A stretch of 64,000 nt of DNA from Blattabacterium sp. (Nauphoeta cinerea) (GTDB taxonomy: Bacteria; Bacteroidota; Bacteroidia; Flavobacteriales; Blattabacteriaceae). The notes beneath the pieces were generated by a model that saw only the letters and a program-made list of their open reading frames with translations, was not told the DNA's origin and searched no databases. Position 1 is the stretch's first letter. Each line of letters opens with the position of its first letter. A program made the position numbers and the translations under genes. Positions 1-64,000 of this stretch are shown piece by piece. The stretch spans positions 186,001-250,000 of the forward strand of contig NC_022550.1 of assembly GCF_000471965.1 (NCBI RefSeq), given 5' to 3'.

Positions 1-2207
1 AGATCAATTATAACATGGGATTGATTACGAATAATGAACGTTATAATCAAGTAATTGATATATGGACAAATACTAACGCTATGCTTACAGAAAAAGTAAT
101 GAAATATATGCGTGAAGATAGACAAGGATTTAATCCAGTATATATGATGTTAGATTCTGGAGCTAGAGGTTCTAAAGAACAAATACGTCAGCTTTCAGGG
201 ATGCGTGGTTTAATGGCCAAACCTCAAAAAACTGGATCTTCTGGAGGCGAAATTATTGAAAATCCTATTTTATCGAACTTTAGAGAAGGACTTTCTATTT
301 TAGAATATTTTATATCTACCCATGGAGCTAGAAAAGGATTAGCAGATACTGCATTAAAAACTGCAGATGCTGGATATCTTACAAGACGTTTAGTAGATGC
401 CGCTCAAGATGTAATTATTAAAATAGAAAATTGCAAAACTTTGCGTGGACTAGAAATTTCTGCATTAAAAAAAAATGAGGAAATTGTAGAAACTTTATTT
501 GATAGAATTTTAGGACGTATATCTTTAAATGATATTTATGATAAAGAGAATCAATTGATAATTTCTTCAGGGGAGATGATTGATGAGAAAATAGCAGAAA
601 TTATTGATAAGTCTGGAATTGAAATAGTAGAAGTGAGATCTCCTCTAACTTGTGAAGCTAAAATGGGAATTTGTTCTAAATGTTACGGTCGTAATTTATC
701 AACAGGAGAAATTGTTAAAAAAGGAGAAGCAGTAGGGGTTATTGCTGCACAATCAATTGGAGAACCAGGCACTCAGCTGACTTTACGGACTTTTCATGTT
801 GGAGGAACAGCAGGAAATATTACGGAATCTTCACAAATAAAAGCAAAATATAATGGAATTATAGAATTTGAAGATTTAAAAATTGTTCAAACAAAACAGA
901 ATTCTGATCAAGTGGGAATCGTCGTTTCTAGGTCTACAGAAATGAAACTTTTTGATTCCAAAAAATCATCCGTTTTAATGGTAAATAATATTCCTTATGG
1001 GGCCTATTTATATGTAAAACATGGAGATCAGTTGAAAACGGGAGATACTATTTGTAAATGGGATTTATATAATGCAGTTATTATTGCAGAATTTTCTGGA
1101 ATAATATATTATCAACATTTAGAACAAGGTGTGACGTTTCAAATAGAAATAGATGAACAAACTGGATTTCAAGAAAAAGTAATAACAGAAGTTAGAAATA
1201 AAAATTTAATACCAACATTAAAAATTATTAATGAAAAAAATGAAGAATTAAAAGTATATAATCTTCCGGTTGGTGCTCATTTAATGGTAGAAGATGGAGA
1301 AAAAATAGATATAGGAAAAATATTAGTAAAAGTACCAAGAAGAACAGCGAAATCAGGAGATATTACAGGTGGATTGCCTCGTTTATCTGAATTATTTGAA
1401 GCACGTAATCCTTCTAATCCAGCTGTGGTTTCAGAAATGGATGGAATAGTTAGTCATGGAAAAATAAAAAGAGGAAATAGAGAGATTCTCGTAGAATCCA
1501 AAACAGGAGAAATCAGAAAATATCTTGTCAAACTATCTAATCAAATACTTGTGCAAGAAAATGATTATGTCAAAGCAGGTATGCCTTTGTCAGATGGAGC
1601 AGTAACTCCTAATGACATTTTAAATATAAGAGGACCTAGGGCTGTGCAAGAATATTTAATAAAAGAAATACAAGAAGTATATCGTTTACAAGGCGTAAAA
1701 ATTAATGATAAACATTTTGAAGTTATTGTATTACAAATGATGAGAAAGGTAGAAGTGATAGATGTGGGAGATACAAAATTTTTGGAAGGGAATATAGAAT
1801 ATAAAGATGATTTTATAGAAGAAAATGATAGAATATCTCAGATGAAAGTAGTTGAGAATTCTGGAGATTCTGATATTTTTAAAAAGGGAGATATTATTAA
1901 TTACAGAGATTTTAGAAACGAAAATGCAGTTCTAAAATATAAAAATAAAAAATTAATCAAAACCAGAAATGCAATTCCTGCTACAGCAAGACCCATATTA
2001 CAAGGAATAACGAGAGCTGCGTTACAAACTAAATCTTTTATATCTGCAGCTTCATTTCAAGAAACAACAAAAGTTCTAAGTGAAGCAGCTATAAGTAGTA
2101 AGATTGATTATTTACACGGATTGAAAGAAAATGTAATTGTGGGACACAAAATCCCTGCAGGAACTGGATTAAAAGAATATGAAGATCTTTATCCAGATAT
2201 AATATAA
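1..2207 (+). CDS. rpoC: RNA polymerase beta' subunit, C-terminal part (5' end outside window)
   Basis: This is the C-terminal half of the beta' subunit, which forms much of the active-centre cleft of RNA polymerase. The frame is open from base 3, so the gene enters from the left edge. The DSGARG segment is near base 165 and the bridge helix (FREGLS through GYLTRRL) spans about 280-390. A CxxxxxxCxxC zinc site lies near 652-684. The trigger loop ([18 protein letters not shown] then LRTFHVGG) covers about 725-805, with the catalytic Arg and His present. About 735 residues are visible, roughly half of a normal beta' chain. glnS ends convergently 11 bases downstream. Identity is certain from these motifs. 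Confidence 0.98.
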
Positions 2208-2217
2208 ATTTAAAAGT

Positions 2218-3894
2218 TTAAGAAGATATTTTTTTCCATTGGTTTTTTATAGATACAGTTTTATTAAAAATGATTTGATTATTATCGTTTGTAATTTCAT
2301 TATCTACATAAAAATATCCAATTCTTTGAAATTGAAAATGATCTCCTTTTTTTGCTTTTTTTAAGTATGGTTCTGCATATCCAATAATTCTATCTTTTGA
2401 CTTAGGGTTTATATATTTATAAAAATCTATATCTGGATTTCTTTTTATAAAAAGAGGATTATAGAAATTAATTTTTATGGGAAAAGAATGTTTTAGAGAG
2501 ACCCAATGTAAAGTACTTTTTACTCTTCCTTTTTCTTCAATTTTATTTTTTTTTCCAGATTTACTTTTAGGATCATAATTACAATGTATTTCTTTTATTT
2601 TTCCTTCAGAATTTCTTATGATCGAATTTGCTTTTATGATATAAGCATTTTTAAGTCTTACTTCTTTTCCAATACAAAGACGGAAAAAATTTTTTTCTTC
2701 TTTTTCCAAAAAATCATCTTTTTCAATATATATAAATTTTGAAAAAGGAACTTTTCTGTTTCCAAAATTAGAATCTTCTGGATTATTTTCTGCTTCTACC
2801 CATTCAGTAGTATTTGAATAATTATCAATAACTAATTTAATTGGATGTAATACAACCATAACTCTAGGAGCTATTTTATTTAAATGTTCTCTAATACAAA
2901 ATTCTAAAAAAGATATATCTATAATATTATTCCTTTTCGTAATCCCTATTTTATGGATAAAATTTTTTAATGAAACAGAAGTGTATCCTTTACGACGTAA
3001 TCCAGATATTGTTAAAATGCGTGGATCATTCCAAGATTGAATAATTTTTTTTTCAATTAAGTATTGAATTTTTCTTTTACTAGTTATTGTATGACTTAAA
3101 TTTAATCTTGAAAACTCTATTTGTTTGGGTCTTATTTTATTTTTATTATCAATATAAATTTGATCTAAATACCAATTATATAACGGACGTCTGTTCTCAA
3201 ATTCTAAAGAACATAAAGAATGAGAGATTTGTTCTATATAATCACACAAACCATGTGTCCAATCATAAGTTGGATAAATACACCATTGATATCCAGTTCT
3301 ATGATGTTTTTTTCGTAAAATTCTATACATAATTGGATCTCGCATATTCATATTTGATGAACTCATATTAATTTTAGCTCTTAAAACACAAGATCCTTCT
3401 TTAAAAAATCCGTTTTTCATTTTTTCAAAAAGAAATAAATTTTCTTCTATAGATCGATTTCTATAATTACTGTTAATTCCAACTTCAAAAGGATTTTTTC
3501 TTTGAATTTGAATGATGTTTTGAGATTGATCATCTACATAAGCTTTGTTTTCTTTAATCAATTTTATAGCCCATTCATAAAGTTTAGGAAAATAATCTGA
3601 AGCATAACTTTCATTGTCCCAATGAAAACCTAAAAAAAGAATATCTTTTTTTATAGATTCTATAAAATTGATATTTTCTACTATAGGATTAGTATCATCA
3701 AATCTTAAATTAGTTGGAGATTTATATTTTTGACCTAATTCAAAATTCAAACATATAGCTTTCACATGCCCAATATGAAGAAATCCATTAGGTTCAGGAG
3801 GAAAACGAAATCTAATTTTTTTTATGGGAAATCCATTTTTTATATCTTCCTCTATAATTTTATCAATAAAATGTAAGTGTGATTTTATCTCCAG
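2218..3894 (-). CDS. glnS: glutamyl/glutaminyl-tRNA synthetase, best fit GlnRS (non-ATG start)
   Basis: This class I enzyme charges tRNA-Gln with glutamine. The catalytic signature PPEPNGFLHIGH is encoded just upstream of the first GTG at 3765, so the coding region must extend beyond that GTG. A KMSKS-like TSKRK lies near residue 220 of the part after the GTG. The frame stays open to a TGA at 3904-3906, with no ATG, GTG or TTG between it and the HIGH motif. The most plausible start is CTG at 3892-3894, or an ATT just beyond it. That gives about 558 residues, normal for bacterial GlnRS. PNGFLHIGH and FDDTNP favour GlnRS over GluRS. The gene is divergent from folC across about 75 bases. Confidence 0.93.
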   Translation of the reverse strand: MEIKSHLHFIDKIIEEDIKNGFPIKKIRFRFPPEPNGFLHIGHVKAICLNFELGQKYKSPTNLRFDDTNPIVENINFIESIKKDILFLGFHWDNESYASDYFPKLYEWAIKLIKENKAYVDDQSQNIIQIQRKNPFEVGINSNYRNRSIEENLFLFEKMKNGFFKEGSCVLRAKINMSSSNMNMRDPIMYRILRKKHHRTGYQWCIYPTYDWTHGLCDYIEQISHSLCSLEFENRRPLYNWYLDQIYIDNKNKIRPKQIEFSRLNLSHTITSKRKIQYLIEKKIIQSWNDPRILTISGLRRKGYTSVSLKNFIHKIGITKRNNIIDISFLEFCIREHLNKIAPRVMVVLHPIKLVIDNYSNTTEWVEAENNPEDSNFGNRKVPFSKFIYIEKDDFLEKEEKNFFRLCIGKEVRLKNAYIIKANSIIRNSEGKIKEIHCNYDPKSKSGKKNKIEEKGRVKSTLHWVSLKHSFPIKINFYNPLFIKRNPDIDFYKYINPKSKDRIIGYAEPYLKKAKKGDHFQFQRIGYFYVDNEITNDNNQIIFNKTVSIKNQWKKISS

Positions 3895-3945
3895 ATAAAT
3901 AATTCAATTGTGGAACGAATATAATCAATTTTTTGAAAAAAAATA

Positions 3946-3953
3946 TATTTTTG
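3946..3953 (+). promoter_or_regulatory. candidate -7 box upstream of folC
   Basis: TATTTTTG matches the Bacteroidetes -7 consensus TAnnTTTG and lies 26 bases before the TTG start of folC, in the divergent glnS-folC gap. No convincing -33 element was seen, and in AT-rich DNA such a match can arise by chance. Confidence 0.35.
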
Positions 3954-3978
3954 CTGTGTTATTTTTAATAATTAGTAC

Positions 3979-5249
3979 TTGAATTATACTGAAACAATTC
4001 AATGGATTTTTAAACGTCTTCCAATCTATCAAAAAACAGGATTGATATCATATAAACCAGGTTTAAAAAGGATACAAAATTTTTGTTCTTATTTGGGAAA
4101 TCCACAAAATTTTTTTAAAAGTATACATGTAGGTGGAACAAATGGAAAAGGATCTACAGTACACATGTTATCTTCTATTTTACAAGAAGAAAAATATCAA
4201 ACAGGACTATTCACATCTCCTCATTTAATAGATTTTAGAGAAAGAATAACCTGTAATGGTATTTTTATAGAAAAAAATTTTATTGTCGATTTTATAAAAA
4301 AAAATAAAAAATTTATAGAAAAAGAAAAAATTTCTTTTTTTGAAATGAATACAGCTTTAGCTTTTCAATATTTTAAAGAAAAAAAAGTAAATATAGCAAT
4401 TATTGAAGTAGGAATGGGAGGCCGATTAGACTCTACTAATTTGATTACTCCAGAAATATCTGTAATTACAAATATTAGCATAGATCATACAGAAACTTTG
4501 GGTGATAATCAATTAAAAATTGCTTTAGAAAAAGCTGGAATTATAAAAAAAAACGTATCAGTCATAATAGGAAGAAGAATTTCTAGGGATGTCCGATTTC
4601 TTTTTTTTCAAGAGGCTTTAAAAAAAAACGCTCCAATTTATTTTTCCGTAAAATCTAAAAAAGATTCGCAGTATAAAATGCCTTTCAAAGCAGATTATCA
4701 AAATTTAAATAGAAGTATAGTATTAAAAATTATAAGGATTTTACATGATAGAAAAAATATCATAGTATCTAATCAATCAATAAAAAAAGGATTTAAAAAT
4801 GTGATAAAAAATACAACCTTAAAAGGGCGGTGGCACATTTTACAAAAAAAGAACCCAAAATTATTTGTGATATAGCTCATAATGAAGAAGGCATATATAT
4901 GGTGAATAAACAATTAAAAAAAGAATCATATGAAAAATTACATTTAGTTTTAGGTTTTGTAAGAGAAAAAAAAGTGGATAAATTATTAAAACATTTTCCT
5001 GTTGAATCTTTTTATTATTTTTGTCAACCTAATATAGATAGAAAATACTCAATTTATGATTTGATAATATTAATTAATAAATTATTTAAAAATCGTGATA
5101 GAATAAATTTTTATCCTTCTGTGATAAAGGCTTTTTTATATGCTAAAAGCAAAGCTAGTAAAAATGATTTGATCCTAATATCTGGAAGTACATTTGTTGT
5201 ATCTGAAATATTGTTATATTATAAGAATTTTTTTCTTACATTTGAGTAA
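3979..5249 (+). CDS. folC: folylpolyglutamate / dihydrofolate synthase, split by a poly(A) frameshift
   Basis: FolC joins glutamate to (dihydro)folate in the cytoplasm. The upstream frame starts at a TTG and carries the Mur-ligase P-loop GGTNGKGST, then FTSPHLIDFRER and EVGMGGRLDSTN. It leaves frame at an A7 run (4844-4850) and would stop at 4875 with 298 residues. The rest of the ligase, beginning ICDIAHNEEG, continues in another frame to 5249. Adding one A to the run joins the halves into 423 residues, the normal FolC length, with continuous homology across the junction (GRWHILQKKEPK). Either transcriptional slippage rescues the gene, it is newly broken, or the base call is wrong. Confidence 0.9.
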
Positions 5250-5263
5250 ACATTAAAATTCTA

Positions 5264-5339
5264 GGGCAATTAGCTCAGTTTGGTTTAGAGCATCTGTTTT
5301 ACAAGCAGGAGGTCACTGGTTCGAATCCAGTATTGCCCA
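5264..5339 (+). tRNA. trnV: tRNA-Val (anticodon UAC)
   Basis: A complete cloverleaf can be drawn. Acceptor arms GGGCAAT (5264-5270) and ATTGCCC (5332-5338) pair perfectly. The D-stem is GCTC/GAGC, the anticodon loop TTTACAA gives anticodon TAC, and the T-arm is ACTGG-TTCGAAT-CCAGT. The discriminator base is A, and CCA is not encoded. The antisense strand of its 3' half is also the end of the miaA reading frame. Confidence 0.96.
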
Positions 5340-6231
5340 CATTTTTTATAATAAAATTAAATATTTTTTCTTTTTCTTTTGGATGAAACCATGTGATTGA
5401 CGTATCTTTCTTATACCACGTCAGTTGTCTTTTTGCATATTTTCTAGTGTTCTTTTTTATTTTTTCTATGCTTTTATTTAAATCATTCTTCCCTTCGGAA
5501 AGAAATTCAAATATCTCTTGATATCCTATAGTTTTTAAGCTATTCAAATTTCTGTAATGATAATATAGCCTCGCTTCGTCTAATAAACCTATTTTTACCA
5601 TGTAATCTACTCTATCATTTATTTTGGAATTAATTTCACACCTAGGTATTGTTAATCCTATTTTCAAAATTATAAAATTTCTTTTTTTTTTCTTATAAAA
5701 GAAAGAAGGATTTTTTCCTGTAGATTTTACAATTTCTAAATATCTAATTAAACGTCTGGGATTGCAAATATCTATTGATTCACCTGTTTTTTTGAATTTG
5801 AAAAATTCATTTTGTAAAAATGAAATACCTTTTTTTTGAAAATGATAAATTAAATGATTTCTAATATGAATCTGAATTTCAGGAAATTCAGATAATCCTT
5901 CTGTTACTGCTTTTTCATATAAACTAGATCCTCCTACCATAATCAATATGGAATGTTTTGTAAATAATTTTGAAATTTTTATTAAGGAATCTGTTTCAAA
6001 TAATTTTGCATTATAAGTTTGATGTATACTTAAATGTCCGATAAAATGATGAGGGACACGACGTAATTCTTCTATAGTAGGCATAGAAGTTCCTATTTTT
6101 AATTCCTTATAAAATTGTCTAGAATCACAAGATAAAATTTCAGTTTTAAATTTTTCAGCTATAAATAAAGAAAGCTGAGTTTTTCCGACACAAGTTGGCC
6201 CTACAATAAAAATGAGAAATTTTTGATTCAA
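5299..6231 (-). CDS. miaA: tRNA dimethylallyltransferase
   Basis: MiaA transfers dimethylallyl from DMAPP to A37 of tRNAs reading UNN codons, the step before MiaB acts; miaB is also in this window. The P-loop GPTCVGKT is at residues 11-18 and is followed by the SCDSRQFYK substrate motif. The length of 310 residues is normal. The start is TTG at 6229-6231, overlapping the aroC stop in a TTGA arrangement, which suggests coupled translation. Oddly, the frame has no stop before tRNA-Val: the last dozen or so residues (ending [12 protein letters not shown]) are the antisense of that tRNA. This tail is probably dispensable. Confidence 0.95.
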
Positions 6232-7316
6232 TTTTTTGAAATTGAAGAATATTTAGATAATTTAGTGTACATCCAATAATCTGCTAAAACTAAAGCCGTC
6301 ATAGATTCCACAATAGGAATAGCACGAGGTAAAACACAAGGATCATGTCTTCCTTTTCCTTCCATAAGGATGAAATTTCCATATTTATCTATAGTTTTCT
6401 GTTTTTTCATTATTGTAGCTACAGGTTTAAATGCTATTCTAAAATAAATATCCATTCCATTTGAAATGCCCCCTTGTATCCCTCCTGATAAATTTGTTTT
6501 GGTTCTTCCATTTTTTTGAAATAAATCATTGTGCTGAGAACCAGTTAATTTAGTTCCATTAAATCCACTTCCGTATTCAAATCCTTTGACAGCATTAATG
6601 GAAAGCATAGCTCTTCCTAATTCAGCATGTAATTTTTCAAAAACAGGTTCTCCAATACCTATTGGTACATTTTTAATGACACAAGTAATAATTCCTCCTA
6701 TTGTATCTCCTTGATTTTTTATTTTTTTAATTTTACATATCATTTTTTCCGCAATCTTTGGATCAGGACATCTTATAGGATTTTTTTCTATTGATTCTCT
6801 AGATAAATCTAATTCTTGATAAGATTTATTTACAGATATGTCCCCGACAGAAGAAACATAAGATATAATTGTAATATTTTTTATTAATTGTTTAGCGATA
6901 GCTCCAGCTACTATTCTACATGTTGTTTCTCTTGCAGAAGAACGCCCCCCTCCTCTGTAATCTCTTATTCCATATTTTTTTTCATAAGTAAAATCTGAAT
7001 GTGATGGACGATAAACTTCTTGAAGATGATTATAATCATCAGATTTATGATCTTGATTATAAATAACAAATCCAATGGGTGTTCCTGTTGTTTTATTGTC
7101 AAAAATTCCAGATAAAAAATTCACTTCATCAGGTTCATTTCTTTGAGTCACTATGGATGATTGGCCAGGTTTTCTTCTATTTAATTCATATTGAATTTCT
7201 TTAAAATTCAATTTTATTCCTGCTGGACATCCATCAATAATCCCACCTAATGCTATTCCATGGCTTTCTCCAAAAGTACTAACTCGAAATAAATTTCCGA
7301 AAATGTTACCTGCCAT
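6228..7316 (-). CDS. aroC: chorismate synthase
   Basis: AroC converts 5-enolpyruvylshikimate-3-phosphate to chorismate using reduced FMN, the last step of the shared aromatic pathway. The chorismate also feeds the isochorismate synthase encoded at 13039. The N-terminal GESHG motif and the RPSHSDFTY plus [14 protein letters not shown] signatures (about residues 103-135) are intact. The length of 362 residues is normal for the family. The gene sits 5 bases after the helicase gene and overlaps miaA at its 3' end, so the three look like one minus-strand unit. Confidence 0.97.
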
Positions 7317-7321
7317 AAATT

Positions 7322-8974
7322 TTAGTTTTTAATTTCTATCGAAATAGGTCTTCCCATATGATTGATTTTGCTCATTCCTATTAATATTTTCTTTCTATAA
7401 CGTTTTTCCACTTCAAATAGTGAAAAATTTGATAAAATTTCTATATGTCCAATATTAATATGTGAATTATTAACAGCTTGGTTGATTAAATTGATCAATC
7501 TTAATTTTGTCAAATTATCTTTATATCCTATATTCAAAAAAAGTTTTGAAAAAAATTCTTTTTTTGATTTTTTTATTTTTGACTTTGATAAAATTCTTTT
7601 CTTATTGTATAAGAAGTTATAATTCTTTTGATAAGAAAAAGAAATAGGATTTAAATCTTTGGAATTCTTATAAGAATTTATAAAATGATGAAATCCTATC
7701 CAGGAAAAACGTTTAATTAATTCTCTTTTATCAAGAAATTCTAAATTTTTTTGTATTTCAGGAAGAAATTTTTTCATAAGTTTTTCATCTACAACTACTT
7801 TTTTTACCTTATCTACAAAATAGAATAGTTGTTTTTCGCATATTTCTTCTCCAGTAGGAACCATAATACGATCAAAATTTTTTCCTATTTTTTTTTCAAA
7901 TTCTTTTAAATTTCTAATTTCTTTAGTTTGAATAATACAAACAGAAATTCCTTCATTTCCAGCTCTTCCAGTACGACCACTTCTATGGACATAAGTTTCA
8001 CTTTCCTTCGGAAGATTATAATGAATAACATGAGTAATATTATTCACATCTAATCCACGAGCGGCAACATCTGTTGCTACAAGAAATTGTAAATTTCTAT
8101 TTCGAAATCTATTCATAACAGATTCACGTTGTGTTTGCGAAAGATCTCCATATAAAGCATCAGCATTATAACCATCTTTAATTAAAAATTCAGCTATTTC
8201 TTTAGTTTCTTTTTTTGTACCACAAAATATGATCCCATAAATATCAGGATTGATGTCAACAATTCTTTTTAGAGCTAAATATTTTTTATTAAAATTTTCT
8301 ATTATATAATAAACATGTTTAACATCATCGGGCCCTATATTTTTTTTTCCTGTGATAATTTCTACAGGATCTATTAAATATTTATGAGCAATTCCGTTCA
8401 TATATTTAGACATTGTTGCTGAAAATAAAAGACTTTGTCTTTTTTTTGGTAATTTTTCTACTATGTAATCTAATTCATCTTTAAATCCCATGTTCAACAT
8501 TTCATCCGCTTCATCAAGCACTAAATATTGAATTCCATCAAAAAATAATTTTTTTCTTTTGATTAAATCAATAACTCTTCCTGGAGTTCCTACTATAATA
8601 TGAATTTTATTTTTTAAAGATTTTATTTGAGAATTGATATTCGCTCCTCCATATAAAGAAACAATTTTTATAAACGATGAAAATTTTGAAAAACGACAAA
8701 GATCACGTGTTATTTGTATACATAATTCTCTTGTAGGGCATAAAATCAAAGCTTGAGGAAAAGTGGACTTAAAATTTAATTTTTGAATAATTGGCAATCC
8801 AAAAGCAGCTGTTTTTCCTGTTCCAGTTTGAGCCAATGCTATAACATCTTTTTCTGAAGACAACAAAAAAGGAATTACTTTTTCTTGTATTTGGGTTGGA
8901 TACTTAAAACCAATATCTTCTATAGCTTGAATTATATTATCGTTAAAAAAATTATATTCTTTAAATGTTTTCAT
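7322..8974 (-). CDS. deaD: DEAD-box RNA helicase, DeaD/DbpA type
   Basis: This ATP-dependent RNA helicase likely acts in ribosome assembly or mRNA remodelling. The core motifs run in order: Q motif, AQTGTGKT (motif I, about residue 48), PTREL, TPGRV, DEAD (about 154), SAT, and in the second domain RGLD and [10 protein letters not shown]. The C-terminal 75 or so residues, ending near [12 protein letters not shown], resemble the DbpA-type RNA-binding domain that follows many DeaD/CsdA cores. The Lys/Phe-rich linker before it is typical of AT-driven composition. The start at ATG 8974 leaves little before the Q motif, as expected. Whether it is DeaD or DbpA by function cannot be told from sequence alone. 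Confidence 0.92.
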
Positions 8975-9059
8975 ACAAAGAATAGTAAAAATACTATTAA
9001 AATTTTTCTTATTTGTTGCATAACAAATATAGATATTTAAATACGAACTTATATAAATA
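8975..9059. other. intergenic stretch with two short hairpins
   Basis: The gap between the MATE gene and the helicase gene holds two perfect inverted repeats. AATAGTA/TACTATT is at 8981-8998 with a 4-base loop, and ATTTGTT/AACAAAT is at 9011-9028 with a 4-base loop. Neither is followed by a clear T-run on the minus strand, so a terminator or 5'-leader role is uncertain. Confidence 0.35.
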
Positions 9060-10406
9060 CTAAATGTTTATTGTATTTTTTTTTATGAGTCTTTTAATTA
9101 CAGTATTATATCTTATAAATAGTAACATAGCGGATACAGTTAATCCTACCCCTAACCCAATCCATACTCCTGTTCCCCCCATTTTAATAGATAGAAACCA
9201 TGCTGTAGGGATAGCAATAATCCAATAGGAAAAAAAACTAATCCACATGGGGATATGAACGTCTTGTAATCCTCTTAATGCTCCTAGAATGATTCCTTGT
9301 AATCCATCTGATAATTGAAATAAGCTGGCAATCACAATCATTTTCTCCGCTAATTTAATAACTTCATCATCATTTTTTATATAAATGTAAGGGATAGAAC
9401 TTCTAAAAAAAAGAAAGAAAAAACTACAAATTAACATAAAAATAATTCCCATAAAAAAAATAGATTTTCCTATCCTTTTTAATTCTAAATAATTTTTTAA
9501 AGCAAACTGGTTTCCTATTCTAATTGTAGCAGTTACAGAGAGGCCTGTACTAAGAAGAAAAGTGGAAGAAACTAAACTAATAACTATTTGATGAGCAGCT
9601 AATACTTTAATTCCACATTTTCCTGATATAAAAGAAGAAATAGCAAAAGCACTTACTTCAAATAACATCTGTAATCCAGAGGGGATTCCTATTTTTAATA
9701 TTTTTTTTACCATATTTTTTTTTAAAAAAAAATATTTTAGTTGATTGTAATAATTCTGTACTTTTTTGTATTTATGCAATAAAATAAAAATCCCTATTAA
9801 CATAATAATACGAGAAATTAAAGTCGCATAAGCTACACCAACAGTTCCTAATTTTGGAAAACCATATCCACCGTAAAGAAATACATAATTCAGTACAATG
9901 TTAAAACAAGCGGAGATCCAAGTTATAATCAATCCAGGAAATACTATAGATAATCCTTCTGAAAATTTTCTAAAAACCTCGAATATCATCCAAGGGATAA
10001 AAGAAATAGATACTATTCTCAAAAAAGAAATGGTCTCATTCAATATGTTTTCAGGTTGTCCTAAATAAGGAAAAACATAACAGAATATATGTATCAATCC
10101 ATACATAAATACAGATAAAAAAAAATTGAGAATTAATCCATGATGGAAAATGACAGCCCCTTTTTTATATTCTTGTTTTGCATCTACAGATGCAATTAAA
10201 GAAGAAATTCCTGTAGATATTCCTAATCCAAAAATAATTGTAATAAAAAAAACAGCATTAGCTAATGAAACTGAAGCTAAAGCTTGTTTTCCCAAAACCC
10301 CAACCATCATATTATCAGATAATCCTATACATATTGCACCTAATTGTGTAAAAAATACAGGAATAGCTAATAAAAAATTTTTTTTAATATGTTTTAAATA
10401 TATTAT
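9060..10406 (-). CDS. MATE-family multidrug/sodium antiporter (non-ATG start)
   Basis: This is an inner-membrane MATE transporter with about twelve hydrophobic segments, of the NorM/MatE type that extrudes drugs or metabolites using Na+ or H+. The first canonical start, at 10310, would begin in the middle of the first helix (MMVGVLGKQALAS). The same frame continues upstream with a typical MATE N-terminus (KHIKKNFLLAIPVFFTQLG) until a TAG at 10425-10427, and contains no ATG, GTG or TTG. An ATA or ATT near 10390-10406 would therefore have to start translation, giving about 448 residues. An A10 run on the coding strand (10408-10417) lies right at this point. The substrate is unknown. Confidence 0.85.
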   Translation of the reverse strand: MIYLKHIKKNFLLAIPVFFTQLGAICIGLSDNMMVGVLGKQALASVSLANAVFFITIIFGLGISTGISSLIASVDAKQEYKKGAVIFHHGLILNFFLSVFMYGLIHIFCYVFPYLGQPENILNETISFLRIVSISFIPWMIFEVFRKFSEGLSIVFPGLIITWISACFNIVLNYVFLYGGYGFPKLGTVGVAYATLISRIIMLIGIFILLHKYKKVQNYYNQLKYFFLKKNMVKKILKIGIPSGLQMLFEVSAFAISSFISGKCGIKVLAAHQIVISLVSSTFLLSTGLSVTATIRIGNQFALKNYLELKRIGKSIFFMGIIFMLICSFFFLFFRSSIPYIYIKNDDEVIKLAEKMIVIASLFQLSDGLQGIILGALRGLQDVHIPMWISFFSYWIIAIPTAWFLSIKMGGTGVWIGLGVGLTVSAMLLFIRYNTVIKRLIKKNTINI

Positions 10407-10448
10407 GTTTTTTTTTTGATAGAACTATAATTTTATATTTTGAAACAT

Positions 10449-11552
10449 TCAGTTTTGAATTTTAACAAAAGGCAATTTAACTGTTTTGATGGAAATCTTT
10501 TTTTTTCTTATAATAACAAATATTTTATTTGTTTTTATTTTATTTATTAAATATCCTAATCCAATACTTACCTTTAAAACTGGAGAATACCCTCCAGAAG
10601 TGACATAACCAATAGTTGTTTCATTCTCATCTATTAATAAATGTCCTTGTCTCGGAATTATATTTTTTTTTCAATAATAAAGGATATAAATTTCTTATGT
10701 TTTTTTCTTTTTTTGTTTTTGTAATATTTTTTTTGCTATAAATTTTTTTTCAAATTTAATTATCCAGGATAAATTCGCTTCTATCGGGGTTATTTCTTCA
10801 GAAAGATCTTGTCCATACAAACGATACCCCATTTCTAATCTCAATGAATTTCTACTAGCTATCCCGCAAGGGATTATTTTAGATTTTCCTATTTCTAGGA
10901 TATCATTCCATATTTTTTCCACATTTTCATTGGATACATAAATTTCTATTCCTTTAGATCCTGTATATCCTGTACAAGAAATTAATACATTTTTTATTCC
11001 AGAAAATTCTCCTATTTCAAAGTGGTAGTAAGAAATTCTATTTAATGGAATATTTGTTAATTTCTGAGCATAAAATAAAGATAAAGGTCCTTGTATAGCT
11101 AAAAGAGAATATTCTAGAGAAGTATCTATCAATTCTATATCGCAATATTTTTTAATATGATCATTTATCCATTTTTTATTTTTTTCAATATTAGTTGCAT
11201 TAACTATTAGCAAAAATTTATTTTCCAAAATTTTATAAATAACTAAATCATCTATAATCCCCCCATTATCATTAATTAAACAAGTATATTGAGCTTGTCC
11301 AATTTTTATTTTACAAATATCATTTGTCGTTAGATATTGAATAAATTCTCCGGAATGTTTTCCTTTCAAAATCAATTTTCCCATATGACTCACATCAAAA
11401 ATTCCAGCATGATTTCTTACAAACATATGTTCTGTTAATGAAGATATATATTGAAGAGGCATGTAAAATCCAGAATAGCAAATCATTTTAGCACCCAACC
11501 GGATGTGATTATTAAATAAAATTGTTTTTTTTATAAAATTTTTATTCATCAT
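10449..11552 (-). pseudogene. gcvT: glycine cleavage T protein (aminomethyltransferase), disrupted by two poly(A) frameshifts
   Basis: GcvT moves the aminomethyl carbon of glycine onto tetrahydrofolate. The N-terminal frame has the typical opening KKTILFNNHIRLGAKM, then FDVSHMG, and runs to about residue 285. It leaves frame at an A7 run (10708-10714 on the minus strand) and stops at 10695. The missing C-terminus (IPRQGHLLIDE, TIGYVTSGGYSP, ending near VKLPFVKIQN) is intact further on and ends at TGA 10449-10451. Adding one A to the A7 run and removing one A from an A9 run (10663-10671) joins everything into about 367 residues, the normal length. It could be a fresh pseudogene or a doubly slippage-decoded gene. 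Confidence 0.85.
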
Positions 11553-11553
11553 T

Positions 11554-11964
11554 TTATTTTCCGTTATATTCAACAAAATTATTCTTTGTCTCGTACAAAG
11601 TTATTTTTAAATCTAAATTAGAAGATATTTTTTTATTTATTTTATCCCATATGAAAATAGCTATATTTTCTATAGTAGGATTGATAGATGAGAATTCTTG
11701 AATATCTAAATTCATATTTTTATGATCAAAAATTCTTTCCACCTCATCATAAAGAATATATTTCAGTTTTTGTAAATTAAAAACAAATCCAGTTTCTGGG
11801 TCTATCTCTCCTGTAAGACTTATAATATATTCGTAATTATGTCCATGATAATTTGAGTGTGCACATTTTCCAAATATTTCAATATTTTTTTTATAATTCC
11901 AATGATCATTGTAAAGTCTATGTGCCGCACTAAAATATCCTTTTCGATTTATGGTTGCTATCAT
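11554..11964 (-). CDS. queD: 6-pyruvoyltetrahydropterin synthase / QueD family
   Basis: This family converts dihydroneopterin triphosphate to 6-carboxy- or 6-pyruvoyl-tetrahydropterin. The zinc-binding histidines are visible in FSAAHRL (about residue 15) and in the CAHSNYHGHNYEY segment (about residue 35), which also carries the catalytic Cys. At 136 residues the length fits QueD. The ATG overlaps the idi stop (ATGA), and gcvT begins right after the stop, so the genes look co-transcribed. A role in queuosine or in pterin synthesis cannot be separated from sequence alone. Confidence 0.88.
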   Translation of the reverse strand: MIATINRKGYFSAAHRLYNDHWNYKKNIEIFGKCAHSNYHGHNYEYIISLTGEIDPETGFVFNLQKLKYILYDEVERIFDHKNMNLDIQEFSSINPTIENIAIFIWDKINKKISSNLDLKITLYETKNNFVEYNGK

Positions 11965-12512
11965 ATTTTAATACATTTCAATTGACTTAAATAATTTTTA
12001 ATAATAATTTTTAACCAAATGGTATAGGAATCCGGATAAACATAAATATTTTCAATTAATTCATTTAATGACATCCATTTCCAATTATCTACCTCTTGAA
12101 AATTTATAATTGGAGATTTTTCATAGTACCCAACGAAAACATAATCTAATTCGTTTTCTATTAAACCATTACTTAAAAGTTCATGATAAATAAAACTAAA
12201 TTTTTGTTCTAAAAAACAGTCAAAACCCATTTCTTCTATTAAACAACGATGCGCTGCTTTTAAAAGAGACTCATTTCTTCTAGGATGACTACAACAAGTA
12301 TTAGTCCAAAGTAAAGAAGAATGATATTTATTTGAAGATCTTTTTTGTAGCATTAAATTGTTTTCTAGATTAAAAATAAAAACAGAAACAGCACTATGTA
12401 ACAATCCTTTCATATGAACTTTTTCTTTTTTTTCAAATCCTATAATCTGGTTTTTCATTCCTATTAAAGGAATAAGATCTTCATTATCTTTTCTTTTTAT
12501 TTTCATATTCAT
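11961..12512 (-). CDS. idi: isopentenyl-diphosphate delta-isomerase, type I
   Basis: Idi interconverts IPP and DMAPP, the building blocks of the polyprenyl side chain of menaquinone, of undecaprenyl phosphate and of the MiaA substrate. The protein has the Nudix-like type I fold with the active-site Cys in LLWTNTCCSHPRRNES (about residues 68-83) and the glutamate-rich helix containing IEEMGFD. The length of 183 residues is normal. It overlaps queD by 4 bases at its 3' end. It is divergent from the thioesterase/menF pair, so two quinone-related units share one upstream region. Confidence 0.95.
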   Translation of the reverse strand: MNMKIKRKDNEDLIPLIGMKNQIIGFEKKEKVHMKGLLHSAVSVFIFNLENNLMLQKRSSNKYHSSLLWTNTCCSHPRRNESLLKAAHRCLIEEMGFDCFLEQKFSFIYHELLSNGLIENELDYVFVGYYEKSPIINFQEVDNWKWMSLNELIENIYVYPDSYTIWLKIIIKNYLSQLKCIKI

Positions 12513-12605
12513 ATTTTATTTATTTCTTTAGCTTTTTTTTGAAAAGACAAAATAATAATAATGTAAATTAGTATGATAAGTAATTGTCTTTGTTTTTTTT
12601 TGTTT

Positions 12606-13055
12606 ATGAAAAAAAAAATTCAAAAATTATTAAATGAATTGAATAATTTTAAAAAAAACACATTAATAAATATAATGCAAATTCAATTTATTTTTTTATC
12701 TCCTAAATTAAACACTCTGATAGCAAAAATGCCTGTAAATCATAAAGTTTATCAACCTTTTGGATATCTTCATGGAGGGGCCACTATGATTCTAGCTGAA
12801 AGCGTTGGAAGTTCTATTTCTTTTATAAACATTAAAAACGAAAAAAAAAACAATTTTCATGTTTTTAGTATTGAAGTTTCTGCAAATCACGTTCGATCCA
12901 TGAAAAAAGGAATTTTGTTTGCCCAAGCTAAAATTTTTCATAAAGGAAATACTTTGCATTTTGTTCAAGTTAATATTTTTGACGAAAAAAAAAATATCAT
13001 TAGTTTTTGTAAACTAACCAATATCATAAAAATAAACTATGTCAATAGAAATTAG
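12606..13055 (+). CDS. hotdog-fold acyl-CoA thioesterase (MenI/PaaI-like)
   Basis: This is a small PaaI-type hotdog thioesterase with the signature FGYLHGGATMILAESVGS (about residues 50-67 from this start) and a SIEVSANHVRS strand. The start chosen is ATG 12606 (MKKKIQ); the frame also stays open upstream to an ATG at 12573, whose residues are hydrophobic and unlike the family. It overlaps the isochorismate synthase gene by 17 bases. That context suggests hydrolysis of 1,4-dihydroxy-2-naphthoyl-CoA in menaquinone synthesis (MenI role). The family is clear; the specific substrate is inferred only from the neighbour. Confidence 0.82.
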   Translation: MKKKIQKLLNELNNFKKNTLINIMQIQFIFLSPKLNTLIAKMPVNHKVYQPFGYLHGGATMILAESVGSSISFINIKNEKKNNFHVFSIEVSANHVRSMKKGILFAQAKIFHKGNTLHFVQVNIFDEKKNIISFCKLTNIIKINYVNRN

Positions 13056-14091
13056 TGTTTTTTCTCTATACAAAAAAATTATAAAAAATTATTATAAGCA
13101 TAATAATTTTATTATTTTTAAAAAACCCTATGATAAGAAGATATTTTTTTATTCCCATTATGATCGCAACTCTATAATCGGAAATTTTTTTTTAATTCAA
13201 AATTTTAATCAAGATTATACCATAAAAATATACCCAAAACAAATATATCATGTGAATATACAAGGATTTTATAAAAAACAAAATTTTCATTCTTCTTTTT
13301 GGGAAGAAAATTCTTCTTTTTTGACGTATTCTTATAGATATCAAAATTTGATAGAAAAAGCTATTAGAAATATAAAAAAAGGGTTTTTTAAAAAAGTCGT
13401 TCTATCCAGATATCTAAAAATTTCTTTTCGAAATTTTCACTTTAAAAATACATTCATAAAATTAATTTGTACTTATCCCAATGCTTTAATTAGTTTTTGG
13501 TATGATTTTCGTCATGGATTTTGGATGGGATGTTCTCCAGAATTGCTAATGAAATGTTATAACAATAAATTAAAAGTTTCATCTTTAGCAGGAACAACTT
13601 GGGAAAAGAATAAATGGACTAAAAAAGAAATAGAAGAACATAAAATTGTAACAAGATATATTCTTGATATACTCAAATCTTATGAAGGCGCTATTTATAT
13701 AAAAAATACTAAGACTATAAAAATAGGGTATTTAAAACATTTAGAAACCCCAATTCATTTTTTATTTGATGATAAGCCTGATTATTATGACGTATTAAAT
13801 CGTTTATACCCAACTCCTTCTATATGTGGGTTTCCAAAAAAAGAGTCTTTAGATTTTATTCATAAAAATGAAGGATATAAAAGAAATTTTTATACTGGAT
13901 ACATCGGGACAGTAAATCAGAATAGCATGGAATTATATCTTAATTTAAGATGTGTAAGAATAAAAAAAGATAAAAAAGAAATAACTTTGTATGCTGGTAG
14001 TGGAATTACTATAGATAGCAATATTCATCAAGAATACATAGAAACAGAAAATAAAATCAAAAGTATTTTATCTCAACTTATTTTCAAATAA
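13039..14091 (+). CDS. menF: isochorismate synthase (chorismate-binding family)
   Basis: MenF/EntC converts chorismate to isochorismate, the entry step of menaquinone synthesis. The chorismate-binding domain shows SPELLMK (about residue 167), the SLAGT turn followed by EEHKIV, HLETPIH, YPTPSICGFPK, YTGYIGTV and the C-terminal AGSGITIDSNIHQEY-TENK segment that holds metal ligands. At 350 residues it is somewhat shorter than many homologues, the reduction being in the N-terminal half. Its ATG lies inside the end of the thioesterase gene. Its 3' end overlaps the convergent NDH-2 gene by 24 bases. Anthranilate synthase is less likely given the neighbour. Confidence 0.9.
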   Translation: MSIEISVFSLYKKIIKNYYKHNNFIIFKKPYDKKIFFYSHYDRNSIIGNFFLIQNFNQDYTIKIYPKQIYHVNIQGFYKKQNFHSSFWEENSSFLTYSYRYQNLIEKAIRNIKKGFFKKVVLSRYLKISFRNFHFKNTFIKLICTYPNALISFWYDFRHGFWMGCSPELLMKCYNNKLKVSSLAGTTWEKNKWTKKEIEEHKIVTRYILDILKSYEGAIYIKNTKTIKIGYLKHLETPIHFLFDDKPDYYDVLNRLYPTPSICGFPKKESLDFIHKNEGYKRNFYTGYIGTVNQNSMELYLNLRCVRIKKDKKEITLYAGSGITIDSNIHQEYIETENKIKSILSQLIFK

Positions 14092-15381
14092 TTTTTTTTT
14101 TCTATGAAATGGTCTTATAATTAGACGTACACTTTTATTATAATGAAAATATTGAATAATCCAATTTGTTAAAGCTATCACCCGATTTCTGAAACCTACT
14201 AAACTGATCAAATGAACAAACATCCAAACAATCCATGCCAAAAATCCTTTTAGTTTTAAATAAGGAAAATCACATACAGCTTTATTTCTACCAATAGTAG
14301 CCATAGAACCTAAGTTTTTATAAATAAAAGGTTTTATGTTTTGATTATCATCTGAAAAACAATTAAAATTTTTAGCTAAATAATTTCCTTGTTGGATAGC
14401 CGGTTGAGCCGTCATAGGATGACCATTCGGATAATGTTTATTTTCATTCATATAAGCAACGTCTCCAATCGCAAAAATATTTTCATATCTCTTAGCTCTA
14501 AGATAGGGATTGACTAAAATTCTATTTCCTTCCATATCTTCTTTTAAAAATCCCTTTATAATAGCTCCTTTTACTCCTGCAGCCCATATTACATTAGAAG
14601 ATTCTATTTTTTGATCTTTTTCCATAAAAACTATTTCTCCATCATAGTCTTTGACCAAACAATTTAACCAAATAATAACACCTAATTCTTTTAGATTTTT
14701 ATAGGCTTGTTTAGCGGATTCTTTAGACATTCCATCTAATAATCTAGAAGTAGCTTGTAATAAGTGAATGTTCATATATCGTATATCTAAATCAGGATAA
14801 TCATGTGGCAAGATATATCTTTTCATTTCAGCTAAAGCTCCAGCTAATTCAACCCCAGTAGGTCCTCCTCCTACAATAACAAAAGTCATAAGTCTTTTTT
14901 TCTCCTTATCATTTTTTGTTAATAAAGCAGATTCAAAATCTTGTAAAATAAGACTTCTTAAATTTAAAGCTTCTGGAATTGATTTCATAGGTAAAGCAAA
15001 AGATTCAATATTTTTATTTCCAAAATAATTAGTGACAGATCCTGTTGCCATAATTAAATAATCATAGGATAAACACCCTACATTTGTATAAATTTTTTGT
15101 TCTTTTGTATTAATATAATGAACAAAAGCTAATCTAAAGAAAAAATTTTTTGTTTTTTTAATAATATTTCTAATAGAATGCGCTATAGAATCTGGTTCTA
15201 ACCCTGCTGTAGCTACTTGATATAGTAAAGGTTGAAAAGTATGATAATTATTTTTATCTATAAGAACTACTTGAAACTTATCTCTTCTTAATTTTTTCGC
15301 TACTTGTAATCCAGCAAAACCAGCACCAATAATAACGACTCTTTTTAGGTGATTTACTTTTTGCGGTATATTCATAGTCAA
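14068..15381 (-). CDS. ndh: type II NADH dehydrogenase (NDH-2)
   Basis: NDH-2 is a peripheral membrane flavoenzyme passing electrons from NADH to menaquinone without pumping protons. Two dinucleotide-binding folds are visible: FAD-binding VVIIGAGFAGL (residues about 15-25) and NADH-binding VIVGGGPTGVELAGALAE (about 168-185). The ATGSVTNYFG and FAIGDVAY motifs and a hydrophobic C-terminal segment (FLAWIVWMFVHLISLVGF) follow, the last probably for membrane anchoring. The length of 437 residues is normal. The gene starts at ATG 15381, divergent from the zinc peptidase gene. Confidence 0.93.
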   Translation of the reverse strand: MTMNIPQKVNHLKRVVIIGAGFAGLQVAKKLRRDKFQVVLIDKNNYHTFQPLLYQVATAGLEPDSIAHSIRNIIKKTKNFFFRLAFVHYINTKEQKIYTNVGCLSYDYLIMATGSVTNYFGNKNIESFALPMKSIPEALNLRSLILQDFESALLTKNDKEKKRLMTFVIVGGGPTGVELAGALAEMKRYILPHDYPDLDIRYMNIHLLQATSRLLDGMSKESAKQAYKNLKELGVIIWLNCLVKDYDGEIVFMEKDQKIESSNVIWAAGVKGAIIKGFLKEDMEGNRILVNPYLRAKRYENIFAIGDVAYMNENKHYPNGHPMTAQPAIQQGNYLAKNFNCFSDDNQNIKPFIYKNLGSMATIGRNKAVCDFPYLKLKGFLAWIVWMFVHLISLVGFRNRVIALTNWIIQYFHYNKSVRLIIRPFHRKKKLFENKLR

Positions 15382-15435
15382 AAGTTTGACATATAAGCTA
15401 ATTTATATATATTTTCATTTTAATTGATAAATTAA

Positions 15436-15443
15436 TAATTTTG
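15436..15443 (+). promoter_or_regulatory. candidate -7 box upstream of the zinc peptidase gene
   Basis: TAATTTTG matches the Bacteroidetes TAnnTTTG -7 consensus and ends 17 bases before the ATG at 15461. That spacing would give a leader of about ten bases. The -33 element is not obvious. Confidence 0.4.
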
Positions 15444-15460
15444 TTTAAAAATAGATTTTT

Positions 15461-16159
15461 ATGACTTACTATTTTATTATAGGAACTACTTTTTTAGCAA
15501 GTGTTATTGTTAATGCAATATTAAAAAATAAGTTCAGGGCTTACTCAAAACTTTATTTACACTCACATATGAGTGGAAAAGAAATAGCAGAAAAAATGTT
15601 AATAGATCATGGGATATCTGATGTTCATATTCTTTCTGTGGAAGGAGAATTGACTGATCATTATAATCCTATTAATAAAACAATTAATTTAAGTGAAAAA
15701 GTTTATAACGACAGAACTGCTGCTTCTATTGCAATAGCGGCTCATGAATGTGGTCATGCTTTGCAACATAGGTTAGGTTATCATTTATTAAAATTACGAA
15801 ACCATTTAGTCCCCATTCTAAATTTCAGTTCTAAATTTGTAAATTTAGCAATAATGTCTGGATTAACTATTTTTTATAGTTCAGGAGGAAAAGATTCTTT
15901 CATCCTAAAATTAGGAATAGGATTATTTTTTTTAATTGTGGTTTTTTCTTTTATTACATTACCAATAGAATTGGACGCAAGTAATAGAGCTTTGACTTGG
16001 ATTAGAAATAAAAATATAGTAAATCATCAAGAATACAATAAAGCAAAAGAATCACTAAATTGGGCAGCGATGACTTATGTAATTTCTGCCTTTGGTAGTT
16101 TAGCTCAATTGGTCTATTTTTTGTCTTTTATTACTGGAAAAAAAGATGAACATTTTTAG
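15461..16159 (+). CDS. zinc metallopeptidase, YugP family
   Basis: This is a membrane-bound neutral zinc metallopeptidase (PF04298 type). The HExxH motif is in AAHECGHALQH (about residues 92-102). One hydrophobic N-terminal segment (FIIGTTFLASVIVNAIL) and two or three later helices (LAIMSGLTIFYSS, LGIGLFFLIVVFSF, and one near the C-terminus) predict inner-membrane anchoring. A downstream LPIELDAS motif is typical of the family and likely supplies the third zinc ligand. The length of 232 residues is normal. The substrate is not known. It is convergent with the bTHX gene, whose stop begins on the very next base. Confidence 0.9.
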   Translation: MTYYFIIGTTFLASVIVNAILKNKFRAYSKLYLHSHMSGKEIAEKMLIDHGISDVHILSVEGELTDHYNPINKTINLSEKVYNDRTAASIAIAAHECGHALQHRLGYHLLKLRNHLVPILNFSSKFVNLAIMSGLTIFYSSGGKDSFILKLGIGLFFLIVVFSFITLPIELDASNRALTWIRNKNIVNHQEYNKAKESLNWAAMTYVISAFGSLAQLVYFLSFITGKKDEHF

Positions 16160-16267
16160 TTATTTTTTTTCTTTTTTTTTATTAGCATTTCTTGGATTCG
16201 GACGAAGATTTCCATAGGTTTTGTTTCTTATTTTTCCTCTTCTAGTTTTTTTATCTCCTTTTCCCAT
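16160..16267 (-). CDS. 30S ribosomal protein bTHX, 35 residues
   Basis: This very short gene, easily missed, encodes 35 residues beginning MGKGDKKTRRGKI. That opening is the hallmark of ribosomal protein THX in Bacteroidetes, a small basic peptide bound in the head of the 30S subunit. It is followed by a YGNLRP segment and a Lys/Arg-rich end. The ATG is at 16265-16267 and the TAA at 16160-16162. It sits between the zinc peptidase stop and the coaE stop, on the coaE strand. The N-terminal motif is strong; the Lys-rich tail after about residue 26 is less conserved. Confidence 0.85.
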   Translation of the reverse strand: MGKGDKKTRRGKIRNKTYGNLRPNPRNANKKKEKK

Positions 16268-16276
16268 GTTTGTTGA

Positions 16277-16882
16277 TTATATGATTAGTTTTTCTAAAGA
16301 TTCATGTACTCTATCTGCTTCATTTTTTAAATGATATGTGGATAAGTAATTTTTAATTATCAGGTTTGATTTTTTTTCTCTTTTCCTATTAGACATTTGA
16401 TTTTTTAAACGATCTATAATTTGATTTTCATTTAAATTATCTCTTTTTATTATTCTTTCAATCATGTCTTTTTTGTGTGAAATTATAGTGATAATAAAAT
16501 CACATTCTTTGTAACTTCTACTTTCAAACAATATAGCCGATTCTTTTATTACATATGTAGCTTTCTTTTGGGTGGATATCCATTGTTTAAAGTCAAGTGA
16601 TATCCATGGATGGACAATACTACATAACAATTTCAACGCCATAGAATTTTTGAAAACTATTTTTGATAAAAAAGTTTTATTTATTTTATTTTTTTTATAA
16701 GAATCTTGACCAAAAAATTTTATAATATTTTTTTTTATAACTTCTATTTGATTCATTAATATCTTTCCTCTTTGATCTGAGGAATAAACAGGAATTCCTT
16801 TTTTTTTAAAAAAAGAAGAAAATAAACTTTTTCCAGATCCTATTTTCCCTGTTATTCCTATTAATTTTATTTTTTTTGTCAT
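16277..16882 (-). CDS. coaE: dephospho-CoA kinase
   Basis: CoaE phosphorylates the ribose 3'-OH of dephospho-CoA, the last step of coenzyme A synthesis. The P-loop GITGKIGSGKS is at residues 9-19, followed by YSSDQRGK (DxD-like substrate region), a VHPW-containing segment and the lid region around RIIKRDNL. The length of 201 residues is normal. yajC lies 13 bases upstream on the same strand, and nusB lies beyond it, so coaE probably forms one unit with them. Confidence 0.93.
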   Translation of the reverse strand: MTKKIKLIGITGKIGSGKSLFSSFFKKKGIPVYSSDQRGKILMNQIEVIKKNIIKFFGQDSYKKNKINKTFLSKIVFKNSMALKLLCSIVHPWISLDFKQWISTQKKATYVIKESAILFESRSYKECDFIITIISHKKDMIERIIKRDNLNENQIIDRLKNQMSNRKREKKSNLIIKNYLSTYHLKNEADRVHESLEKLII

Positions 16883-16895
16883 AATCTCATTACTA

Positions 16896-17195
16896 TTATT
16901 TATTATTAGTATAACGTAATTGGGTTAATTCTTTTGAAATTGTATTTTTTTCAAGTTTTATTTTTCCTGTAATAGTTTCTAGTATACAAAAATTATCTGT
17001 TATATCTATAATTTTTCCATGTATTCCTGAATTTGTCACTATATAATTTCCTTTTTTTAAATTTTCCTGAAACTGTTTTTCAATTTTTTGTTTTTTAATT
17101 TGAGGACGTATCATAAAAAAATAAAATATAATAAAAATCAACACAAACATACAAATAGTGTTTGCAATAGAATTTTGTTGTAATGAAAAAAACAT
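16896..17195 (-). CDS. yajC: Sec translocon accessory protein YajC
   Basis: YajC is a small inner-membrane protein of the SecDF-YajC complex. It has one N-terminal hydrophobic helix (TICMFVLIFIIFYFFMI, about residues 12-29) followed by RPQIKKQK, then a compact domain with the family pattern GNYIVTNSGIHGKI (about 49-62). The length of 99 residues is normal. It lies between nusB and coaE, the order seen in many Bacteroidetes. secG and secY of the same machinery are also in this window. Confidence 0.92.
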   Translation of the reverse strand: MFFSLQQNSIANTICMFVLIFIIFYFFMIRPQIKKQKIEKQFQENLKKGNYIVTNSGIHGKIIDITDNFCILETITGKIKLEKNTISKELTQLRYTNNK

Positions 17196-17219
17196 ATATA
17201 ATTATTTTAGTTAGACACT

Positions 17220-18152
17220 TTACATGAGTCCTTTTCCTATTTTCAATATTTTATTTTTTTTATATAAAAATTTAAATATTTGATCTAATACTCCATTAAT
17301 AAAAATTTTACTTTTTTCCATACAAAATATTTTTGTAATTTCTATATACTCATTCATAGTTGCTTTAGGAGGTATATTTGGAAAATATAAAAATTCACAA
17401 ATAGCCATTTGCAATATAATTAAATCTATAATTGCTATTCTTTTTATATCCCAATTATTTGATATATTATTAATTAAATTATTAAATTCTTCTTTATGAA
17501 AAATTGTATTTCTATATAAATCGATAATAAATTTTTTATTTTCATCATTATTATAAATATTATATAATTTGAAATTTTGAGGGGTAGAGTGATTAATAAA
17601 TTGTAAAGTTTTACATACCATATTATGAGCAATATACAGATCTTCTTCTCCATGAAAAGAATATAAATCTTCTATGTATTCTATTAATTTTTTATTCGGT
17701 ATAACAAAATTTTTATAACATTTTATTATAAATTTTTTTTCTTCTTCAAAAGAAGAACGAGGTTTTATAGAATATTTTTTATCGAAATTTGATTTTTTCA
17801 TTTCTTGTAACAAGATAAAAATATATTTATCTTGTTGATTCCATAAAATTTTTACAAAATTTTTTGTATAATGATATTCTTTTATTAAATATTTATTTTT
17901 AGATAAAATTTTTATTACTGAGTTAGATGCAATTTTTTTTATGATATTTGTTTTATTCTTATCACATGAATATTTTTTTAAAGCATTTTCTCTAATTTTT
18001 AAGATTGAATAAAGAAGAAAAATATATAAATGATGTAACAATTCAATACTTCTAAGTAAATTTTTTTCAACTTTATTTGAATCCATTTTAGATAAATGTT
18101 GAGCATATAAAAATTGTAAACTTCTTATTCTAAAGTGTCGTCTTATTGACAT
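17220..18152 (-). CDS. nusB: transcription antitermination factor NusB, long Bacteroidetes form
   Basis: NusB acts with NusE (ribosomal protein S10) in antitermination and rRNA processing. The protein opens with SIRRHFRIRSLQFLYA, typical of NusB. The rest of the recognisable domain is at the C-terminus, with NNISNNWDIKRIAIIDLIILQMAICEF and PPKATMNEYIEI. A long Lys-rich middle separates the two, as in other flavobacterial NusB proteins of about 310 residues. ATG 18152 was chosen over ATG 18191 because family similarity begins there; the upstream 13 residues look random. The gene is divergent from the ABC exporter. Confidence 0.88.
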   Translation of the reverse strand: MSIRRHFRIRSLQFLYAQHLSKMDSNKVEKNLLRSIELLHHLYIFLLYSILKIRENALKKYSCDKNKTNIIKKIASNSVIKILSKNKYLIKEYHYTKNFVKILWNQQDKYIFILLQEMKKSNFDKKYSIKPRSSFEEEKKFIIKCYKNFVIPNKKLIEYIEDLYSFHGEEDLYIAHNMVCKTLQFINHSTPQNFKLYNIYNNDENKKFIIDLYRNTIFHKEEFNNLINNISNNWDIKRIAIIDLIILQMAICEFLYFPNIPPKATMNEYIEITKIFCMEKSKIFINGVLDQIFKFLYKKNKILKIGKGLM

Positions 18153-18239
18153 TTTTTTTGTAATAATGTTGATTTTTTTTATGCACGACAAAATTTTTTG
18201 TACAATTATATAAATAAAAAATCAAACTTAATATGTTAT

Positions 18240-19964
18240 ATGGGGGGTTTATTTGCTTTTAGCAAAAGATATTGTCAAAAGTACAAATTACGTTTGTGTA
18301 TAGGATTTTTATTAATTATAATATCAAATATTTTAACACTGCTTCCTATTCCTTATATAGGAAAATCTGTTAATACTATCAAAAATTTATTTACAAACTT
18401 TTCAAATACATCATCTTTAAAGAAAGATATTTGCATTTATACTAGTATTATATTAATAGTTCCAATTATAGGTGGATTTGTCAAATATCATATGCGACAA
18501 TGTATAATTACTACATCTAGAATGATTGAATTTGATATAAAAAACGAAATTTTCTCACATTATCAAAAATTAAGTTTGTCTTTTTATAAAAAAAATTCTA
18601 CAGGAGATTTAATGAATCGTCTTACAGAAGACGTTTCTTTTATCAGACAATATATAGGTCCTGGAATAATGTATTTTTTAAATCTTATAATTCTTTTTTT
18701 TATGGTTTTTATGCAAATGTTGCGTATTAATAAAATACTGACTTTTTATGTTATGTTACCTATACCTATTCTTTTTATTTCTGTTTATTATATTAGCGTT
18801 TATATTACTAATAAAAGCGAAGAAGTTCAAAATATTCAATCTCTTATCTGTTCTTTTATACAAGAAACTTTTTCAGGGATTCACATTATTAAATCATTTG
18901 TTTCAGAACCTTTTTTTCAAGAAAAACATAGAAAAATTATATTGAAATATCAAAAAAAAAATATAGAATTAGCTAAAATTGATACTATATTATCTTCTGT
19001 CATTATATTTTTTATAGGGACTTGTCATTTATTAATCCTATTTTTTGGAGGAAAAAAATATTTTGAAGGGGAAATAAAAGAAATTGGAACTATTGCTGAA
19101 TTTTTCACATATATAAATGTTTTAATTTTCCCTTTTATTATATTGGGATGGGTAGTTTCTATTTCAGAAAGAGCTAAAGTATCGCAAATTCGCATTAGTG
19201 AATTTTTGAAAGAAAAACCTGAAATATTAAATAATAATCTGATTAAAACAAAAATTTTTGGAAAAGTTCAATTTAAAAATGTAAGTTTTTTTTATTCTAA
19301 AAAAAATAGAAATCTTCATTATAAAACAATCAATCAAATATCATTTACTCTAATGAAAGGAAAAACTTTAATTCTAACAGGAGAAACAGGATCAGGAAAA
19401 ACAACTGTAGGAAGACTAATATCTCGTTTATATGATCCGTATCAGGGAAAAATATTGATAGATAATTTATCGCTAAAAAATCATAATTTATATTATTTTA
19501 GAAATAACATTGGTTATGTTCCTCAAGAATCTTTTCTTTTTTCGGATTCTATTTATAATAATATAGCTTTAGGAAGTGTTAATGAAGCTACTCCATTGAA
19601 AGTATATGATGCCGCTAGAATAGCTATGGTAGAAAATGATATACTGAATTTTAAAAATGGATATGAAACTATTGTAGGAGAAAGAGGAATCACTTTATCT
19701 GGAGGGCAAAAACAAAGAATATGTATAGCTAGAGCTATTATAAGAAATCCTAAAATTATTATATTTGATGATAGTTTTTCTGCTATAGATCAAAGAACCA
19801 GAAAATTAATGATTTATTATATCCAGGAAAAAATGAAACATAGCACTATTATTATCATAACTCATGATACTTCTTATGTTTCTGATTTTGATTTATTTAT
19901 TGTATTAAAAAATGGAAAAATATTAAAAATAAAAAATTATAATGATCATAATATTTTTGGATGA
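18240..19964 (+). CDS. ABC-type exporter, permease fused to ATPase (MsbA/MdlA-like)
   Basis: This is a half-transporter with six predicted membrane helices in residues 1-310 and a C-terminal ATPase domain. The ATPase has Walker A TGETGSGKTT, Q-loop GYVPQESFLFSD, signature LSGGQKQR and the H-loop ITHDTS. The Walker B reads IIIFDDSFSAID: the usual catalytic Glu is Asp. The same exchange is known in the degenerate site of heterodimeric exporters such as MdlA or BmrC types. ATG 18240 is preferred; an in-frame TTG at 18198 would add 14 polar residues. Lipid export is possible but the substrate is unknown. Confidence 0.87.
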   Translation: MGGLFAFSKRYCQKYKLRLCIGFLLIIISNILTLLPIPYIGKSVNTIKNLFTNFSNTSSLKKDICIYTSIILIVPIIGGFVKYHMRQCIITTSRMIEFDIKNEIFSHYQKLSLSFYKKNSTGDLMNRLTEDVSFIRQYIGPGIMYFLNLIILFFMVFMQMLRINKILTFYVMLPIPILFISVYYISVYITNKSEEVQNIQSLICSFIQETFSGIHIIKSFVSEPFFQEKHRKIILKYQKKNIELAKIDTILSSVIIFFIGTCHLLILFFGGKKYFEGEIKEIGTIAEFFTYINVLIFPFIILGWVVSISERAKVSQIRISEFLKEKPEILNNNLIKTKIFGKVQFKNVSFFYSKKNRNLHYKTINQISFTLMKGKTLILTGETGSGKTTVGRLISRLYDPYQGKILIDNLSLKNHNLYYFRNNIGYVPQESFLFSDSIYNNIALGSVNEATPLKVYDAARIAMVENDILNFKNGYETIVGERGITLSGGQKQRICIARAIIRNPKIIIFDDSFSAIDQRTRKLMIYYIQEKMKHSTIIIITHDTSYVSDFDLFIVLKNGKILKIKNYNDHNIFG

Positions 19965-20008
19965 AAAATTTATTTTGAAAAAAAATAGTATAGACCGTTT
20001 TTTTTGTT

Positions 20009-20016
20009 TAGATTTG
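20009..20016 (+). promoter_or_regulatory. candidate -7 box upstream of the DUF3276 gene
   Basis: TAGATTTG fits the Bacteroidetes TAnnTTTG -7 consensus, 28 bases before the ATG at 20045 and within the 80-base gap after the ABC exporter gene. No clear -33 partner was found. Confidence 0.4.
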
Positions 20017-20044
20017 CTTTAATAGGATTATAATATTTTTTGAA

Positions 20045-20440
20045 ATGGACGAAAAAGAAAATATAAAAGAAAGAAATGAAATTTGTTCACGTACTCTAAA
20101 AACTGGGAGCCGGACTTATTTTTTTGATGCAAGAGAAACAAGAGCTGGGGATTATTATTTAACAATAACTGAAAGTAAGAAAAATTTTACTGAAACAGGA
20201 GAAGTTACTTATAAGAAACACAAAATTTATTTGTACAAAGAAGATTTTTCAAAATTTCAAAGTATACTTGATGATATGATTCGATTTATTATTAATGAAA
20301 AAGGAAGAGAAGTTATCTCAGAACGTCATCAAAAAGATTTTAAAAATCATACTACATATAATCAAGAAATTAAGGATGGACAACAAAAAAAAACATCAGA
20401 GATAAAAAATTTTACAAATATTAACTTTGAAGATATTTAA
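20045..20440 (+). CDS. PUR-alpha-like DUF3276 protein
   Basis: The protein has 131 residues and matches the Bacteroidetes DUF3276 family (PF11680), which is related to the PUR-alpha nucleic-acid-binding fold. The diagnostic stretch is SRTLKTGSRTYFFDAR followed by AGDYYLTITESKK, about residues 16-48. A second half (HKIYLYKEDFSKFQSIL) follows, and the tail is polar and probably disordered. Structures of the related Borrelia protein suggest single-stranded DNA/RNA binding, but the role in Flavobacteriales is not established. It is preceded by its own candidate promoter. Confidence 0.85.
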   Translation: MDEKENIKERNEICSRTLKTGSRTYFFDARETRAGDYYLTITESKKNFTETGEVTYKKHKIYLYKEDFSKFQSILDDMIRFIINEKGREVISERHQKDFKNHTTYNQEIKDGQQKKTSEIKNFTNINFEDI

Positions 20441-20517
20441 ATAATTTTTTGAATCATTGAAATTATTTGTAATCAAAAATAAATGGGTTGTTTGTTTTTT
20501 ATGTTTAATGGGAATAT

Positions 20518-21069
20518 ATGAAAAATTATATAAGTATAATGAATGATATTGATACTTTCATATTTGACGTGGATGGAGTATTGACAGACTGCACTTTAAA
20601 TTTATTTCCAGATGGAAATATGGTTCGACGAATGTTTGCTAAGGATGGATATGCTATGCAATTGGCAAAAAAAAAAGGATATAATTTATGCATCATTACA
20701 AGAGGATCAGATTTAATGGTTTTTAGACGTTTAAGAGGGTTAAATATTCGTTATATTTATCAAGGAGTTGATAATAAAAAAAAATACTTAGATGAATATT
20801 GTAATACTTTAAATATTACTAAAAGAAAAGTTTTATATATGGGAGATGATATTCCTGATATTGAAATTATGAAATCTGTAGCTTTACCTTGTTCTCCAAT
20901 AGATGCGGTTCAAGAGGTAAAAGATATTTCTAAATATGTTTCTCCAAAAAAAGGTGGAAGAGGATGTGTAAGAGATGTTATTGAAAAAACTCTGAAAATA
21001 CAAAAAAAATTGGTTTTAGTAACAAAAAAAATAGTGTCTTTATTTAAGTACACTATTTTTTTACTTTAA
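20518..21069 (+). CDS. kdsC: HAD phosphatase, KdsC type
   Basis: The protein belongs to the C0-type HAD phosphatases, which include 3-deoxy-D-manno-octulosonate-8-phosphate phosphatase. Motif I is FDVDGVLTD (about residues 16-24). Motif II is IITRGS, the motif III Lys lies in the NKKKYLDEY region, and motif IV is MGDDIPD (about 119-125). A C-terminal GGRGCVRDVIE segment is typical of KdsC. The last 12 or so residues are encoded within a terminator-like hairpin, so the true functional end may be a little earlier. KDO chemistry is inferred from the family; no KDO genes are in view. Confidence 0.82.
   Translation: MKNYISIMNDIDTFIFDVDGVLTDCTLNLFPDGNMVRRMFAKDGYAMQLAKKKGYNLCIITRGSDLMVFRRLRGLNIRYIYQGVDNKKKYLDEYCNTLNITKRKVLYMGDDIPDIEIMKSVALPCSPIDAVQEVKDISKYVSPKKGGRGCVRDVIEKTLKIQKKLVLVTKKIVSLFKYTIFLL
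21025..21062. terminator. bidirectional terminator-like hairpin at the kdsC/groEL convergence
   Basis: AAAAAAATAGTGT (21025-21037) pairs perfectly over 13 bp with ACACTATTTTTTT (21050-21062) around a 12-base loop. The A and T runs flank the stem, so either strand gives a stem followed by U-rich RNA. It overlaps the last codons of kdsC and would also stop groEL transcription from the other side. Confidence 0.65.
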
Positions 21070-21210
21070 ACAAATAATAGTCATTCTATTACTATCATAC
21101 CTAAGTAAAATAAAACTTAAAAAGTTTAAGGTTTTAAGTTAAAAACTAAAAAATAAAGTGTTACTTTAAGTTAAGTACACTATTTTTTTTTACAAACAAA
21201 TATGCATTCA
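21063..21210. repeat. repeat-rich gap between kdsC and groEL
   Basis: The 19-base string TTAAGTACACTATTTTTTT at 21044-21062 recurs exactly at 21171-21189, so half of the first hairpin is duplicated. The second copy can form a weaker hairpin with AGTGT at 21157-21161. Between them lies AACTTAAAA (21114-21122) facing TTTTAAGTT (21132-21140), a perfect 9-bp inverted repeat. Nothing coding is seen. Confidence 0.7.
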
Positions 21211-22860
<1,650 letters not shown>

Positions 22861-22906
22861 TTAAATTTTAATGAATTTTGACCTTATTAAAAGTTTAGTT
22901 GAAATA

Positions 22907-23185
22907 TCATATAATAGCTATAATATCAGACTCTCTCATAATGAGATATTCTTCTCCTTCCCATTTTAATTCTGTACCAGAATATTTACCATACAAAACT
23001 CTATCTCCTTCTTTTAAACTCATAGGTTCATCTTTCTTTCCTTTCCCTACTGCTATTATAGTTCCTTTTTGTGGTTTTTCTTTTGCTGTATCAGGAATAA
23101 TAATACCTGAAGCAGTTTTTGTTTCAGCTGGATCAGGTTGCACAAGAACTCGATCTGCTAAAGGTTTAATCTTTACTTCCACCAT
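22907..23185 (-). CDS. groES: co-chaperonin GroES (Hsp10)
   Basis: GroES is the seven-fold lid of the GroEL chamber. The protein has 92 residues, with the family opening [17 protein letters not shown], the mobile loop [19 protein letters not shown] (about residues 20-38) and the end [16 protein letters not shown]. The upstream 119 bases hold a shared palindrome (23285-23297) and a sigma-54-like GG-N10-GC site (23225-23241). The gene thus seems to have its own promoter within the longer miaB-groEL cluster. Confidence 0.98.
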
Positions 23186-23224
23186 ATTATAAATAATTTT
23201 AAGGTTAACGGTTATAATCGTTCA

Positions 23225-23241
23225 TAGCCAAAAACATGCCA
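23225..23241 (-). promoter_or_regulatory. candidate sigma-54 promoter of groESL
   Basis: On the minus strand this reads TGGCATGTTTTTGGCTA. It has the invariant -24 GG and -12 GC of sigma-54 promoters at the exact 10-base spacing, about 40 bases before the groES ATG. The -12 half (TGGC) departs from the usual TTGC. A sigma-54 activator gene lies in the same cluster. rpoN itself is not in this window. Confidence 0.4.
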
Positions 23242-23284
23242 AATGAAAAAAAATTTATTTTTTATTTGTTAAATAAATATTTAA

Positions 23285-23297
23285 TGTCATTATGGCA
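23285..23297. promoter_or_regulatory. shared palindrome upstream of groES
   Basis: TGTCATTATGGCA is a near-perfect inverted repeat, 100 bases before the groES start. It matches the site before miaB (26714-26726) at 12 of 13 positions. The site before dnaK (46275-46287) matches its reverse complement at 12 of 13. Likely an operator or activator site; the binding protein is unknown. Confidence 0.6.
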
Positions 23298-23304
23298 CAT
23301 TTAT

Positions 23305-23550
23305 TTAATATTTTGATTTTAATAAAAAATTGAAAAATAAAATTAGAAAAAATATGATAATAGATAAAAACCAAGTCACATTTTCTAAAAATGTGTTTGT
23401 TCTTTTCACACCAAAAAATCTAAAATTTTTTTCCATAAAAGATTGATGAATACTTTCTCTTTTAGGATTTTGTATCAAAATTACTAATGTAAGCAAAAGA
23501 CATATTATGATGATAAAAAAACAAAATATAATTATAGATATATTTTCCAT
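23305..23550 (-). CDS. secG: preprotein translocase subunit SecG
   Basis: SecG is a small two-helix component of the SecYEG channel. From ATG 23550 the protein has about 81 residues, with helix 1 ISIIIFCFFIIIICLLLTLVIL, the conserved LIQNPKRES-like turn, a polar loop and helix 2 VTWFLSIIIFFLILFFNFLL. The ATG at 23589 would add 13 charged residues and overlap lptE; the internal start fits the family better. secY lies at the far right of this window. Confidence 0.87.
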   Translation of the reverse strand: MENISIIIFCFFIIIICLLLTLVILIQNPKRESIHQSFMEKNFRFFGVKRTNTFLENVTWFLSIIIFFLILFFNFLLKSKY

Positions 23551-23582
23551 ATCATTTACTATTTTTATTTTATCAAATGATT

Positions 23583-24074
23583 TTACCAATCATTACGGAA
23601 ATCATCAAATATTTTTTGATACACCTGTATCGTTAATTTCTCTATGATTTTATCAATAACTTCTTTTGGAAAAAGATCTTTTTTATTATTTTTGAATATC
23701 TCAGATACGACAAAAGATTTTTCCCAATTTTTTTCCGGTTCATAAATATCTTTGTATGATATTTTTGCAGTTACTTTAATTTTTTTTAACTGCTGATTTT
23801 CAACTGGAATAATTGCATAATTTAAAAATACACCTTCCAAAATAACATCTCCATTTTTTAATGCTAAATTAGCAGGACTATGTTTCATGATATAATTTTC
23901 AATACTTTTTTTGAAATCAAAAGAAATGGATCTTCTAGGTATATTTACCACCTCTGAAATATCTCCTATTTCTATTGTTTTTTTAGTATCAAAAAATAAA
24001 GATGAATAATAACAACTATTAAATGTCATATAAAATATAAAAATCAAAATGACCAAAAATTTTTTATAACCCAT
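23583..24074 (-). CDS. lptE: LptE-like outer-membrane lipoprotein
   Basis: The protein has 163 residues with an N-terminal signal (KKFLVILIFIFYMTFNSC) ending in a lipobox-like FNSC, so it is probably lipidated at Cys-21. The body, with NIPRRSISFDFKKSIENYIM, a LALKNGDVILEGVFLNYAI strand and VTAKISYKDIYEPEKNWEKSF, resembles the Bacteroidetes LptE family, the partner of LptD in lipopolysaccharide insertion. Its position between the sigma-54 activator and secG is the conserved flavobacterial location of this family. It overlaps the activator gene by 11 bases. No other lpt gene is in view. Confidence 0.8.
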   Translation of the reverse strand: MGYKKFLVILIFIFYMTFNSCYYSSLFFDTKKTIEIGDISEVVNIPRRSISFDFKKSIENYIMKHSPANLALKNGDVILEGVFLNYAIIPVENQQLKKIKVTAKISYKDIYEPEKNWEKSFVVSEIFKNNKKDLFPKEVIDKIIEKLTIQVYQKIFDDFRNDW

Positions 24075-25311
24075 ATTGTTTAATTTTTCTATATAATGTT
24101 CTTTCTGAAATTCCTAATTCTTTTGCAGCTTTTCTTCTTTTCCCATTATTTTTTTTCAAAGCCTTTTGAATAAATTCTATCTCTTTTTTCTCTAAAGAAA
24201 AAGAAGATAGTTCATTTTTAGATAAATCTTCTTCTACTTCTTCATAATCTAAATCGTCTTCAGATTTATATATATCTTCCAATTGAAAAATTGAATCATC
24301 TCTGTTATTATGAATTATTTTTCCAAAAACTTTTTCTAAAAGTTGTTGATTTTTTTCAATAAATCTAGTATTAGAATCATTTTTAATAAACTGAAAGATA
24401 ATATTTTTTAAATCGTTTAAATTTTTTTTCATATCAAATAAAATTTTATAAAGAAAATCTCTTTCTCTATCATGAAAAGATGATTCTATTACATTCTGAT
24501 TAGAAAAAGATATTGATGGAATATTTTCTGGAATATATTCTTTTAATTTTTCCACAGAAATTACACGTTCAGTCTCTACTACAGAAATTTGTTCTGTAAG
24601 ATTTTTTAATTGTCTAATATTACCAGGCCAAGAATAATTCTCCAAATATTTTAAAGATTCTTCAGTCAATGTCACTGGAGGCATATTATATTTTTCTGCA
24701 AAATCATTGGAAAATTTTTTAAATAAAAATTTAATATCCTTTTTACGAAAACGTAAAGGAGGAACATTTATTTGTACTGTATTTAGACGATAATATAAAT
24801 CTTCTCTAAATTTTCCTTTTTGTATAGATTCTGTCATATTTAAATTAGTGGCAGCAACCACACGTATATTAGTTTTTTGGATTTTAGAGGATCCTACTTT
24901 TATAAACTCTCCAGATTCCAATATCCTAAGAAGACGTACTTGCGTAGTTAAAGGCAATTCTCCTACTTCGTCTAAAAATATAGTCCCCCCATCTGCCCCT
25001 TCAAAATAACCTTTTCGCATACTTATAGCACCAGTAAAAGAACCCTTTTCATGTCCAAAAAGTTCACTATCAATAGTCCCTTCTGGAATAGCCCCACAAT
25101 TTACTGCAATATAAGCATGATGCTTTCTACAAGAATATTGATGAATAATTTTTGGAATAAATTCTTTTCCGACTCCACTTTCACCAAGAACTAATACTGA
25201 AATATCGGTAGGTGCTACTTGGATCGCTTTTTCTATAGCTCTATGTAGAGCATAATCATATCCAATGATTCCAAATTTTTGTTTTATTTTTTGGATAAAA
25301 ACGGATTCCAT
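24064..25311 (-). CDS. sigma-54-dependent transcriptional activator (AAA+ with Fis-type HTH)
   Basis: This bacterial enhancer-binding protein lacks an N-terminal receiver or sensor domain; the AAA+ module starts near residue 15. Walker A is VLGESGVGKE (about 40-49). The sigma-54 contact loop is GSFTGA (usually GAFTGA), Walker B is FLDEVGELP, and the arginine-finger region follows FREDLYYRLNT. The C-terminus has a Fis-type helix-turn-helix (RRKAAKELGISERTLYRKI). With no sensory domain its activity may be constitutive or controlled by abundance. It is co-directional with miaB, lptE, secG and groESL, and a sigma-54-like site precedes groES, so these are plausible targets. Confidence 0.92.
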   Translation of the reverse strand: MESVFIQKIKQKFGIIGYDYALHRAIEKAIQVAPTDISVLVLGESGVGKEFIPKIIHQYSCRKHHAYIAVNCGAIPEGTIDSELFGHEKGSFTGAISMRKGYFEGADGGTIFLDEVGELPLTTQVRLLRILESGEFIKVGSSKIQKTNIRVVAATNLNMTESIQKGKFREDLYYRLNTVQINVPPLRFRKKDIKFLFKKFSNDFAEKYNMPPVTLTEESLKYLENYSWPGNIRQLKNLTEQISVVETERVISVEKLKEYIPENIPSISFSNQNVIESSFHDRERDFLYKILFDMKKNLNDLKNIIFQFIKNDSNTRFIEKNQQLLEKVFGKIIHNNRDDSIFQLEDIYKSEDDLDYEEVEEDLSKNELSSFSLEKKEIEFIQKALKKNNGKRRKAAKELGISERTLYRKIKQYGL

Positions 25312-25328
25312 GTTTTATTTTTTTTACA

Positions 25329-26684
25329 TCATTTGTAGGGTTTTCCTATTAAAGTTGCAGATGTAGTATCTATAATTTTTACATATGATATATCTCCTAT
25401 ATTTAGTGATTCTTTAGGAAAGACTACAACTAAATTTTGTGTATTTCTTCCATACCAATATTGATTATTTTTTTTTGATACTCCTTCTATTAAAACTTCT
25501 TCTATTTTACCTAAATGTTCTTGCATCCTATAAAAGGAATGATTTCTTTGTAAATCAATAATCTCTCTGAGTCTATTTTTCTTTATATGTTCAGGAACAT
25601 TGTCTTTTAATTTCCTGTAAGCATAAGTACCAGGTCTTGGAGAATAAGAAAACATATAACCATAATTATATTTGATTTCATTCATCAAATTTATGGTATC
25701 TTGATGATCTTCTTCATTCTCATTACAGAATCCACTAATAATATCATGAGATATAGAGCATTCAGGTATAATATCTTTGATTTGTTTAACTAAAAGAAGA
25801 TATTTTTCCCGTGTATATTTTCTATTCATTAATTTTAATATTTTGTTGCTTCCAGACTGAACAGGTAAATGAATATGTTTACAAATATTTTCATGTTTAG
25901 AAATTACTTTTAACACTTCATTAGACATATCATGAGGATTAGATGTAGAAAATCTAATTCTCATAAAAGGAACTTCTTGAGCTATAAGATCCAAAAGTTT
26001 GGAAAACTCTACAATATTTTTAGGTTTTTTAGGCTTATTTTCTTCATTTTTTTCTTCCCATACATAAGAATCTACATTTTGTCCTAAAAGTGTTATTTCT
26101 TTATAACCATTTTGATATAAACGTTTACATTCCTTTATTATGGAATATGGATCACGACTTCTTTCTCTTCCTCTAGTAAAAGGGACAATACAAAATGTAC
26201 ACATATTGTTACAACCTCTTGTTATACTTAAAAAGGTAGTTATTTTATTATGATTCTGTTTGTTTGAATTTATTAAACTTATATCTGCATAAGTTTCATT
26301 GTTTTTAACAGTGGAAAAATATTGTTTCCCCTCCATAGAAGAATAAATAAAATTAGGGATTTCTCTGTAAGAATCTGGCTTAACAAAAAAATCTACTATT
26401 TTTTGGTGTATAAAAAAATTTTTAATTGTTTTTGAAAAACATCCTATGATTCCAATCCAAATTCTTTTCTTTTTTTTAAGAAATTTTAATTGTTCCAGTC
26501 TTTTTTTTAGAGTGAATTCTGCTTTTTCCCGAATAGAACAAGCGTTTAATAATATTATGTCGGACTTCTCTAAATTTTTAGATAAAAAAAAACCATTATT
26601 TAACAAAATAGAAGTAATAATATCACTATCAGATATGTTCATTTGACAACCATAATTTTCAATATAAAAATTTTTATTTTTCAT
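25329..26684 (-). CDS. miaB: tRNA-2-methylthio-N6-dimethylallyladenosine synthase
   Basis: MiaB is a radical-SAM methylthiotransferase that adds CH3S to i6A37 of tRNAs already modified by MiaA. The N-terminal UPF0004 domain carries Cys in ENYGCQMN (residue 14), NACSIREKAE and GCFSKT. The radical-SAM triad is CNNMCTFC (about 157-164), followed by PFTRGRERSR. A TRAM domain ends the protein. The length of 451 residues is slightly short but complete. A perfect palindrome lies about 30 bases upstream. It heads the cluster that runs through to groEL. Confidence 0.96.
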   Translation of the reverse strand: MKNKNFYIENYGCQMNISDSDIITSILLNNGFFLSKNLEKSDIILLNACSIREKAEFTLKKRLEQLKFLKKKKRIWIGIIGCFSKTIKNFFIHQKIVDFFVKPDSYREIPNFIYSSMEGKQYFSTVKNNETYADISLINSNKQNHNKITTFLSITRGCNNMCTFCIVPFTRGRERSRDPYSIIKECKRLYQNGYKEITLLGQNVDSYVWEEKNEENKPKKPKNIVEFSKLLDLIAQEVPFMRIRFSTSNPHDMSNEVLKVISKHENICKHIHLPVQSGSNKILKLMNRKYTREKYLLLVKQIKDIIPECSISHDIISGFCNENEEDHQDTINLMNEIKYNYGYMFSYSPRPGTYAYRKLKDNVPEHIKKNRLREIIDLQRNHSFYRMQEHLGKIEEVLIEGVSKKNNQYWYGRNTQNLVVVFPKESLNIGDISYVKIIDTTSATLIGKPYK

Positions 26685-26712
26685 ATATATATTTTTTCAA
26701 TAAAAATACATA

Positions 26713-26727
26713 ATGTCATTATGACAT
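26713..26727. promoter_or_regulatory. perfect 15-base palindrome upstream of miaB
   Basis: ATGTCATTATGACAT has two perfect 7-base arms around a central T and lies 29 bases before the miaB start, in the gap after pncB. It is the most symmetrical copy of the motif also found upstream of groES and dnaK. Confidence 0.6.
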
Positions 26728-26748
26728 AAATAAATAAAAATTCATTTT

Positions 26749-27918
26749 TTATATATGAAGAATTTTTTTAGCTAAAAAAATCATATTTTTTTTTCCTGTA
26801 GATTTTTCTTTAACATTAGAAAGTTTAACGACTGATATCCATTTTTCTTCCGGAAGTGCTTTTACCATTTTTATGACCATATTCATGGAAGGAAGACCGA
26901 CATCATTAGTAAAATTAGTTCCTATTCCAAAATAAGCATTTATTTTATTTTTACAAAAAGAAGAAATAGAAGCAACTTTACATGGATCAAGATTATCTGA
27001 AAATATAATTTTTTTTCTTATAGGATTTATTTTAAATTTTTTGTAATGTTTAATAGTTTCTTTAGCAAAAAAAATAGGATCTCCGCTATCATGTCTCACT
27101 CCTTTAAAAAGGTTTGAAAGTTTTTCATTAAAATTTTTAAAAAAAATTGGAGAAGTATATGTATCAGATAAAGCTATCCCTAATTTTCCTTTATAAATAT
27201 TTAACCAATTTTCCATAGCCAAGCGATCTGCGATGTTTAAACCATATTTTGCTGCATGAAACATTATCCATTCATGTCCTTGTGTTCCTATTGGTTTTAT
27301 TGAAAAAATATGAGAAAGATGAACATTGCTACTTCCCATGAAAAATGGAAGCCCTTCTTCTATTAATGTTTTTAACACTAATTTATGGACTTTATAAGAA
27401 TATCTTCTTCTTGTTCCATATTCTCCAATTCTAACTTTTAATTTTTTATATTTTTTAATTTTTCTTTTGTTATATTTTATTTTTTTTTCTGATATTTTTT
27501 CAGCTCCTGTTAATCTATAATATAATTCAGATATAATAGCCATCAAAGGAACTTCCCATAAGATAGTACTGCTCCATAAACCTTCTATATACATTTGTAT
27601 ATTTTTTCCTTTTTGAAATATATTAACCTCTTTTGGATTATATTGATATTTTTTTAAAAAATCTAGATAAGAAGAATCTAAATAAGGACAATTTTTTTCT
27701 AAATAAATTCTTTCTTCTTCCGAAAGTTTTAAATAAGCCATTTTATTTAAATTTTCTTCCAGAATTTTATCAAAATTTTTAGGAAAAGAATGCCGTCCTC
27801 TATTTATAAATTCATATTTAGCTTTAGCTAAAGGAAATAATTTAATTACAGCATTTTGCATTGTAAACTTATAAAAATCATTATCCAATAAGGATGATAC
27901 AATAGAAGAATTATTCAT
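26749..27918 (-). CDS. pncB: nicotinate phosphoribosyltransferase
   Basis: PncB makes nicotinate mononucleotide from nicotinate and PRPP, the salvage entry to NAD. The opening SLLDNDFYKFTMQNAV, the YGTRRRYSYKVH segment (about residues 172-183), the FMGSSNVHLS region, GTQGHEW (about 212-218) and RHDSGDP (about 275-281, near the PRPP-binding site) are all typical. The length of 389 residues is normal. It is transcribed toward the miaB cluster on the same strand, but a 64-base gap with a palindrome separates them. Confidence 0.95.
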   Translation of the reverse strand: MNNSSIVSSLLDNDFYKFTMQNAVIKLFPLAKAKYEFINRGRHSFPKNFDKILEENLNKMAYLKLSEEERIYLEKNCPYLDSSYLDFLKKYQYNPKEVNIFQKGKNIQMYIEGLWSSTILWEVPLMAIISELYYRLTGAEKISEKKIKYNKRKIKKYKKLKVRIGEYGTRRRYSYKVHKLVLKTLIEEGLPFFMGSSNVHLSHIFSIKPIGTQGHEWIMFHAAKYGLNIADRLAMENWLNIYKGKLGIALSDTYTSPIFFKNFNEKLSNLFKGVRHDSGDPIFFAKETIKHYKKFKINPIRKKIIFSDNLDPCKVASISSFCKNKINAYFGIGTNFTNDVGLPSMNMVIKMVKALPEEKWISVVKLSNVKEKSTGKKNMIFLAKKILHI

Positions 27919-28073
27919 TATAGTTATTAAAAAAAATTTTCAATATTAATACAAAAAATTTCCAAATTTTATTTGAGATTTTTTTCTTATAATAATAAAA
28001 TAAATCATTATTTAAAATTCCTTTTATATTATATTAAGTAATATATTTTTCTTTTTTAGAAAAAATATTTCTC

Positions 28074-28081
28074 TAAATTTG
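28074..28081 (+). promoter_or_regulatory. candidate -7 box upstream of the RRM protein gene
   Basis: TAAATTTG fits the TAnnTTTG consensus and ends 25 bases before the ATG at 28106. This position argues for the ATG and against the in-frame TTG at 28079, which overlaps the box. The gap from 27919 is otherwise plain AT-rich sequence. Confidence 0.45.
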
Positions 28082-28105
28082 CTTTTAAAACAATTTATTT
28101 TCAAT

Positions 28106-28378
28106 ATGGACAACACGAAATTATACGTAGGAAATTTATCTTACGATATGACAGAACAAGAGTTAAAAAACTATTTCGAATCTGTAGGAGAAGTGACTCA
28201 CGCCAAAATAATTTTTGATGAATCTACATCAAATAAAAAAAGTAAAGGATTTGGATTTATAGAAATGTCTAGTGAAGAAAATGCTAAACAAGCTATAGAA
28301 AAATTAAATGGAACAGAGTTTATGGGTCGAAATATTATTGTATCTGCAGCTAGACCAAGAGCAAAAAAAGATTATTAA
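28106..28378 (+). CDS. single-RRM RNA-binding protein
   Basis: This small protein of 90 residues is one RNA recognition motif. RNP2 is LYVGNL (residues 5-10) and RNP1 is KSKGFGFIEM (about 46-55); the short basic tail reads RPRAKKDY. Such single-RRM proteins are common in Bacteroidetes and cyanobacteria and bind single-stranded RNA, in some species in cold adaptation or mRNA decay. ATG 28106 is chosen because the RRM begins at once and a promoter box overlaps the upstream TTG. The RNA target is unknown. Confidence 0.92.
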   Translation: MDNTKLYVGNLSYDMTEQELKNYFESVGEVTHAKIIFDESTSNKKSKGFGFIEMSSEENAKQAIEKLNGTEFMGRNIIVSAARPRAKKDY

Positions 28379-28457
28379 TTCTTATTTCTCCTTTATATGT
28401 TGGACGCTTACATCTGTAAATTATTATTAAATCAACATGAAATAAAAATTATATTCT

Positions 28458-29333
28458 ATGAAAAAATTATATGGGACAGGTGTAGCGTTAGTTACTCCTT
28501 TTAAAAAGGATGGAAAAATTGATTTTAATGGACTTGAAAAGCTTGTGAAATATGTTGTAAATAATAATGTCGATTATTTAGTCACATTGGGTACTACAGC
28601 GGAAACAGCTACTTTAAGAAAGGAAGAAAAATGGGATATTGTAAAATGCATTCAAAGGGCCAATTATAAACAACTTCCTTTAATATTGGGATTAGGAGGA
28701 AATAATACAGAAAATGTTATAAAAGAAATAAATAGCATAAAAAATTTATCGGATTTTTATGCTATTCTTTCAGTTTCTCCTTATTATAATAATCCTTCTC
28801 AGGAAGGGATATATCAACATTTTAAATCAATTGTAAATCAGACAGAAGCAGATATTATTCTTTATAATGTTCCTAAAAGAACAGGTTCTAATATTATGCC
28901 GGATACTGTTTTACGTTTAGCCTATGATTTTAAAAATATAATAGGTATAAAGGAAGCTTCTGGAAATGTTTTACAATCTTATAAAATTTTAGAGAATAAA
29001 CCCCAAAATTTTAGTGTCATTTCAGGAGATGATTTTATAACTTTGCCTGTTATATTAGGAGGAGGAGAAGGGGTAATTTCTGTGATTGCTCAAGGATTTC
29101 CTGATGAAATTTCTAATATGGTGTCTCTAGCAAGGGACAACAATGTAAAAAAAGCTTTTTCCATTTTTTATAATATTATTGAAATAATAGATCTTATTTA
29201 TGAAGAAGGAAATCCTACAGGAATTAAAACTTTTTTAGATATAATAGGAATATGCAATTCATATGTGAGATTACCATTATTAGTGGGCACTCCATCTTTA
29301 AGAAAAAAGATGTTACTTTTATTAAAAAAATAA
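28458..29333 (+). CDS. dapA: 4-hydroxy-tetrahydrodipicolinate synthase
   Basis: DapA condenses pyruvate with aspartate semialdehyde, the first step of lysine and diaminopimelate synthesis. That pathway is needed for peptidoglycan and, in a nutritional symbiont, for host lysine supply. The signatures GTGVALVTPF (residues 5-14), the GTTAETATL segment (about 42-50), the catalytic Tyr in NVPKRTG and the Schiff-base Lys in GIKEAS (about 160-165) are present. The length of 291 residues is normal. It leads a run of closely spaced plus-strand genes through ferritin, bamD and rpoZ. Confidence 0.97.
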   Translation: MKKLYGTGVALVTPFKKDGKIDFNGLEKLVKYVVNNNVDYLVTLGTTAETATLRKEEKWDIVKCIQRANYKQLPLILGLGGNNTENVIKEINSIKNLSDFYAILSVSPYYNNPSQEGIYQHFKSIVNQTEADIILYNVPKRTGSNIMPDTVLRLAYDFKNIIGIKEASGNVLQSYKILENKPQNFSVISGDDFITLPVILGGGEGVISVIAQGFPDEISNMVSLARDNNVKKAFSIFYNIIEIIDLIYEEGNPTGIKTFLDIIGICNSYVRLPLLVGTPSLRKKMLLLLKK

Positions 29334-29345
29334 AAAGTATATGAT

Positions 29346-29852
29346 ATGTTTAGTGAAAAAATACAAAAAGAATTAACAAAACAGTTGAATAGAGAATCAG
29401 AATCTTCTCAATTATATTTGTCTATGGCATCTTGGGTTGAGAGGAAAGGTTATGAAGGAGTATGTGAATTTTTATATGATCATTCAAATGAAGAAAGAAT
29501 TCATATGTTGAAATTGATTAGATATATCAATAAAAGAGGAGGAAATGCTATTTTGAGTACTGACAGTATGTTGATTAAAAATATTACATATTTATCCTTA
29601 AAAGAATTATTTATGAAATTATTTGAACATGAAAAAACAATTTCTAAAGAAATAAATCTTTTGGTAGAAACTTCTTTGCAAGAAAAAGATTATTTTACAT
29701 ATAATTTTCTGCAATGGTATGTTAAAGAGCAAATTGAAGAAGAAAGTTTAATTAAAATGATTTTAGATAAAATAGAGTTAATAAAAGAAGATAAAGGGGG
29801 GTTATATTTATTTGATAAAGACATGAAAAATTTTCATAAAAATTTTGAATAG
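29346..29852 (+). CDS. ftnA: non-heme ferritin
   Basis: Bacterial ferritin stores iron as a 24-subunit shell. The four-helix bundle shows ferroxidase residues in ESESSQLYLSMASWVERKG (Glu and Tyr on helix A) and FLYDHSNEERIHMLKL (Glu, Glu and His on helix B). QWYVKEQIEEESL lies on helix C. The length of 168 residues is normal. It follows dapA by 12 bases and overlaps the start of bamD, so it is probably co-transcribed. Confidence 0.95.
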   Translation: MFSEKIQKELTKQLNRESESSQLYLSMASWVERKGYEGVCEFLYDHSNEERIHMLKLIRYINKRGGNAILSTDSMLIKNITYLSLKELFMKLFEHEKTISKEINLLVETSLQEKDYFTYNFLQWYVKEQIEEESLIKMILDKIELIKEDKGGLYLFDKDMKNFHKNFE

Positions 29853-30381
29853 AATTATTTTTTTTGTATCAGTATTATCAATTGCCATCCTTCATAAAGG
29901 ATGTTCTATACATACAGGTTTTTTTGAAAAAAAATTAGTTTTATCGAAAGATAAAATTTTGTTTGAAAAAGGAAAACGTTATTCTCTTTTGTCTCCAAAT
30001 TTCGATTTGGATCAAACAAAAACTAAGATAGCAATTGAAACATTTAATCAGTTTATCAAGGAATATCCTGATAGTTCAAAAGTAAAAGAAGTTTATAATT
30101 TACTTTATAAGTTATTAAATAAAATCGAAAAAAAGGATTATAACATTGCTAATTATTATTTTTTGATACGTAAATATCAGTCTTCTTTGATTTACTTTCA
30201 AGATTTTATTAAAAATTTTCCAAAAAGCTATTTAAAAGAAGATGCTATGTATAAAATTTGTATATGTCAACATAAACTCAGTAATAGAAAAAATTTTCTA
30301 AAATCATACGATGAGTACATAAAAAATTTTCCATATTCTTCTAATGTAAAAAAATTAGGAATTTTATATAAAAAATTATAA
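29845..30381 (+). CDS. bamD: BamD-like outer-membrane assembly lipoprotein, shortened
   Basis: BamD is the essential lipoprotein of the BAM complex that inserts outer-membrane beta-barrels. Here an N-terminal hydrophobic segment ends at a Cys (ILHKGC, a weak lipobox). After a short linker the sequence passes directly to SLLSPNFDLDQTKTKIAIE, which in other flavobacterial BamD proteins is the third TPR unit. The first two TPRs, about 75-90 residues, appear to be lost, giving 178 residues instead of about 260-270. The start is TTG 29845, overlapping ferritin. Position just before rpoZ is the usual flavobacterial order. Confidence 0.8.
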   Translation: MNRIIFFVSVLSIAILHKGCSIHTGFFEKKLVLSKDKILFEKGKRYSLLSPNFDLDQTKTKIAIETFNQFIKEYPDSSKVKEVYNLLYKLLNKIEKKDYNIANYYFLIRKYQSSLIYFQDFIKNFPKSYLKEDAMYKICICQHKLSNRKNFLKSYDEYIKNFPYSSNVKKLGILYKKL

Positions 30382-30395
30382 CGATTGTAACTTGT

Positions 30396-30713
30396 ATGAA
30401 TTTTTTAAGAGATATTGATGCTCCAATAAATACAGAAACTGTAGATTGTATTCAACTGGAAAAAAAATCAGGAAAGAATATATATGAAACTATATGCATT
30501 TTAGAAAAAATAAGTCAGAAAATCTTTAATAAAATTAAAGAAGATTTATATGCTAAATTGGAGGAATTTAATCCTATGAATATGAATAAAAATAATTTAG
30601 AAGAAATTTTTGAAAATAAAGAACAAATTGAGTTATCAAGATTATATGAAAAACTACCAAAATCTACATCTATTTCTATTCAATATTTGATGAATGGGAA
30701 AATAAAAATTTAA
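30396..30713 (+). CDS. rpoZ: RNA polymerase omega subunit, flavobacterial type
   Basis: This 105-residue protein matches the short omega-like subunit of Flavobacteriia. The pattern is an N-terminal DAPINTETVD segment, then GKNIYETICILEKISQ (about residues 27-42), EEIFENKEQIELSRLYEKLPKS and a final YLMNGKI. Its location right after bamD agrees with the usual gene order in the class, where coaBC normally follows; here the transaldolase gene follows convergently instead. Omega assists folding and assembly of beta', whose gene is at the left edge. Confidence 0.85.
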   Translation: MNFLRDIDAPINTETVDCIQLEKKSGKNIYETICILEKISQKIFNKIKEDLYAKLEEFNPMNMNKNNLEEIFENKEQIELSRLYEKLPKSTSISIQYLMNGKIKI

Positions 30714-31379
30714 TCATTTATTTATTTTTCTATGGAAATCTTTTATAAATTTATCTAATCCTATGTTAGTTAATGGATGATTCAACAAAGAATAAATAAC
30801 ATTCAGAGGAGAAGTTATGGCATATACTCCAATTTTAAAACATTCTACGATATGTAAAGGATGACGTATAGAAGCTGCTAATATTTTGGTTTCAAAGGAA
30901 TAATTGTCATATATACTTTTGATTTCTTGTATTAAATTCAAACCGTTATAAGATACGTCATCTAATCTACCTACGAATGGAGAAACATAAGTGGCTCCAG
31001 CTTTTGCTGCTAAAATAGATTGTCCTGTAGAAAAAATAAGAGTAGAATTAGTTTTAATTTTTTTCTGGGAAAGATATTTAATAGTCTTAATTCCATTTTT
31101 TGTGATAGGTATTTTTACCACAATTTTGGGGTGTAATAAAGCCAGTTTTTCCCCTTCTTGAATCATATCAGTATAGTTACTACTGATAACTTCTGCACTC
31201 ATATTTTCATCATTTTTCAAACGTTTACATATAGATATATAATGTTCATAAATTTCTTTATGACTAAAAAGAGATTCTTTTGATATCAAAGATGGATTTG
31301 TGGTAATTCCATCTAACATTCCTAATGATCTTGCTTCATCAATTTCTTTTAAATTAGCTGTATCTATAAAAAACTTCAT
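30714..31379 (-). CDS. tal: transaldolase (small TalC/MipB-type)
   Basis: This short-form transaldolase transfers a dihydroxyacetone unit between sugar phosphates in the non-oxidative pentose phosphate pathway. The opening KFFIDTANLKEIDEA, the GITTNPSL segment (about residues 25-32), the Schiff-base Lys in VVKIPIT (about 86-92) and ATYVSPFVGRLDD (about 134-146) are diagnostic. The length of 221 residues fits the single-domain subfamily, which also includes fructose-6-phosphate aldolase; that activity is the alternative. The gene ends convergently one base from the rpoZ stop. Confidence 0.93.
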   Translation of the reverse strand: MKFFIDTANLKEIDEARSLGMLDGITTNPSLISKESLFSHKEIYEHYISICKRLKNDENMSAEVISSNYTDMIQEGEKLALLHPKIVVKIPITKNGIKTIKYLSQKKIKTNSTLIFSTGQSILAAKAGATYVSPFVGRLDDVSYNGLNLIQEIKSIYDNYSFETKILAASIRHPLHIVECFKIGVYAITSPLNVIYSLLNHPLTNIGLDKFIKDFHRKINK

Positions 31380-31506
31380 AATTATATGTTATATATCAAT
31401 ATGAACAAATTTATAATATTTTCATAAATAGTTTATTGTTTTCTTTTTCATAACTTATTAAACAGAAAAAACTGTAAATTTAGATGTTTTATTTATATTA
31501 TGATAT

Positions 31507-32907
31507 ATGCAGCATTTCGATGTTATTATTTTAGGAAGTGGACCTGGAGGCTATGTAGCTTCTATACGGGCAGCACAACTTGGAATGAAAACAGCTATTG
31601 TGGAAAAAGAATCAATTGGAGGAATTTGTTTAAATTGGGGCTGTATTCCTACTAAATCGCTTTTAAATAGCGCAAAAATTCTACAATCTATAAAGAAAAA
31701 TGGAGAATTATTTGGTATAAAAAATAAAAATATTCAAGTAAATTATCCTAAAATTCTTTCTAAAAGCAGAATAATCGTTGATAAAATAAAAAAAGGAGTT
31801 TCATTTTTAATGAAAAAAAATGGAGTTCATGTTATTTTTGGAAATGCACAACTCAAAAAAAGTAAGAAAATAGAAATTTTTAAAAATGAAAAAAGCATAG
31901 GAGAATATTCCGCCTCAAATATTGTTATTGCTACTGGCGCAATTCCTAAAATTGATACAAAATTTCAATATGACAGAAAAAAAATTATAACATATAAAGA
32001 AGCATTGTCCTTATCTTCATTACCAAAAAAAATGATAATTATAGGTTCTGGTTCTATAGGATTAGAATTTGCATATTTTTATCATTCTATGGGGACAAAA
32101 GTTACTGTCATAGAAATCTCTTCTAAATTGTATCCCAATGGGGATGATGATATATCTGATTATTTGAAACATTCTTTTGATAAAATAGGAATTCAAAACT
32201 ATGTGTCTTCCTGTATAAATAAAATTACTTATAATAATGAAACTTATGAAGTTATTGTTGATGTTAAAACCCCGTTGGAAAATATTGTATTAAAAACTGA
32301 TATTATTCTATCCGCTATAGGAGTGGTTCCTAATATTAAATATATTGGTCTGAAAGAAATAGGAATTCAAACAGAAAGAGGATTTATAGTCGTAGATGAA
32401 AATTATCGTACAAATATAGATGGATATTATGCTATAGGAGACGTAATTAATACCCCTTCTTTAGCTCATGTCGCATCGCACGAAGCAATAAATTGTATTG
32501 AAAATATAAAAGGTTTAAATTGTCAGAAAATAAATTACAATAATGTTCCAAAATGTGTTTATTCACTTCCTGAAATGGCTTCAGTCGGTTATACAGAAAA
32601 AGAGTCTAAAGAAAAAGGATTTAAAGTAAAAATAGGTAAATTTCCTTTTACGGCTCTAGGCAGGTCTATTTCTGATGAAAATACTGATGGTTTTGTAAAA
32701 GTAATTTTTGATGATAAATATGATGAATGGTTAGGATGCCATATGATAGGAAATCATGTGACAGATTTAATTTCAGAAGTGGTAGTAGCTAGAAAATTAG
32801 AAACAACTAGCTATGAAATTTTGGGGAGTATCCATCCTCATCCTTCATTAAGTGAATCTATTATAGAATCTATAGCTAATGCTTATGGAAAAGCAATTCA
32901 TTTATAA
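31507..32907 (+). CDS. lpdA: dihydrolipoamide dehydrogenase (E3)
   Basis: This flavoprotein reoxidises lipoamide in the 2-oxoacid dehydrogenase and glycine cleavage complexes. The FAD site GSGPGGYVA (about residues 10-18), the redox-active disulfide GGICLNWGCIPTKS (about 38-51), the NAD site IIIGSGSIGLEFA (about 177-189), FAIGD-like YYAIGDV and the C-terminal His-Glu motif in HPHPSLSE (about 443-450) are intact. The length of 466 residues is normal. Its partner GcvT appears disrupted in this window, so its main role may be pyruvate dehydrogenase. Confidence 0.97.
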   Translation: MQHFDVIILGSGPGGYVASIRAAQLGMKTAIVEKESIGGICLNWGCIPTKSLLNSAKILQSIKKNGELFGIKNKNIQVNYPKILSKSRIIVDKIKKGVSFLMKKNGVHVIFGNAQLKKSKKIEIFKNEKSIGEYSASNIVIATGAIPKIDTKFQYDRKKIITYKEALSLSSLPKKMIIIGSGSIGLEFAYFYHSMGTKVTVIEISSKLYPNGDDDISDYLKHSFDKIGIQNYVSSCINKITYNNETYEVIVDVKTPLENIVLKTDIILSAIGVVPNIKYIGLKEIGIQTERGFIVVDENYRTNIDGYYAIGDVINTPSLAHVASHEAINCIENIKGLNCQKINYNNVPKCVYSLPEMASVGYTEKESKEKGFKVKIGKFPFTALGRSISDENTDGFVKVIFDDKYDEWLGCHMIGNHVTDLISEVVVARKLETTSYEILGSIHPHPSLSESIIESIANAYGKAIHL

Positions 32908-32968
32908 GTTAATCAATTAAAAAACACTCTTCTTCTATATTCCCACACACATATATTGTTTTTATTTT

Positions 32969-32983
32969 GTACTCAATGAGTAC
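32969..32983. promoter_or_regulatory. perfect 15-base palindrome upstream of adk
   Basis: GTACTCAATGAGTAC has two perfect 7-base arms around one central base. It lies 24 bases before the first possible adk start and 66 before the likely one. It may be an operator or a small leader hairpin. It does not resemble the motif near groES. Confidence 0.45.
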
Positions 32984-33048
32984 GTATAAAAATTCATATA
33001 TGTATTATGTCTTCTTTACATGAAATTCATAATTTTTATTGTTTTATG

Positions 33049-33627
33049 ATACATATTATATTGTTTGGCCCACCAGGTTGTGGAAAAGGAACTCAAGCTA
33101 AAATCATATCAAATAAATTTGGTTTCATACATTTATCTACTGGAATGATATTCAGAGATCATATAAAAAGAAAAACTAATCTAGGGAAATTAGCGAGTTA
33201 TTATATTAATAAAGGGGTGTTAGTTCCTGATAGAATAACTACAAATATGTTAAACACAGAAATTCAAAAATATTTAAAATCTAAAGGAATTATCTATGAT
33301 GGATATCCTAGAACTCAAAATCAGATTTTTTCTTTAGAGAAAGTATTAAAAAAATTTTGTTTAGGAAAAATTAATATAATTTTTTATTTTTTTATTCCCA
33401 AAAATATGATAATAAATAGATTATTAAAAAGAGGGAAAACAAGTAATCGTAATGATGATACGGATATTATTACAGTTCAAAGGAGAATAAAAGAATATGA
33501 TCAAGAGACTTCTTTGATATGGAAGAATCATAAATGTAAAAATAATATAGTAAAATTAAACGCTTCTTTATCTATAGAAAAAATTTCTATTTTTATGGAA
33601 AAAAAAATTATGAGTTTATTATATTAA
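33049..33627 (+). CDS. adk: adenylate kinase
   Basis: Adk equilibrates ATP, AMP and ADP. The P-loop GPPGCGKGTQ is at residues 7-16 from ATG 33049, followed by the AMP-binding STGMIFR region, YDGYPRTQNQ (about 84-93) and RLLKRGKTS with R-R-I-K-E-Y. It is the short type lacking the long zinc-type lid. An in-frame ATG at 33007 would add 14 residues unlike the family, so 33049 is preferred. obgE follows 6 bases later, an order common in Bacteroidetes. Confidence 0.95.
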   Translation: MHIILFGPPGCGKGTQAKIISNKFGFIHLSTGMIFRDHIKRKTNLGKLASYYINKGVLVPDRITTNMLNTEIQKYLKSKGIIYDGYPRTQNQIFSLEKVLKKFCLGKINIIFYFFIPKNMIINRLLKRGKTSNRNDDTDIITVQRRIKEYDQETSLIWKNHKCKNNIVKLNASLSIEKISIFMEKKIMSLLY

Positions 33628-33633
33628 TTTTTT

Positions 33634-34642
33634 ATGAAAAATTGTTTTGTTGATTTTATAAAAATTTATTGTAAAAGTGGAAATGGAGGAGCTGGTTGTG
33701 TTCATTTTCATAGAAACAGATATGTACATAGGGGGGGGGCCAGATGGAGGAACAGGAGGAAAAGGAGGAGATATTATTATTCAAGGAAATTCTCATATTC
33801 ATACCTTTTTACATTTAAGATATCATAAACATTGGATTGCTAAATCTGGATTTCCAGGAAAAGGAAATAATATAACCGGAGCAAATGGAAAAGATTTATT
33901 AATAGAGGTTCCTATAGGAACTATAGTAAAAGATGAAAAAGAAAATATAATAATGGAAATAACCCAAAATTATCAAAAAAAAATTTTGTTTAAAGGAGGC
34001 ATAGGAGGAAAAGGAAATTCTTTTTTTAAAAATTCTGTTTATCAATCTCCTCATTATGCACAACCGGGAATTAAAACAAAAGGAAATTGGATTTTTTTAG
34101 AACTAAAAATTTTAGCCGATGTAGGATTTATAGGTTTTCCCAATACTGGAAAATCGACCTTACTTTCTGTGATCACAAAAGCAAAACCTAAAATAGGAAA
34201 TTTTGCTTTTACAACTAAAACCCCACATATAGGAGTGGTAAAAGTTAATTTTAATTCTTTTTTAGTAGCTGATATTCCTGGAATTATAGAAAAAGCATCT
34301 GAAGGTAAAGGTTTAGGACATTATTTTTTAAGACATATAGAACGAAATTCTGTTTTGTTGTTTTTAATATCTTCAGATACAAAAAATAAAAAAAAAGAAT
34401 ATTTCATATTATTAAATGAATTGAAAAAATTTAATTCAAATCTTTTAAAGAAAAAACGTTTATTGGCGATATCTAAATCTGATTTAATCGATAATGATAA
34501 AAAAAAGAAAATAAAAGAATTTTTTTTAAAAAAATTAGAAGAAAATGTTGTTTTTATTTCTTCTTTTACAAAAGAAGGATTATCAGAATTAATAAAAAAA
34601 TTATGGAAATTAATTCAGAATGAAAGAAAAATTTTGAATTAA
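33634..34642 (+). CDS. obgE: GTPase Obg, split by a G9 frameshift
   Basis: Obg is an essential GTPase of large-subunit ribosome assembly. The frame from ATG 33634 reads [21 protein letters not shown] (Obg fold), then loses frame in a run of nine G (33731-33739) and would stop at 33828. The remaining glycine-rich Obg domain and the whole G domain ([29 protein letters not shown]) continue one frame over to 34642. Removing one G gives [14 protein letters not shown] across the junction and a protein of 335 residues, the normal length. Slippage on poly(G), a recent mutation or a base-call error are the options. Confidence 0.9.
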
Positions 34643-35856
34643 TAAGAAAGCTTTTGTTTTACAACATCTTGATCTATATTCAATGTAGATTGAATATTTT
34701 CTATATCAAACATGTAATCTACAAATATTTTTTCGCAAAATATTCGTAATCCTCTAGCCCCTAAACCTAACTGAAATGTTTTATCCACTATAATATTTAG
34801 TGCTTCATCTGTAATGTTCAAAGAAATATGGTCTATATCAAACAATTTTTGATATTGTTTGATTAAAGCATTTTTTGGTTCTATTAGTATTTTTTTCAAC
34901 ATATTTTTATTTAGTGGATTTAAATAAGTAATTATAGGAAATCTTCCTATCATTTCTGGAATAAACCCAAATTTTTTTAAATCTTCAGATAGAATATTTT
35001 TTATATAATTTTTTTCACTTTTCTTTCTTTTTTTTTCTTGAGTCATAAAACCTATAGACATATCTTCTATTCTATCAGAAATAATTTTTTCTATCCCATC
35101 AAATGTCCCTCCAGCTATAAATAATATATTTTCAGTATTCATTTGTATCATTTTTTGATCTGGATGTTTTCTCCCCCCTTGTGGGGGAACATTGACTACA
35201 GATCCTTCCAATATTTTTAGCAATGCTTGTTGGACTCCTTCACCAGATACATCTCTAGTAATAGAAGGATTATTACTTTTTCTAGAAATTTTATCTATTT
35301 CATCCAAAAAAATAATTCCTTTTTCAGCAGAATCTATATCATAATTAACAGATTGTAATAGTTTAGTTAAAATAGATTCTACATCTTCTCCTACATATCC
35401 AGCCTCTGTTAAAGTAGTTGCGTCAGCTATAGCAAAGGGAATTTTTAAAAGTTTTGATATACTTTTTGCTAGCAGAGTTTTCCCTGTCCCTGTCTTTCCA
35501 ATTAACAAAACATTGGATTTTTCTATTTCTATATCTGTAAAATCTTTATTATTATTCCATTGTTTTTGAATACGTTTATAATGATTATAAACAGCTACAG
35601 ACAGGATTTTTTTAGCTTCATTTTGTCCTACAATATATTTATCTAAAAAAGATTTTATCTCTTTAGGTTTTTTTATTTTTTCTTTTGTAAATTTATTTTT
35701 GTTTTCGTGATTATTTTTAATAAAAAATTTATTATGAATAATGGAATAAGTTCTTTCTATACAAAAATTACAAATATGTCCATTGATTCCAGATATAAGA
35801 AAAGTAATATCGTTTTTGTTTTTTCCACAAAAATTACATTTTAACAAATTCTCCAT
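34639..35856 (-). CDS. clpX: ClpX ATPase subunit of ClpXP
   Basis: ClpX unfolds substrates and feeds them to ClpP. The N-terminal zinc finger uses CNFC (residues 7-10) and CNFC (29-32). The AAA+ core shows [16 protein letters not shown] (Walker A, about 113-128), IIFLDEIDKI (Walker B), the pore loop GYVGED and GGAFD-like GGTFDGIE. A GLGARGLR sensor-2 segment lies near residue 374. The length of 405 residues is normal. clpP is not adjacent here. It overlaps the end of obgE by 4 bases in a tail-to-tail arrangement. Confidence 0.97.
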   Translation of the reverse strand: MENLLKCNFCGKNKNDITFLISGINGHICNFCIERTYSIIHNKFFIKNNHENKNKFTKEKIKKPKEIKSFLDKYIVGQNEAKKILSVAVYNHYKRIQKQWNNNKDFTDIEIEKSNVLLIGKTGTGKTLLAKSISKLLKIPFAIADATTLTEAGYVGEDVESILTKLLQSVNYDIDSAEKGIIFLDEIDKISRKSNNPSITRDVSGEGVQQALLKILEGSVVNVPPQGGRKHPDQKMIQMNTENILFIAGGTFDGIEKIISDRIEDMSIGFMTQEKKRKKSEKNYIKNILSEDLKKFGFIPEMIGRFPIITYLNPLNKNMLKKILIEPKNALIKQYQKLFDIDHISLNITDEALNIIVDKTFQLGLGARGLRIFCEKIFVDYMFDIENIQSTLNIDQDVVKQKLSY

Positions 35857-35897
35857 ACTTTTTTTTATGAATAAATAATGTTAATGTTATTTAAAAA

Positions 35898-35997
35898 GGA
35901 GCAAGCTAAACTACATCACATCGCTACAACCTATTTACCTTTGCTGTGTTCCCACCCTGGAGGATTTATAGGGAGCTGATTGTGTAGGACTTGCTCC
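35898..35997 (-). ncRNA. ffs: signal recognition particle RNA (4.5S type)
   Basis: The minus strand gives an RNA of about 100 bases whose ends pair (GGAGCAAG with CTTGCTCC). It carries the SRP apical loop signature CCAGGGTGGGAACACAGCAA, matching the conserved GG-AA/AGCA core that binds Ffh. It is followed by TTTTT (35893-35897), so termination is built in. A TATATTTA box lies about ten bases upstream. It sits in the gap between the divergent clpX and pyrG genes. Confidence 0.9.
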
Positions 35998-36086
35998 AAT
36001 TTTGGTAAATATAAAAAAAAAATCATAAATTCTCGTTTTTTAAGCAATAATTTTACCTGTTTTGTTAAATATAAATTATTGTGATT

Positions 36087-37709
36087 ATGGAAACAAAATA
36101 CATTTTTGTTACAGGAGGTGTTACCTCTTCTTTGGGAAAAGGAATAGTTTCGGCTTCATTAGGGATGTTATTAAAAGCTAGAGGGTATAAAGTTTCAATA
36201 TTAAAATTGGATCCTTATTTTAATATAGATCCAGGTACTTTAAATCCTTATGAACATGGAGAATGTTTTGTCACTCAAGATGGGGCTGAAACAGATTTAG
36301 ATTTGGGACATTATGAACGATTTTTAAATCAACCTACAAGTAAAGAAAATAACGTCACATCAGGATTAATATATAAAACAGTAATAGATAATGAAAGAAA
36401 AGGGATCTATTTAGGAGAAACAGTACAAGTAATACCTCATATTACTAATGAGATCAAAAGACGGATAAAAATTCTGGGAGAATCTAAAAATTATGATATT
36501 GTTATTACAGAAATAGGGGGAACTGTAGGAGATATAGAAAGTTTGCCTTATGTTGAGTCGGTCCGTCAATTAAAATGGGAATTGGGAAAATTTAATGGAT
36601 TGGTTATTCATTTGACATTACTTCCACATATTACAGTGACTGGAGAAATTAAAACAAAACCAACACAACATTCTGTTCGAAATTTAATGGAAAATGGGAT
36701 ACAAGCAGATATTATAGTCTGTAGAACAGAAAAACATATATCTGATAATATTAGAAAAAAATTAGCATTATTTTGTAATGTAAAACCAAAACACGTTGTG
36801 GAGTCAATAGATACTAAAATTATATATGAAATTCCTTGTTTATTACATTTACAATGTTTTGATGAAGCCGTATTAAATCATTTGAATTTATCTAGTGTTC
36901 CTATTCCAAATTTAAAAAAATGGAAAATTTTTATTAAAAAATATAAAAATCCAAAATATGAAACAAAAATAGCATTAGTTGGAAAATATGTTTCTTTGCA
37001 TGATTCTTACAAATCTATAACAGAAGCTTTAATTCATGCGGGAACAGAAAACAAAACTTATGTTGATATAAAATGGATTTATTCAGAAATGATAAAAGAA
37101 AAGAATGTAAAAAAATATTTCAAAGGAATTTCAGGTATTTTGGTCGCTCCAGGATTTGGAAATAGGGGAATAGAAGGAAAAATCCTTGCAGCAAAATATG
37201 CTAGAGAAAATAAAATTCCATTTTTAGGAATATGTTTGGGTATGCAAATCGCTGTAATAGAATTCGCAAGAAATGTATTAGGTTTAAAAAAAGCAGAAAG
37301 TTATGAAACAAACCCGAATACATCTCACCCAGTAATAAATTTAATGGAGAAACAAAAAAAATTAACTTATATAGGAGGAACAATGCGATTAGGAAATTGG
37401 AAATGTTCTCTTGTAAAAGGATCTAAAATATTTTCTATTTATGGAGGAAAAAAAGAAATTTTTGAAAGACATCGTCATAGATATGAATTTAACAATAATT
37501 ATTTGGAGTGTTTTTCTAATGCTGGAATGAAGGCGGTTGGAATAAATCCAGAAACAGGTTTAGTCGAAGCTTTGGAATTGGAAAATCATATTTTTTTCTT
37601 AGGGGTTCAATATCATCCGGAATATAAAAGTACAGTAACAAATCCACATCCTTTATTCATTAATTTTATACAAGTATCTATATCTTTTAAGAATTCTTCT
37701 TATATATGA
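36087..37709 (+). CDS. pyrG: CTP synthase
   Basis: PyrG aminates UTP to CTP with glutamine. The synthetase domain opens TKYIFVTGGVTSSLGKGI, with KLDPYFNIDPGTLNPYEHGE (about 41-60). The glutaminase domain shows the nucleophile in GICLGMQ (about residue 380), HRHRYEFN and the His/Glu pair in QYHPEYKS near the end. The length is about 540 residues. ATG 36087 is preferred over the GTG at 36081. The stop overlaps the yidC start (ATGA), so the two are probably coupled. Confidence 0.97.
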   Translation: METKYIFVTGGVTSSLGKGIVSASLGMLLKARGYKVSILKLDPYFNIDPGTLNPYEHGECFVTQDGAETDLDLGHYERFLNQPTSKENNVTSGLIYKTVIDNERKGIYLGETVQVIPHITNEIKRRIKILGESKNYDIVITEIGGTVGDIESLPYVESVRQLKWELGKFNGLVIHLTLLPHITVTGEIKTKPTQHSVRNLMENGIQADIIVCRTEKHISDNIRKKLALFCNVKPKHVVESIDTKIIYEIPCLLHLQCFDEAVLNHLNLSSVPIPNLKKWKIFIKKYKNPKYETKIALVGKYVSLHDSYKSITEALIHAGTENKTYVDIKWIYSEMIKEKNVKKYFKGISGILVAPGFGNRGIEGKILAAKYARENKIPFLGICLGMQIAVIEFARNVLGLKKAESYETNPNTSHPVINLMEKQKKLTYIGGTMRLGNWKCSLVKGSKIFSIYGGKKEIFERHRHRYEFNNNYLECFSNAGMKAVGINPETGLVEALELENHIFFLGVQYHPEYKSTVTNPHPLFINFIQVSISFKNSSYI

Positions 37710-39532
37710 GAGATAAAAATTTAGATTATAGTCATATAATAGGATTCATTCTTATATTGTTTGTTTTAATGATTTTTACTTATATAAATAACAATGTAAT
37801 CAATGATAATGATAAAAAATTAAATTTAAGCAGTCATAAAAAAAATCAAGAATTTTTCACAAAGAAAGAAATTTTTTACATAGAAAAAAGAAAAAAAAAT
37901 CGTTTTTTTTTATTAGAGAATAATGTTTTAAGACTTAAAATATCTAGTTTAGGAGGAAATATTAATGAGGTTTTTTTAAAAAAATATAAGGCATATGATT
38001 CTTCATTATCATATCATGCTAAAAATCTTTATTTAATAAAAAATTATAATTTTCTATATAAATTATTTTTTATGAATAAAAAAGGATTAAATATTGATAC
38101 AGGGACTTTATATTTTCAGCCTTTTTTATTAGAAAAAAATAAAATATCGGGAATCACAACTCTTGTCATGAGAGCTAAAAATCCTTATGGGAATGGAAAA
38201 GGATTTTTAGACTATATATATACAATAGGAGAAAAAAATCAGTATGATATTAACTTTTCTATTAGAACTAGAAATTTTTCTTCTTTAAAACATGGATCTT
38301 ATTTAAGTTTAGAACATCGAATCCTATCCCTCGAAAAGGATAGAGATTGGGAAAATTCTTATACTCAAGTATATTATTCTGTTTCTCATAATGATTTAAA
38401 TAATTCCACTTCTTCTGTGAAATATTTATCTGAAAAAAAAACAGAATATAAAAATATATACGGAGTAAATTGGATAGCTCATAAGCAACAATTTTTTTCT
38501 TTTATATTTATTCCAGAAAAAATATTAAAAAATGTTTTTATTAAATCTGAAAATTTTTCTTCAGGATCTTTTTTAAAAAAAATTCAATTGAAAACGTTTA
38601 TAAATACGGAAAAAGATGAAGAATTTCATCTTTCTTTTCGTTTTTATTTTGGGCCTTTGGACTTGAATTTGTTGAAAAAATATAAAAATGGATTTGAAAA
38701 TATTATTCCATTTGGATGGGGATTTCTTAAATGGATTAATAAATATTTTTTTTTAATAATTTTTCAATTTTTGGAAAAAACAAATTTAAATTATGGGATT
38801 ATTATCATTTTTATGACTGTAGTTGTAAAACTTATATTGTATCCAATAACTTATAAACAATATAAATTAAGTGCTATAATGAAATTAATTCGTCCAGAAA
38901 TAGAAAAATTAAGTCAAAAATATAAAGGAGATGTTTTCAAAAAACAAAGAGCTATGATGGAATTATATAAAAATGTAGGAATTAACCCAATGTCTGGATG
39001 TATTTCTACATTGTTTCAAATCCCCATTTTTTATTCTTTATTTAAATTTTTTCCTACTATAATTAATTTGAGAGGAAAATCTTTTTTATGGGTGGAAGAT
39101 CTTACTTCATATGATTCAATATTAAAATTACCCTTTTTTATTCCTTTTTATGGAAATCACGTAAGTTTATTGACTTTATTATATTCTTTTGCGTTATTAG
39201 TTTATACTAAATTAAGTAATAACGGAAAAAAAGATATTGACATTCCTATAAATGAGAACGACTCTTCTATTCCTGATATGAATTTTCTATTATATTTAAT
39301 GCCTATTGTAATGTTGTTTTTTATAAACAGTTATGCTTCTGCTTTATCTTTATATTATTTTATATCTAATATAATTAATATTGGGTTTTTCTTTTTTATT
39401 AAAGAATTTATGTTGGATGAAAAAAAAATTTTTGTAAAAATCCAAGAAAAAAAAATTGTAAAACGTAATTTTTGGAAAGAAATGAAAAAAGAAATAGAAA
39501 ATAAAAAATATAAAAAAAACACTACGAAATAA
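37706..39532 (+). CDS. yidC: membrane protein insertase YidC
   Basis: YidC inserts membrane proteins, alone or with SecYEG. An N-terminal helix (IIGFILILFVLMIFTYI, about residues 11-27) is followed by a periplasmic domain of about 320 residues. The conserved C-terminal insertase core then has five helices, with LNYGIIIIFMTVVVKLILYPITYKQY (about 357-382) holding the conserved Arg/Lys-facing groove, and GCISTLFQIPIFYSLFKFFP. The Lys-rich tail probably touches the ribosome. The length of 608 residues is typical of Bacteroidetes. Its end overlaps birA by 11 bases. Confidence 0.95.
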   Translation: MRDKNLDYSHIIGFILILFVLMIFTYINNNVINDNDKKLNLSSHKKNQEFFTKKEIFYIEKRKKNRFFLLENNVLRLKISSLGGNINEVFLKKYKAYDSSLSYHAKNLYLIKNYNFLYKLFFMNKKGLNIDTGTLYFQPFLLEKNKISGITTLVMRAKNPYGNGKGFLDYIYTIGEKNQYDINFSIRTRNFSSLKHGSYLSLEHRILSLEKDRDWENSYTQVYYSVSHNDLNNSTSSVKYLSEKKTEYKNIYGVNWIAHKQQFFSFIFIPEKILKNVFIKSENFSSGSFLKKIQLKTFINTEKDEEFHLSFRFYFGPLDLNLLKKYKNGFENIIPFGWGFLKWINKYFFLIIFQFLEKTNLNYGIIIIFMTVVVKLILYPITYKQYKLSAIMKLIRPEIEKLSQKYKGDVFKKQRAMMELYKNVGINPMSGCISTLFQIPIFYSLFKFFPTIINLRGKSFLWVEDLTSYDSILKLPFFIPFYGNHVSLLTLLYSFALLVYTKLSNNGKKDIDIPINENDSSIPDMNFLLYLMPIVMLFFINSYASALSLYYFISNIINIGFFFFIKEFMLDEKKIFVKIQEKKIVKRNFWKEMKKEIENKKYKKNTTK

Positions 39533-40283
39533 AAAATTCTATTTCTTTTTCCATAAAAAAATAGAATTTTTTATTGTATTCAATAACTAAAAATCCTTGA
39601 TCTGTTATAGACCGTATAACCCCCGAAATATAACTGTTTGTTTTATAAATATAAAAAATAGAAACTTGATTTTTTAAGTATAAATAATCTATATAATATT
39701 TTCGTATAAATTTTTCTCCATAAATTGTAAAAAAAAGATATTCTTTTTGAAAAAAATATATAATTTTATAAAAAAGATAATCTAAATCAAAATTTAGATG
39801 AAATATTTCTTTTAGAGAAGAAGCATTCCATTCTTTTTGGAATTTTTTTTGATTCACATTTAAACCTACACCAATAATAATAGTATGAATTTTTTGTGAA
39901 AAAATACAACTCTCTATTAAAATCCCACATACTTTTTGATTATTTATAATAATATCATTAGGCCATTTAATCCAAATTTTTTCTTTATTTTTTTGATTAT
40001 AACATTCAGACAGGGTTTTATGTATAGCATTACTTATAACAATATTCATAACGTATATTTTTTTTACATATAAAGTTTGAATAGGTTTAAAAACAATGCT
40101 AAAAGTAATTTTTTCTTTTTCTGTATGCCATAAATTTTTCCTCATTCCTATTCCTTGGGTTTGATTCATTGTCCAAATAATTATCCAATTCTGTTTTTTT
40201 AAAATATATTTTCTAGCATATTGATTTGTCGAATCAATTTTTTTTAATGTAATTAGATTTATAGGCCAAAAAAATTTTTTCAA
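39522..40283 (-). CDS. birA: biotin-[acetyl-CoA-carboxylase] ligase
   Basis: BirA attaches biotin to carboxylase subunits. It is the short form without a DNA-binding domain. KIDSTNQYARKY (about residues 14-25), the biotinyl-AMP loop with MNQTQGIGMRKNLWHTE (about 39-55, usually GRGRxGRxW), WIKWPNDIIINNQKVCGIL (about 103-121) and IIGVGLNVNQ (about 136-145) are seen. The GRGR of the nucleotide loop is replaced by GIGMR, which may alter control of the intermediate. The length of 253 residues is normal for the form. Confidence 0.93.
   Translation of the reverse strand: MKKFFWPINLITLKKIDSTNQYARKYILKKQNWIIIWTMNQTQGIGMRKNLWHTEKEKITFSIVFKPIQTLYVKKIYVMNIVISNAIHKTLSECYNQKNKEKIWIKWPNDIIINNQKVCGILIESCIFSQKIHTIIIGVGLNVNQKKFQKEWNASSLKEIFHLNFDLDYLFYKIIYFFQKEYLFFTIYGEKFIRKYYIDYLYLKNQVSIFYIYKTNSYISGVIRSITDQGFLVIEYNKKFYFFMEKEIEFFIS
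39528..39575. terminator. perfect 17-bp inverted repeat at the yidC/birA convergence
   Basis: AATAAAAAATTCTATTT (39528-39544) pairs perfectly with AAATAGAATTTTTTATT (39559-39575) around a 14-base loop. It starts at the yidC stop and covers the last codons of birA. It can work as an AT-rich terminator for both converging genes, though the low GC makes its stability modest. Confidence 0.6.
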
Positions 40284-40381
40284 AATGTTTTTTATATTGT
40301 AAAATTTAACTTCTTTAAAGCGAAAACCTTATTTTTGTTTTTTTGAAATAAATTTAATAAAAATTAAAAACAATTTTTGTT

Positions 40382-40717
40382 TTGTTATTAGATAAGATTA
40401 TAGAAGGGATTCAAATGGTTAAAGGAAAAGATATATCTGTTATAAATTTAAAAAAGAATACAAATTTTATTTGTGATTATTTTGTGATTTGTAATGGGGA
40501 CTCTCATAATCAAGTATATGCTATATCCCAATCTATAGAAAAAATAACAGTCGAAAAATTACAAAAAAAACCTTGGCATGTAGAGGGATTAAAAAATAAA
40601 GAATGGATTCTGGTTGATTATATTTCTATTGTTGTTCATATTTTTCAAAAACAGATTAGATTCTATTATGATATAGAAAATCTATGGAACCACAATTCAA
40701 TTCATAAAAAAATATAA
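40382..40717 (+). CDS. rsfS: ribosomal silencing factor RsfS
   Basis: RsfS binds ribosomal protein L14 and blocks subunit joining under starvation. The protein has 111 residues with the family core GKDISVINLKKNTNFICDYFVICNGDSHNQV (about 16-46), PWHVEGLKNKEWILVDY (about 75-91) and VVHIF followed by RFYYDIENLW. The start is TTG 40382, giving the usual short lead helix; an ATG at 40415 would remove it. It precedes ftsH on the same strand by 48 bases. rplN, encoding the target L14, is also in the window. Confidence 0.92.
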   Translation: MLLDKIIEGIQMVKGKDISVINLKKNTNFICDYFVICNGDSHNQVYAISQSIEKITVEKLQKKPWHVEGLKNKEWILVDYISIVVHIFQKQIRFYYDIENLWNHNSIHKKI

Positions 40718-40765
40718 TTAATATTTTTTATTTAAAATTAAATATTAAGTAATGAAGAAACTTAT

Positions 40766-42712
40766 ATGATCAATAAAAAAATAAAAAGTAAAAATAACTT
40801 TTTTTGGGTATATGTAATCATATTTGCTATATTTTTAGGGATATTTTTTTTTAAATCTTCTTTTTCTAATCCTAGAAAAATTGATCAGGATACTTTTTTT
40901 GACATATTATCGAAAGGAGAAGTACAAAAAATTATAGTAAAACATAGAGAAATAGTATATGTTTATTTAAAAAAAGAATTTTTATCATTTAATAATCCTG
41001 CTCGTAATATTATTAAAAATGAAAAAAGATTTATTACACAACCATTACAATATGAATTTGAAATAGGAGATTTGCAATTTTTTCAAAAAAAATTTGAAGA
41101 ATATAAAAAAAAATATAATTTAAATACTATTATTGATTTTAAAAATCAACAAGAATATACCATTACTAAATTTTTATTTGATTATGGTATATTTTTTATA
41201 TTATTAATTATTTTTTGGATTTTTTTATTTAGAAGAATAGGATCTACGAGTGGAGGTCCTGGAGGTCAAATATTCAATATAGGAAAATCCAAAGCTAAGT
41301 TGTTTGATGAAAATGATAATGTAAAAATAACGTTTAAAGATGTTGCTGGTTTAGAAGGTGCTAAAGAAGAGGTTCAAGAAATAGTAGAATTTTTAAAAAG
41401 TCCTCAAAAATATACGAAATTGGGAGGAAAAATACCTAAAGGAGCTCTGTTAATAGGTCCTCCTGGAACAGGAAAGACTTTATTAGCAAAAGCTGTGGCA
41501 GGAGAAGCAAAAGTTCCTTTTTTTTCTTTATCAGGATCAGATTTTGTTGAAATGTTTGTAGGGGTGGGGGCTTCTAGAGTCAGAGATTTATTTGAAAAAG
41601 CTAAGGAAAAATCTCCATGTATAATATTCATTGATGAAATAGATGCTATAGGAAGAGCTCGTGGAAAAAGCAGTATAGCTGGATCAAATGATGAAAGAGA
41701 AAACACTTTGAATCAACTTTTAACAGAAATGGATGGATTTGGGACACACACCAATGTGATTGTATTAGCTGCCACCAATAGATCTGATATTTTAGATAAA
41801 GCTTTACTTCGTCCTGGACGTTTTGATCGTACTATATTAGTAGATCCGCCTGAATTAAATGAAAGAAAAGAGATATTTTATGTACATCTCAAAAGATTAG
41901 TATTATCTGAAGACGTCGACATAGATTTCTTAGCAAGACAAACTCCCGGATTTAGTGGCGCAGATATTGCTAATGTTTGTAATGAATCAGCTCTTATTGC
42001 AGCGCGAAAAGATAGATCTAAAATAGAAAATCAAGATTTTATTGATGCAATAGATCGTATTATTGGAGGTTTGGAAAAAAAGAATAAAATCATAAAACCA
42101 AATGAAAAAAAACGAATTGCTTATCATGAAGCAGGACATGCTACAATAAGTTGGTTATTGGAACATGCAGCCCCTTTAGTTAAAGTCACCATAGTTCCAA
42201 GAGGTAGATCTTTAGGGTCAGCATGGTATTTACCAGAGGAAAGACAGTTAACAACTCCAGAACAAATGAAAGATGAAATATGCGCATTATTAGCAGGAAG
42301 ATCTGCAGAAGAAATTATATTTAGTAGTATTTCTACTGGAGCTTTAAACGATTTAGAAAGAGTCACAAAACAAGCTCAATCTATGGTCGCTATTTTTGGA
42401 TTAAACGAAAGAATAGGAAATGTCTCTTATTATGATTCTACGGGGCAAAGTGAATTTTATTTTTCTAAACCCTATAGTGAAAAAACGGCTCAAATTATAG
42501 ATGAAGAAATATCTAAAATTATAACAGAACAATATCAAAGAGCTAAAAATATATTGAAAAATAATGAAAAAAAACTATCTATGTTGGCAAATGAATTATT
42601 GGAGAAAGAAGTTATTTTTAGAGAAGATTTAAAAAAAATATTTGGAGAAAGACCTTATCCAGATGAAATTGGTGATATGTTAAGTTCTGTTAGTAATATC
42701 TCTTCTTCTTGA
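40766..42712 (+). CDS. ftsH: ATP-dependent zinc metalloprotease FtsH
   Basis: FtsH is a membrane-anchored AAA+ protease that degrades misfolded membrane and regulatory proteins. Helix 1 lies at about residues 13-30 and helix 2 at about 135-153. The AAA core has [13 protein letters not shown] (Walker A, near 230), [12 protein letters not shown], the SRH segment [20 protein letters not shown] and the pore [15 protein letters not shown]. The peptidase motif HEAGH lies near residue 453. The length of 648 residues is normal. It stands between rsfS and cdsA. Confidence 0.98.
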
Positions 42713-42729
42713 AAAGATTTATTAAAAAT

Positions 42730-43559
42730 ATGATGAATAAAAAAAAAACATAGACTTTATAATAAGGTTTTTAACCGGTTTAATTTATGTTGTTTCAATT
42801 ATTTTTTCTATTGAAAAAGGTGAAAAAATTTTCAGAATAGTAATGATGATATTATCTTTTTTTTGCCTATTTGAATTTTTATTAATATTAAAAACTAACA
42901 TAACTTTAGTGAAAGTTACTTTTTTATTTTTTTTATTTCCTATTCTTATAGACATTTTTATAGATAAACAAAAAGGATTAAAACCATATATAATTTTTTT
43001 TATTCCCTATTCCATCATTTTTCTTATGATTCAATTATTTTATAATAAATGTTCTCATAAAGAAAAAATTGTACAAGTTAGTCATCTAATTTTTGGTCTC
43101 ATATATATTATTATGCCATTTTATTTAGCATCTTATATATATTCTATTATTCATCATGGAAAACAATTAATTTTAGGTATATTTATTTTAATATGGACAA
43201 ATGATTCTTTATCCTATTTAATAGGAAGAAAATGGGGAAAAAGAAAAATAGCTATATCTATTTCTCCTAAGAAATCAATAGAAGGAGTGATTGGAGGTTT
43301 ATTTTTTTGTATAATATTAGGATTTTTTTTATATAAAATATGGGAGAAAAAATATTGGTTTATTTTATCTGTTACTGTTCCTATTTTTTCTACTATTGGG
43401 GATCTTGTAGAATCTACTATTAAAAGATCTTGCAACGTAAAAAATTCTGGGGTTTGGTTTCCTGGACATGGTGGATTTTTGGATAGATTAGATAGTTTTA
43501 TTTTTGTGATTCCTATTATAGCTGCTGTAGTAACTAGTATTGTTTATAATATTTTTTAA
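42730..43559 (+). CDS. cdsA: phosphatidate cytidylyltransferase, 5' end split by an A10 frameshift
   Basis: CdsA makes CDP-diacylglycerol, precursor of phosphatidylethanolamine (with Psd, next gene) and phosphatidylglycerol. The C-terminal signature SYLIGRKWGKRKIAISISPKKS-EG and GDLVESTIKR near the end are clear. The frame from ATG 42843 lacks the first helix. In the same frame upstream lies NIDFIIRFLTGLIYVVSI, a normal CdsA N-terminus, but with no start codon before a TAA at 42738. Two ATGs at 42730 and 42733 are one frame off, separated by a run of ten A (42739-42748). One extra A (or two fewer) joins them into about 276 residues. Confidence 0.87.
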
Positions 43560-43566
43560 ATAAAGT

Positions 43567-43594
43567 AAAAGTTTTATATTTTGATAAAACTTTT
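43567..43594. other. AT-rich hairpin between cdsA and psd
   Basis: AAAAGTTTTAT (43567-43577) and ATAAAACTTTT (43584-43594) form a perfect 11-bp inverted repeat with a 6-base loop, right after the cdsA stop. No T-run follows, so termination is doubtful; it may shape the psd leader. Confidence 0.4.
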
Positions 43595-43623
43595 ATGGTT
43601 TGTTTATTAAAAGTTTTGTAATC

Positions 43624-44292
43624 GTGATTCATAAAGAAGGGTTTTCATTTTTAATATATACATTAGTAATAATAATATTATTACTAACTTTTTTTTTCTT
43701 TTTATTATCTAGATTAATTTATGTTTTTTTATCAATTTTTTTAATTTCATTTTATCTTTTTTTAATTTTCTTTTTTAGAAATCCAAAAAGAAATTTTGAT
43801 AAAATTCATAAAAAAAATTATGATAAGGAAATAATCATTTCACCTGCTGATGGAAAAATTATGGATATTAAACAAGTTATTGAGAATGAATTTTTTAAAA
43901 AAAATTGCGTATGTATTTCTATTTTTATGTCTCCTTTTAATGTACATGTTAACAGATTTCCTGTTTCTGGAAGAATTATTTATGTAAAATATCATCCTGG
44001 TAAATATATCATAGCTTGGTTTCCTAAATCCTCGTTATATAATGAACATACAACAACGGTTATAAAAACCCCTAGAGGAAATAAAATATTATTTCGACAA
44101 ATAGCTGGTTTTTTGGCTAGACGCATTATTCTTTATGCAAAAAAAAATTCCTTAGTGAAAAAAGGAGATGAATTGGGGTTTATAAAATTTGGATCTAGAG
44201 TTGATGTTTTTTTACCATTAAATTCTATAGTATTAGTGAAAAAGGGAGAAAAAGTCATTGGAGGAGGAACTAAAATTTCCATTATTCCATGA
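43624..44292 (+). CDS. psd: phosphatidylserine decarboxylase
   Basis: Psd makes phosphatidylethanolamine and is processed autocatalytically at a Gly-Ser to form the pyruvoyl group. The site here is IKFGSRVDVFLP near the C-terminus (about residues 195-206), typical of the short prokaryotic form. Two N-terminal helices (FLIYTLVIIILLLTFFFFLL and the next) anchor it. FIMSPFNVHVNR-like IFMSPFNVHVNRFPVSG and the catalytic His region HEHTT-like NEHTTTVIKT are present. GTG 43624 (VIHKEGFSF) fits the family opening; an in-frame TTG at 43600 is the alternative. The gene is convergent with dnaK. Confidence 0.92.
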   Translation: MIHKEGFSFLIYTLVIIILLLTFFFFLLSRLIYVFLSIFLISFYLFLIFFFRNPKRNFDKIHKKNYDKEIIISPADGKIMDIKQVIENEFFKKNCVCISIFMSPFNVHVNRFPVSGRIIYVKYHPGKYIIAWFPKSSLYNEHTTTVIKTPRGNKILFRQIAGFLARRIILYAKKNSLVKKGDELGFIKFGSRVDVFLPLNSIVLVKKGEKVIGGGTKISIIP

Positions 44293-44319
44293 TAATCAAC
44301 TCCCTTTATTTTACAATTT

Positions 44320-46235
<1,916 letters not shown>

Positions 46236-46268
46236 TCATATATTAATTTCATTCAATAAGCACTCCAA

Positions 46269-46287
46269 TCATTATGCCATAATGAAA
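46269..46287. promoter_or_regulatory. palindrome upstream of dnaK
   Basis: TCATTATGCCATAATGA (46269-46285) is a perfect 17-base inverted repeat with a single central base. Its right part, TGCCATAATGAAA (46275-46287), matches the reverse complement of the groES-upstream motif at 12 of 13 positions. It lies in the 188-base gap shared by dnaK and rplM. Confidence 0.6.
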
Positions 46288-46354
46288 ATAAAACCTTTAT
46301 AAATAAGAGAAGAGGAAATATGACAATAAAAAGCTTTTGTGAAAAAAGTTTTTT

Positions 46355-46369
46355 ATGACAAAAAGTCAT
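46355..46369. promoter_or_regulatory. ATGAC-N5-GTCAT inverted repeat upstream of rplM
   Basis: ATGACAAAAAGTCAT has perfect 5-base arms around AAAAA, 40 bases before the rplM ATG. The half-site ATGAC resembles the arms of the groES/miaB palindrome, but the spacing differs, so a shared regulator is uncertain. Confidence 0.35.
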
Positions 46370-46408
46370 TCATTAAAATTTCTTATATTGATAAAATAAA
46401 ATAAAAAT

Positions 46409-46861
46409 ATGGATTTATTGAGTTTAAAAACTGCTTCGATTAAGGAAAATGCGGTTATCAAGTCTTGGATTATAATAGACGCAAAGAATCAAATTTTAGG
46501 AAGATTATCTACAAAAATTGTACACATTATAATGGGAAAACATAAACCTTTTTTTTCTACACATGTTAATTGTGGAGATCATGTTATTGTTATCAATTCA
46601 AATAAAATAAAACTGACCGGAAAGAAATGGAATAATAAGAAATATATTTATCATACTGGTTATCCAGGTGGAAGAAAGACGATTTCTATTCAAAATTTAT
46701 TCGATAAAGATTCTAGAAATATAATATATAAATCAGTAAAAGGAATGTTGCCTAAAAATCGTTTAGGACGATTAATATTTAAAAATTTACATGTATATCC
46801 AAAATCTGAACACAAACATAAAGCTCAAAAACCCATTTTATTGAAATTTGAAAAATTATGA
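46409..46861 (+). CDS. rplM: 50S ribosomal protein L13
   Basis: L13 is an early assembly protein of the large subunit. The flavobacterial opening MDLLSLKTAS is followed by WIIIDAKNQILGRLSTK (about residues 21-37), HVNCGDHVIVINSNKIKLTG and MLPKNRLGR. The length of 150 residues is normal. It overlaps rpsI by 4 bases (ATGA) and leads the rplM-rpsI-rpsB-tsf unit, divergent from dnaK. Confidence 0.97.
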   Translation: MDLLSLKTASIKENAVIKSWIIIDAKNQILGRLSTKIVHIIMGKHKPFFSTHVNCGDHVIVINSNKIKLTGKKWNNKKYIYHTGYPGGRKTISIQNLFDKDSRNIIYKSVKGMLPKNRLGRLIFKNLHVYPKSEHKHKAQKPILLKFEKL

Positions 46862-47235
46862 TACATACTATAGGAAGAAGAAAAAGGTCTCTTGCACGTA
46901 TCTATTTAAAAATAGGAAATGGATTAGTTACTGTGAATTCTAAAAAATTGGATCAATATTTTCCAGAATATCTTCATAAAAAAATATTATACCCTATTGA
47001 GATAGTGGAAAAATTGAATCAATTTGATATAGATGTGAAAGTTTTTGGTGGAGGGTATAGTGGGCAAGCAGAAGCGATACGTCTTGCTATATCTCGTGCT
47101 CTTTGTGAATTTGATGTAAAGAACAGAAGTAAATTAAAATCGGAAGGATTATTAACACGTGATTCTAGAGAGGTAGAAAGAAAAAAATTTGGTCAAAAAA
47201 AAGCTAGAAAAAAGTATCAATTTTCAAAACGTTAA
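46858..47235 (+). CDS. rpsI: 30S ribosomal protein S9
   Basis: S9 reaches the P-site of the small subunit with its C-terminal tail. TIGRRKRSLARIYL (about residues 3-16), the GGGYSGQAEAIRLAISRAL helix (about 63-81) and the basic end KKARKKYQFSKR are all typical, including the terminal Lys-Arg that contacts P-site tRNA. The length is 125 residues. It is translationally coupled to rplM. Confidence 0.97.
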   Translation: MIHTIGRRKRSLARIYLKIGNGLVTVNSKKLDQYFPEYLHKKILYPIEIVEKLNQFDIDVKVFGGGYSGQAEAIRLAISRALCEFDVKNRSKLKSEGLLTRDSREVERKKFGQKKARKKYQFSKR

Positions 47236-47255
47236 AAACTAATATTAATATATAA

Positions 47256-47978
47256 ATGAAAATCAATACTGAAGATTTATTGAAAGCTGGCGTTCATTTT
47301 GGACACATTGCGAGAAAATGGAACCCGAATATGCGTCCTTTTATTTTTATGAAAAAAGGGGGAATTCATATTATAGATTTAGCAAAAACAATTTCAAAAT
47401 TGGAGGGAGCTTGTAATGGTTTAAAAAAAATAGCAAAAAATGGAAAAAAAATATTATTAGTTGGAACAAAAGCTCAAGCTAGAGAGAAGGTTATTCATTA
47501 TGCAAAAAGCATTAATATGCCTTGTATAACAGAAAGATGGTTAGGGGGATTACTCACAAATTTCACAACGATTCGTAAATCTGTAAAAAAAATGAATAAT
47601 ATAGAAAAAATGAAAAAAAATGGAACCTTCGATACTTTATCTAAAAAAGAAAGATTATTAATTGATCGATTATATGCAAAACTATATAAAAATTTAGGAA
47701 GTATTTCTAATATGAATCATATACCAGGTGGTATTTTTTTAGTGGATCCAAATAAAGAAAAAATAGCCTTAACTGAAGCCAAAAAATTAAAAATACCTAT
47801 TTTTGCCATGGTGGATACTAATACAAACCCTAATGATGTTCAATATCCTATCCCATCTAATGATGATTCTTCTAAATCTATAGATATTATTTTGAAATTT
47901 GTGTCAGAGGCAATTCAACATGGAGTTTCTATTAAAAATGAACGTGAAAATAAAAACACGGTAAACAGAAAATCATGA
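47256..47978 (+). CDS. rpsB: 30S ribosomal protein S2
   Basis: S2 joins late in small-subunit assembly and helps bind mRNA. LLKAGVHFGHIARKWNPNMRPFIF (about residues 8-31), the TERWLGGLLTNFTT segment (about 90-103) and the MVDTNTNPNDVQYPIPSNDDS region (about 187-207) are diagnostic. The length of 240 residues is normal. Its stop overlaps the tsf start by 4 bases, the widespread rpsB-tsf pairing. Confidence 0.97.
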   Translation: MKINTEDLLKAGVHFGHIARKWNPNMRPFIFMKKGGIHIIDLAKTISKLEGACNGLKKIAKNGKKILLVGTKAQAREKVIHYAKSINMPCITERWLGGLLTNFTTIRKSVKKMNNIEKMKKNGTFDTLSKKERLLIDRLYAKLYKNLGSISNMNHIPGGIFLVDPNKEKIALTEAKKLKIPIFAMVDTNTNPNDVQYPIPSNDDSSKSIDIILKFVSEAIQHGVSIKNERENKNTVNRKS

Positions 47979-48793
47979 AAATTTCTATACAGATAGTTAA
48001 CAAACTTAGAAAGTTAACAGGCATTGGAATTATGGATTGCAAAAAAGCATTAATTCAATCTAATGGAGATATTGATAATGCTGTACATATTTTAAGAAAA
48101 AAAGGAGAGAAAATAGCAGTCGATCATTTTTTTCATCATATGAAAGATGGAGCACTTATTTCCTCGGTTCATTCCGATTATTCTTATGGAACAATCATAG
48201 GAATTAGTTGTGAAACTGATTTTTTATCTAAGAGTACTGAATTTTTAAATTTTTTATCCATACTTTCAAAACAATCATTATTATTCAATACTAAAGTTGA
48301 TTTTTTACGTAGTTCATATAATGAATACGAAAGTATTCAAAAAATGATAATAAATAAGATGGGAGTTGTAGGAGAAAAATTAGAGTTAAAAATTTTTGAA
48401 AAAGTAGATTCTTCATTTGTAATGAATTACACTCATAATACTAATAAAATAGCTACATTAGTAGGATTTTCCAATAGAGTAAATAATCTATCTATAGCTA
48501 AAGATATAGCAATGCATATAGCTGCTATGAATCCTATAGCTATTAATGAGAAACAAATTCCAAGTTCATTGATGAATAAAGAACTTGACATTATTAAATG
48601 TCAAGTTCAAAAAGAAAATAAATCTGATTTCATAAAAAATAGAATAATTGAAGGAAAAATTCAAAAATTTATATTAGAGAATACTCTGATAAATCAAAAA
48701 TTTGTAAAAGATAATAAAATAACTGTTCGAGAATATTTAGAAAAATATGATAAAAATTTAAAAATTGATCTTTTTAAAAGAGTTAGCATTTAA
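47975..48793 (+). CDS. tsf: elongation factor Ts
   Basis: EF-Ts recycles EF-Tu from its GDP form. The N-terminal UBA-like domain reads LRKLTGIGIMDCKKALIQSNGDIDNAV (about residues 11-37) and is followed by the TDFLSKSTEF core segment that enters EF-Tu. Two further subdomains follow. The length of 272 residues is normal, and the sequence is more divergent than the neighbouring ribosomal proteins. It overlaps rpsB and is 3 bases from gpmI. Confidence 0.95.
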   Translation: MKISIQIVNKLRKLTGIGIMDCKKALIQSNGDIDNAVHILRKKGEKIAVDHFFHHMKDGALISSVHSDYSYGTIIGISCETDFLSKSTEFLNFLSILSKQSLLFNTKVDFLRSSYNEYESIQKMIINKMGVVGEKLELKIFEKVDSSFVMNYTHNTNKIATLVGFSNRVNNLSIAKDIAMHIAAMNPIAINEKQIPSSLMNKELDIIKCQVQKENKSDFIKNRIIEGKIQKFILENTLINQKFVKDNKITVREYLEKYDKNLKIDLFKRVSI

Positions 48794-48796
48794 TAG

Positions 48797-50332
48797 ATGA
48801 AAAAACTAATGTTAATTATTTTGGATGGTTGGGGACTCTCTTCTTATCGATATTCTTCTGCAATAGAACAAGCTTATACTCCATTTATTGATTATTGTTC
48901 CAATAATTATCCTTTTAGTAAGTTGATAGCATCAGGATGTGATGTTGGATTACCTAAAGGACAAATGGGAAACTCAGAAGTGGGTCATATTAATTTGGGA
49001 TCTGGGCGTAAGATTCTTCAAAGTTTAGAAGAGATTAATATCTCTATAAAAAATAATTCATTTTTAAAAAAAATAGATGTTTTTTTTAATAAAATTTCTA
49101 TTTCAAAAAATAGAATTCATTTTATTGGATTATTATCTGATGGAGGGGTTCATTCACATATGGATCATCTTTTTTATTTACTTAAAATAGCTCATCAAAA
49201 AAAAATTAGAGATGTTTTTATACATATTTTTACAGATGGGCGAGATTCTTCTCCCAAGAAGAGCATTTTTTATATTCAACAACTTTTAAATGTAACTAAA
49301 CAGTATGTTGGAAAATTATCTTCAGTTATTGGAAGATATTATTCAATGGATCGCGATAATAAGTGGGAAAGAACTAAAAAAGCATATGATGCAATGGTTT
49401 ATTCAAAGGGGATTTACACTGGAAATATCATTTCATCTATAGAAAAATTTTATAATAATGGAATTACAGACGAATTTTTATCCCCTTTAATTATTATTGA
49501 CAAAAATGGAATTCCTATTTCTAGAATCAAAGATGGAGATGTTGTTTTTTGTTTTAATTTCCGTCCTGATCGTTCTAGGCAAATTACAGAACTTTTAACA
49601 GGAAACAATGCTATTTTTTCAGAAATGAAAAAATTAGATTTATCTTATTACATAACTATGACTTGTTTTAATCCGAAATATCGGGGGATCCATGTCCTTT
49701 TTGAAAAAAAATATCTATCAGATACTTTGGGGGAGGTTTTAGAAAAAGAAGGAAAACAACAAATACGTATAGCTGAAACAGAAAAATATCCGCATGTTAC
49801 TTTTTTTTTCTCAGGGGGAAGAGAAGCTCCTTTTGATCGAGAAATAAGAATTTTATGTCAATCTCCTAAAGTCTCTACTTATGATTTAAAACCTGAAATG
49901 AGTGCAGAAAATATTGTAAAAAAAATTGTCCCTGAGTTAAAAAGAAAACAATCAGATTTTATTTGTTTAAATTTTGCAAATCCAGATATGGTGGGGCATA
50001 CTGGTAAAATGGAGGAAACAATAAAGGCGTGTGAATTTGTTGATAAATGTGTAAAATTTTGTTCTGAAGAAGCTATAAAAAATTCTTACACAGTTATTAT
50101 AGTAGGAGATCATGGAAATGCAGACTATATGATAAATTCCGATGGAACTCCTCATACAGCTCACACTACATCTTTAGTTCCTTTTATTCTTTTAGATAAA
50201 AATATAAAAAAACAAAATATTTCTTTAAAAAAAGAAGGGATTTTATCAGATGTAGCTCCTACTATTTTACAATTAATGAAATTACCTATTCCTAAAATTA
50301 TGAGTGGAACTTCTATGATTAAAAAATACTAA
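48797..50332 (+). CDS. gpmI: 2,3-bisphosphoglycerate-independent phosphoglycerate mutase
   Basis: GpmI interconverts 3- and 2-phosphoglycerate using two Mn2+ ions and no bisphosphoglycerate. ILDGWGLS (about residues 7-14) holds the first metal Asp. The catalytic Ser lies in GQMGNSEVGHINLGSGR (about 54-70). HIFTDGRDSSPKK, RYYSMDRDNKW and the C-terminal metal sites NPDMVGHTG and VGDHGNADYM follow. The length of 511 residues is normal. It follows tsf on the same strand. Confidence 0.97.
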   Translation: MKKLMLIILDGWGLSSYRYSSAIEQAYTPFIDYCSNNYPFSKLIASGCDVGLPKGQMGNSEVGHINLGSGRKILQSLEEINISIKNNSFLKKIDVFFNKISISKNRIHFIGLLSDGGVHSHMDHLFYLLKIAHQKKIRDVFIHIFTDGRDSSPKKSIFYIQQLLNVTKQYVGKLSSVIGRYYSMDRDNKWERTKKAYDAMVYSKGIYTGNIISSIEKFYNNGITDEFLSPLIIIDKNGIPISRIKDGDVVFCFNFRPDRSRQITELLTGNNAIFSEMKKLDLSYYITMTCFNPKYRGIHVLFEKKYLSDTLGEVLEKEGKQQIRIAETEKYPHVTFFFSGGREAPFDREIRILCQSPKVSTYDLKPEMSAENIVKKIVPELKRKQSDFICLNFANPDMVGHTGKMEETIKACEFVDKCVKFCSEEAIKNSYTVIIVGDHGNADYMINSDGTPHTAHTTSLVPFILLDKNIKKQNISLKKEGILSDVAPTILQLMKLPIPKIMSGTSMIKKY

Positions 50333-50347
50333 TAAAATAATTGCATT

Positions 50348-51175
50348 TTGATACAGTTAAAAACTATCGAAGATATAATTTTAATAAAAAAAAGCGCTTT
50401 TCTAGCTTCTAAAACATTAGGAATGTTAGCTAAAGAAATTAAGCCAGGGATTAATACTCTTTATTTAGATAAACTGGCAGAAAATTTTATTCGTAATCAT
50501 GGTGGGACACCAGCTTTTTTGGGTTTATATAATTTTCCAAATACTTTATGTGCTTCTCCAAATCATCAAGTGGTACATGGAATTCCTAATGAAAATCTTT
50601 TATGTGAAGGCGACATATTATCTATAGATTGCGGAGTTTATATGAATGGATTTTATGGAGAACATGCTTATACTTTTGAGGTTGGAAAAGTTTCTTATCA
50701 TACAAAAAAGTTTTTAGATTGTTCTAAGAAATCTCTTTATATTGGAATATCTAATTGTAAATATGGAAATTGTATTGGAGATATAGGTTATTCTATTCAA
50801 TCCTTTATTGAAAAAAGTGGTTATAATATTGTAAAAGATCTTGTGGGACATGGATTGGGAAAAAATATGCATGAAGATCCCAAAATTCCAAATTTCGGGA
50901 AGAAAGGAAAAGGTCTTAAATTGAAAGAAGGATTAGTTCTTTCTATAGAACCCATGGTCAATATTGGTTCATCTAAAATTATTTTTCATAAAGATGGATG
51001 GACAATTACTACTTTAGATAATAAAATTTCAGCTCATTATGAACATAATGTTGCTATTGTGGATGGATTCCCTTGTTTACTTTCAACTTACCGTTATATT
51101 TACAAAGAACTTAATATTAAATCTTTAGAAGAAAATCCTTTCCAAAATCAAAAAATTAGGATTGATAATTTTTAG
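50348..51175 (+). CDS. map: methionine aminopeptidase type I, with one variant metal ligand
   Basis: MetAP removes the initiator Met from nascent chains. The start is TTG 50348. The catalytic His is in HGGTPAF-adjacent HQVVHGIP (about residues 77-84). Metal ligands are visible in SIDCGV (Asp), GHGLGKNMHEDP (His), SIEPMVN (Glu) and SAHYEHNVAI (Glu). The second Asp, normally in a GDxAYTF context eleven residues after the first, is Glu here (GEHAYTF). Length, 275 residues, is normal. It lies between gpmI and rpsL. Confidence 0.95.
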   Translation: MIQLKTIEDIILIKKSAFLASKTLGMLAKEIKPGINTLYLDKLAENFIRNHGGTPAFLGLYNFPNTLCASPNHQVVHGIPNENLLCEGDILSIDCGVYMNGFYGEHAYTFEVGKVSYHTKKFLDCSKKSLYIGISNCKYGNCIGDIGYSIQSFIEKSGYNIVKDLVGHGLGKNMHEDPKIPNFGKKGKGLKLKEGLVLSIEPMVNIGSSKIIFHKDGWTITTLDNKISAHYEHNVAIVDGFPCLLSTYRYIYKELNIKSLEENPFQNQKIRIDNF

Positions 51176-51261
51176 CATAAATTATTTTTTTTGATTATTA
51201 AATCATTAAGTTTTGTAATTTATTGTGAAATAATATAATTTGCATTTTAAATATAGGATAT

Positions 51262-51639
51262 ATGCCTACTATACAGCAGTTAATTAGAAAAGGACGGGTT
51301 TCTGTCTCTAAAAAACGGAAATCTGTAGCTTTAGAATTTTGTCCTCAAAAAAGAGGAGTTTGTACCAGAGTTTATACTACAACACCAAAAAAACCTAACT
51401 CGGCTATGCGAAAAGTAGCTCGTGTTCGTTTTACAAATGGAAGAGAAGTAATTAGTTATATTACAGGAGAAGGACATAATCTTCAAGAACATTCTATCGT
51501 ATTAGTTAAAGGAGGGAGAGTTAAGGATTTACCAGGTGTAAAATATAAAATAGTACGGGGGGCTAGAGATACAGCTGGAGTTAATGGAAGAAAAAAAAGC
51601 AGAAGTAAGTATGGAGCTAAAGTAGTTAAAAAAGATTAA
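51262..51639 (+). CDS. rpsL: 30S ribosomal protein S12
   Basis: S12 sits at the decoding centre. [11 protein letters not shown] opens the protein, [16 protein letters not shown] (about residues 42-57) holds the Lys linked to streptomycin response, and [17 protein letters not shown] (about 84-100) holds the usual modified Asp. The length of 125 residues is normal. It starts the str operon (rpsL-rpsG-fusA) and is preceded by an 86-base gap with an ATAATTTG box that resembles a -7 element. Confidence 0.98.
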
Positions 51640-51646
51640 ACGATCA

Positions 51647-52122
51647 ATGAGAAAAGTTAAAAAAAAGAAAAAGTCTATTTTCCAGATCCTAAATTTAGTG
51701 ATCCTCTGGTAACACGTTTTGTGAATCATATCATGAAGAATGGAAAAAAAAATACAGCTTATAATATATTTTATAATGCCATGAATAAAATAGATATCAT
51801 AAAAGAAAAAGAGGAAAAATCTGCATTAGAAATATGGAAAGAAGGATTAAAAAATGTAACGCCTCATGTAGAAGTTAGAAGTCGTAGGATGGGGGGGTCT
51901 AATATTCAAATACCGGCTCCTATTTCTTCTAATAGTAAAATAACAAAAGCAATGAAATTGTTAATATCTTGTGCTTCTATTAGAACTGAAAAAACGATGG
52001 CGAATAAATTGGCATATGAAATATGGGACGCCTTTCAAGTGCAAGGTGAAGCTGTAAAAAGAAAAGAAAATATTCATAAAATGGCCGAAGCAAATAAAGC
52101 CTTTTCGCATTTTAGATTTTAA
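51647..52122 (+). CDS. rpsG: 30S ribosomal protein S7, 5' end split by an A8 frameshift
   Basis: S7 starts assembly of the 30S head. The main frame encodes [20 protein letters not shown] onward to the normal end near KAFSHFRF, but its only early start codon is an internal GTG at 51721. The natural start, ATG 51647 (MRKVKK), lies one frame away across a run of eight A (51659-51666). Read as it stands, that ATG gives about 21 residues and a stop. With nine A the product is [17 protein letters not shown] onward, 158 residues, exactly the usual S7 length. S7 is essential, so slippage or a base-call error is more likely than loss. Confidence 0.93.
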
Positions 52123-52127
52123 TTTTT

Positions 52128-54248
52128 ATGGCAAAAGATTTAAAATATACTAGAAATATAGGAATAGCGGCACATATTGATGCAGGAAAGACTACTACTA
52201 CGGAAAGAATTTTGTTTTATACAGGTATTAATCACAAAATAGGTGAAGTTCATGATGGGGCTGCGACTATGGATTGGATGCTGCAAGAACAAGAACGTGG
52301 AATAACTATAACTTCCGCCGCTACATGTTGTGAATGGATGTATAATAAAGAAAAATATCAGATTAATATTATAGACACTCCAGGACATGTAGATTTTACT
52401 GTAGAAGTAGAAAGATCTATGAGAGTATTGGATGGAATGGTTGTTTTATTTAGTGCAGTAGATGGAGTAGAACCTCAGTCAGAGACTGTATGGAGACAAG
52501 CTGATAAATATTCTATTCCTAGAATAGCTTTTGTAAATAAAATGGATCGGCAAGGGGCCGATTTTTTTAATGTTTGTTCTCAAATACGTAAAAATTTAGG
52601 ATCCCATCCAGTTCCTTTACAAATTCCTATTGGAATTGGAGACAATTTTAGAGGGGTCATAGATTTGATAGCTAATCAAGCTATTATATGGGACGAAAAA
52701 AATTATGGAATGACATATCAAAGAGTTCCTATTCCAGATAATATGAAAAATTTGGTTTATGATTATCAAAATCAACTTCTTGAAACGTTATCTGAACATG
52801 ATGATAAAATAATGGAACAATTTTTATATGGAGATGAAAATTATTCTTCTATATCACAAGAGGATATTATTTTTTCCTTACGGGAAAATACTATAAAAAT
52901 GAAAATAATTCCTATTTTATGTGGTTCTTCTTTCAAAAATAAAGGAGTTCAAGCTATATTAGATGCTATATGTAAGTATTTACCTTCTCCTCTTGATGTT
53001 AAAGATGTTGTGGGAATCAATCCTATTAATCAAAAAAAAGAAAAAAGAAAACCTAATGAAAATGAACCTTTTTCTGCTTTGGCTTTTAAAATTGCAAGTG
53101 ATCCTTTTGTTGGTAGATTGGCTTTTTTCAGAGTTTATTCTGGAAAAATAGAATCAGGTTCTTATAGTTTTAATGCTAGATCAGGAAATAAGGAACGTAT
53201 TTCTAGAATATATCAAATGCATGCAAATAAACAAAATCCAGTAAATAAAATTGGAGCAGGAGATATAGCAGCTGTAGTAGGTTTTAAAGATATTAAAACA
53301 GGTGATACTTTATGTGATGAAAAATATCCCATTTTGTTGGAACAAATTTTATTTCCTGAACCCGTAATTGGTTTGGCTATTGAACCTAAATATAAGTCGG
53401 ATATAGATAAAATGAGTTTAGCTTTATCAAAATTAATGGAAGAAGATCCGACCTTTCAAGTAAGAACAGACACTTATACAGGTCAAACTATCATTTCCGG
53501 AATGGGAGAGCTTCATTTAGAAGTAATCGTAGATAGAATGAAACGAGAATTTAAAGTTGAAGTTAATCAGGGAAAACCTCAAGTGGAATACAAAGAAGCT
53601 TTAACGAATTTAGTAGAACATCGAGAAATTTATAAAAAACAGACAGGAGGTAAAGGTAAATATGCGGATATATTATTTAGATTAGAACCCGGAAATATAG
53701 GAAAATCTGGTTTAATTTTTATTAATAAAATCAAAGGAGGAAATATACCTAAAGAATATATACCTTCTATAGAAAAAGGATTTAGAGAAATGATGAAAAA
53801 TGGACCTTTATCTGGATATGAAATAGATAGTGCTAAAGTAACCATATTAGACGGTTCTTACCATTCTGTTGATTCTGATCAATTATCTTTTGAATTAGCA
53901 GGAAAATTAGGATTTAGAGAAGCAGCTAAAAAAGCGAAACCCGTTTTATTAGAACCAATTATGAAATTAGAAGTTCTGATTCCAGAAGAAAATATGGGAG
54001 ATATAATAGGGGATTTGAATCGTAGAAGAGGAATAGTACAAAACATGAATAGTAAAAATAATATAAAAGTAATTCAAGCTTTAGTCCCATTATCTGAGAT
54101 GTTTGGATATGTTACTGTATTACGAACTCTTTCTTCTGGTAGAGGAACTTCTGTTATGGAATTTTCTCATTATGATACAGTTCCCGAAAATGTAATAGAA
54201 AATATAATTATAGAAAATAAAAACCGAAATAATAGTAGAAAAAACTGA
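52128..54248 (+). CDS. fusA: elongation factor G
   Basis: EF-G drives translocation of tRNA and mRNA. The GTPase motifs are [16 protein letters not shown] (about residues 14-29), DTPGHVDFT (about 83-91) and NKMDRQGAD (about 137-145). Switch-region RGITITSAA and the later domains, with [10 protein letters not shown] and [14 protein letters not shown], are intact. The length of 706 residues is normal. It follows rpsG by 5 bases in the standard order and precedes rpsJ. Confidence 0.98.
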
Positions 54249-54254
54249 TATACT

Positions 54255-54560
54255 ATGGGTCATAATATAAAAATTAAATTGAAATCTTATGATTACAATT
54301 TGTTAGACAAATCAGCAGAAAGAATTGTAAATTCTGTTCTTCCTACAGGAGTTGTATTAAATGGACCGGTCCCTTTACCTACTGAAAAAAAAATATTTAC
54401 GGTATTACGTTCTCCTCATGCAAATAAGAAATCGAGAGAACAATTTTTTCTTCCCACTCATAAAAGACTTTTACAAATTCATAACGCTTCATCTAAAACA
54501 GTAGATGCATTAATGAAATTAGAATTGCCCAGTGGAGTGGAAGCAGAAATAAAAGTATAA
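54255..54560 (+). CDS. rpsJ: 30S ribosomal protein S10 (NusE)
   Basis: S10 is a head protein of the 30S subunit and also NusE, partner of the NusB encoded at 17220. [21 protein letters not shown] (about residues 5-25), [28 protein letters not shown] (about 37-64) and the end [11 protein letters not shown] are typical. The length is 101 residues. It starts the S10 cluster directly after fusA. Confidence 0.98.
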
Positions 54561-54563
54561 AAT

Positions 54564-55196
54564 ATGATTGGACTAATAGGTAAAAATATAGGAATGACTA
54601 ACATATTTCTAGTCAATGGAGAAAATGTTCCATGTACGGTTGTAAAAGTAGACCCTTGTTATATTGTTCAGATAAAAACAAAAGAAAATGATGGTTATTC
54701 TTCGATTCAATTAGGGGTAGATGATCAAAAAATTGGGAAAATGAATAAATCTTTATTGGGTCATTTTAAAAAAGCAGGATTATCTCCTAAAAAAAAACTG
54801 TTAGAATTTAAAATGAATAAAGTGTCTGATTTTATTTTGGGAAATTCAGTTTCTATTGATATTTTCCAAGAAGGAGAATTGGTGAATATAAAAGGAATTT
54901 CTAAAGGAAAAGGGTTTCAGGGTGTAGTCAAAAGACATAATTTTTCAGGAGTAGGAGAAAGGACTCATGGTCAACACAATCGTTTAAGAGCTCCAGGATC
55001 AATAGGTGCTGGATCTGATCCGTCACGTGTTTTTAAAGGAAAAAAAATGGCTGGAAAAATGGGAAAAAAAAGTGTAACTATAAAAAATTTAAAAGTATTG
55101 AAAATAGATCCTGGTCATAATATCATAATTTTAAGAGGTTCAGTTCCAGGAAATAAAAATTCATATTTAATGATTCAAAAAAAAGAATGGAATTAA
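54564..55196 (+). CDS. rplC: 50S ribosomal protein L3
   Basis: L3 helps to shape the peptidyl-transferase region. [14 protein letters not shown] opens the protein. The long loop [16 protein letters not shown] (about residues 114-129), [34 protein letters not shown] (about 134-167) and VPGNKNSYL (about 195-203) are diagnostic. The length of 210 residues is normal. It overlaps rplD by 10 bases. Confidence 0.98.
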
Positions 55197-55816
55197 AAAT
55201 TTTAGATGCAAAAGGAAATTATACTAATAAAAAAATAGAATTTAACGATAATATTTTTTTTAAAAAATCCTATGATCATCCTTTATATTTAGAAATCAAA
55301 AGATTTCTATCAGCACAACGTCAAGGGACACATAAATCTAAAGAAAGAGGTGAATTATCTGGAAGTACTAAAAAATTGCATAGACAAAAAGGGACTGGAG
55401 GTTCTAGAAAAGGCGATATAAAAAATCCTATTTTCAGAGGGGGGGGGAGAGTTTTTGGTCCTAAACCAAGAAAATACTTTATAAAAGTCAATAAACATAC
55501 TAAAAATATAGTTAGAAAATTTCTTATAGAACAAAAATTAGTACATCATAAAGTTATGATTATAGAAGATTTAAAATTAAATGCTCCAAAAACCAAGTTT
55601 ATTTTAAATTTATTGAAATCTTTACGATTAGAAAATAAAAAATCATTAATGATAATTGGAAGAAAAAATATAAATTTATATTTGTCTTCTAGAAATTTAA
55701 AAAATTTTAAATTATTAAGTGTAAACGAATTAAGTTGTTTTTCACTGATAAATTTTCCATACATTATTTTTTCTGAAAATTCTATAAATAGAATTTATCA
55801 GTTTTTATCGATATAA
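55187..55816 (+). CDS. rplD: 50S ribosomal protein L4
   Basis: L4 lines the exit tunnel. The extended tunnel loop reads [36 protein letters not shown] (about residues 61-96), and the globular remainder ends at 209 residues. The three Gly codons in the loop form a run of nine G (55439-55447) that stays in frame. This is a useful contrast to the out-of-frame G9 run in obgE. Confidence 0.97.
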
Positions 55817-55818
55817 AT

Positions 55819-56109
55819 ATGTTTTTAATAAAACCTTTTATCACAGATAAATCTTATAAAGGAGAAAAATATAATTGTTATATTTTTTCTGTGAACAGTA
55901 ATTATAATAAGATTAAAATTAAAAAAGAGATAAATAAATTATTTGGATTTTCTGTAAAAAATATTAGAACAATGATTTATCCTAGAAAGGATAAATCGAA
56001 ATATACTAAAAAAGGATTTATTTATGGAAAAACTAATAAGTTTAAGAAAATTATTGTTCAATTTTACGAAAATCAAAAAATTGATGTTTTCAATAAAAAA
56101 GAAATTTAA
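55819..56109 (+). CDS. rplW: 50S ribosomal protein L23
   Basis: L23 sits at the tunnel exit, docking the SRP and trigger factor. [15 protein letters not shown] (about residues 3-17), [14 protein letters not shown] (about 40-53) and the basic hairpin around [16 protein letters not shown] (about 61-76) match the family. The length of 96 residues is normal. It lies 2 bases after rplD and shares one base with rplB. Confidence 0.95.
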
Positions 56110-56933
56110 TGTCTATAAAAAAATTAAAACCTATAACACCAGGTCAACGCTTTAAAATTACGAACTGTTTTGATCAACTTACAAAGTATCGTTGTGAAAA
56201 AACTTTAATAAAAGGAATGTCCAAATCTGGAGGAAGAAATAATATGGGTCGTATGACTATGCGTTATTTTGGAGGGGGACATAAAAAAAAATATCGAATA
56301 ATAGATTTTAAAAGAAAAAAATTTGGGATTCCTGCTATTATAAAATCTATAGAATATGATCCTAATCGCTCTTCTTTTATTTCTTTACTTCATTATGAGG
56401 ATGGAGAAAAAAGGTATATTCTAACAATAGAAGGTTTTAAAGTAGGACAAAAAGTTATTTCTGGAAAAAATATACCTTTTAATATAGGAAATTCTACTTT
56501 TTTAAGTGATATTCCTTTAGGAACTAATATTTCTTGTATAGAAATGAAGCCAGGACAAGGGGCAAAAATAGCAAGAAGTGCAGGTTCTTTTGCTCAATTA
56601 TTTGCAAAAGATAAAAAATATGCAACAATTAAGCTTCCTTCTGGCGAAGTTAGAATGATAATGATTACTTGTATGGCTACAATTGGGATTGTTTCTAATC
56701 CGGATCATCAGTTAGAAACATATGGAAAAGCTGGTAAAAAAAGACATCTAGGAAGAAGACCTAGAACAAGAGGTGTTGCTATGAATCCTGTAGATCACCC
56801 AATGGGGGGAGGAGAAGGGAAAGCTTCTGGAGGAATACCTAGAAATAGAAAAGGAAAATCTGCTAAAGGATTTAGAACTCGTTCTAGAAAACGATATTCT
56901 AACAAATATATTTTACAAAGAAGAAAAAAATAA
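56109..56933 (+). CDS. rplB: 50S ribosomal protein L2
   Basis: L2 is required for peptidyl-transferase assembly and subunit joining. [12 protein letters not shown] opens it. [23 protein letters not shown] (about residues 37-59), the RNA-binding core and [20 protein letters not shown] (about 221-240, with the conserved His near the active site) are all present. The length of 274 residues is normal. Confidence 0.98.
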
Positions 56934-56947
56934 AAACTTTATAAGTC

Positions 56948-57232
56948 ATGGCAAGATCCTTAAAAAAGGGACCATATGTTTCTCAACAATTATACAAAAA
57001 AGTATTGAATAATATTAAATTAGATAAAAAAACTATAATTAAAACTTGGTCTAGACCTTCCACTATTTTACCTGATTTCGTTGGACAAACTTTTGCAGTT
57101 CATAATGGGAAACAATTTATTAATGTATATGTAACAGAAAATATGATTGGCCATAAACTTGGTGAGTTTTCTCCTACTCGTACATTTAGAGGACATGCTG
57201 GATCTAAAAATAAATTGAAAATAAAAAATTAG
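56948..57232 (+). CDS. rpsS: 30S ribosomal protein S19
   Basis: S19 works with S13 in the head of the 30S subunit. [17 protein letters not shown] opens the protein. [47 protein letters not shown] (about residues 33-79) is the family signature, and the end is basic. The length is 94 residues. It lies 14 bases after rplB and 6 before rplV. Confidence 0.98.
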
Positions 57233-57238
57233 GAGAAT

Positions 57239-57610
57239 ATGAAAGAAGAGACCAATATCGCTTCAGCTTCTTTAAATGGAGTAAGAAGTTCTCCTAGAAA
57301 AATGAGGCTAATAGCAAATTTAATTCGAAATAAAGAAATCTTTCAAGCTTTAGATTTATTATCTTACAGCAAAAAAAGAAGAATTTCTTTTATGTTTAAG
57401 ACACTTCTTCTTTCTTTATTATCTAACTGGAAAAAAAAGTATAATCAATCTTATTCTGAAAAAATAAAATCTCTATATATAAAAGAAATTAGAGTTAATC
57501 AAGGTCGAACTTTAAAAAGATTACGTCCTGTTCCTCAAGGAAGAGGACATAGAATAAGGAAAAGATCAAGTAATATCATAGTTTTTTTAGACAAAAAACA
57601 AGAAATATAA
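57239..57610 (+). CDS. rplV: 50S ribosomal protein L22
   Basis: L22 runs along the exit tunnel. SLNGVRSSPRKMRLIANLIRNKEIFQALDLL (about residues 11-41) and the tunnel hairpin region VNQGRTLKRLRPVPQGRGHRIRKRSSNI (about 86-113) are typical. The length of 123 residues is slightly short, the middle helix region being Ser/Lys-rich. It is spaced normally between rpsS and rpsC. Confidence 0.96.
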   Translation: MKEETNIASASLNGVRSSPRKMRLIANLIRNKEIFQALDLLSYSKKRRISFMFKTLLLSLLSNWKKKYNQSYSEKIKSLYIKEIRVNQGRTLKRLRPVPQGRGHRIRKRSSNIIVFLDKKQEI

Positions 57611-57616
57611 TTATTT

Positions 57617-58318
57617 ATGGGACAAAAAACAAACCCGATTGTTAATCGTCTTGGAATTATAACAGGATGGCAATCTAGTTGGTGTAAAAATTATAAGGAT
57701 AGAATTCAAGAAGATTTTAAAGTAAGAAGATATATAGAAGCTAGATTTCCAAAAGGAATAGTTTCCCGTATTTTTATAGAAAGAACTTTAAAATTTATAA
57801 CAATTACTATTAGAACATCAAGACCAGCTCTTGTGATAGGGAAAAGAGGTGATGAAGTAGATACAGTAAGAAAAGAATTAAAAAAACTTACTAAAAAAGA
57901 AGTTCAAATTAATATTTCTGAAGTAAAACGTCCTGAATTAGATGCTCCTTTAGTTGCTAAAGGTTTAGTTAGACAATTAGAAAATCGCATTTCTTATAAA
58001 AAAGCAATCAAATTATCTATTCTTTCTGCTATAAGAATGAATGCTCAAGGTATAAGAATTCAGATTTCTGGAAGATTAAATGGATCAGAAATGGCAAGAT
58101 GTGAAACTTATAAAGAAGGAAGAATTTCTCTGGGAACTTTTCGTGCTGATGTAGATTATCATATGGCGGTAGCTCATACTGTTTATGGAAGTATAGGAAT
58201 TAAAGTGTGGATAATGAAAGGAGAAATATACGGAAAAAGAGAATTATCTCCATTATTAGGAATTCAAAAGAAACAAAGAGGTCAAAAAACTTATTTGAAT
58301 AGGAAAAAAAATAAATAA
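57617..58318 (+). CDS. rpsC: 30S ribosomal protein S3
   Basis: S3 is part of the mRNA entry tunnel and helicase. [22 protein letters not shown] opens it. The KH domain is around [20 protein letters not shown] (about residues 65-84), and the C-terminal domain shows [17 protein letters not shown] (about 150-166) and [11 protein letters not shown]. The length of 233 residues is normal. rplP follows after 32 bases. Confidence 0.97.
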
Positions 58319-58350
58319 ATTTTTCCATCATTCATTTATTATTATTAATA

Positions 58351-58768
58351 ATGTTACAACCAAAAAAACAAAATATAAAAAAAACAAAAAGGAAGAATTC
58401 GTGGAAATGCTAAAAAAGGTGTTTTTCTTTCTAGAGGTTTATATGGAATTAAAGCTTTAGAAGGAGCGTGGATAACTTCTAGACAATTAGAAGCAGCAAG
58501 AATTGCTGCTACAAGATACATGAAAAGAGAAGGACAACTATGGATTAATATTTTTCCTGATAAACCTGCTACAAAAAAACCGCAAGAAGTACGTATGGGA
58601 AAAGGAAAGGGGCCCGTTGAATTTTGGGTATCTATAGTTAAACCTGGTAGAATTTTATTTGAAGTAAATGGAGTAGAGCTAAATGTAGCTAAAGAAGCAT
58701 TAAGATTAGCAGCCCAAAAACTTCCTATAAAAATGAAATTTATTTATTCTAATGAAATCAAATTATGA
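58351..58768 (+). CDS. rplP: 50S ribosomal protein L16, 5' end split by an A8 frameshift
   Basis: L16 organises the A-site tRNA elbow region of the large subunit. ATG 58351 opens with [11 protein letters not shown], the normal L16 start, but that frame stops after about 20 residues. One frame over, [42 protein letters not shown] and the rest follow to 58768 without a stop. The switch lies at an A8 run (58377-58384), or the A5 just after. Removing one A gives 138 residues, the usual length, with QKGR at the join. Only an internal ATG at 58520 starts the downstream frame as it stands. Confidence 0.93.
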
Positions 58769-58772
58769 ATAT

Positions 58773-58973
58773 ATGAATAGTTTAGATATAAAAAATTTAT
58801 CGATTCATGATTTAATAAAACAAATTAATAAAGAACAGAGAAATTATCAAAACATAAAATTCAATCATAATATTAAAATGCTTAAAAATCCTATGATTAT
58901 TAGATTTATACGAAAAAATATTGCAAAATTAAAAACTGAGTATAATAAAAAAGTCAATGATAAAAAAAAATAA
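58773..58973 (+). CDS. rpmC: 50S ribosomal protein L29
   Basis: L29 is a small two-helix protein at the tunnel exit beside L23. From ATG 58773 it reads MNSLDIKNLSIHDLIKQINKEQ, then a variable stretch and the family pattern KNPMIIRFIRKNIAKLKTEYNKK. The length is 66 residues. An ATG at 58752 in frame would overlap rplP and add 7 residues without family support. Its end overlaps rpsQ by 17 bases. Confidence 0.92.
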   Translation: MNSLDIKNLSIHDLIKQINKEQRNYQNIKFNHNIKMLKNPMIIRFIRKNIAKLKTEYNKKVNDKKK

Positions 58974-59223
58974 AAGAAGTTTTCGAAAACAAAGACAAGG
59001 AACAGTTATCAGTGATAAAATGGATAAAACTGTTGTCGTATATGAGATGAAAAAAGTAAAACATAAGTATTATGGAAAAAGTATTATAAAGAATAAAAAA
59101 TATATGGTACATGATGAAAAAAATATTTCTAAAAATGGAGATAAAGTAAGCATAATGGAAATGCGCCCTGTTAGCAAGAGAAAATGTTGGAGACTAGTTA
59201 GTATATTAGAAAAATCTAATTGA
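58957..59223 (+). CDS. rpsQ: 30S ribosomal protein S17
   Basis: S17 is a primary 16S rRNA binder. [19 protein letters not shown] (about residues 10-28) and [34 protein letters not shown] (about 48-81) define the OB-fold family. The length is 88 residues. It begins inside the end of rpmC, so translation is probably coupled. Confidence 0.97.
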
Positions 59224-59227
59224 ACAA

Positions 59228-59599
59228 ATGTTACAACAAGAATCTAGATGTAAAGTATCGGATAATACAGGGGCGAAGGAAGCTTTAGTTATTAGAGTTT
59301 TAGGTGGAACAAAAAAAAGATATGCTTCATTAGGTGATACGATAATAGTTACTGTAAAGATAGCTGCTTCTGGAGGGAATACAGTTAAAAAAGGTCAAGT
59401 TTGTAAAGCTGTAGTAATCAGAACAAAAAATAGAACTAGAAGGAAAGATGGGTCTTATATCAGTTTTGATGATAACGCTTGTGTATTAATTAATGCTTCT
59501 GGAGAGATAATGGGAACAAGAGTTTTCGGTCCAGTAGCAAGAGAACTTAGAGAAAAAGAGTATATGAAAATTATTTCTTTGGCACAAGAAGTTTTATAA
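59228..59599 (+). CDS. rplN: 50S ribosomal protein L14
   Basis: L14 lies at the subunit interface and is the docking site of RsfS, encoded at 40382. [26 protein letters not shown] (about residues 2-27), [32 protein letters not shown] (about 71-89) and [14 protein letters not shown] are diagnostic. The length of 123 residues is normal. Confidence 0.98.
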
Positions 59600-59610
59600 A
59601 AAATATTTCT

Positions 59611-59841
59611 ATGAAAAAAATAAAAAAAGAAGATAAAGTATTAATTTTATCAGGAAATCATAGAGGAATGGAAGGGATAATTGTAAAAGTTTTTTCTAAA
59701 AAAAATAAAGCTATTATACGTGGAATAAATATGGTTAAAAAACATACTAAACCGACTCCAAAAAAACCTAAAGGTGGAATTATAGAAAAAGAAGCACCTA
59801 TACATCTATCTAATTTAAAAAAAATTAATATAGAGAAATGA
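59611..59841 (+). CDS. rplX: 50S ribosomal protein L24 (short)
   Basis: L24 initiates large-subunit assembly. The KOW motif is KEDKVLILSGNHRGMEGIIVKV (about residues 6-27), followed by INMVKKHTKPTPKKPKGGIIEKEAPIHLSNL (about 44-74). The protein stops at 76 residues, whereas most L24 proteins have about 100. The C-terminal strand region is trimmed. It overlaps rplE by 4 bases. Confidence 0.94.
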   Translation: MKKIKKEDKVLILSGNHRGMEGIIVKVFSKKNKAIIRGINMVKKHTKPTPKKPKGGIIEKEAPIHLSNLKKINIEK

Positions 59842-60398
59842 TTTATCAATCTAGATTACAAAAATTTTATATAGAAAAAATAATTCCTAGTTTGATGAAA
59901 AAATTTGGATATAGTTCTATTATGGAAGTGCCTAAATTAATAAAAATAGTGATCCATCAAGGAGTTGGGTCTTCTATTTTTGATAAAAAAATAATAGATT
60001 CTTCAGTAAATGAAATAACAAATATTACAGGGCAAAAAGCGATTTTTTGTTATTCTAAACATGATGAATCAGGATTTAAACTTAGAAAAGGAATGTCTAT
60101 AGGGGTAAAAGTGACTTTAAGAAGAACAAAAATGTACGAATTCTTGGAAAGACTTATTGTTGTTTCTTTGCCGAGAGTAAGAGATTTTAATGGAGTAAAA
60201 GAAAGTAGTTTTGATCATCATGGAAATTATAATATGGGAATAATGGAACAAATGATTTATCCTGAAATAAATATTGATAAAATCAAAAAAAATATGGGAA
60301 TGAATATTACATTTGTTACTTCTACAAAAAGAAATGAAGAAGCTAAGAGTCTTTTATCTTTATTTGGAATCCCTTTTAAAAAAAATAAATATGGCTAA
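59838..60398 (+). CDS. rplE: 50S ribosomal protein L5
   Basis: L5 binds 5S r[38 protein letters not shown] opens it. [27 protein letters not shown] (about residues 80-106) and [33 protein letters not shown] (about 114-146) are the family core. The length of 186 residues is normal. The last codons overlap the rpsN start by 8 bases. Confidence 0.97.
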
Positions 60399-60660
60399 AG
60401 AATCTGTTAAAGCAAGGCAAAAAAAAAGAGAAAAAATGGTATTAAAATATGCAAACAAAAGAAAAGCTTTGAAAAAGGCTGGAAATTATGAATTATTGCA
60501 AAAATTACCTAAAGATGCCTCTCCCGTTCGTTTGAGAAATAGATGTACTATTAGTGGTAGATGCAGAGGATATATGCGTCAATTCGGAGTGTCTCGTATT
60601 GTATTTAGAAGTTTAGTTTCTCAAGGGTTGATTCCTGGGGTAAAAAAAGCAAGTTGGTAA
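60391..60660 (+). CDS. rpsN: 30S ribosomal protein S14 (zinc-free type)
   Basis: S14 binds the 30S head. From ATG 60391 it reads [30 protein letters not shown], and later [32 protein letters not shown] (about residues 46-77), ending GVKKASW. It has 89 residues and lacks the CxxC pairs of the zinc form. The frame is open upstream only because it runs through rplE, so 60391 is the right start. Confidence 0.97.
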
Positions 60661-60672
60661 AATAAATATTAT

Positions 60673-61056
60673 ATGGATGTCATTGCTGATTTTTTGACTA
60701 GAATTCGAAACGCTAGTTATGCGAAACATAATCTACTTGAGGTCACATCTTCTAAAATGAAGGAAGAAATTGTTCGTGTTTTGTTAGAAAATGGATATAT
60801 TTTAGATTCTAAAATAGAAAAAAATAAAAAAATAATTAAAATAGCTTTGAAGTATTATAAAGGAAAAACTCCTGTTATTCAAAAAATTATTAGAATCAGT
60901 AAACCAGGATTAAGAAAATATTGTAAATATAAAAATATACCTAGAGTATTAAATGGGTTAGGGACTGCTATAATTTCCACTTCTAGTGGAATTATTACAG
61001 ATAAACAGGCAAGAAAGAAAAAAATAGGAGGGGAAATATTATGTTACGTATATTGA
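60673..61056 (+). CDS. rpsH: 30S ribosomal protein S8
   Basis: S8 is a central 30S assembly protein. [23 protein letters not shown] (about residues 2-24), the middle [54 protein letters not shown] to the end match the family. The length of 127 residues is slightly short. Confidence 0.97.
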
Positions 61057-61075
61057 TTGATTCAAATATTAAAAA

Positions 61076-61621
61076 ATGTCTAGAATTGGAAAAAAACCTA
61101 TTTTGATTCCTAAAAATGTGGATGTAAAAATTATTGATCATGAAATATTTGTAAAAGGATTTTTAGGAAGTTTAAGTCAAAAAATATCAAAAGAATTTCA
61201 ATTGAATTTGGAAAAAAATCAGTTATTTATTATTAGGAATCATGAAAATAAAAAATGTAAATCTTTACATGGGTTATATCATGTGTTAGTTAAAAATATG
61301 ATTATAGGAGTTTCAAAAGGATTTTATAAAAAATTAGAATTAGTGGGAATTGGATATAGAGCTTCTTATAAAGAAGAAATTTTAGATTTAAATTTAGGTT
61401 TTTCTCACAATATTATGATGCAAATTCCTAAAGAAATTGACATCAAAATACAGTCTGAAAAAGGGAAAAATTTTATTATTATTTTAAAATCTTATGATAA
61501 ACAGTTATTAGGTATAATAGCTTCAAAAATTAGATCTTTTAGAGTTCCAGAACCTTATAAAGGAAAAGGAATAAGATATTTTGGAGAGGAAGTTCGAAGA
61601 AAAGCAGGAAAATCAGCCTAG
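61076..61621 (+). CDS. rplF: 50S ribosomal protein L6
   Basis: L6 lies near the factor-binding site. SRIGKKPILIPKNVDVKI opens it. HGLYHVLVKNMIIGVSKGFYKKLELVGIGYRA (about residues 65-96) and the C-terminal signature PEPYKGKGIRYFGEEVRRKAGKSA (about 158-181) are intact. The length of 181 residues is normal. Confidence 0.97.
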   Translation: MSRIGKKPILIPKNVDVKIIDHEIFVKGFLGSLSQKISKEFQLNLEKNQLFIIRNHENKKCKSLHGLYHVLVKNMIIGVSKGFYKKLELVGIGYRASYKEEILDLNLGFSHNIMMQIPKEIDIKIQSEKGKNFIIILKSYDKQLLGIIASKIRSFRVPEPYKGKGIRYFGEEVRRKAGKSA

Positions 61622-61639
61622 AAATAAATCATTAAAAAA

Positions 61640-61962
61640 ATGAAAAAAAAAAAATTAAAAAAGTTTTGGGAAGTAAGAATAGACCTAGAATTTCCGTTTT
61701 TAGAAGTAATAAAGAAATATACGTACAAATAATCGATGATGTATCCGGAAAAACTTTAGTTTCATCTTCTTCAAAAGAGAAAGAATTTTATAAAAATAAA
61801 AAAAACAAAACAGAATTATCTTATGAAGTTGGGAAGTTGTTAGGATACAGAGCTAAAAAGTTGAATTTAAAAAAATTAGTATTTGATAAAGGAAAATATT
61901 TGTATCATGGTAGAGTTAAATCTTTGGCTGAGGGAATTAGAGAAGTAGGATTAGAATTTTAA
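61640..61962 (+). CDS. rplR: 50S ribosomal protein L18, 5' end split by an A12 frameshift
   Basis: L18 helps bind 5S rRNA. The frame ending at 61962 encodes [21 protein letters not shown] and the remainder of L18 through GIREVGLEF. Its only early start is TTG 61666, which removes the basic N-terminus. ATG 61640 is placed as expected after rplF, but a run of twelve A (61643-61654) leaves it one frame off; as written it gives about 30 residues. One A more, or two fewer, gives [19 protein letters not shown] onward, about 107 residues. That is still shorter than the usual 115-118. Start by TTG is the alternative. Confidence 0.88.
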
Positions 61963-61965
61963 AAT

Positions 61966-62469
61966 ATGTCTGATAAAAAAATAAAATATACAGAATTAAA
62001 AGAAAAGTTGGTTGGAGTAACAAGAGTATGTAAAGTAACTAAAGGAAGAAGGTATTTTAGTTTTAGTGCTATTGTTATAAAAGGAAATGAAAATGGAATA
62101 GTAGGTTATGGGTTTGGAAAATCTAAAGAAGCACCTGATGCTATTCATAAAGCTGGAGAACAAGCTAAAAGAAATCTTTGTAAAGTATGTATTTCAAATG
62201 GAACTATACCTCATGAACAAGAGGCTAAATATGGAGGAGCACATGTTCTTATTAAACCAGCTTCTGACGGAACAGGAATAATTGCAGGTGGACCTTTAAG
62301 AGCGGTTCTTGAGGCTGCAGGTTTAAGAAATGCTTTATCTAAATCTAAGGGGTCTTCCAATCATCATAATGTAATAAAAGCTACTATTAGAGCGTTAAGC
62401 AATATGAGAGATGTTTATATTATAGCAAAACAGAGAGGAATTACTATAAAAGAAGTATATGATGGATGA
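61966..62469 (+). CDS. rpsE: 30S ribosomal protein S5
   Basis: S5 acts at the mRNA entry site and in accuracy. KLVGVTRVCKVTKGRRYFSFSAIVIKG (about residues 14-40) opens the double-stranded-RNA-like fold. GYGFGKSKEAPDAIHKAGEQAKRNL (about 46-70), GTGIIAGGPLRAVLEAAG (about 102-119) and SKSKGSSNHHNVIKAT follow. The length of 167 residues is normal. It overlaps the rplO start by 8 bases, leaving no room for rpmD. Confidence 0.98.
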   Translation: MSDKKIKYTELKEKLVGVTRVCKVTKGRRYFSFSAIVIKGNENGIVGYGFGKSKEAPDAIHKAGEQAKRNLCKVCISNGTIPHEQEAKYGGAHVLIKPASDGTGIIAGGPLRAVLEAAGLRNALSKSKGSSNHHNVIKATIRALSNMRDVYIIAKQRGITIKEVYDG

Positions 62470-62949
62470 AAATTGTTTAAATATTAGTTCTTTACATCCA
62501 AATAATGGATCCAGAAAAAAAAATTAAGATTGGGAAGAGGACAAGGCTCAGGAAAAGGAGGAACTTGTGGAAGAGGACATAAAGGAGCGAAATCTAGATC
62601 TGGTTTTTCTAAAAAAAAGGGGTTTGAAGGAGGACAAATGCCTTTACAAAGAAGAATACCTAAATTTGGATTTAAAAGTAGAAATATCATATTAAAAAGA
62701 AAGATTATTGGCATAAATTTAGATACAATTCAAAATTGTATTGATAAAATCAATCAAAAACAAGAAAAAAAAATAAATATTGTTAATAAAGATTTTTTTT
62801 TAAAAAATAATTTAGCTAAAAAAAACGATATTATTAAAATTTTAGGAAGGGGTATACTTCATCTTCCATTGAAGATATATGCATATAAATTTAGTAAAAA
62901 AGCTTTATCTTCTATTAAAGAAATAGGAGGAGAAGCTGTATTTATGTAA
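62462..62949 (+). CDS. rplO: 50S ribosomal protein L15, 5' end split by an A9 frameshift
   Basis: L15 is an assembly protein of the large subunit. ATG 62462 gives [20 protein letters not shown], the normal L15 opening, then meets TAA at 62525-62527 just after a run of nine A (62515-62523). In the next frame [29 protein letters not shown] and the rest continue to 62949; the first start there is TTG 62530. With ten A the halves join as [18 protein letters not shown] and the protein has 162 residues. L15 is non-essential in some bacteria, so real disruption is possible. Confidence 0.92.
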
Positions 62950-62957
62950 AAATTATT

Positions 62958-64000
62958 ATGAATAACTTTATAATAACTTTTTATAATGTTTGGAACGTAA
63001 AAGAATTACGAAAAAAAATAATAATAACTTTAAGTTTATTATTAATATATCGTTTTGGAGCTTATATTCCTCTTCCAGGAATTAATCCTTTGGGTATTAG
63101 TGATTTTATAGAAAAATTTAATTCAGGTTCTAAGGGTTTAATGCAAATTTTATCCTCTTTTACAGGGGGCGCTTTTAATCGCGCATCAGTTTTAGCTTTA
63201 GGGATTATGCCTTATATATCTGCATCCATTATAATACAATTAATGTGCATAATTATTCCTTATTTACAAAGATTACAAAGGGATGGAGAAAGTGGAAGAA
63301 AACAAATTAGTTTTATAACCAGATGGTTAACTGTTGGGATATGTTTTGTCCAAGCTCCTGTATATCTTATTTCTTTAACCAAACAATTTATTCCTTTTTC
63401 TTCTTCAAAAACTGCTTATTTAATTGATTTAGACAGTTTTTATGGAAAAGGAATGTTTTGGATTATAGGGATAATAATTTTAACCTCAGGGACTTTATTT
63501 ACCATGTGGTTAGGGGATAAAATAACAGATAAAGGAATCGGAAATGGAATTTCATTAATTATTATGTCAGGAATCATAGCTCGTTTTCCAGATGCTATTA
63601 GTAAAGAGATTTTTAGTAAATTAGAAACAGGAAATGGAGGATTAATAGTTCTATTTCTTGAATTTTTGTTGTGGTTATTAGTTATTTTATTTTCTATTAT
63701 AATTATTCAAGCTATTAGGAAAATTCCAGTACAATATGTTTCTCACTATAAATCTTTAGGTTTAGATTCTCAATTAATTCGTAAAAAACATCAATATATT
63801 CCGTTAAAAATGACAGCAGCTGGTGTGATGCCTATTATATTTTCTCAAGCTATTATGTTATTTCCATTAACTTTTTCCGATTATGTAAAGAACATCAAAC
63901 TGAAGAGTTTTTTTTATCTGTTTCAAGATATTTATGGATTATGGTATAATTTAACTATCTTCATGTTAGTGATAGTTTTTACTTTTTTTTATACAGCTAT
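62958..64000 (+). CDS. secY: protein translocase subunit SecY (3' end outside window)
   Basis: SecY is the channel of the Sec translocon. ATG 62958 is followed by about 347 visible residues with no stop. IYRFGAYIPLPGIN (first helix), LSSFTGGAFNRASVLALGIMPYISASIIIQL, YLQRLQRDGESGRKQIS and DKGIGNGISLIIMSGII are diagnostic, together with successive membrane helices. It follows rplO by 8 bases, the standard end of the spc cluster. Roughly the last quarter of the protein lies beyond the window. Confidence 0.97.
   Translation, partial: MNNFIITFYNVWNVKELRKKIIITLSLLLIYRFGAYIPLPGINPLGISDFIEKFNSGSKGLMQILSSFTGGAFNRASVLALGIMPYISASIIIQLMCIIIPYLQRLQRDGESGRKQISFITRWLTVGICFVQAPVYLISLTKQFIPFSSSKTAYLIDLDSFYGKGMFWIIGIIILTSGTLFTMWLGDKITDKGIGNGISLIIMSGIIARFPDAISKEIFSKLETGNGGLIVLFLEFLLWLLVILFSIIIIQAIRKIPVQYVSHYKSLGLDSQLIRKKHQYIPLKMTAAGVMPIIFSQAIMLFPLTFSDYVKNIKLKSFFYLFQDIYGLWYNLTIFMLVIVFTFFYTA

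Follow-up and report, generated by a model that had tools for sequence, protein, structure and literature searches.

The gene cluster upstream of groESL in this Blattabacterium genome very probably codes for the activator that serves a sigma-54 regulon devoted to chaperones and that would also limit its own expression; we put the probability of this whole explanation at about 0.86. A sigma-54 activator (bEBP) lacking a sensor would bind TGNCAN3TGNCA palindromes, located on one face of the helix and 11 to 75 bp upstream of TTGGCA-N6-TTG(A/C) promoters. Hydrolysing ATP, it would open RpoN-RNA polymerase at groESL, dnaK, grpE-dnaJ and htpG. On a palindrome in the sigma-A-type promoter of miaB, the same protein would limit its own synthesis. 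Because it has no sensor domain, its activity would be set in trans by proteotoxic (folding) stress. The DNA itself shows RpoN and just one bEBP, as well as the promoters, the phasing of the palindromes and the loss of these elements together. This tiny-genome cockroach symbiont apparently retains sigma-54 and a single activator only to switch on chaperones, and comparison shows what looks to be the same chaperone switch occurring widely in related bacteria.

The activator, its cluster and the groES promoter

The window, a 64,000-nucleotide stretch of a chromosome of 626,626 bases and 26% GC, carries on its minus strand, in this order, miaB (25329-26684; Radical_SAM, UPF0004 and TRAM domains by Pfam), which leads the activator operon, the bEBP gene (24064-25311), an LptE-like gene (23583-24074), secG (23305-23589; SecG by Pfam), directly upstream of the groES promoter region, groES (22907-23185; Cpn10, E = 7e-35) and groEL (21211-22854; Cpn60_TCP1). 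The LptE-like gene gave no match in the Pfam search, and was named from its position in the conserved cluster and from weak tblastn matches. The miaB-bEBP-...-secG-groES-groEL order is retained in most families of the Flavobacteriales, and 116 of 118 genomes of that order have an orthologue of the activator.

The activator contains a Sigma54_activat domain (PF00158, E = 3e-65), an AAA lid and a Fis-type helix-turn-helix (HTH_8, E = 3e-12), with the motifs GESGVGKE (Walker A), GSFTGA (loop) and GGTIFLDE (Walker B), as shown by the Pfam search, motif inspection and a structure model. The earlier note had described the protein as having no sensor domain, and this was borne out: the Pfam search found no domain before residue 15, the AAA+ domain starting directly. 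In the structure model, the AAA+ domain extends to about residue 263 and is followed by a linker to residue 371 and then by the HTH. This linker of about 110 residues, first helical and then disordered, gave no hint of a sensor. The closest solved folds found by Foldseek were those of NtrC1, FlrC and FleQ, and the protein scored under the cut-off of every listed NCBIfam equivalog, PspF included.

This gene is the sole true sigma-54 activator of the genome. There were five PF00158 matches in all; the window gene scored 222 bits and the remaining ones, which we rejected as bEBPs, no more than 36, being Clp proteins and other weak AAA+ relatives. (A ClpC-like gene outside the window, at C1:579443-581565, is present as two overlapping frames of 250 and 467 aa, possibly through a frameshift, pseudogene formation or an assembly error.) As the earlier note's proposal presupposed, the genome also has rpoN (C1:120406-121920), whose activator-interacting (AID), core-binding (CBD) and DNA-binding (DBD) domains all score above the Pfam cut-off; the reading frames of rpoN and the bEBP gene are both intact. 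Sigma-54 polymerase does not open promoters without a bEBP (PMC7057263). As the genome has only one, this bEBP must serve all of its sigma-54 promoters.

The groES promoter and the palindrome upstream of it were found as the earlier note had described them. The predicted groESL sigma-54 promoter, TTGGCATGTTTTTGGCT (23226-23242, minus strand), has TGGCA at -24, a TTGC-like -12 element and GG-N10-GC spacing, and ends 40 bp from the groES ATG. The palindrome TGCCATAATGACA (23285-23297, minus strand), a candidate enhancer, lies 42 bp upstream of the TTGG of the -24 element. A loose sigma-54 pattern occurred only twice in the 627-kb genome. All 20 Blattabacterium-type genomes compared carry the same 17-bp -24/-12 sequence, and in them the gap to the palindrome was 41-43 bp (18 genomes) or 33-34 bp (2 genomes), a change of about one helical turn. 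Across endosymbionts, the gaps were 41-43, 33-34, 32 and 22 bp, again with jumps of about one turn. In the secG-groES region of free-living Flavobacteriales (L067-L106), the distal palindrome shares sequence with the hairpin (TGCCAGC...GCTGGCA) of the secG terminator, and one element may have two roles there.

The palindrome upstream of miaB, TGTCATAATGACA (26714-26726, minus strand), has a different setting. The earlier note had suggested that the activator might drive its own cluster through sigma-54, a suggestion that we abandoned: no -24/-12 promoter was found in the miaB upstream region, and the palindrome lies inside a sigma-A-type promoter. In free-living relatives, a perfect TGNCAN3TGNCA was present upstream of miaB in 34 of the 37 regions examined, ending 7-20 bp before a TAnnTTTG box, which is the sigma-A -7 box (PMC9723704). 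In most of the Blattabacterium-type genomes read, a palindrome is likewise retained, about 30-50 bp before miaB. Given this location in a sigma-A-type promoter, autoregulation is likelier than sigma-54 activation of the cluster; TGTCATAATGACA is probably an autoregulatory operator, and its presumed effect is repression.

Chaperone promoters and helical phasing

Scanning the chromosome, joined from stretches, for a palindrome followed by a sigma-54 promoter gave exactly four pairs, at groESL (gap 42), grpE-dnaJ (gap 12), dnaK (gap 75) and htpG (gap 12). All four are at chaperone operons, and Markov controls gave 0-1 pairs. The grpE-dnaJ site, outside the window, has a near-consensus -24/-12. 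GG-N10-GC is present at groES (TTGGCATGTTTTTGGCT), grpE (TTGGCAAATATTTTGCT) and htpG (ATGGTATAACTTTTGCG), while dnaK has GG-N10-GG. One further perfect palindrome, TGACATGATGTCA (C1:412525-412537, outside the window), sits between two long ORFs; it has no sigma-54 partner, and we set it aside as a probable chance match.

The dnaK gene (44340-46220, minus strand; HSP70, E = 1e-262) called for a revision of two points in the earlier note. What had been taken for a copy of the shared palindrome, at 46275, belongs to a conserved sigma-54 promoter of dnaK, ATGGCATAATGATTGGA (46264-46280, minus strand), as its -24 element. The note had also held that neither dnaK nor miaB has a clear GG-N10-GC, which weakened the case. 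This is right for miaB; dnaK, however, has a sigma-54 promoter of the TTGA/TTGG type common in this lineage, so the case is not weakened. Free-living promoters are of the TTGGCAYAATTTCTGA type at groES, TTGGCAN6TTGC at grpE and TTGGCATAATGATTGAC at dnaK. The lineage thus frequently has A or G in place of the C of the -12 element, and ATGGCATAATGATTGGA is a clear homologue of the free-living dnaK promoter; we accordingly dropped the strict requirement for GG-N10-GC, the -12 element often being TTGA or TTGG. The candidate dnaK enhancer, TGACTTTTTGTCA (46356-46368, minus strand), has a gap of 75 and one degenerate half-site, and is weaker than the others. Its gap is 64-65 or 75-76 in most of the Blattabacterium-type relatives checked.

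The same layout of palindrome and promoter, which the earlier note had proposed looking for in free-living Flavobacteriia, was found across the free-living Flavobacteriales. A matrix trained only on 36 TGNCAN3TGNCA palindromes upstream of free-living miaB genes (miaB-activator operons) found sites at 68 of 72 good groES, grpE and dnaK sigma-54 promoters, compared to 1.2 expected from shuffles. The gaps between palindrome and TTGG fell at 10-12, 21-22, 32-33, 41-43, 52-54, 62-64 and 71-75 bp, with almost none between, and no palindromes were found past 75 bp when looking up to 125 bp. The Rayleigh R at 10.5 bp was 0.94 for all sites, 0.92 once gap 11 was left out, and 0.89 when each combination of gap and gene was counted once, and phasing as strong occurred in 0 of 20,000 random sets, although the genomes share ancestry, so that these counts are not fully independent and are inflated by relatedness. 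A second set (Tenacibaculum, Psychroflexus, Pedobacter, Dyadobacter and others) gave gaps of 11, 31-32, 41-42, 52-53, 63-64 and 72-75 bp. The promoter palindromes are thus helix-phased, on one face of the DNA, and shared ancestry by itself would hardly produce repeated whole-turn jumps in the gap. A gap of 11 places the centre of the site at about -45. bEBPs usually sit farther upstream than this and normally act by looping.

Pattern searches that were blind to gene identity led to similar genes. At the level of the order, 33 of 40 matches fetched, mostly ones with no prior grpE or dnaK assignment, lay upstream of grpE, dnaK, htpG or a ClpC-like ATPase. At the level of the class, matches lay upstream of grpE, dnaK, htpG and groES, and also of thioredoxin genes and an Hsp20-like gene, these last two kinds being named by eye from sequence. 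An htrA match (L310) was left out of the count as it seems to fall inside the gene. Thioredoxin-like genes in other Bacteroidia families (L319-L324, L344) have the same palindrome-N11-TTGGCA layout, which suggests a wider proteostasis or redox regulon there. One genome of the same class (G253, L332) had 19 matches of the form TGCCAAT...TGCCAATRTGCCA, which resemble a dispersed repeat unrelated to chaperones.

Joint loss and the competing explanations

Within the same family, three genera with small genomes (13 genomes) lack rpoN while the others have it, and the activator is absent exactly in the rpoN-less genera, save for one remnant. The dnaK -24/-12 sequence scored 15-17 of 18 in 6 of 6 rpoN-positive relatives and 8-12 in 13 of 13 rpoN-negative ones (p = 4e-5). 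The groES palindrome (at most one mismatch) was present in 5 of 6 rpoN-positive genomes vs 0 of the 11 rpoN-negative genomes with a groES locus. Thus rpoN, the activator and the sites vanish together in three endosymbiont genera. The remnant (L176, G149:C1:18703-19524), in a genome with no detectable rpoN, has 35% identity and an in-frame stop, as if the system had been lost recently. Two rpoN-positive endosymbionts have poor groES sites, weak in G163 and weak or missing in G164. Taken with the presence of rpoN, the sole bEBP and the layout across free-living Flavobacteriales, the joint loss supports the earlier proposal that the activator drives groESL.

Could some other protein, such as a heat-shock repressor, bind the palindrome, with the bEBP activating the sigma-54 promoters from solution or from elsewhere? 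Sites only 11 bp from the -24 element could block the polymerase sterically, but repression would leave strict 10.5-bp phasing out to 75 bp unexplained. Nearly all relatives also have the palindrome in front of the operon that encodes the bEBP, and palindromes disappear along with the bEBP and rpoN, so we regard a different binder as unlikely. It is a little less likely still that the groES site is a relic of a free-living ancestor, and that groESL is transcribed by sigma-A only in the endosymbiont. Reduced genomes often hold decaying regulation, and sites have been lost in some endosymbionts; against this, all 20 species compared in a genus with 26% GC share the same 17-bp -24/-12 sequence, the groES spacing shifts only by about a whole helical turn, and sites have eroded fully where rpoN was lost, while the rpoN and bEBP frames are intact here. 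AT-rich intergenic DNA yields many weak inverted repeats, and some free-living palindromes overlap the secG terminator; yet that GG-N10-GC and the palindrome arose by chance, or that the palindrome is simply a terminator or replication feature, is highly improbable given the four chromosomal pairs, all at chaperone operons, vs 0-1 in controls, and the conservation across the order.

We infer that this bEBP is the palindrome-binding protein, activating sigma-54 promoters from about -45 to -109 and repressing miaB. Several points stand against this reading: a gap of 11 is unusually close for a bEBP, the window's dnaK palindrome has a degenerate half-site, TTGA or TTGG frequently replaces TTGC at -12, the groES sites of G163 and G164 are poor, the genomes compared are related, and some distal groES palindromes coincide with the secG terminator hairpin.

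Relation to known systems

Sigma-54 start sites have been mapped at groESL, dnaK, grpE-dnaJ, htpG and lon in Flavobacterium psychrophilum, whose genome has three candidate activators (PMC9723704). The sigma-54 (SM4) chaperone promoters of that species resemble the window system, with groESL, dnaK, grpE-dnaJ and htpG in one co-expression cluster with a -24/-12 motif; the main text of that study names no activator for the cluster and no palindrome, and does not treat endosymbionts (PMC9723704). An in silico survey of sigma-54 regulons, in the part of it drawn on here, reports that GroES, GroEL, GrpE, DnaJ and DnaK promoters are enriched in Bacteroidota, most highly in Flavobacteriia (PMC12316311); that part concerns promoters only, and no activator assignment, enhancer, phasing or loss analysis was found in it. 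Retention of RpoN in flavobacterial endosymbionts has been termed unusual and tentatively ascribed to nitrogen use (PMC3971599); our results point to chaperones rather than nitrogen use. A literature search of open-access main texts gave no report that identifies the activator or its palindrome, or that describes the phasing, the site for autoregulation or the loss of all parts together. What therefore appears to be new is the proposed assignment of the activator, together with its phased enhancer, the autoregulatory site and an account of why endosymbionts retain RpoN.

An unnamed, nearly universal activator of the Flavobacteriales can thus be provisionally assigned to the chaperone operons, together with its likely site, and the phased sites offer a rare natural record of the distances and helical faces from which a bEBP can work on sigma-54 polymerase. 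A broader generalization, at slightly better than even odds, is that throughout the Bacteroidia the main chaperone (heat-shock-type) response is run not by RpoH or HrcA but by sigma-54 and this one sensorless bEBP, with enhancers that are promoter-adjacent, helix-locked and act without long-range looping, and that this regulon is the only reason why flavobacterial endosymbionts keep RpoN.

PspF autoregulates. Like the window activator, it has no N-terminal sensor and consists of an AAA+ domain and a Fis-type HTH, and it is regulated in trans by PspA (PMC7057263). Against the NCBIfam model for PspF (TIGR02974), the window activator scored 268 bits, below the cut-off of 443.55; it differs from PspF in its predicted targets, in its linker of about 110 residues and in candidate enhancers that are much closer and strictly phased. 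HrcA/CIRCE offers the other likeness, in that one inverted repeat is common to the groE and dnaK operons. The best match to CIRCE (TTAGCACTC-N9-GAGTGCTAA) in the chromosome was one site with 4 mismatches of 18, at neither groE nor dnaK. The window system differs from HrcA/CIRCE both in the sequence of its repeat and in its logic, which would be that of a sigma-54 activator.
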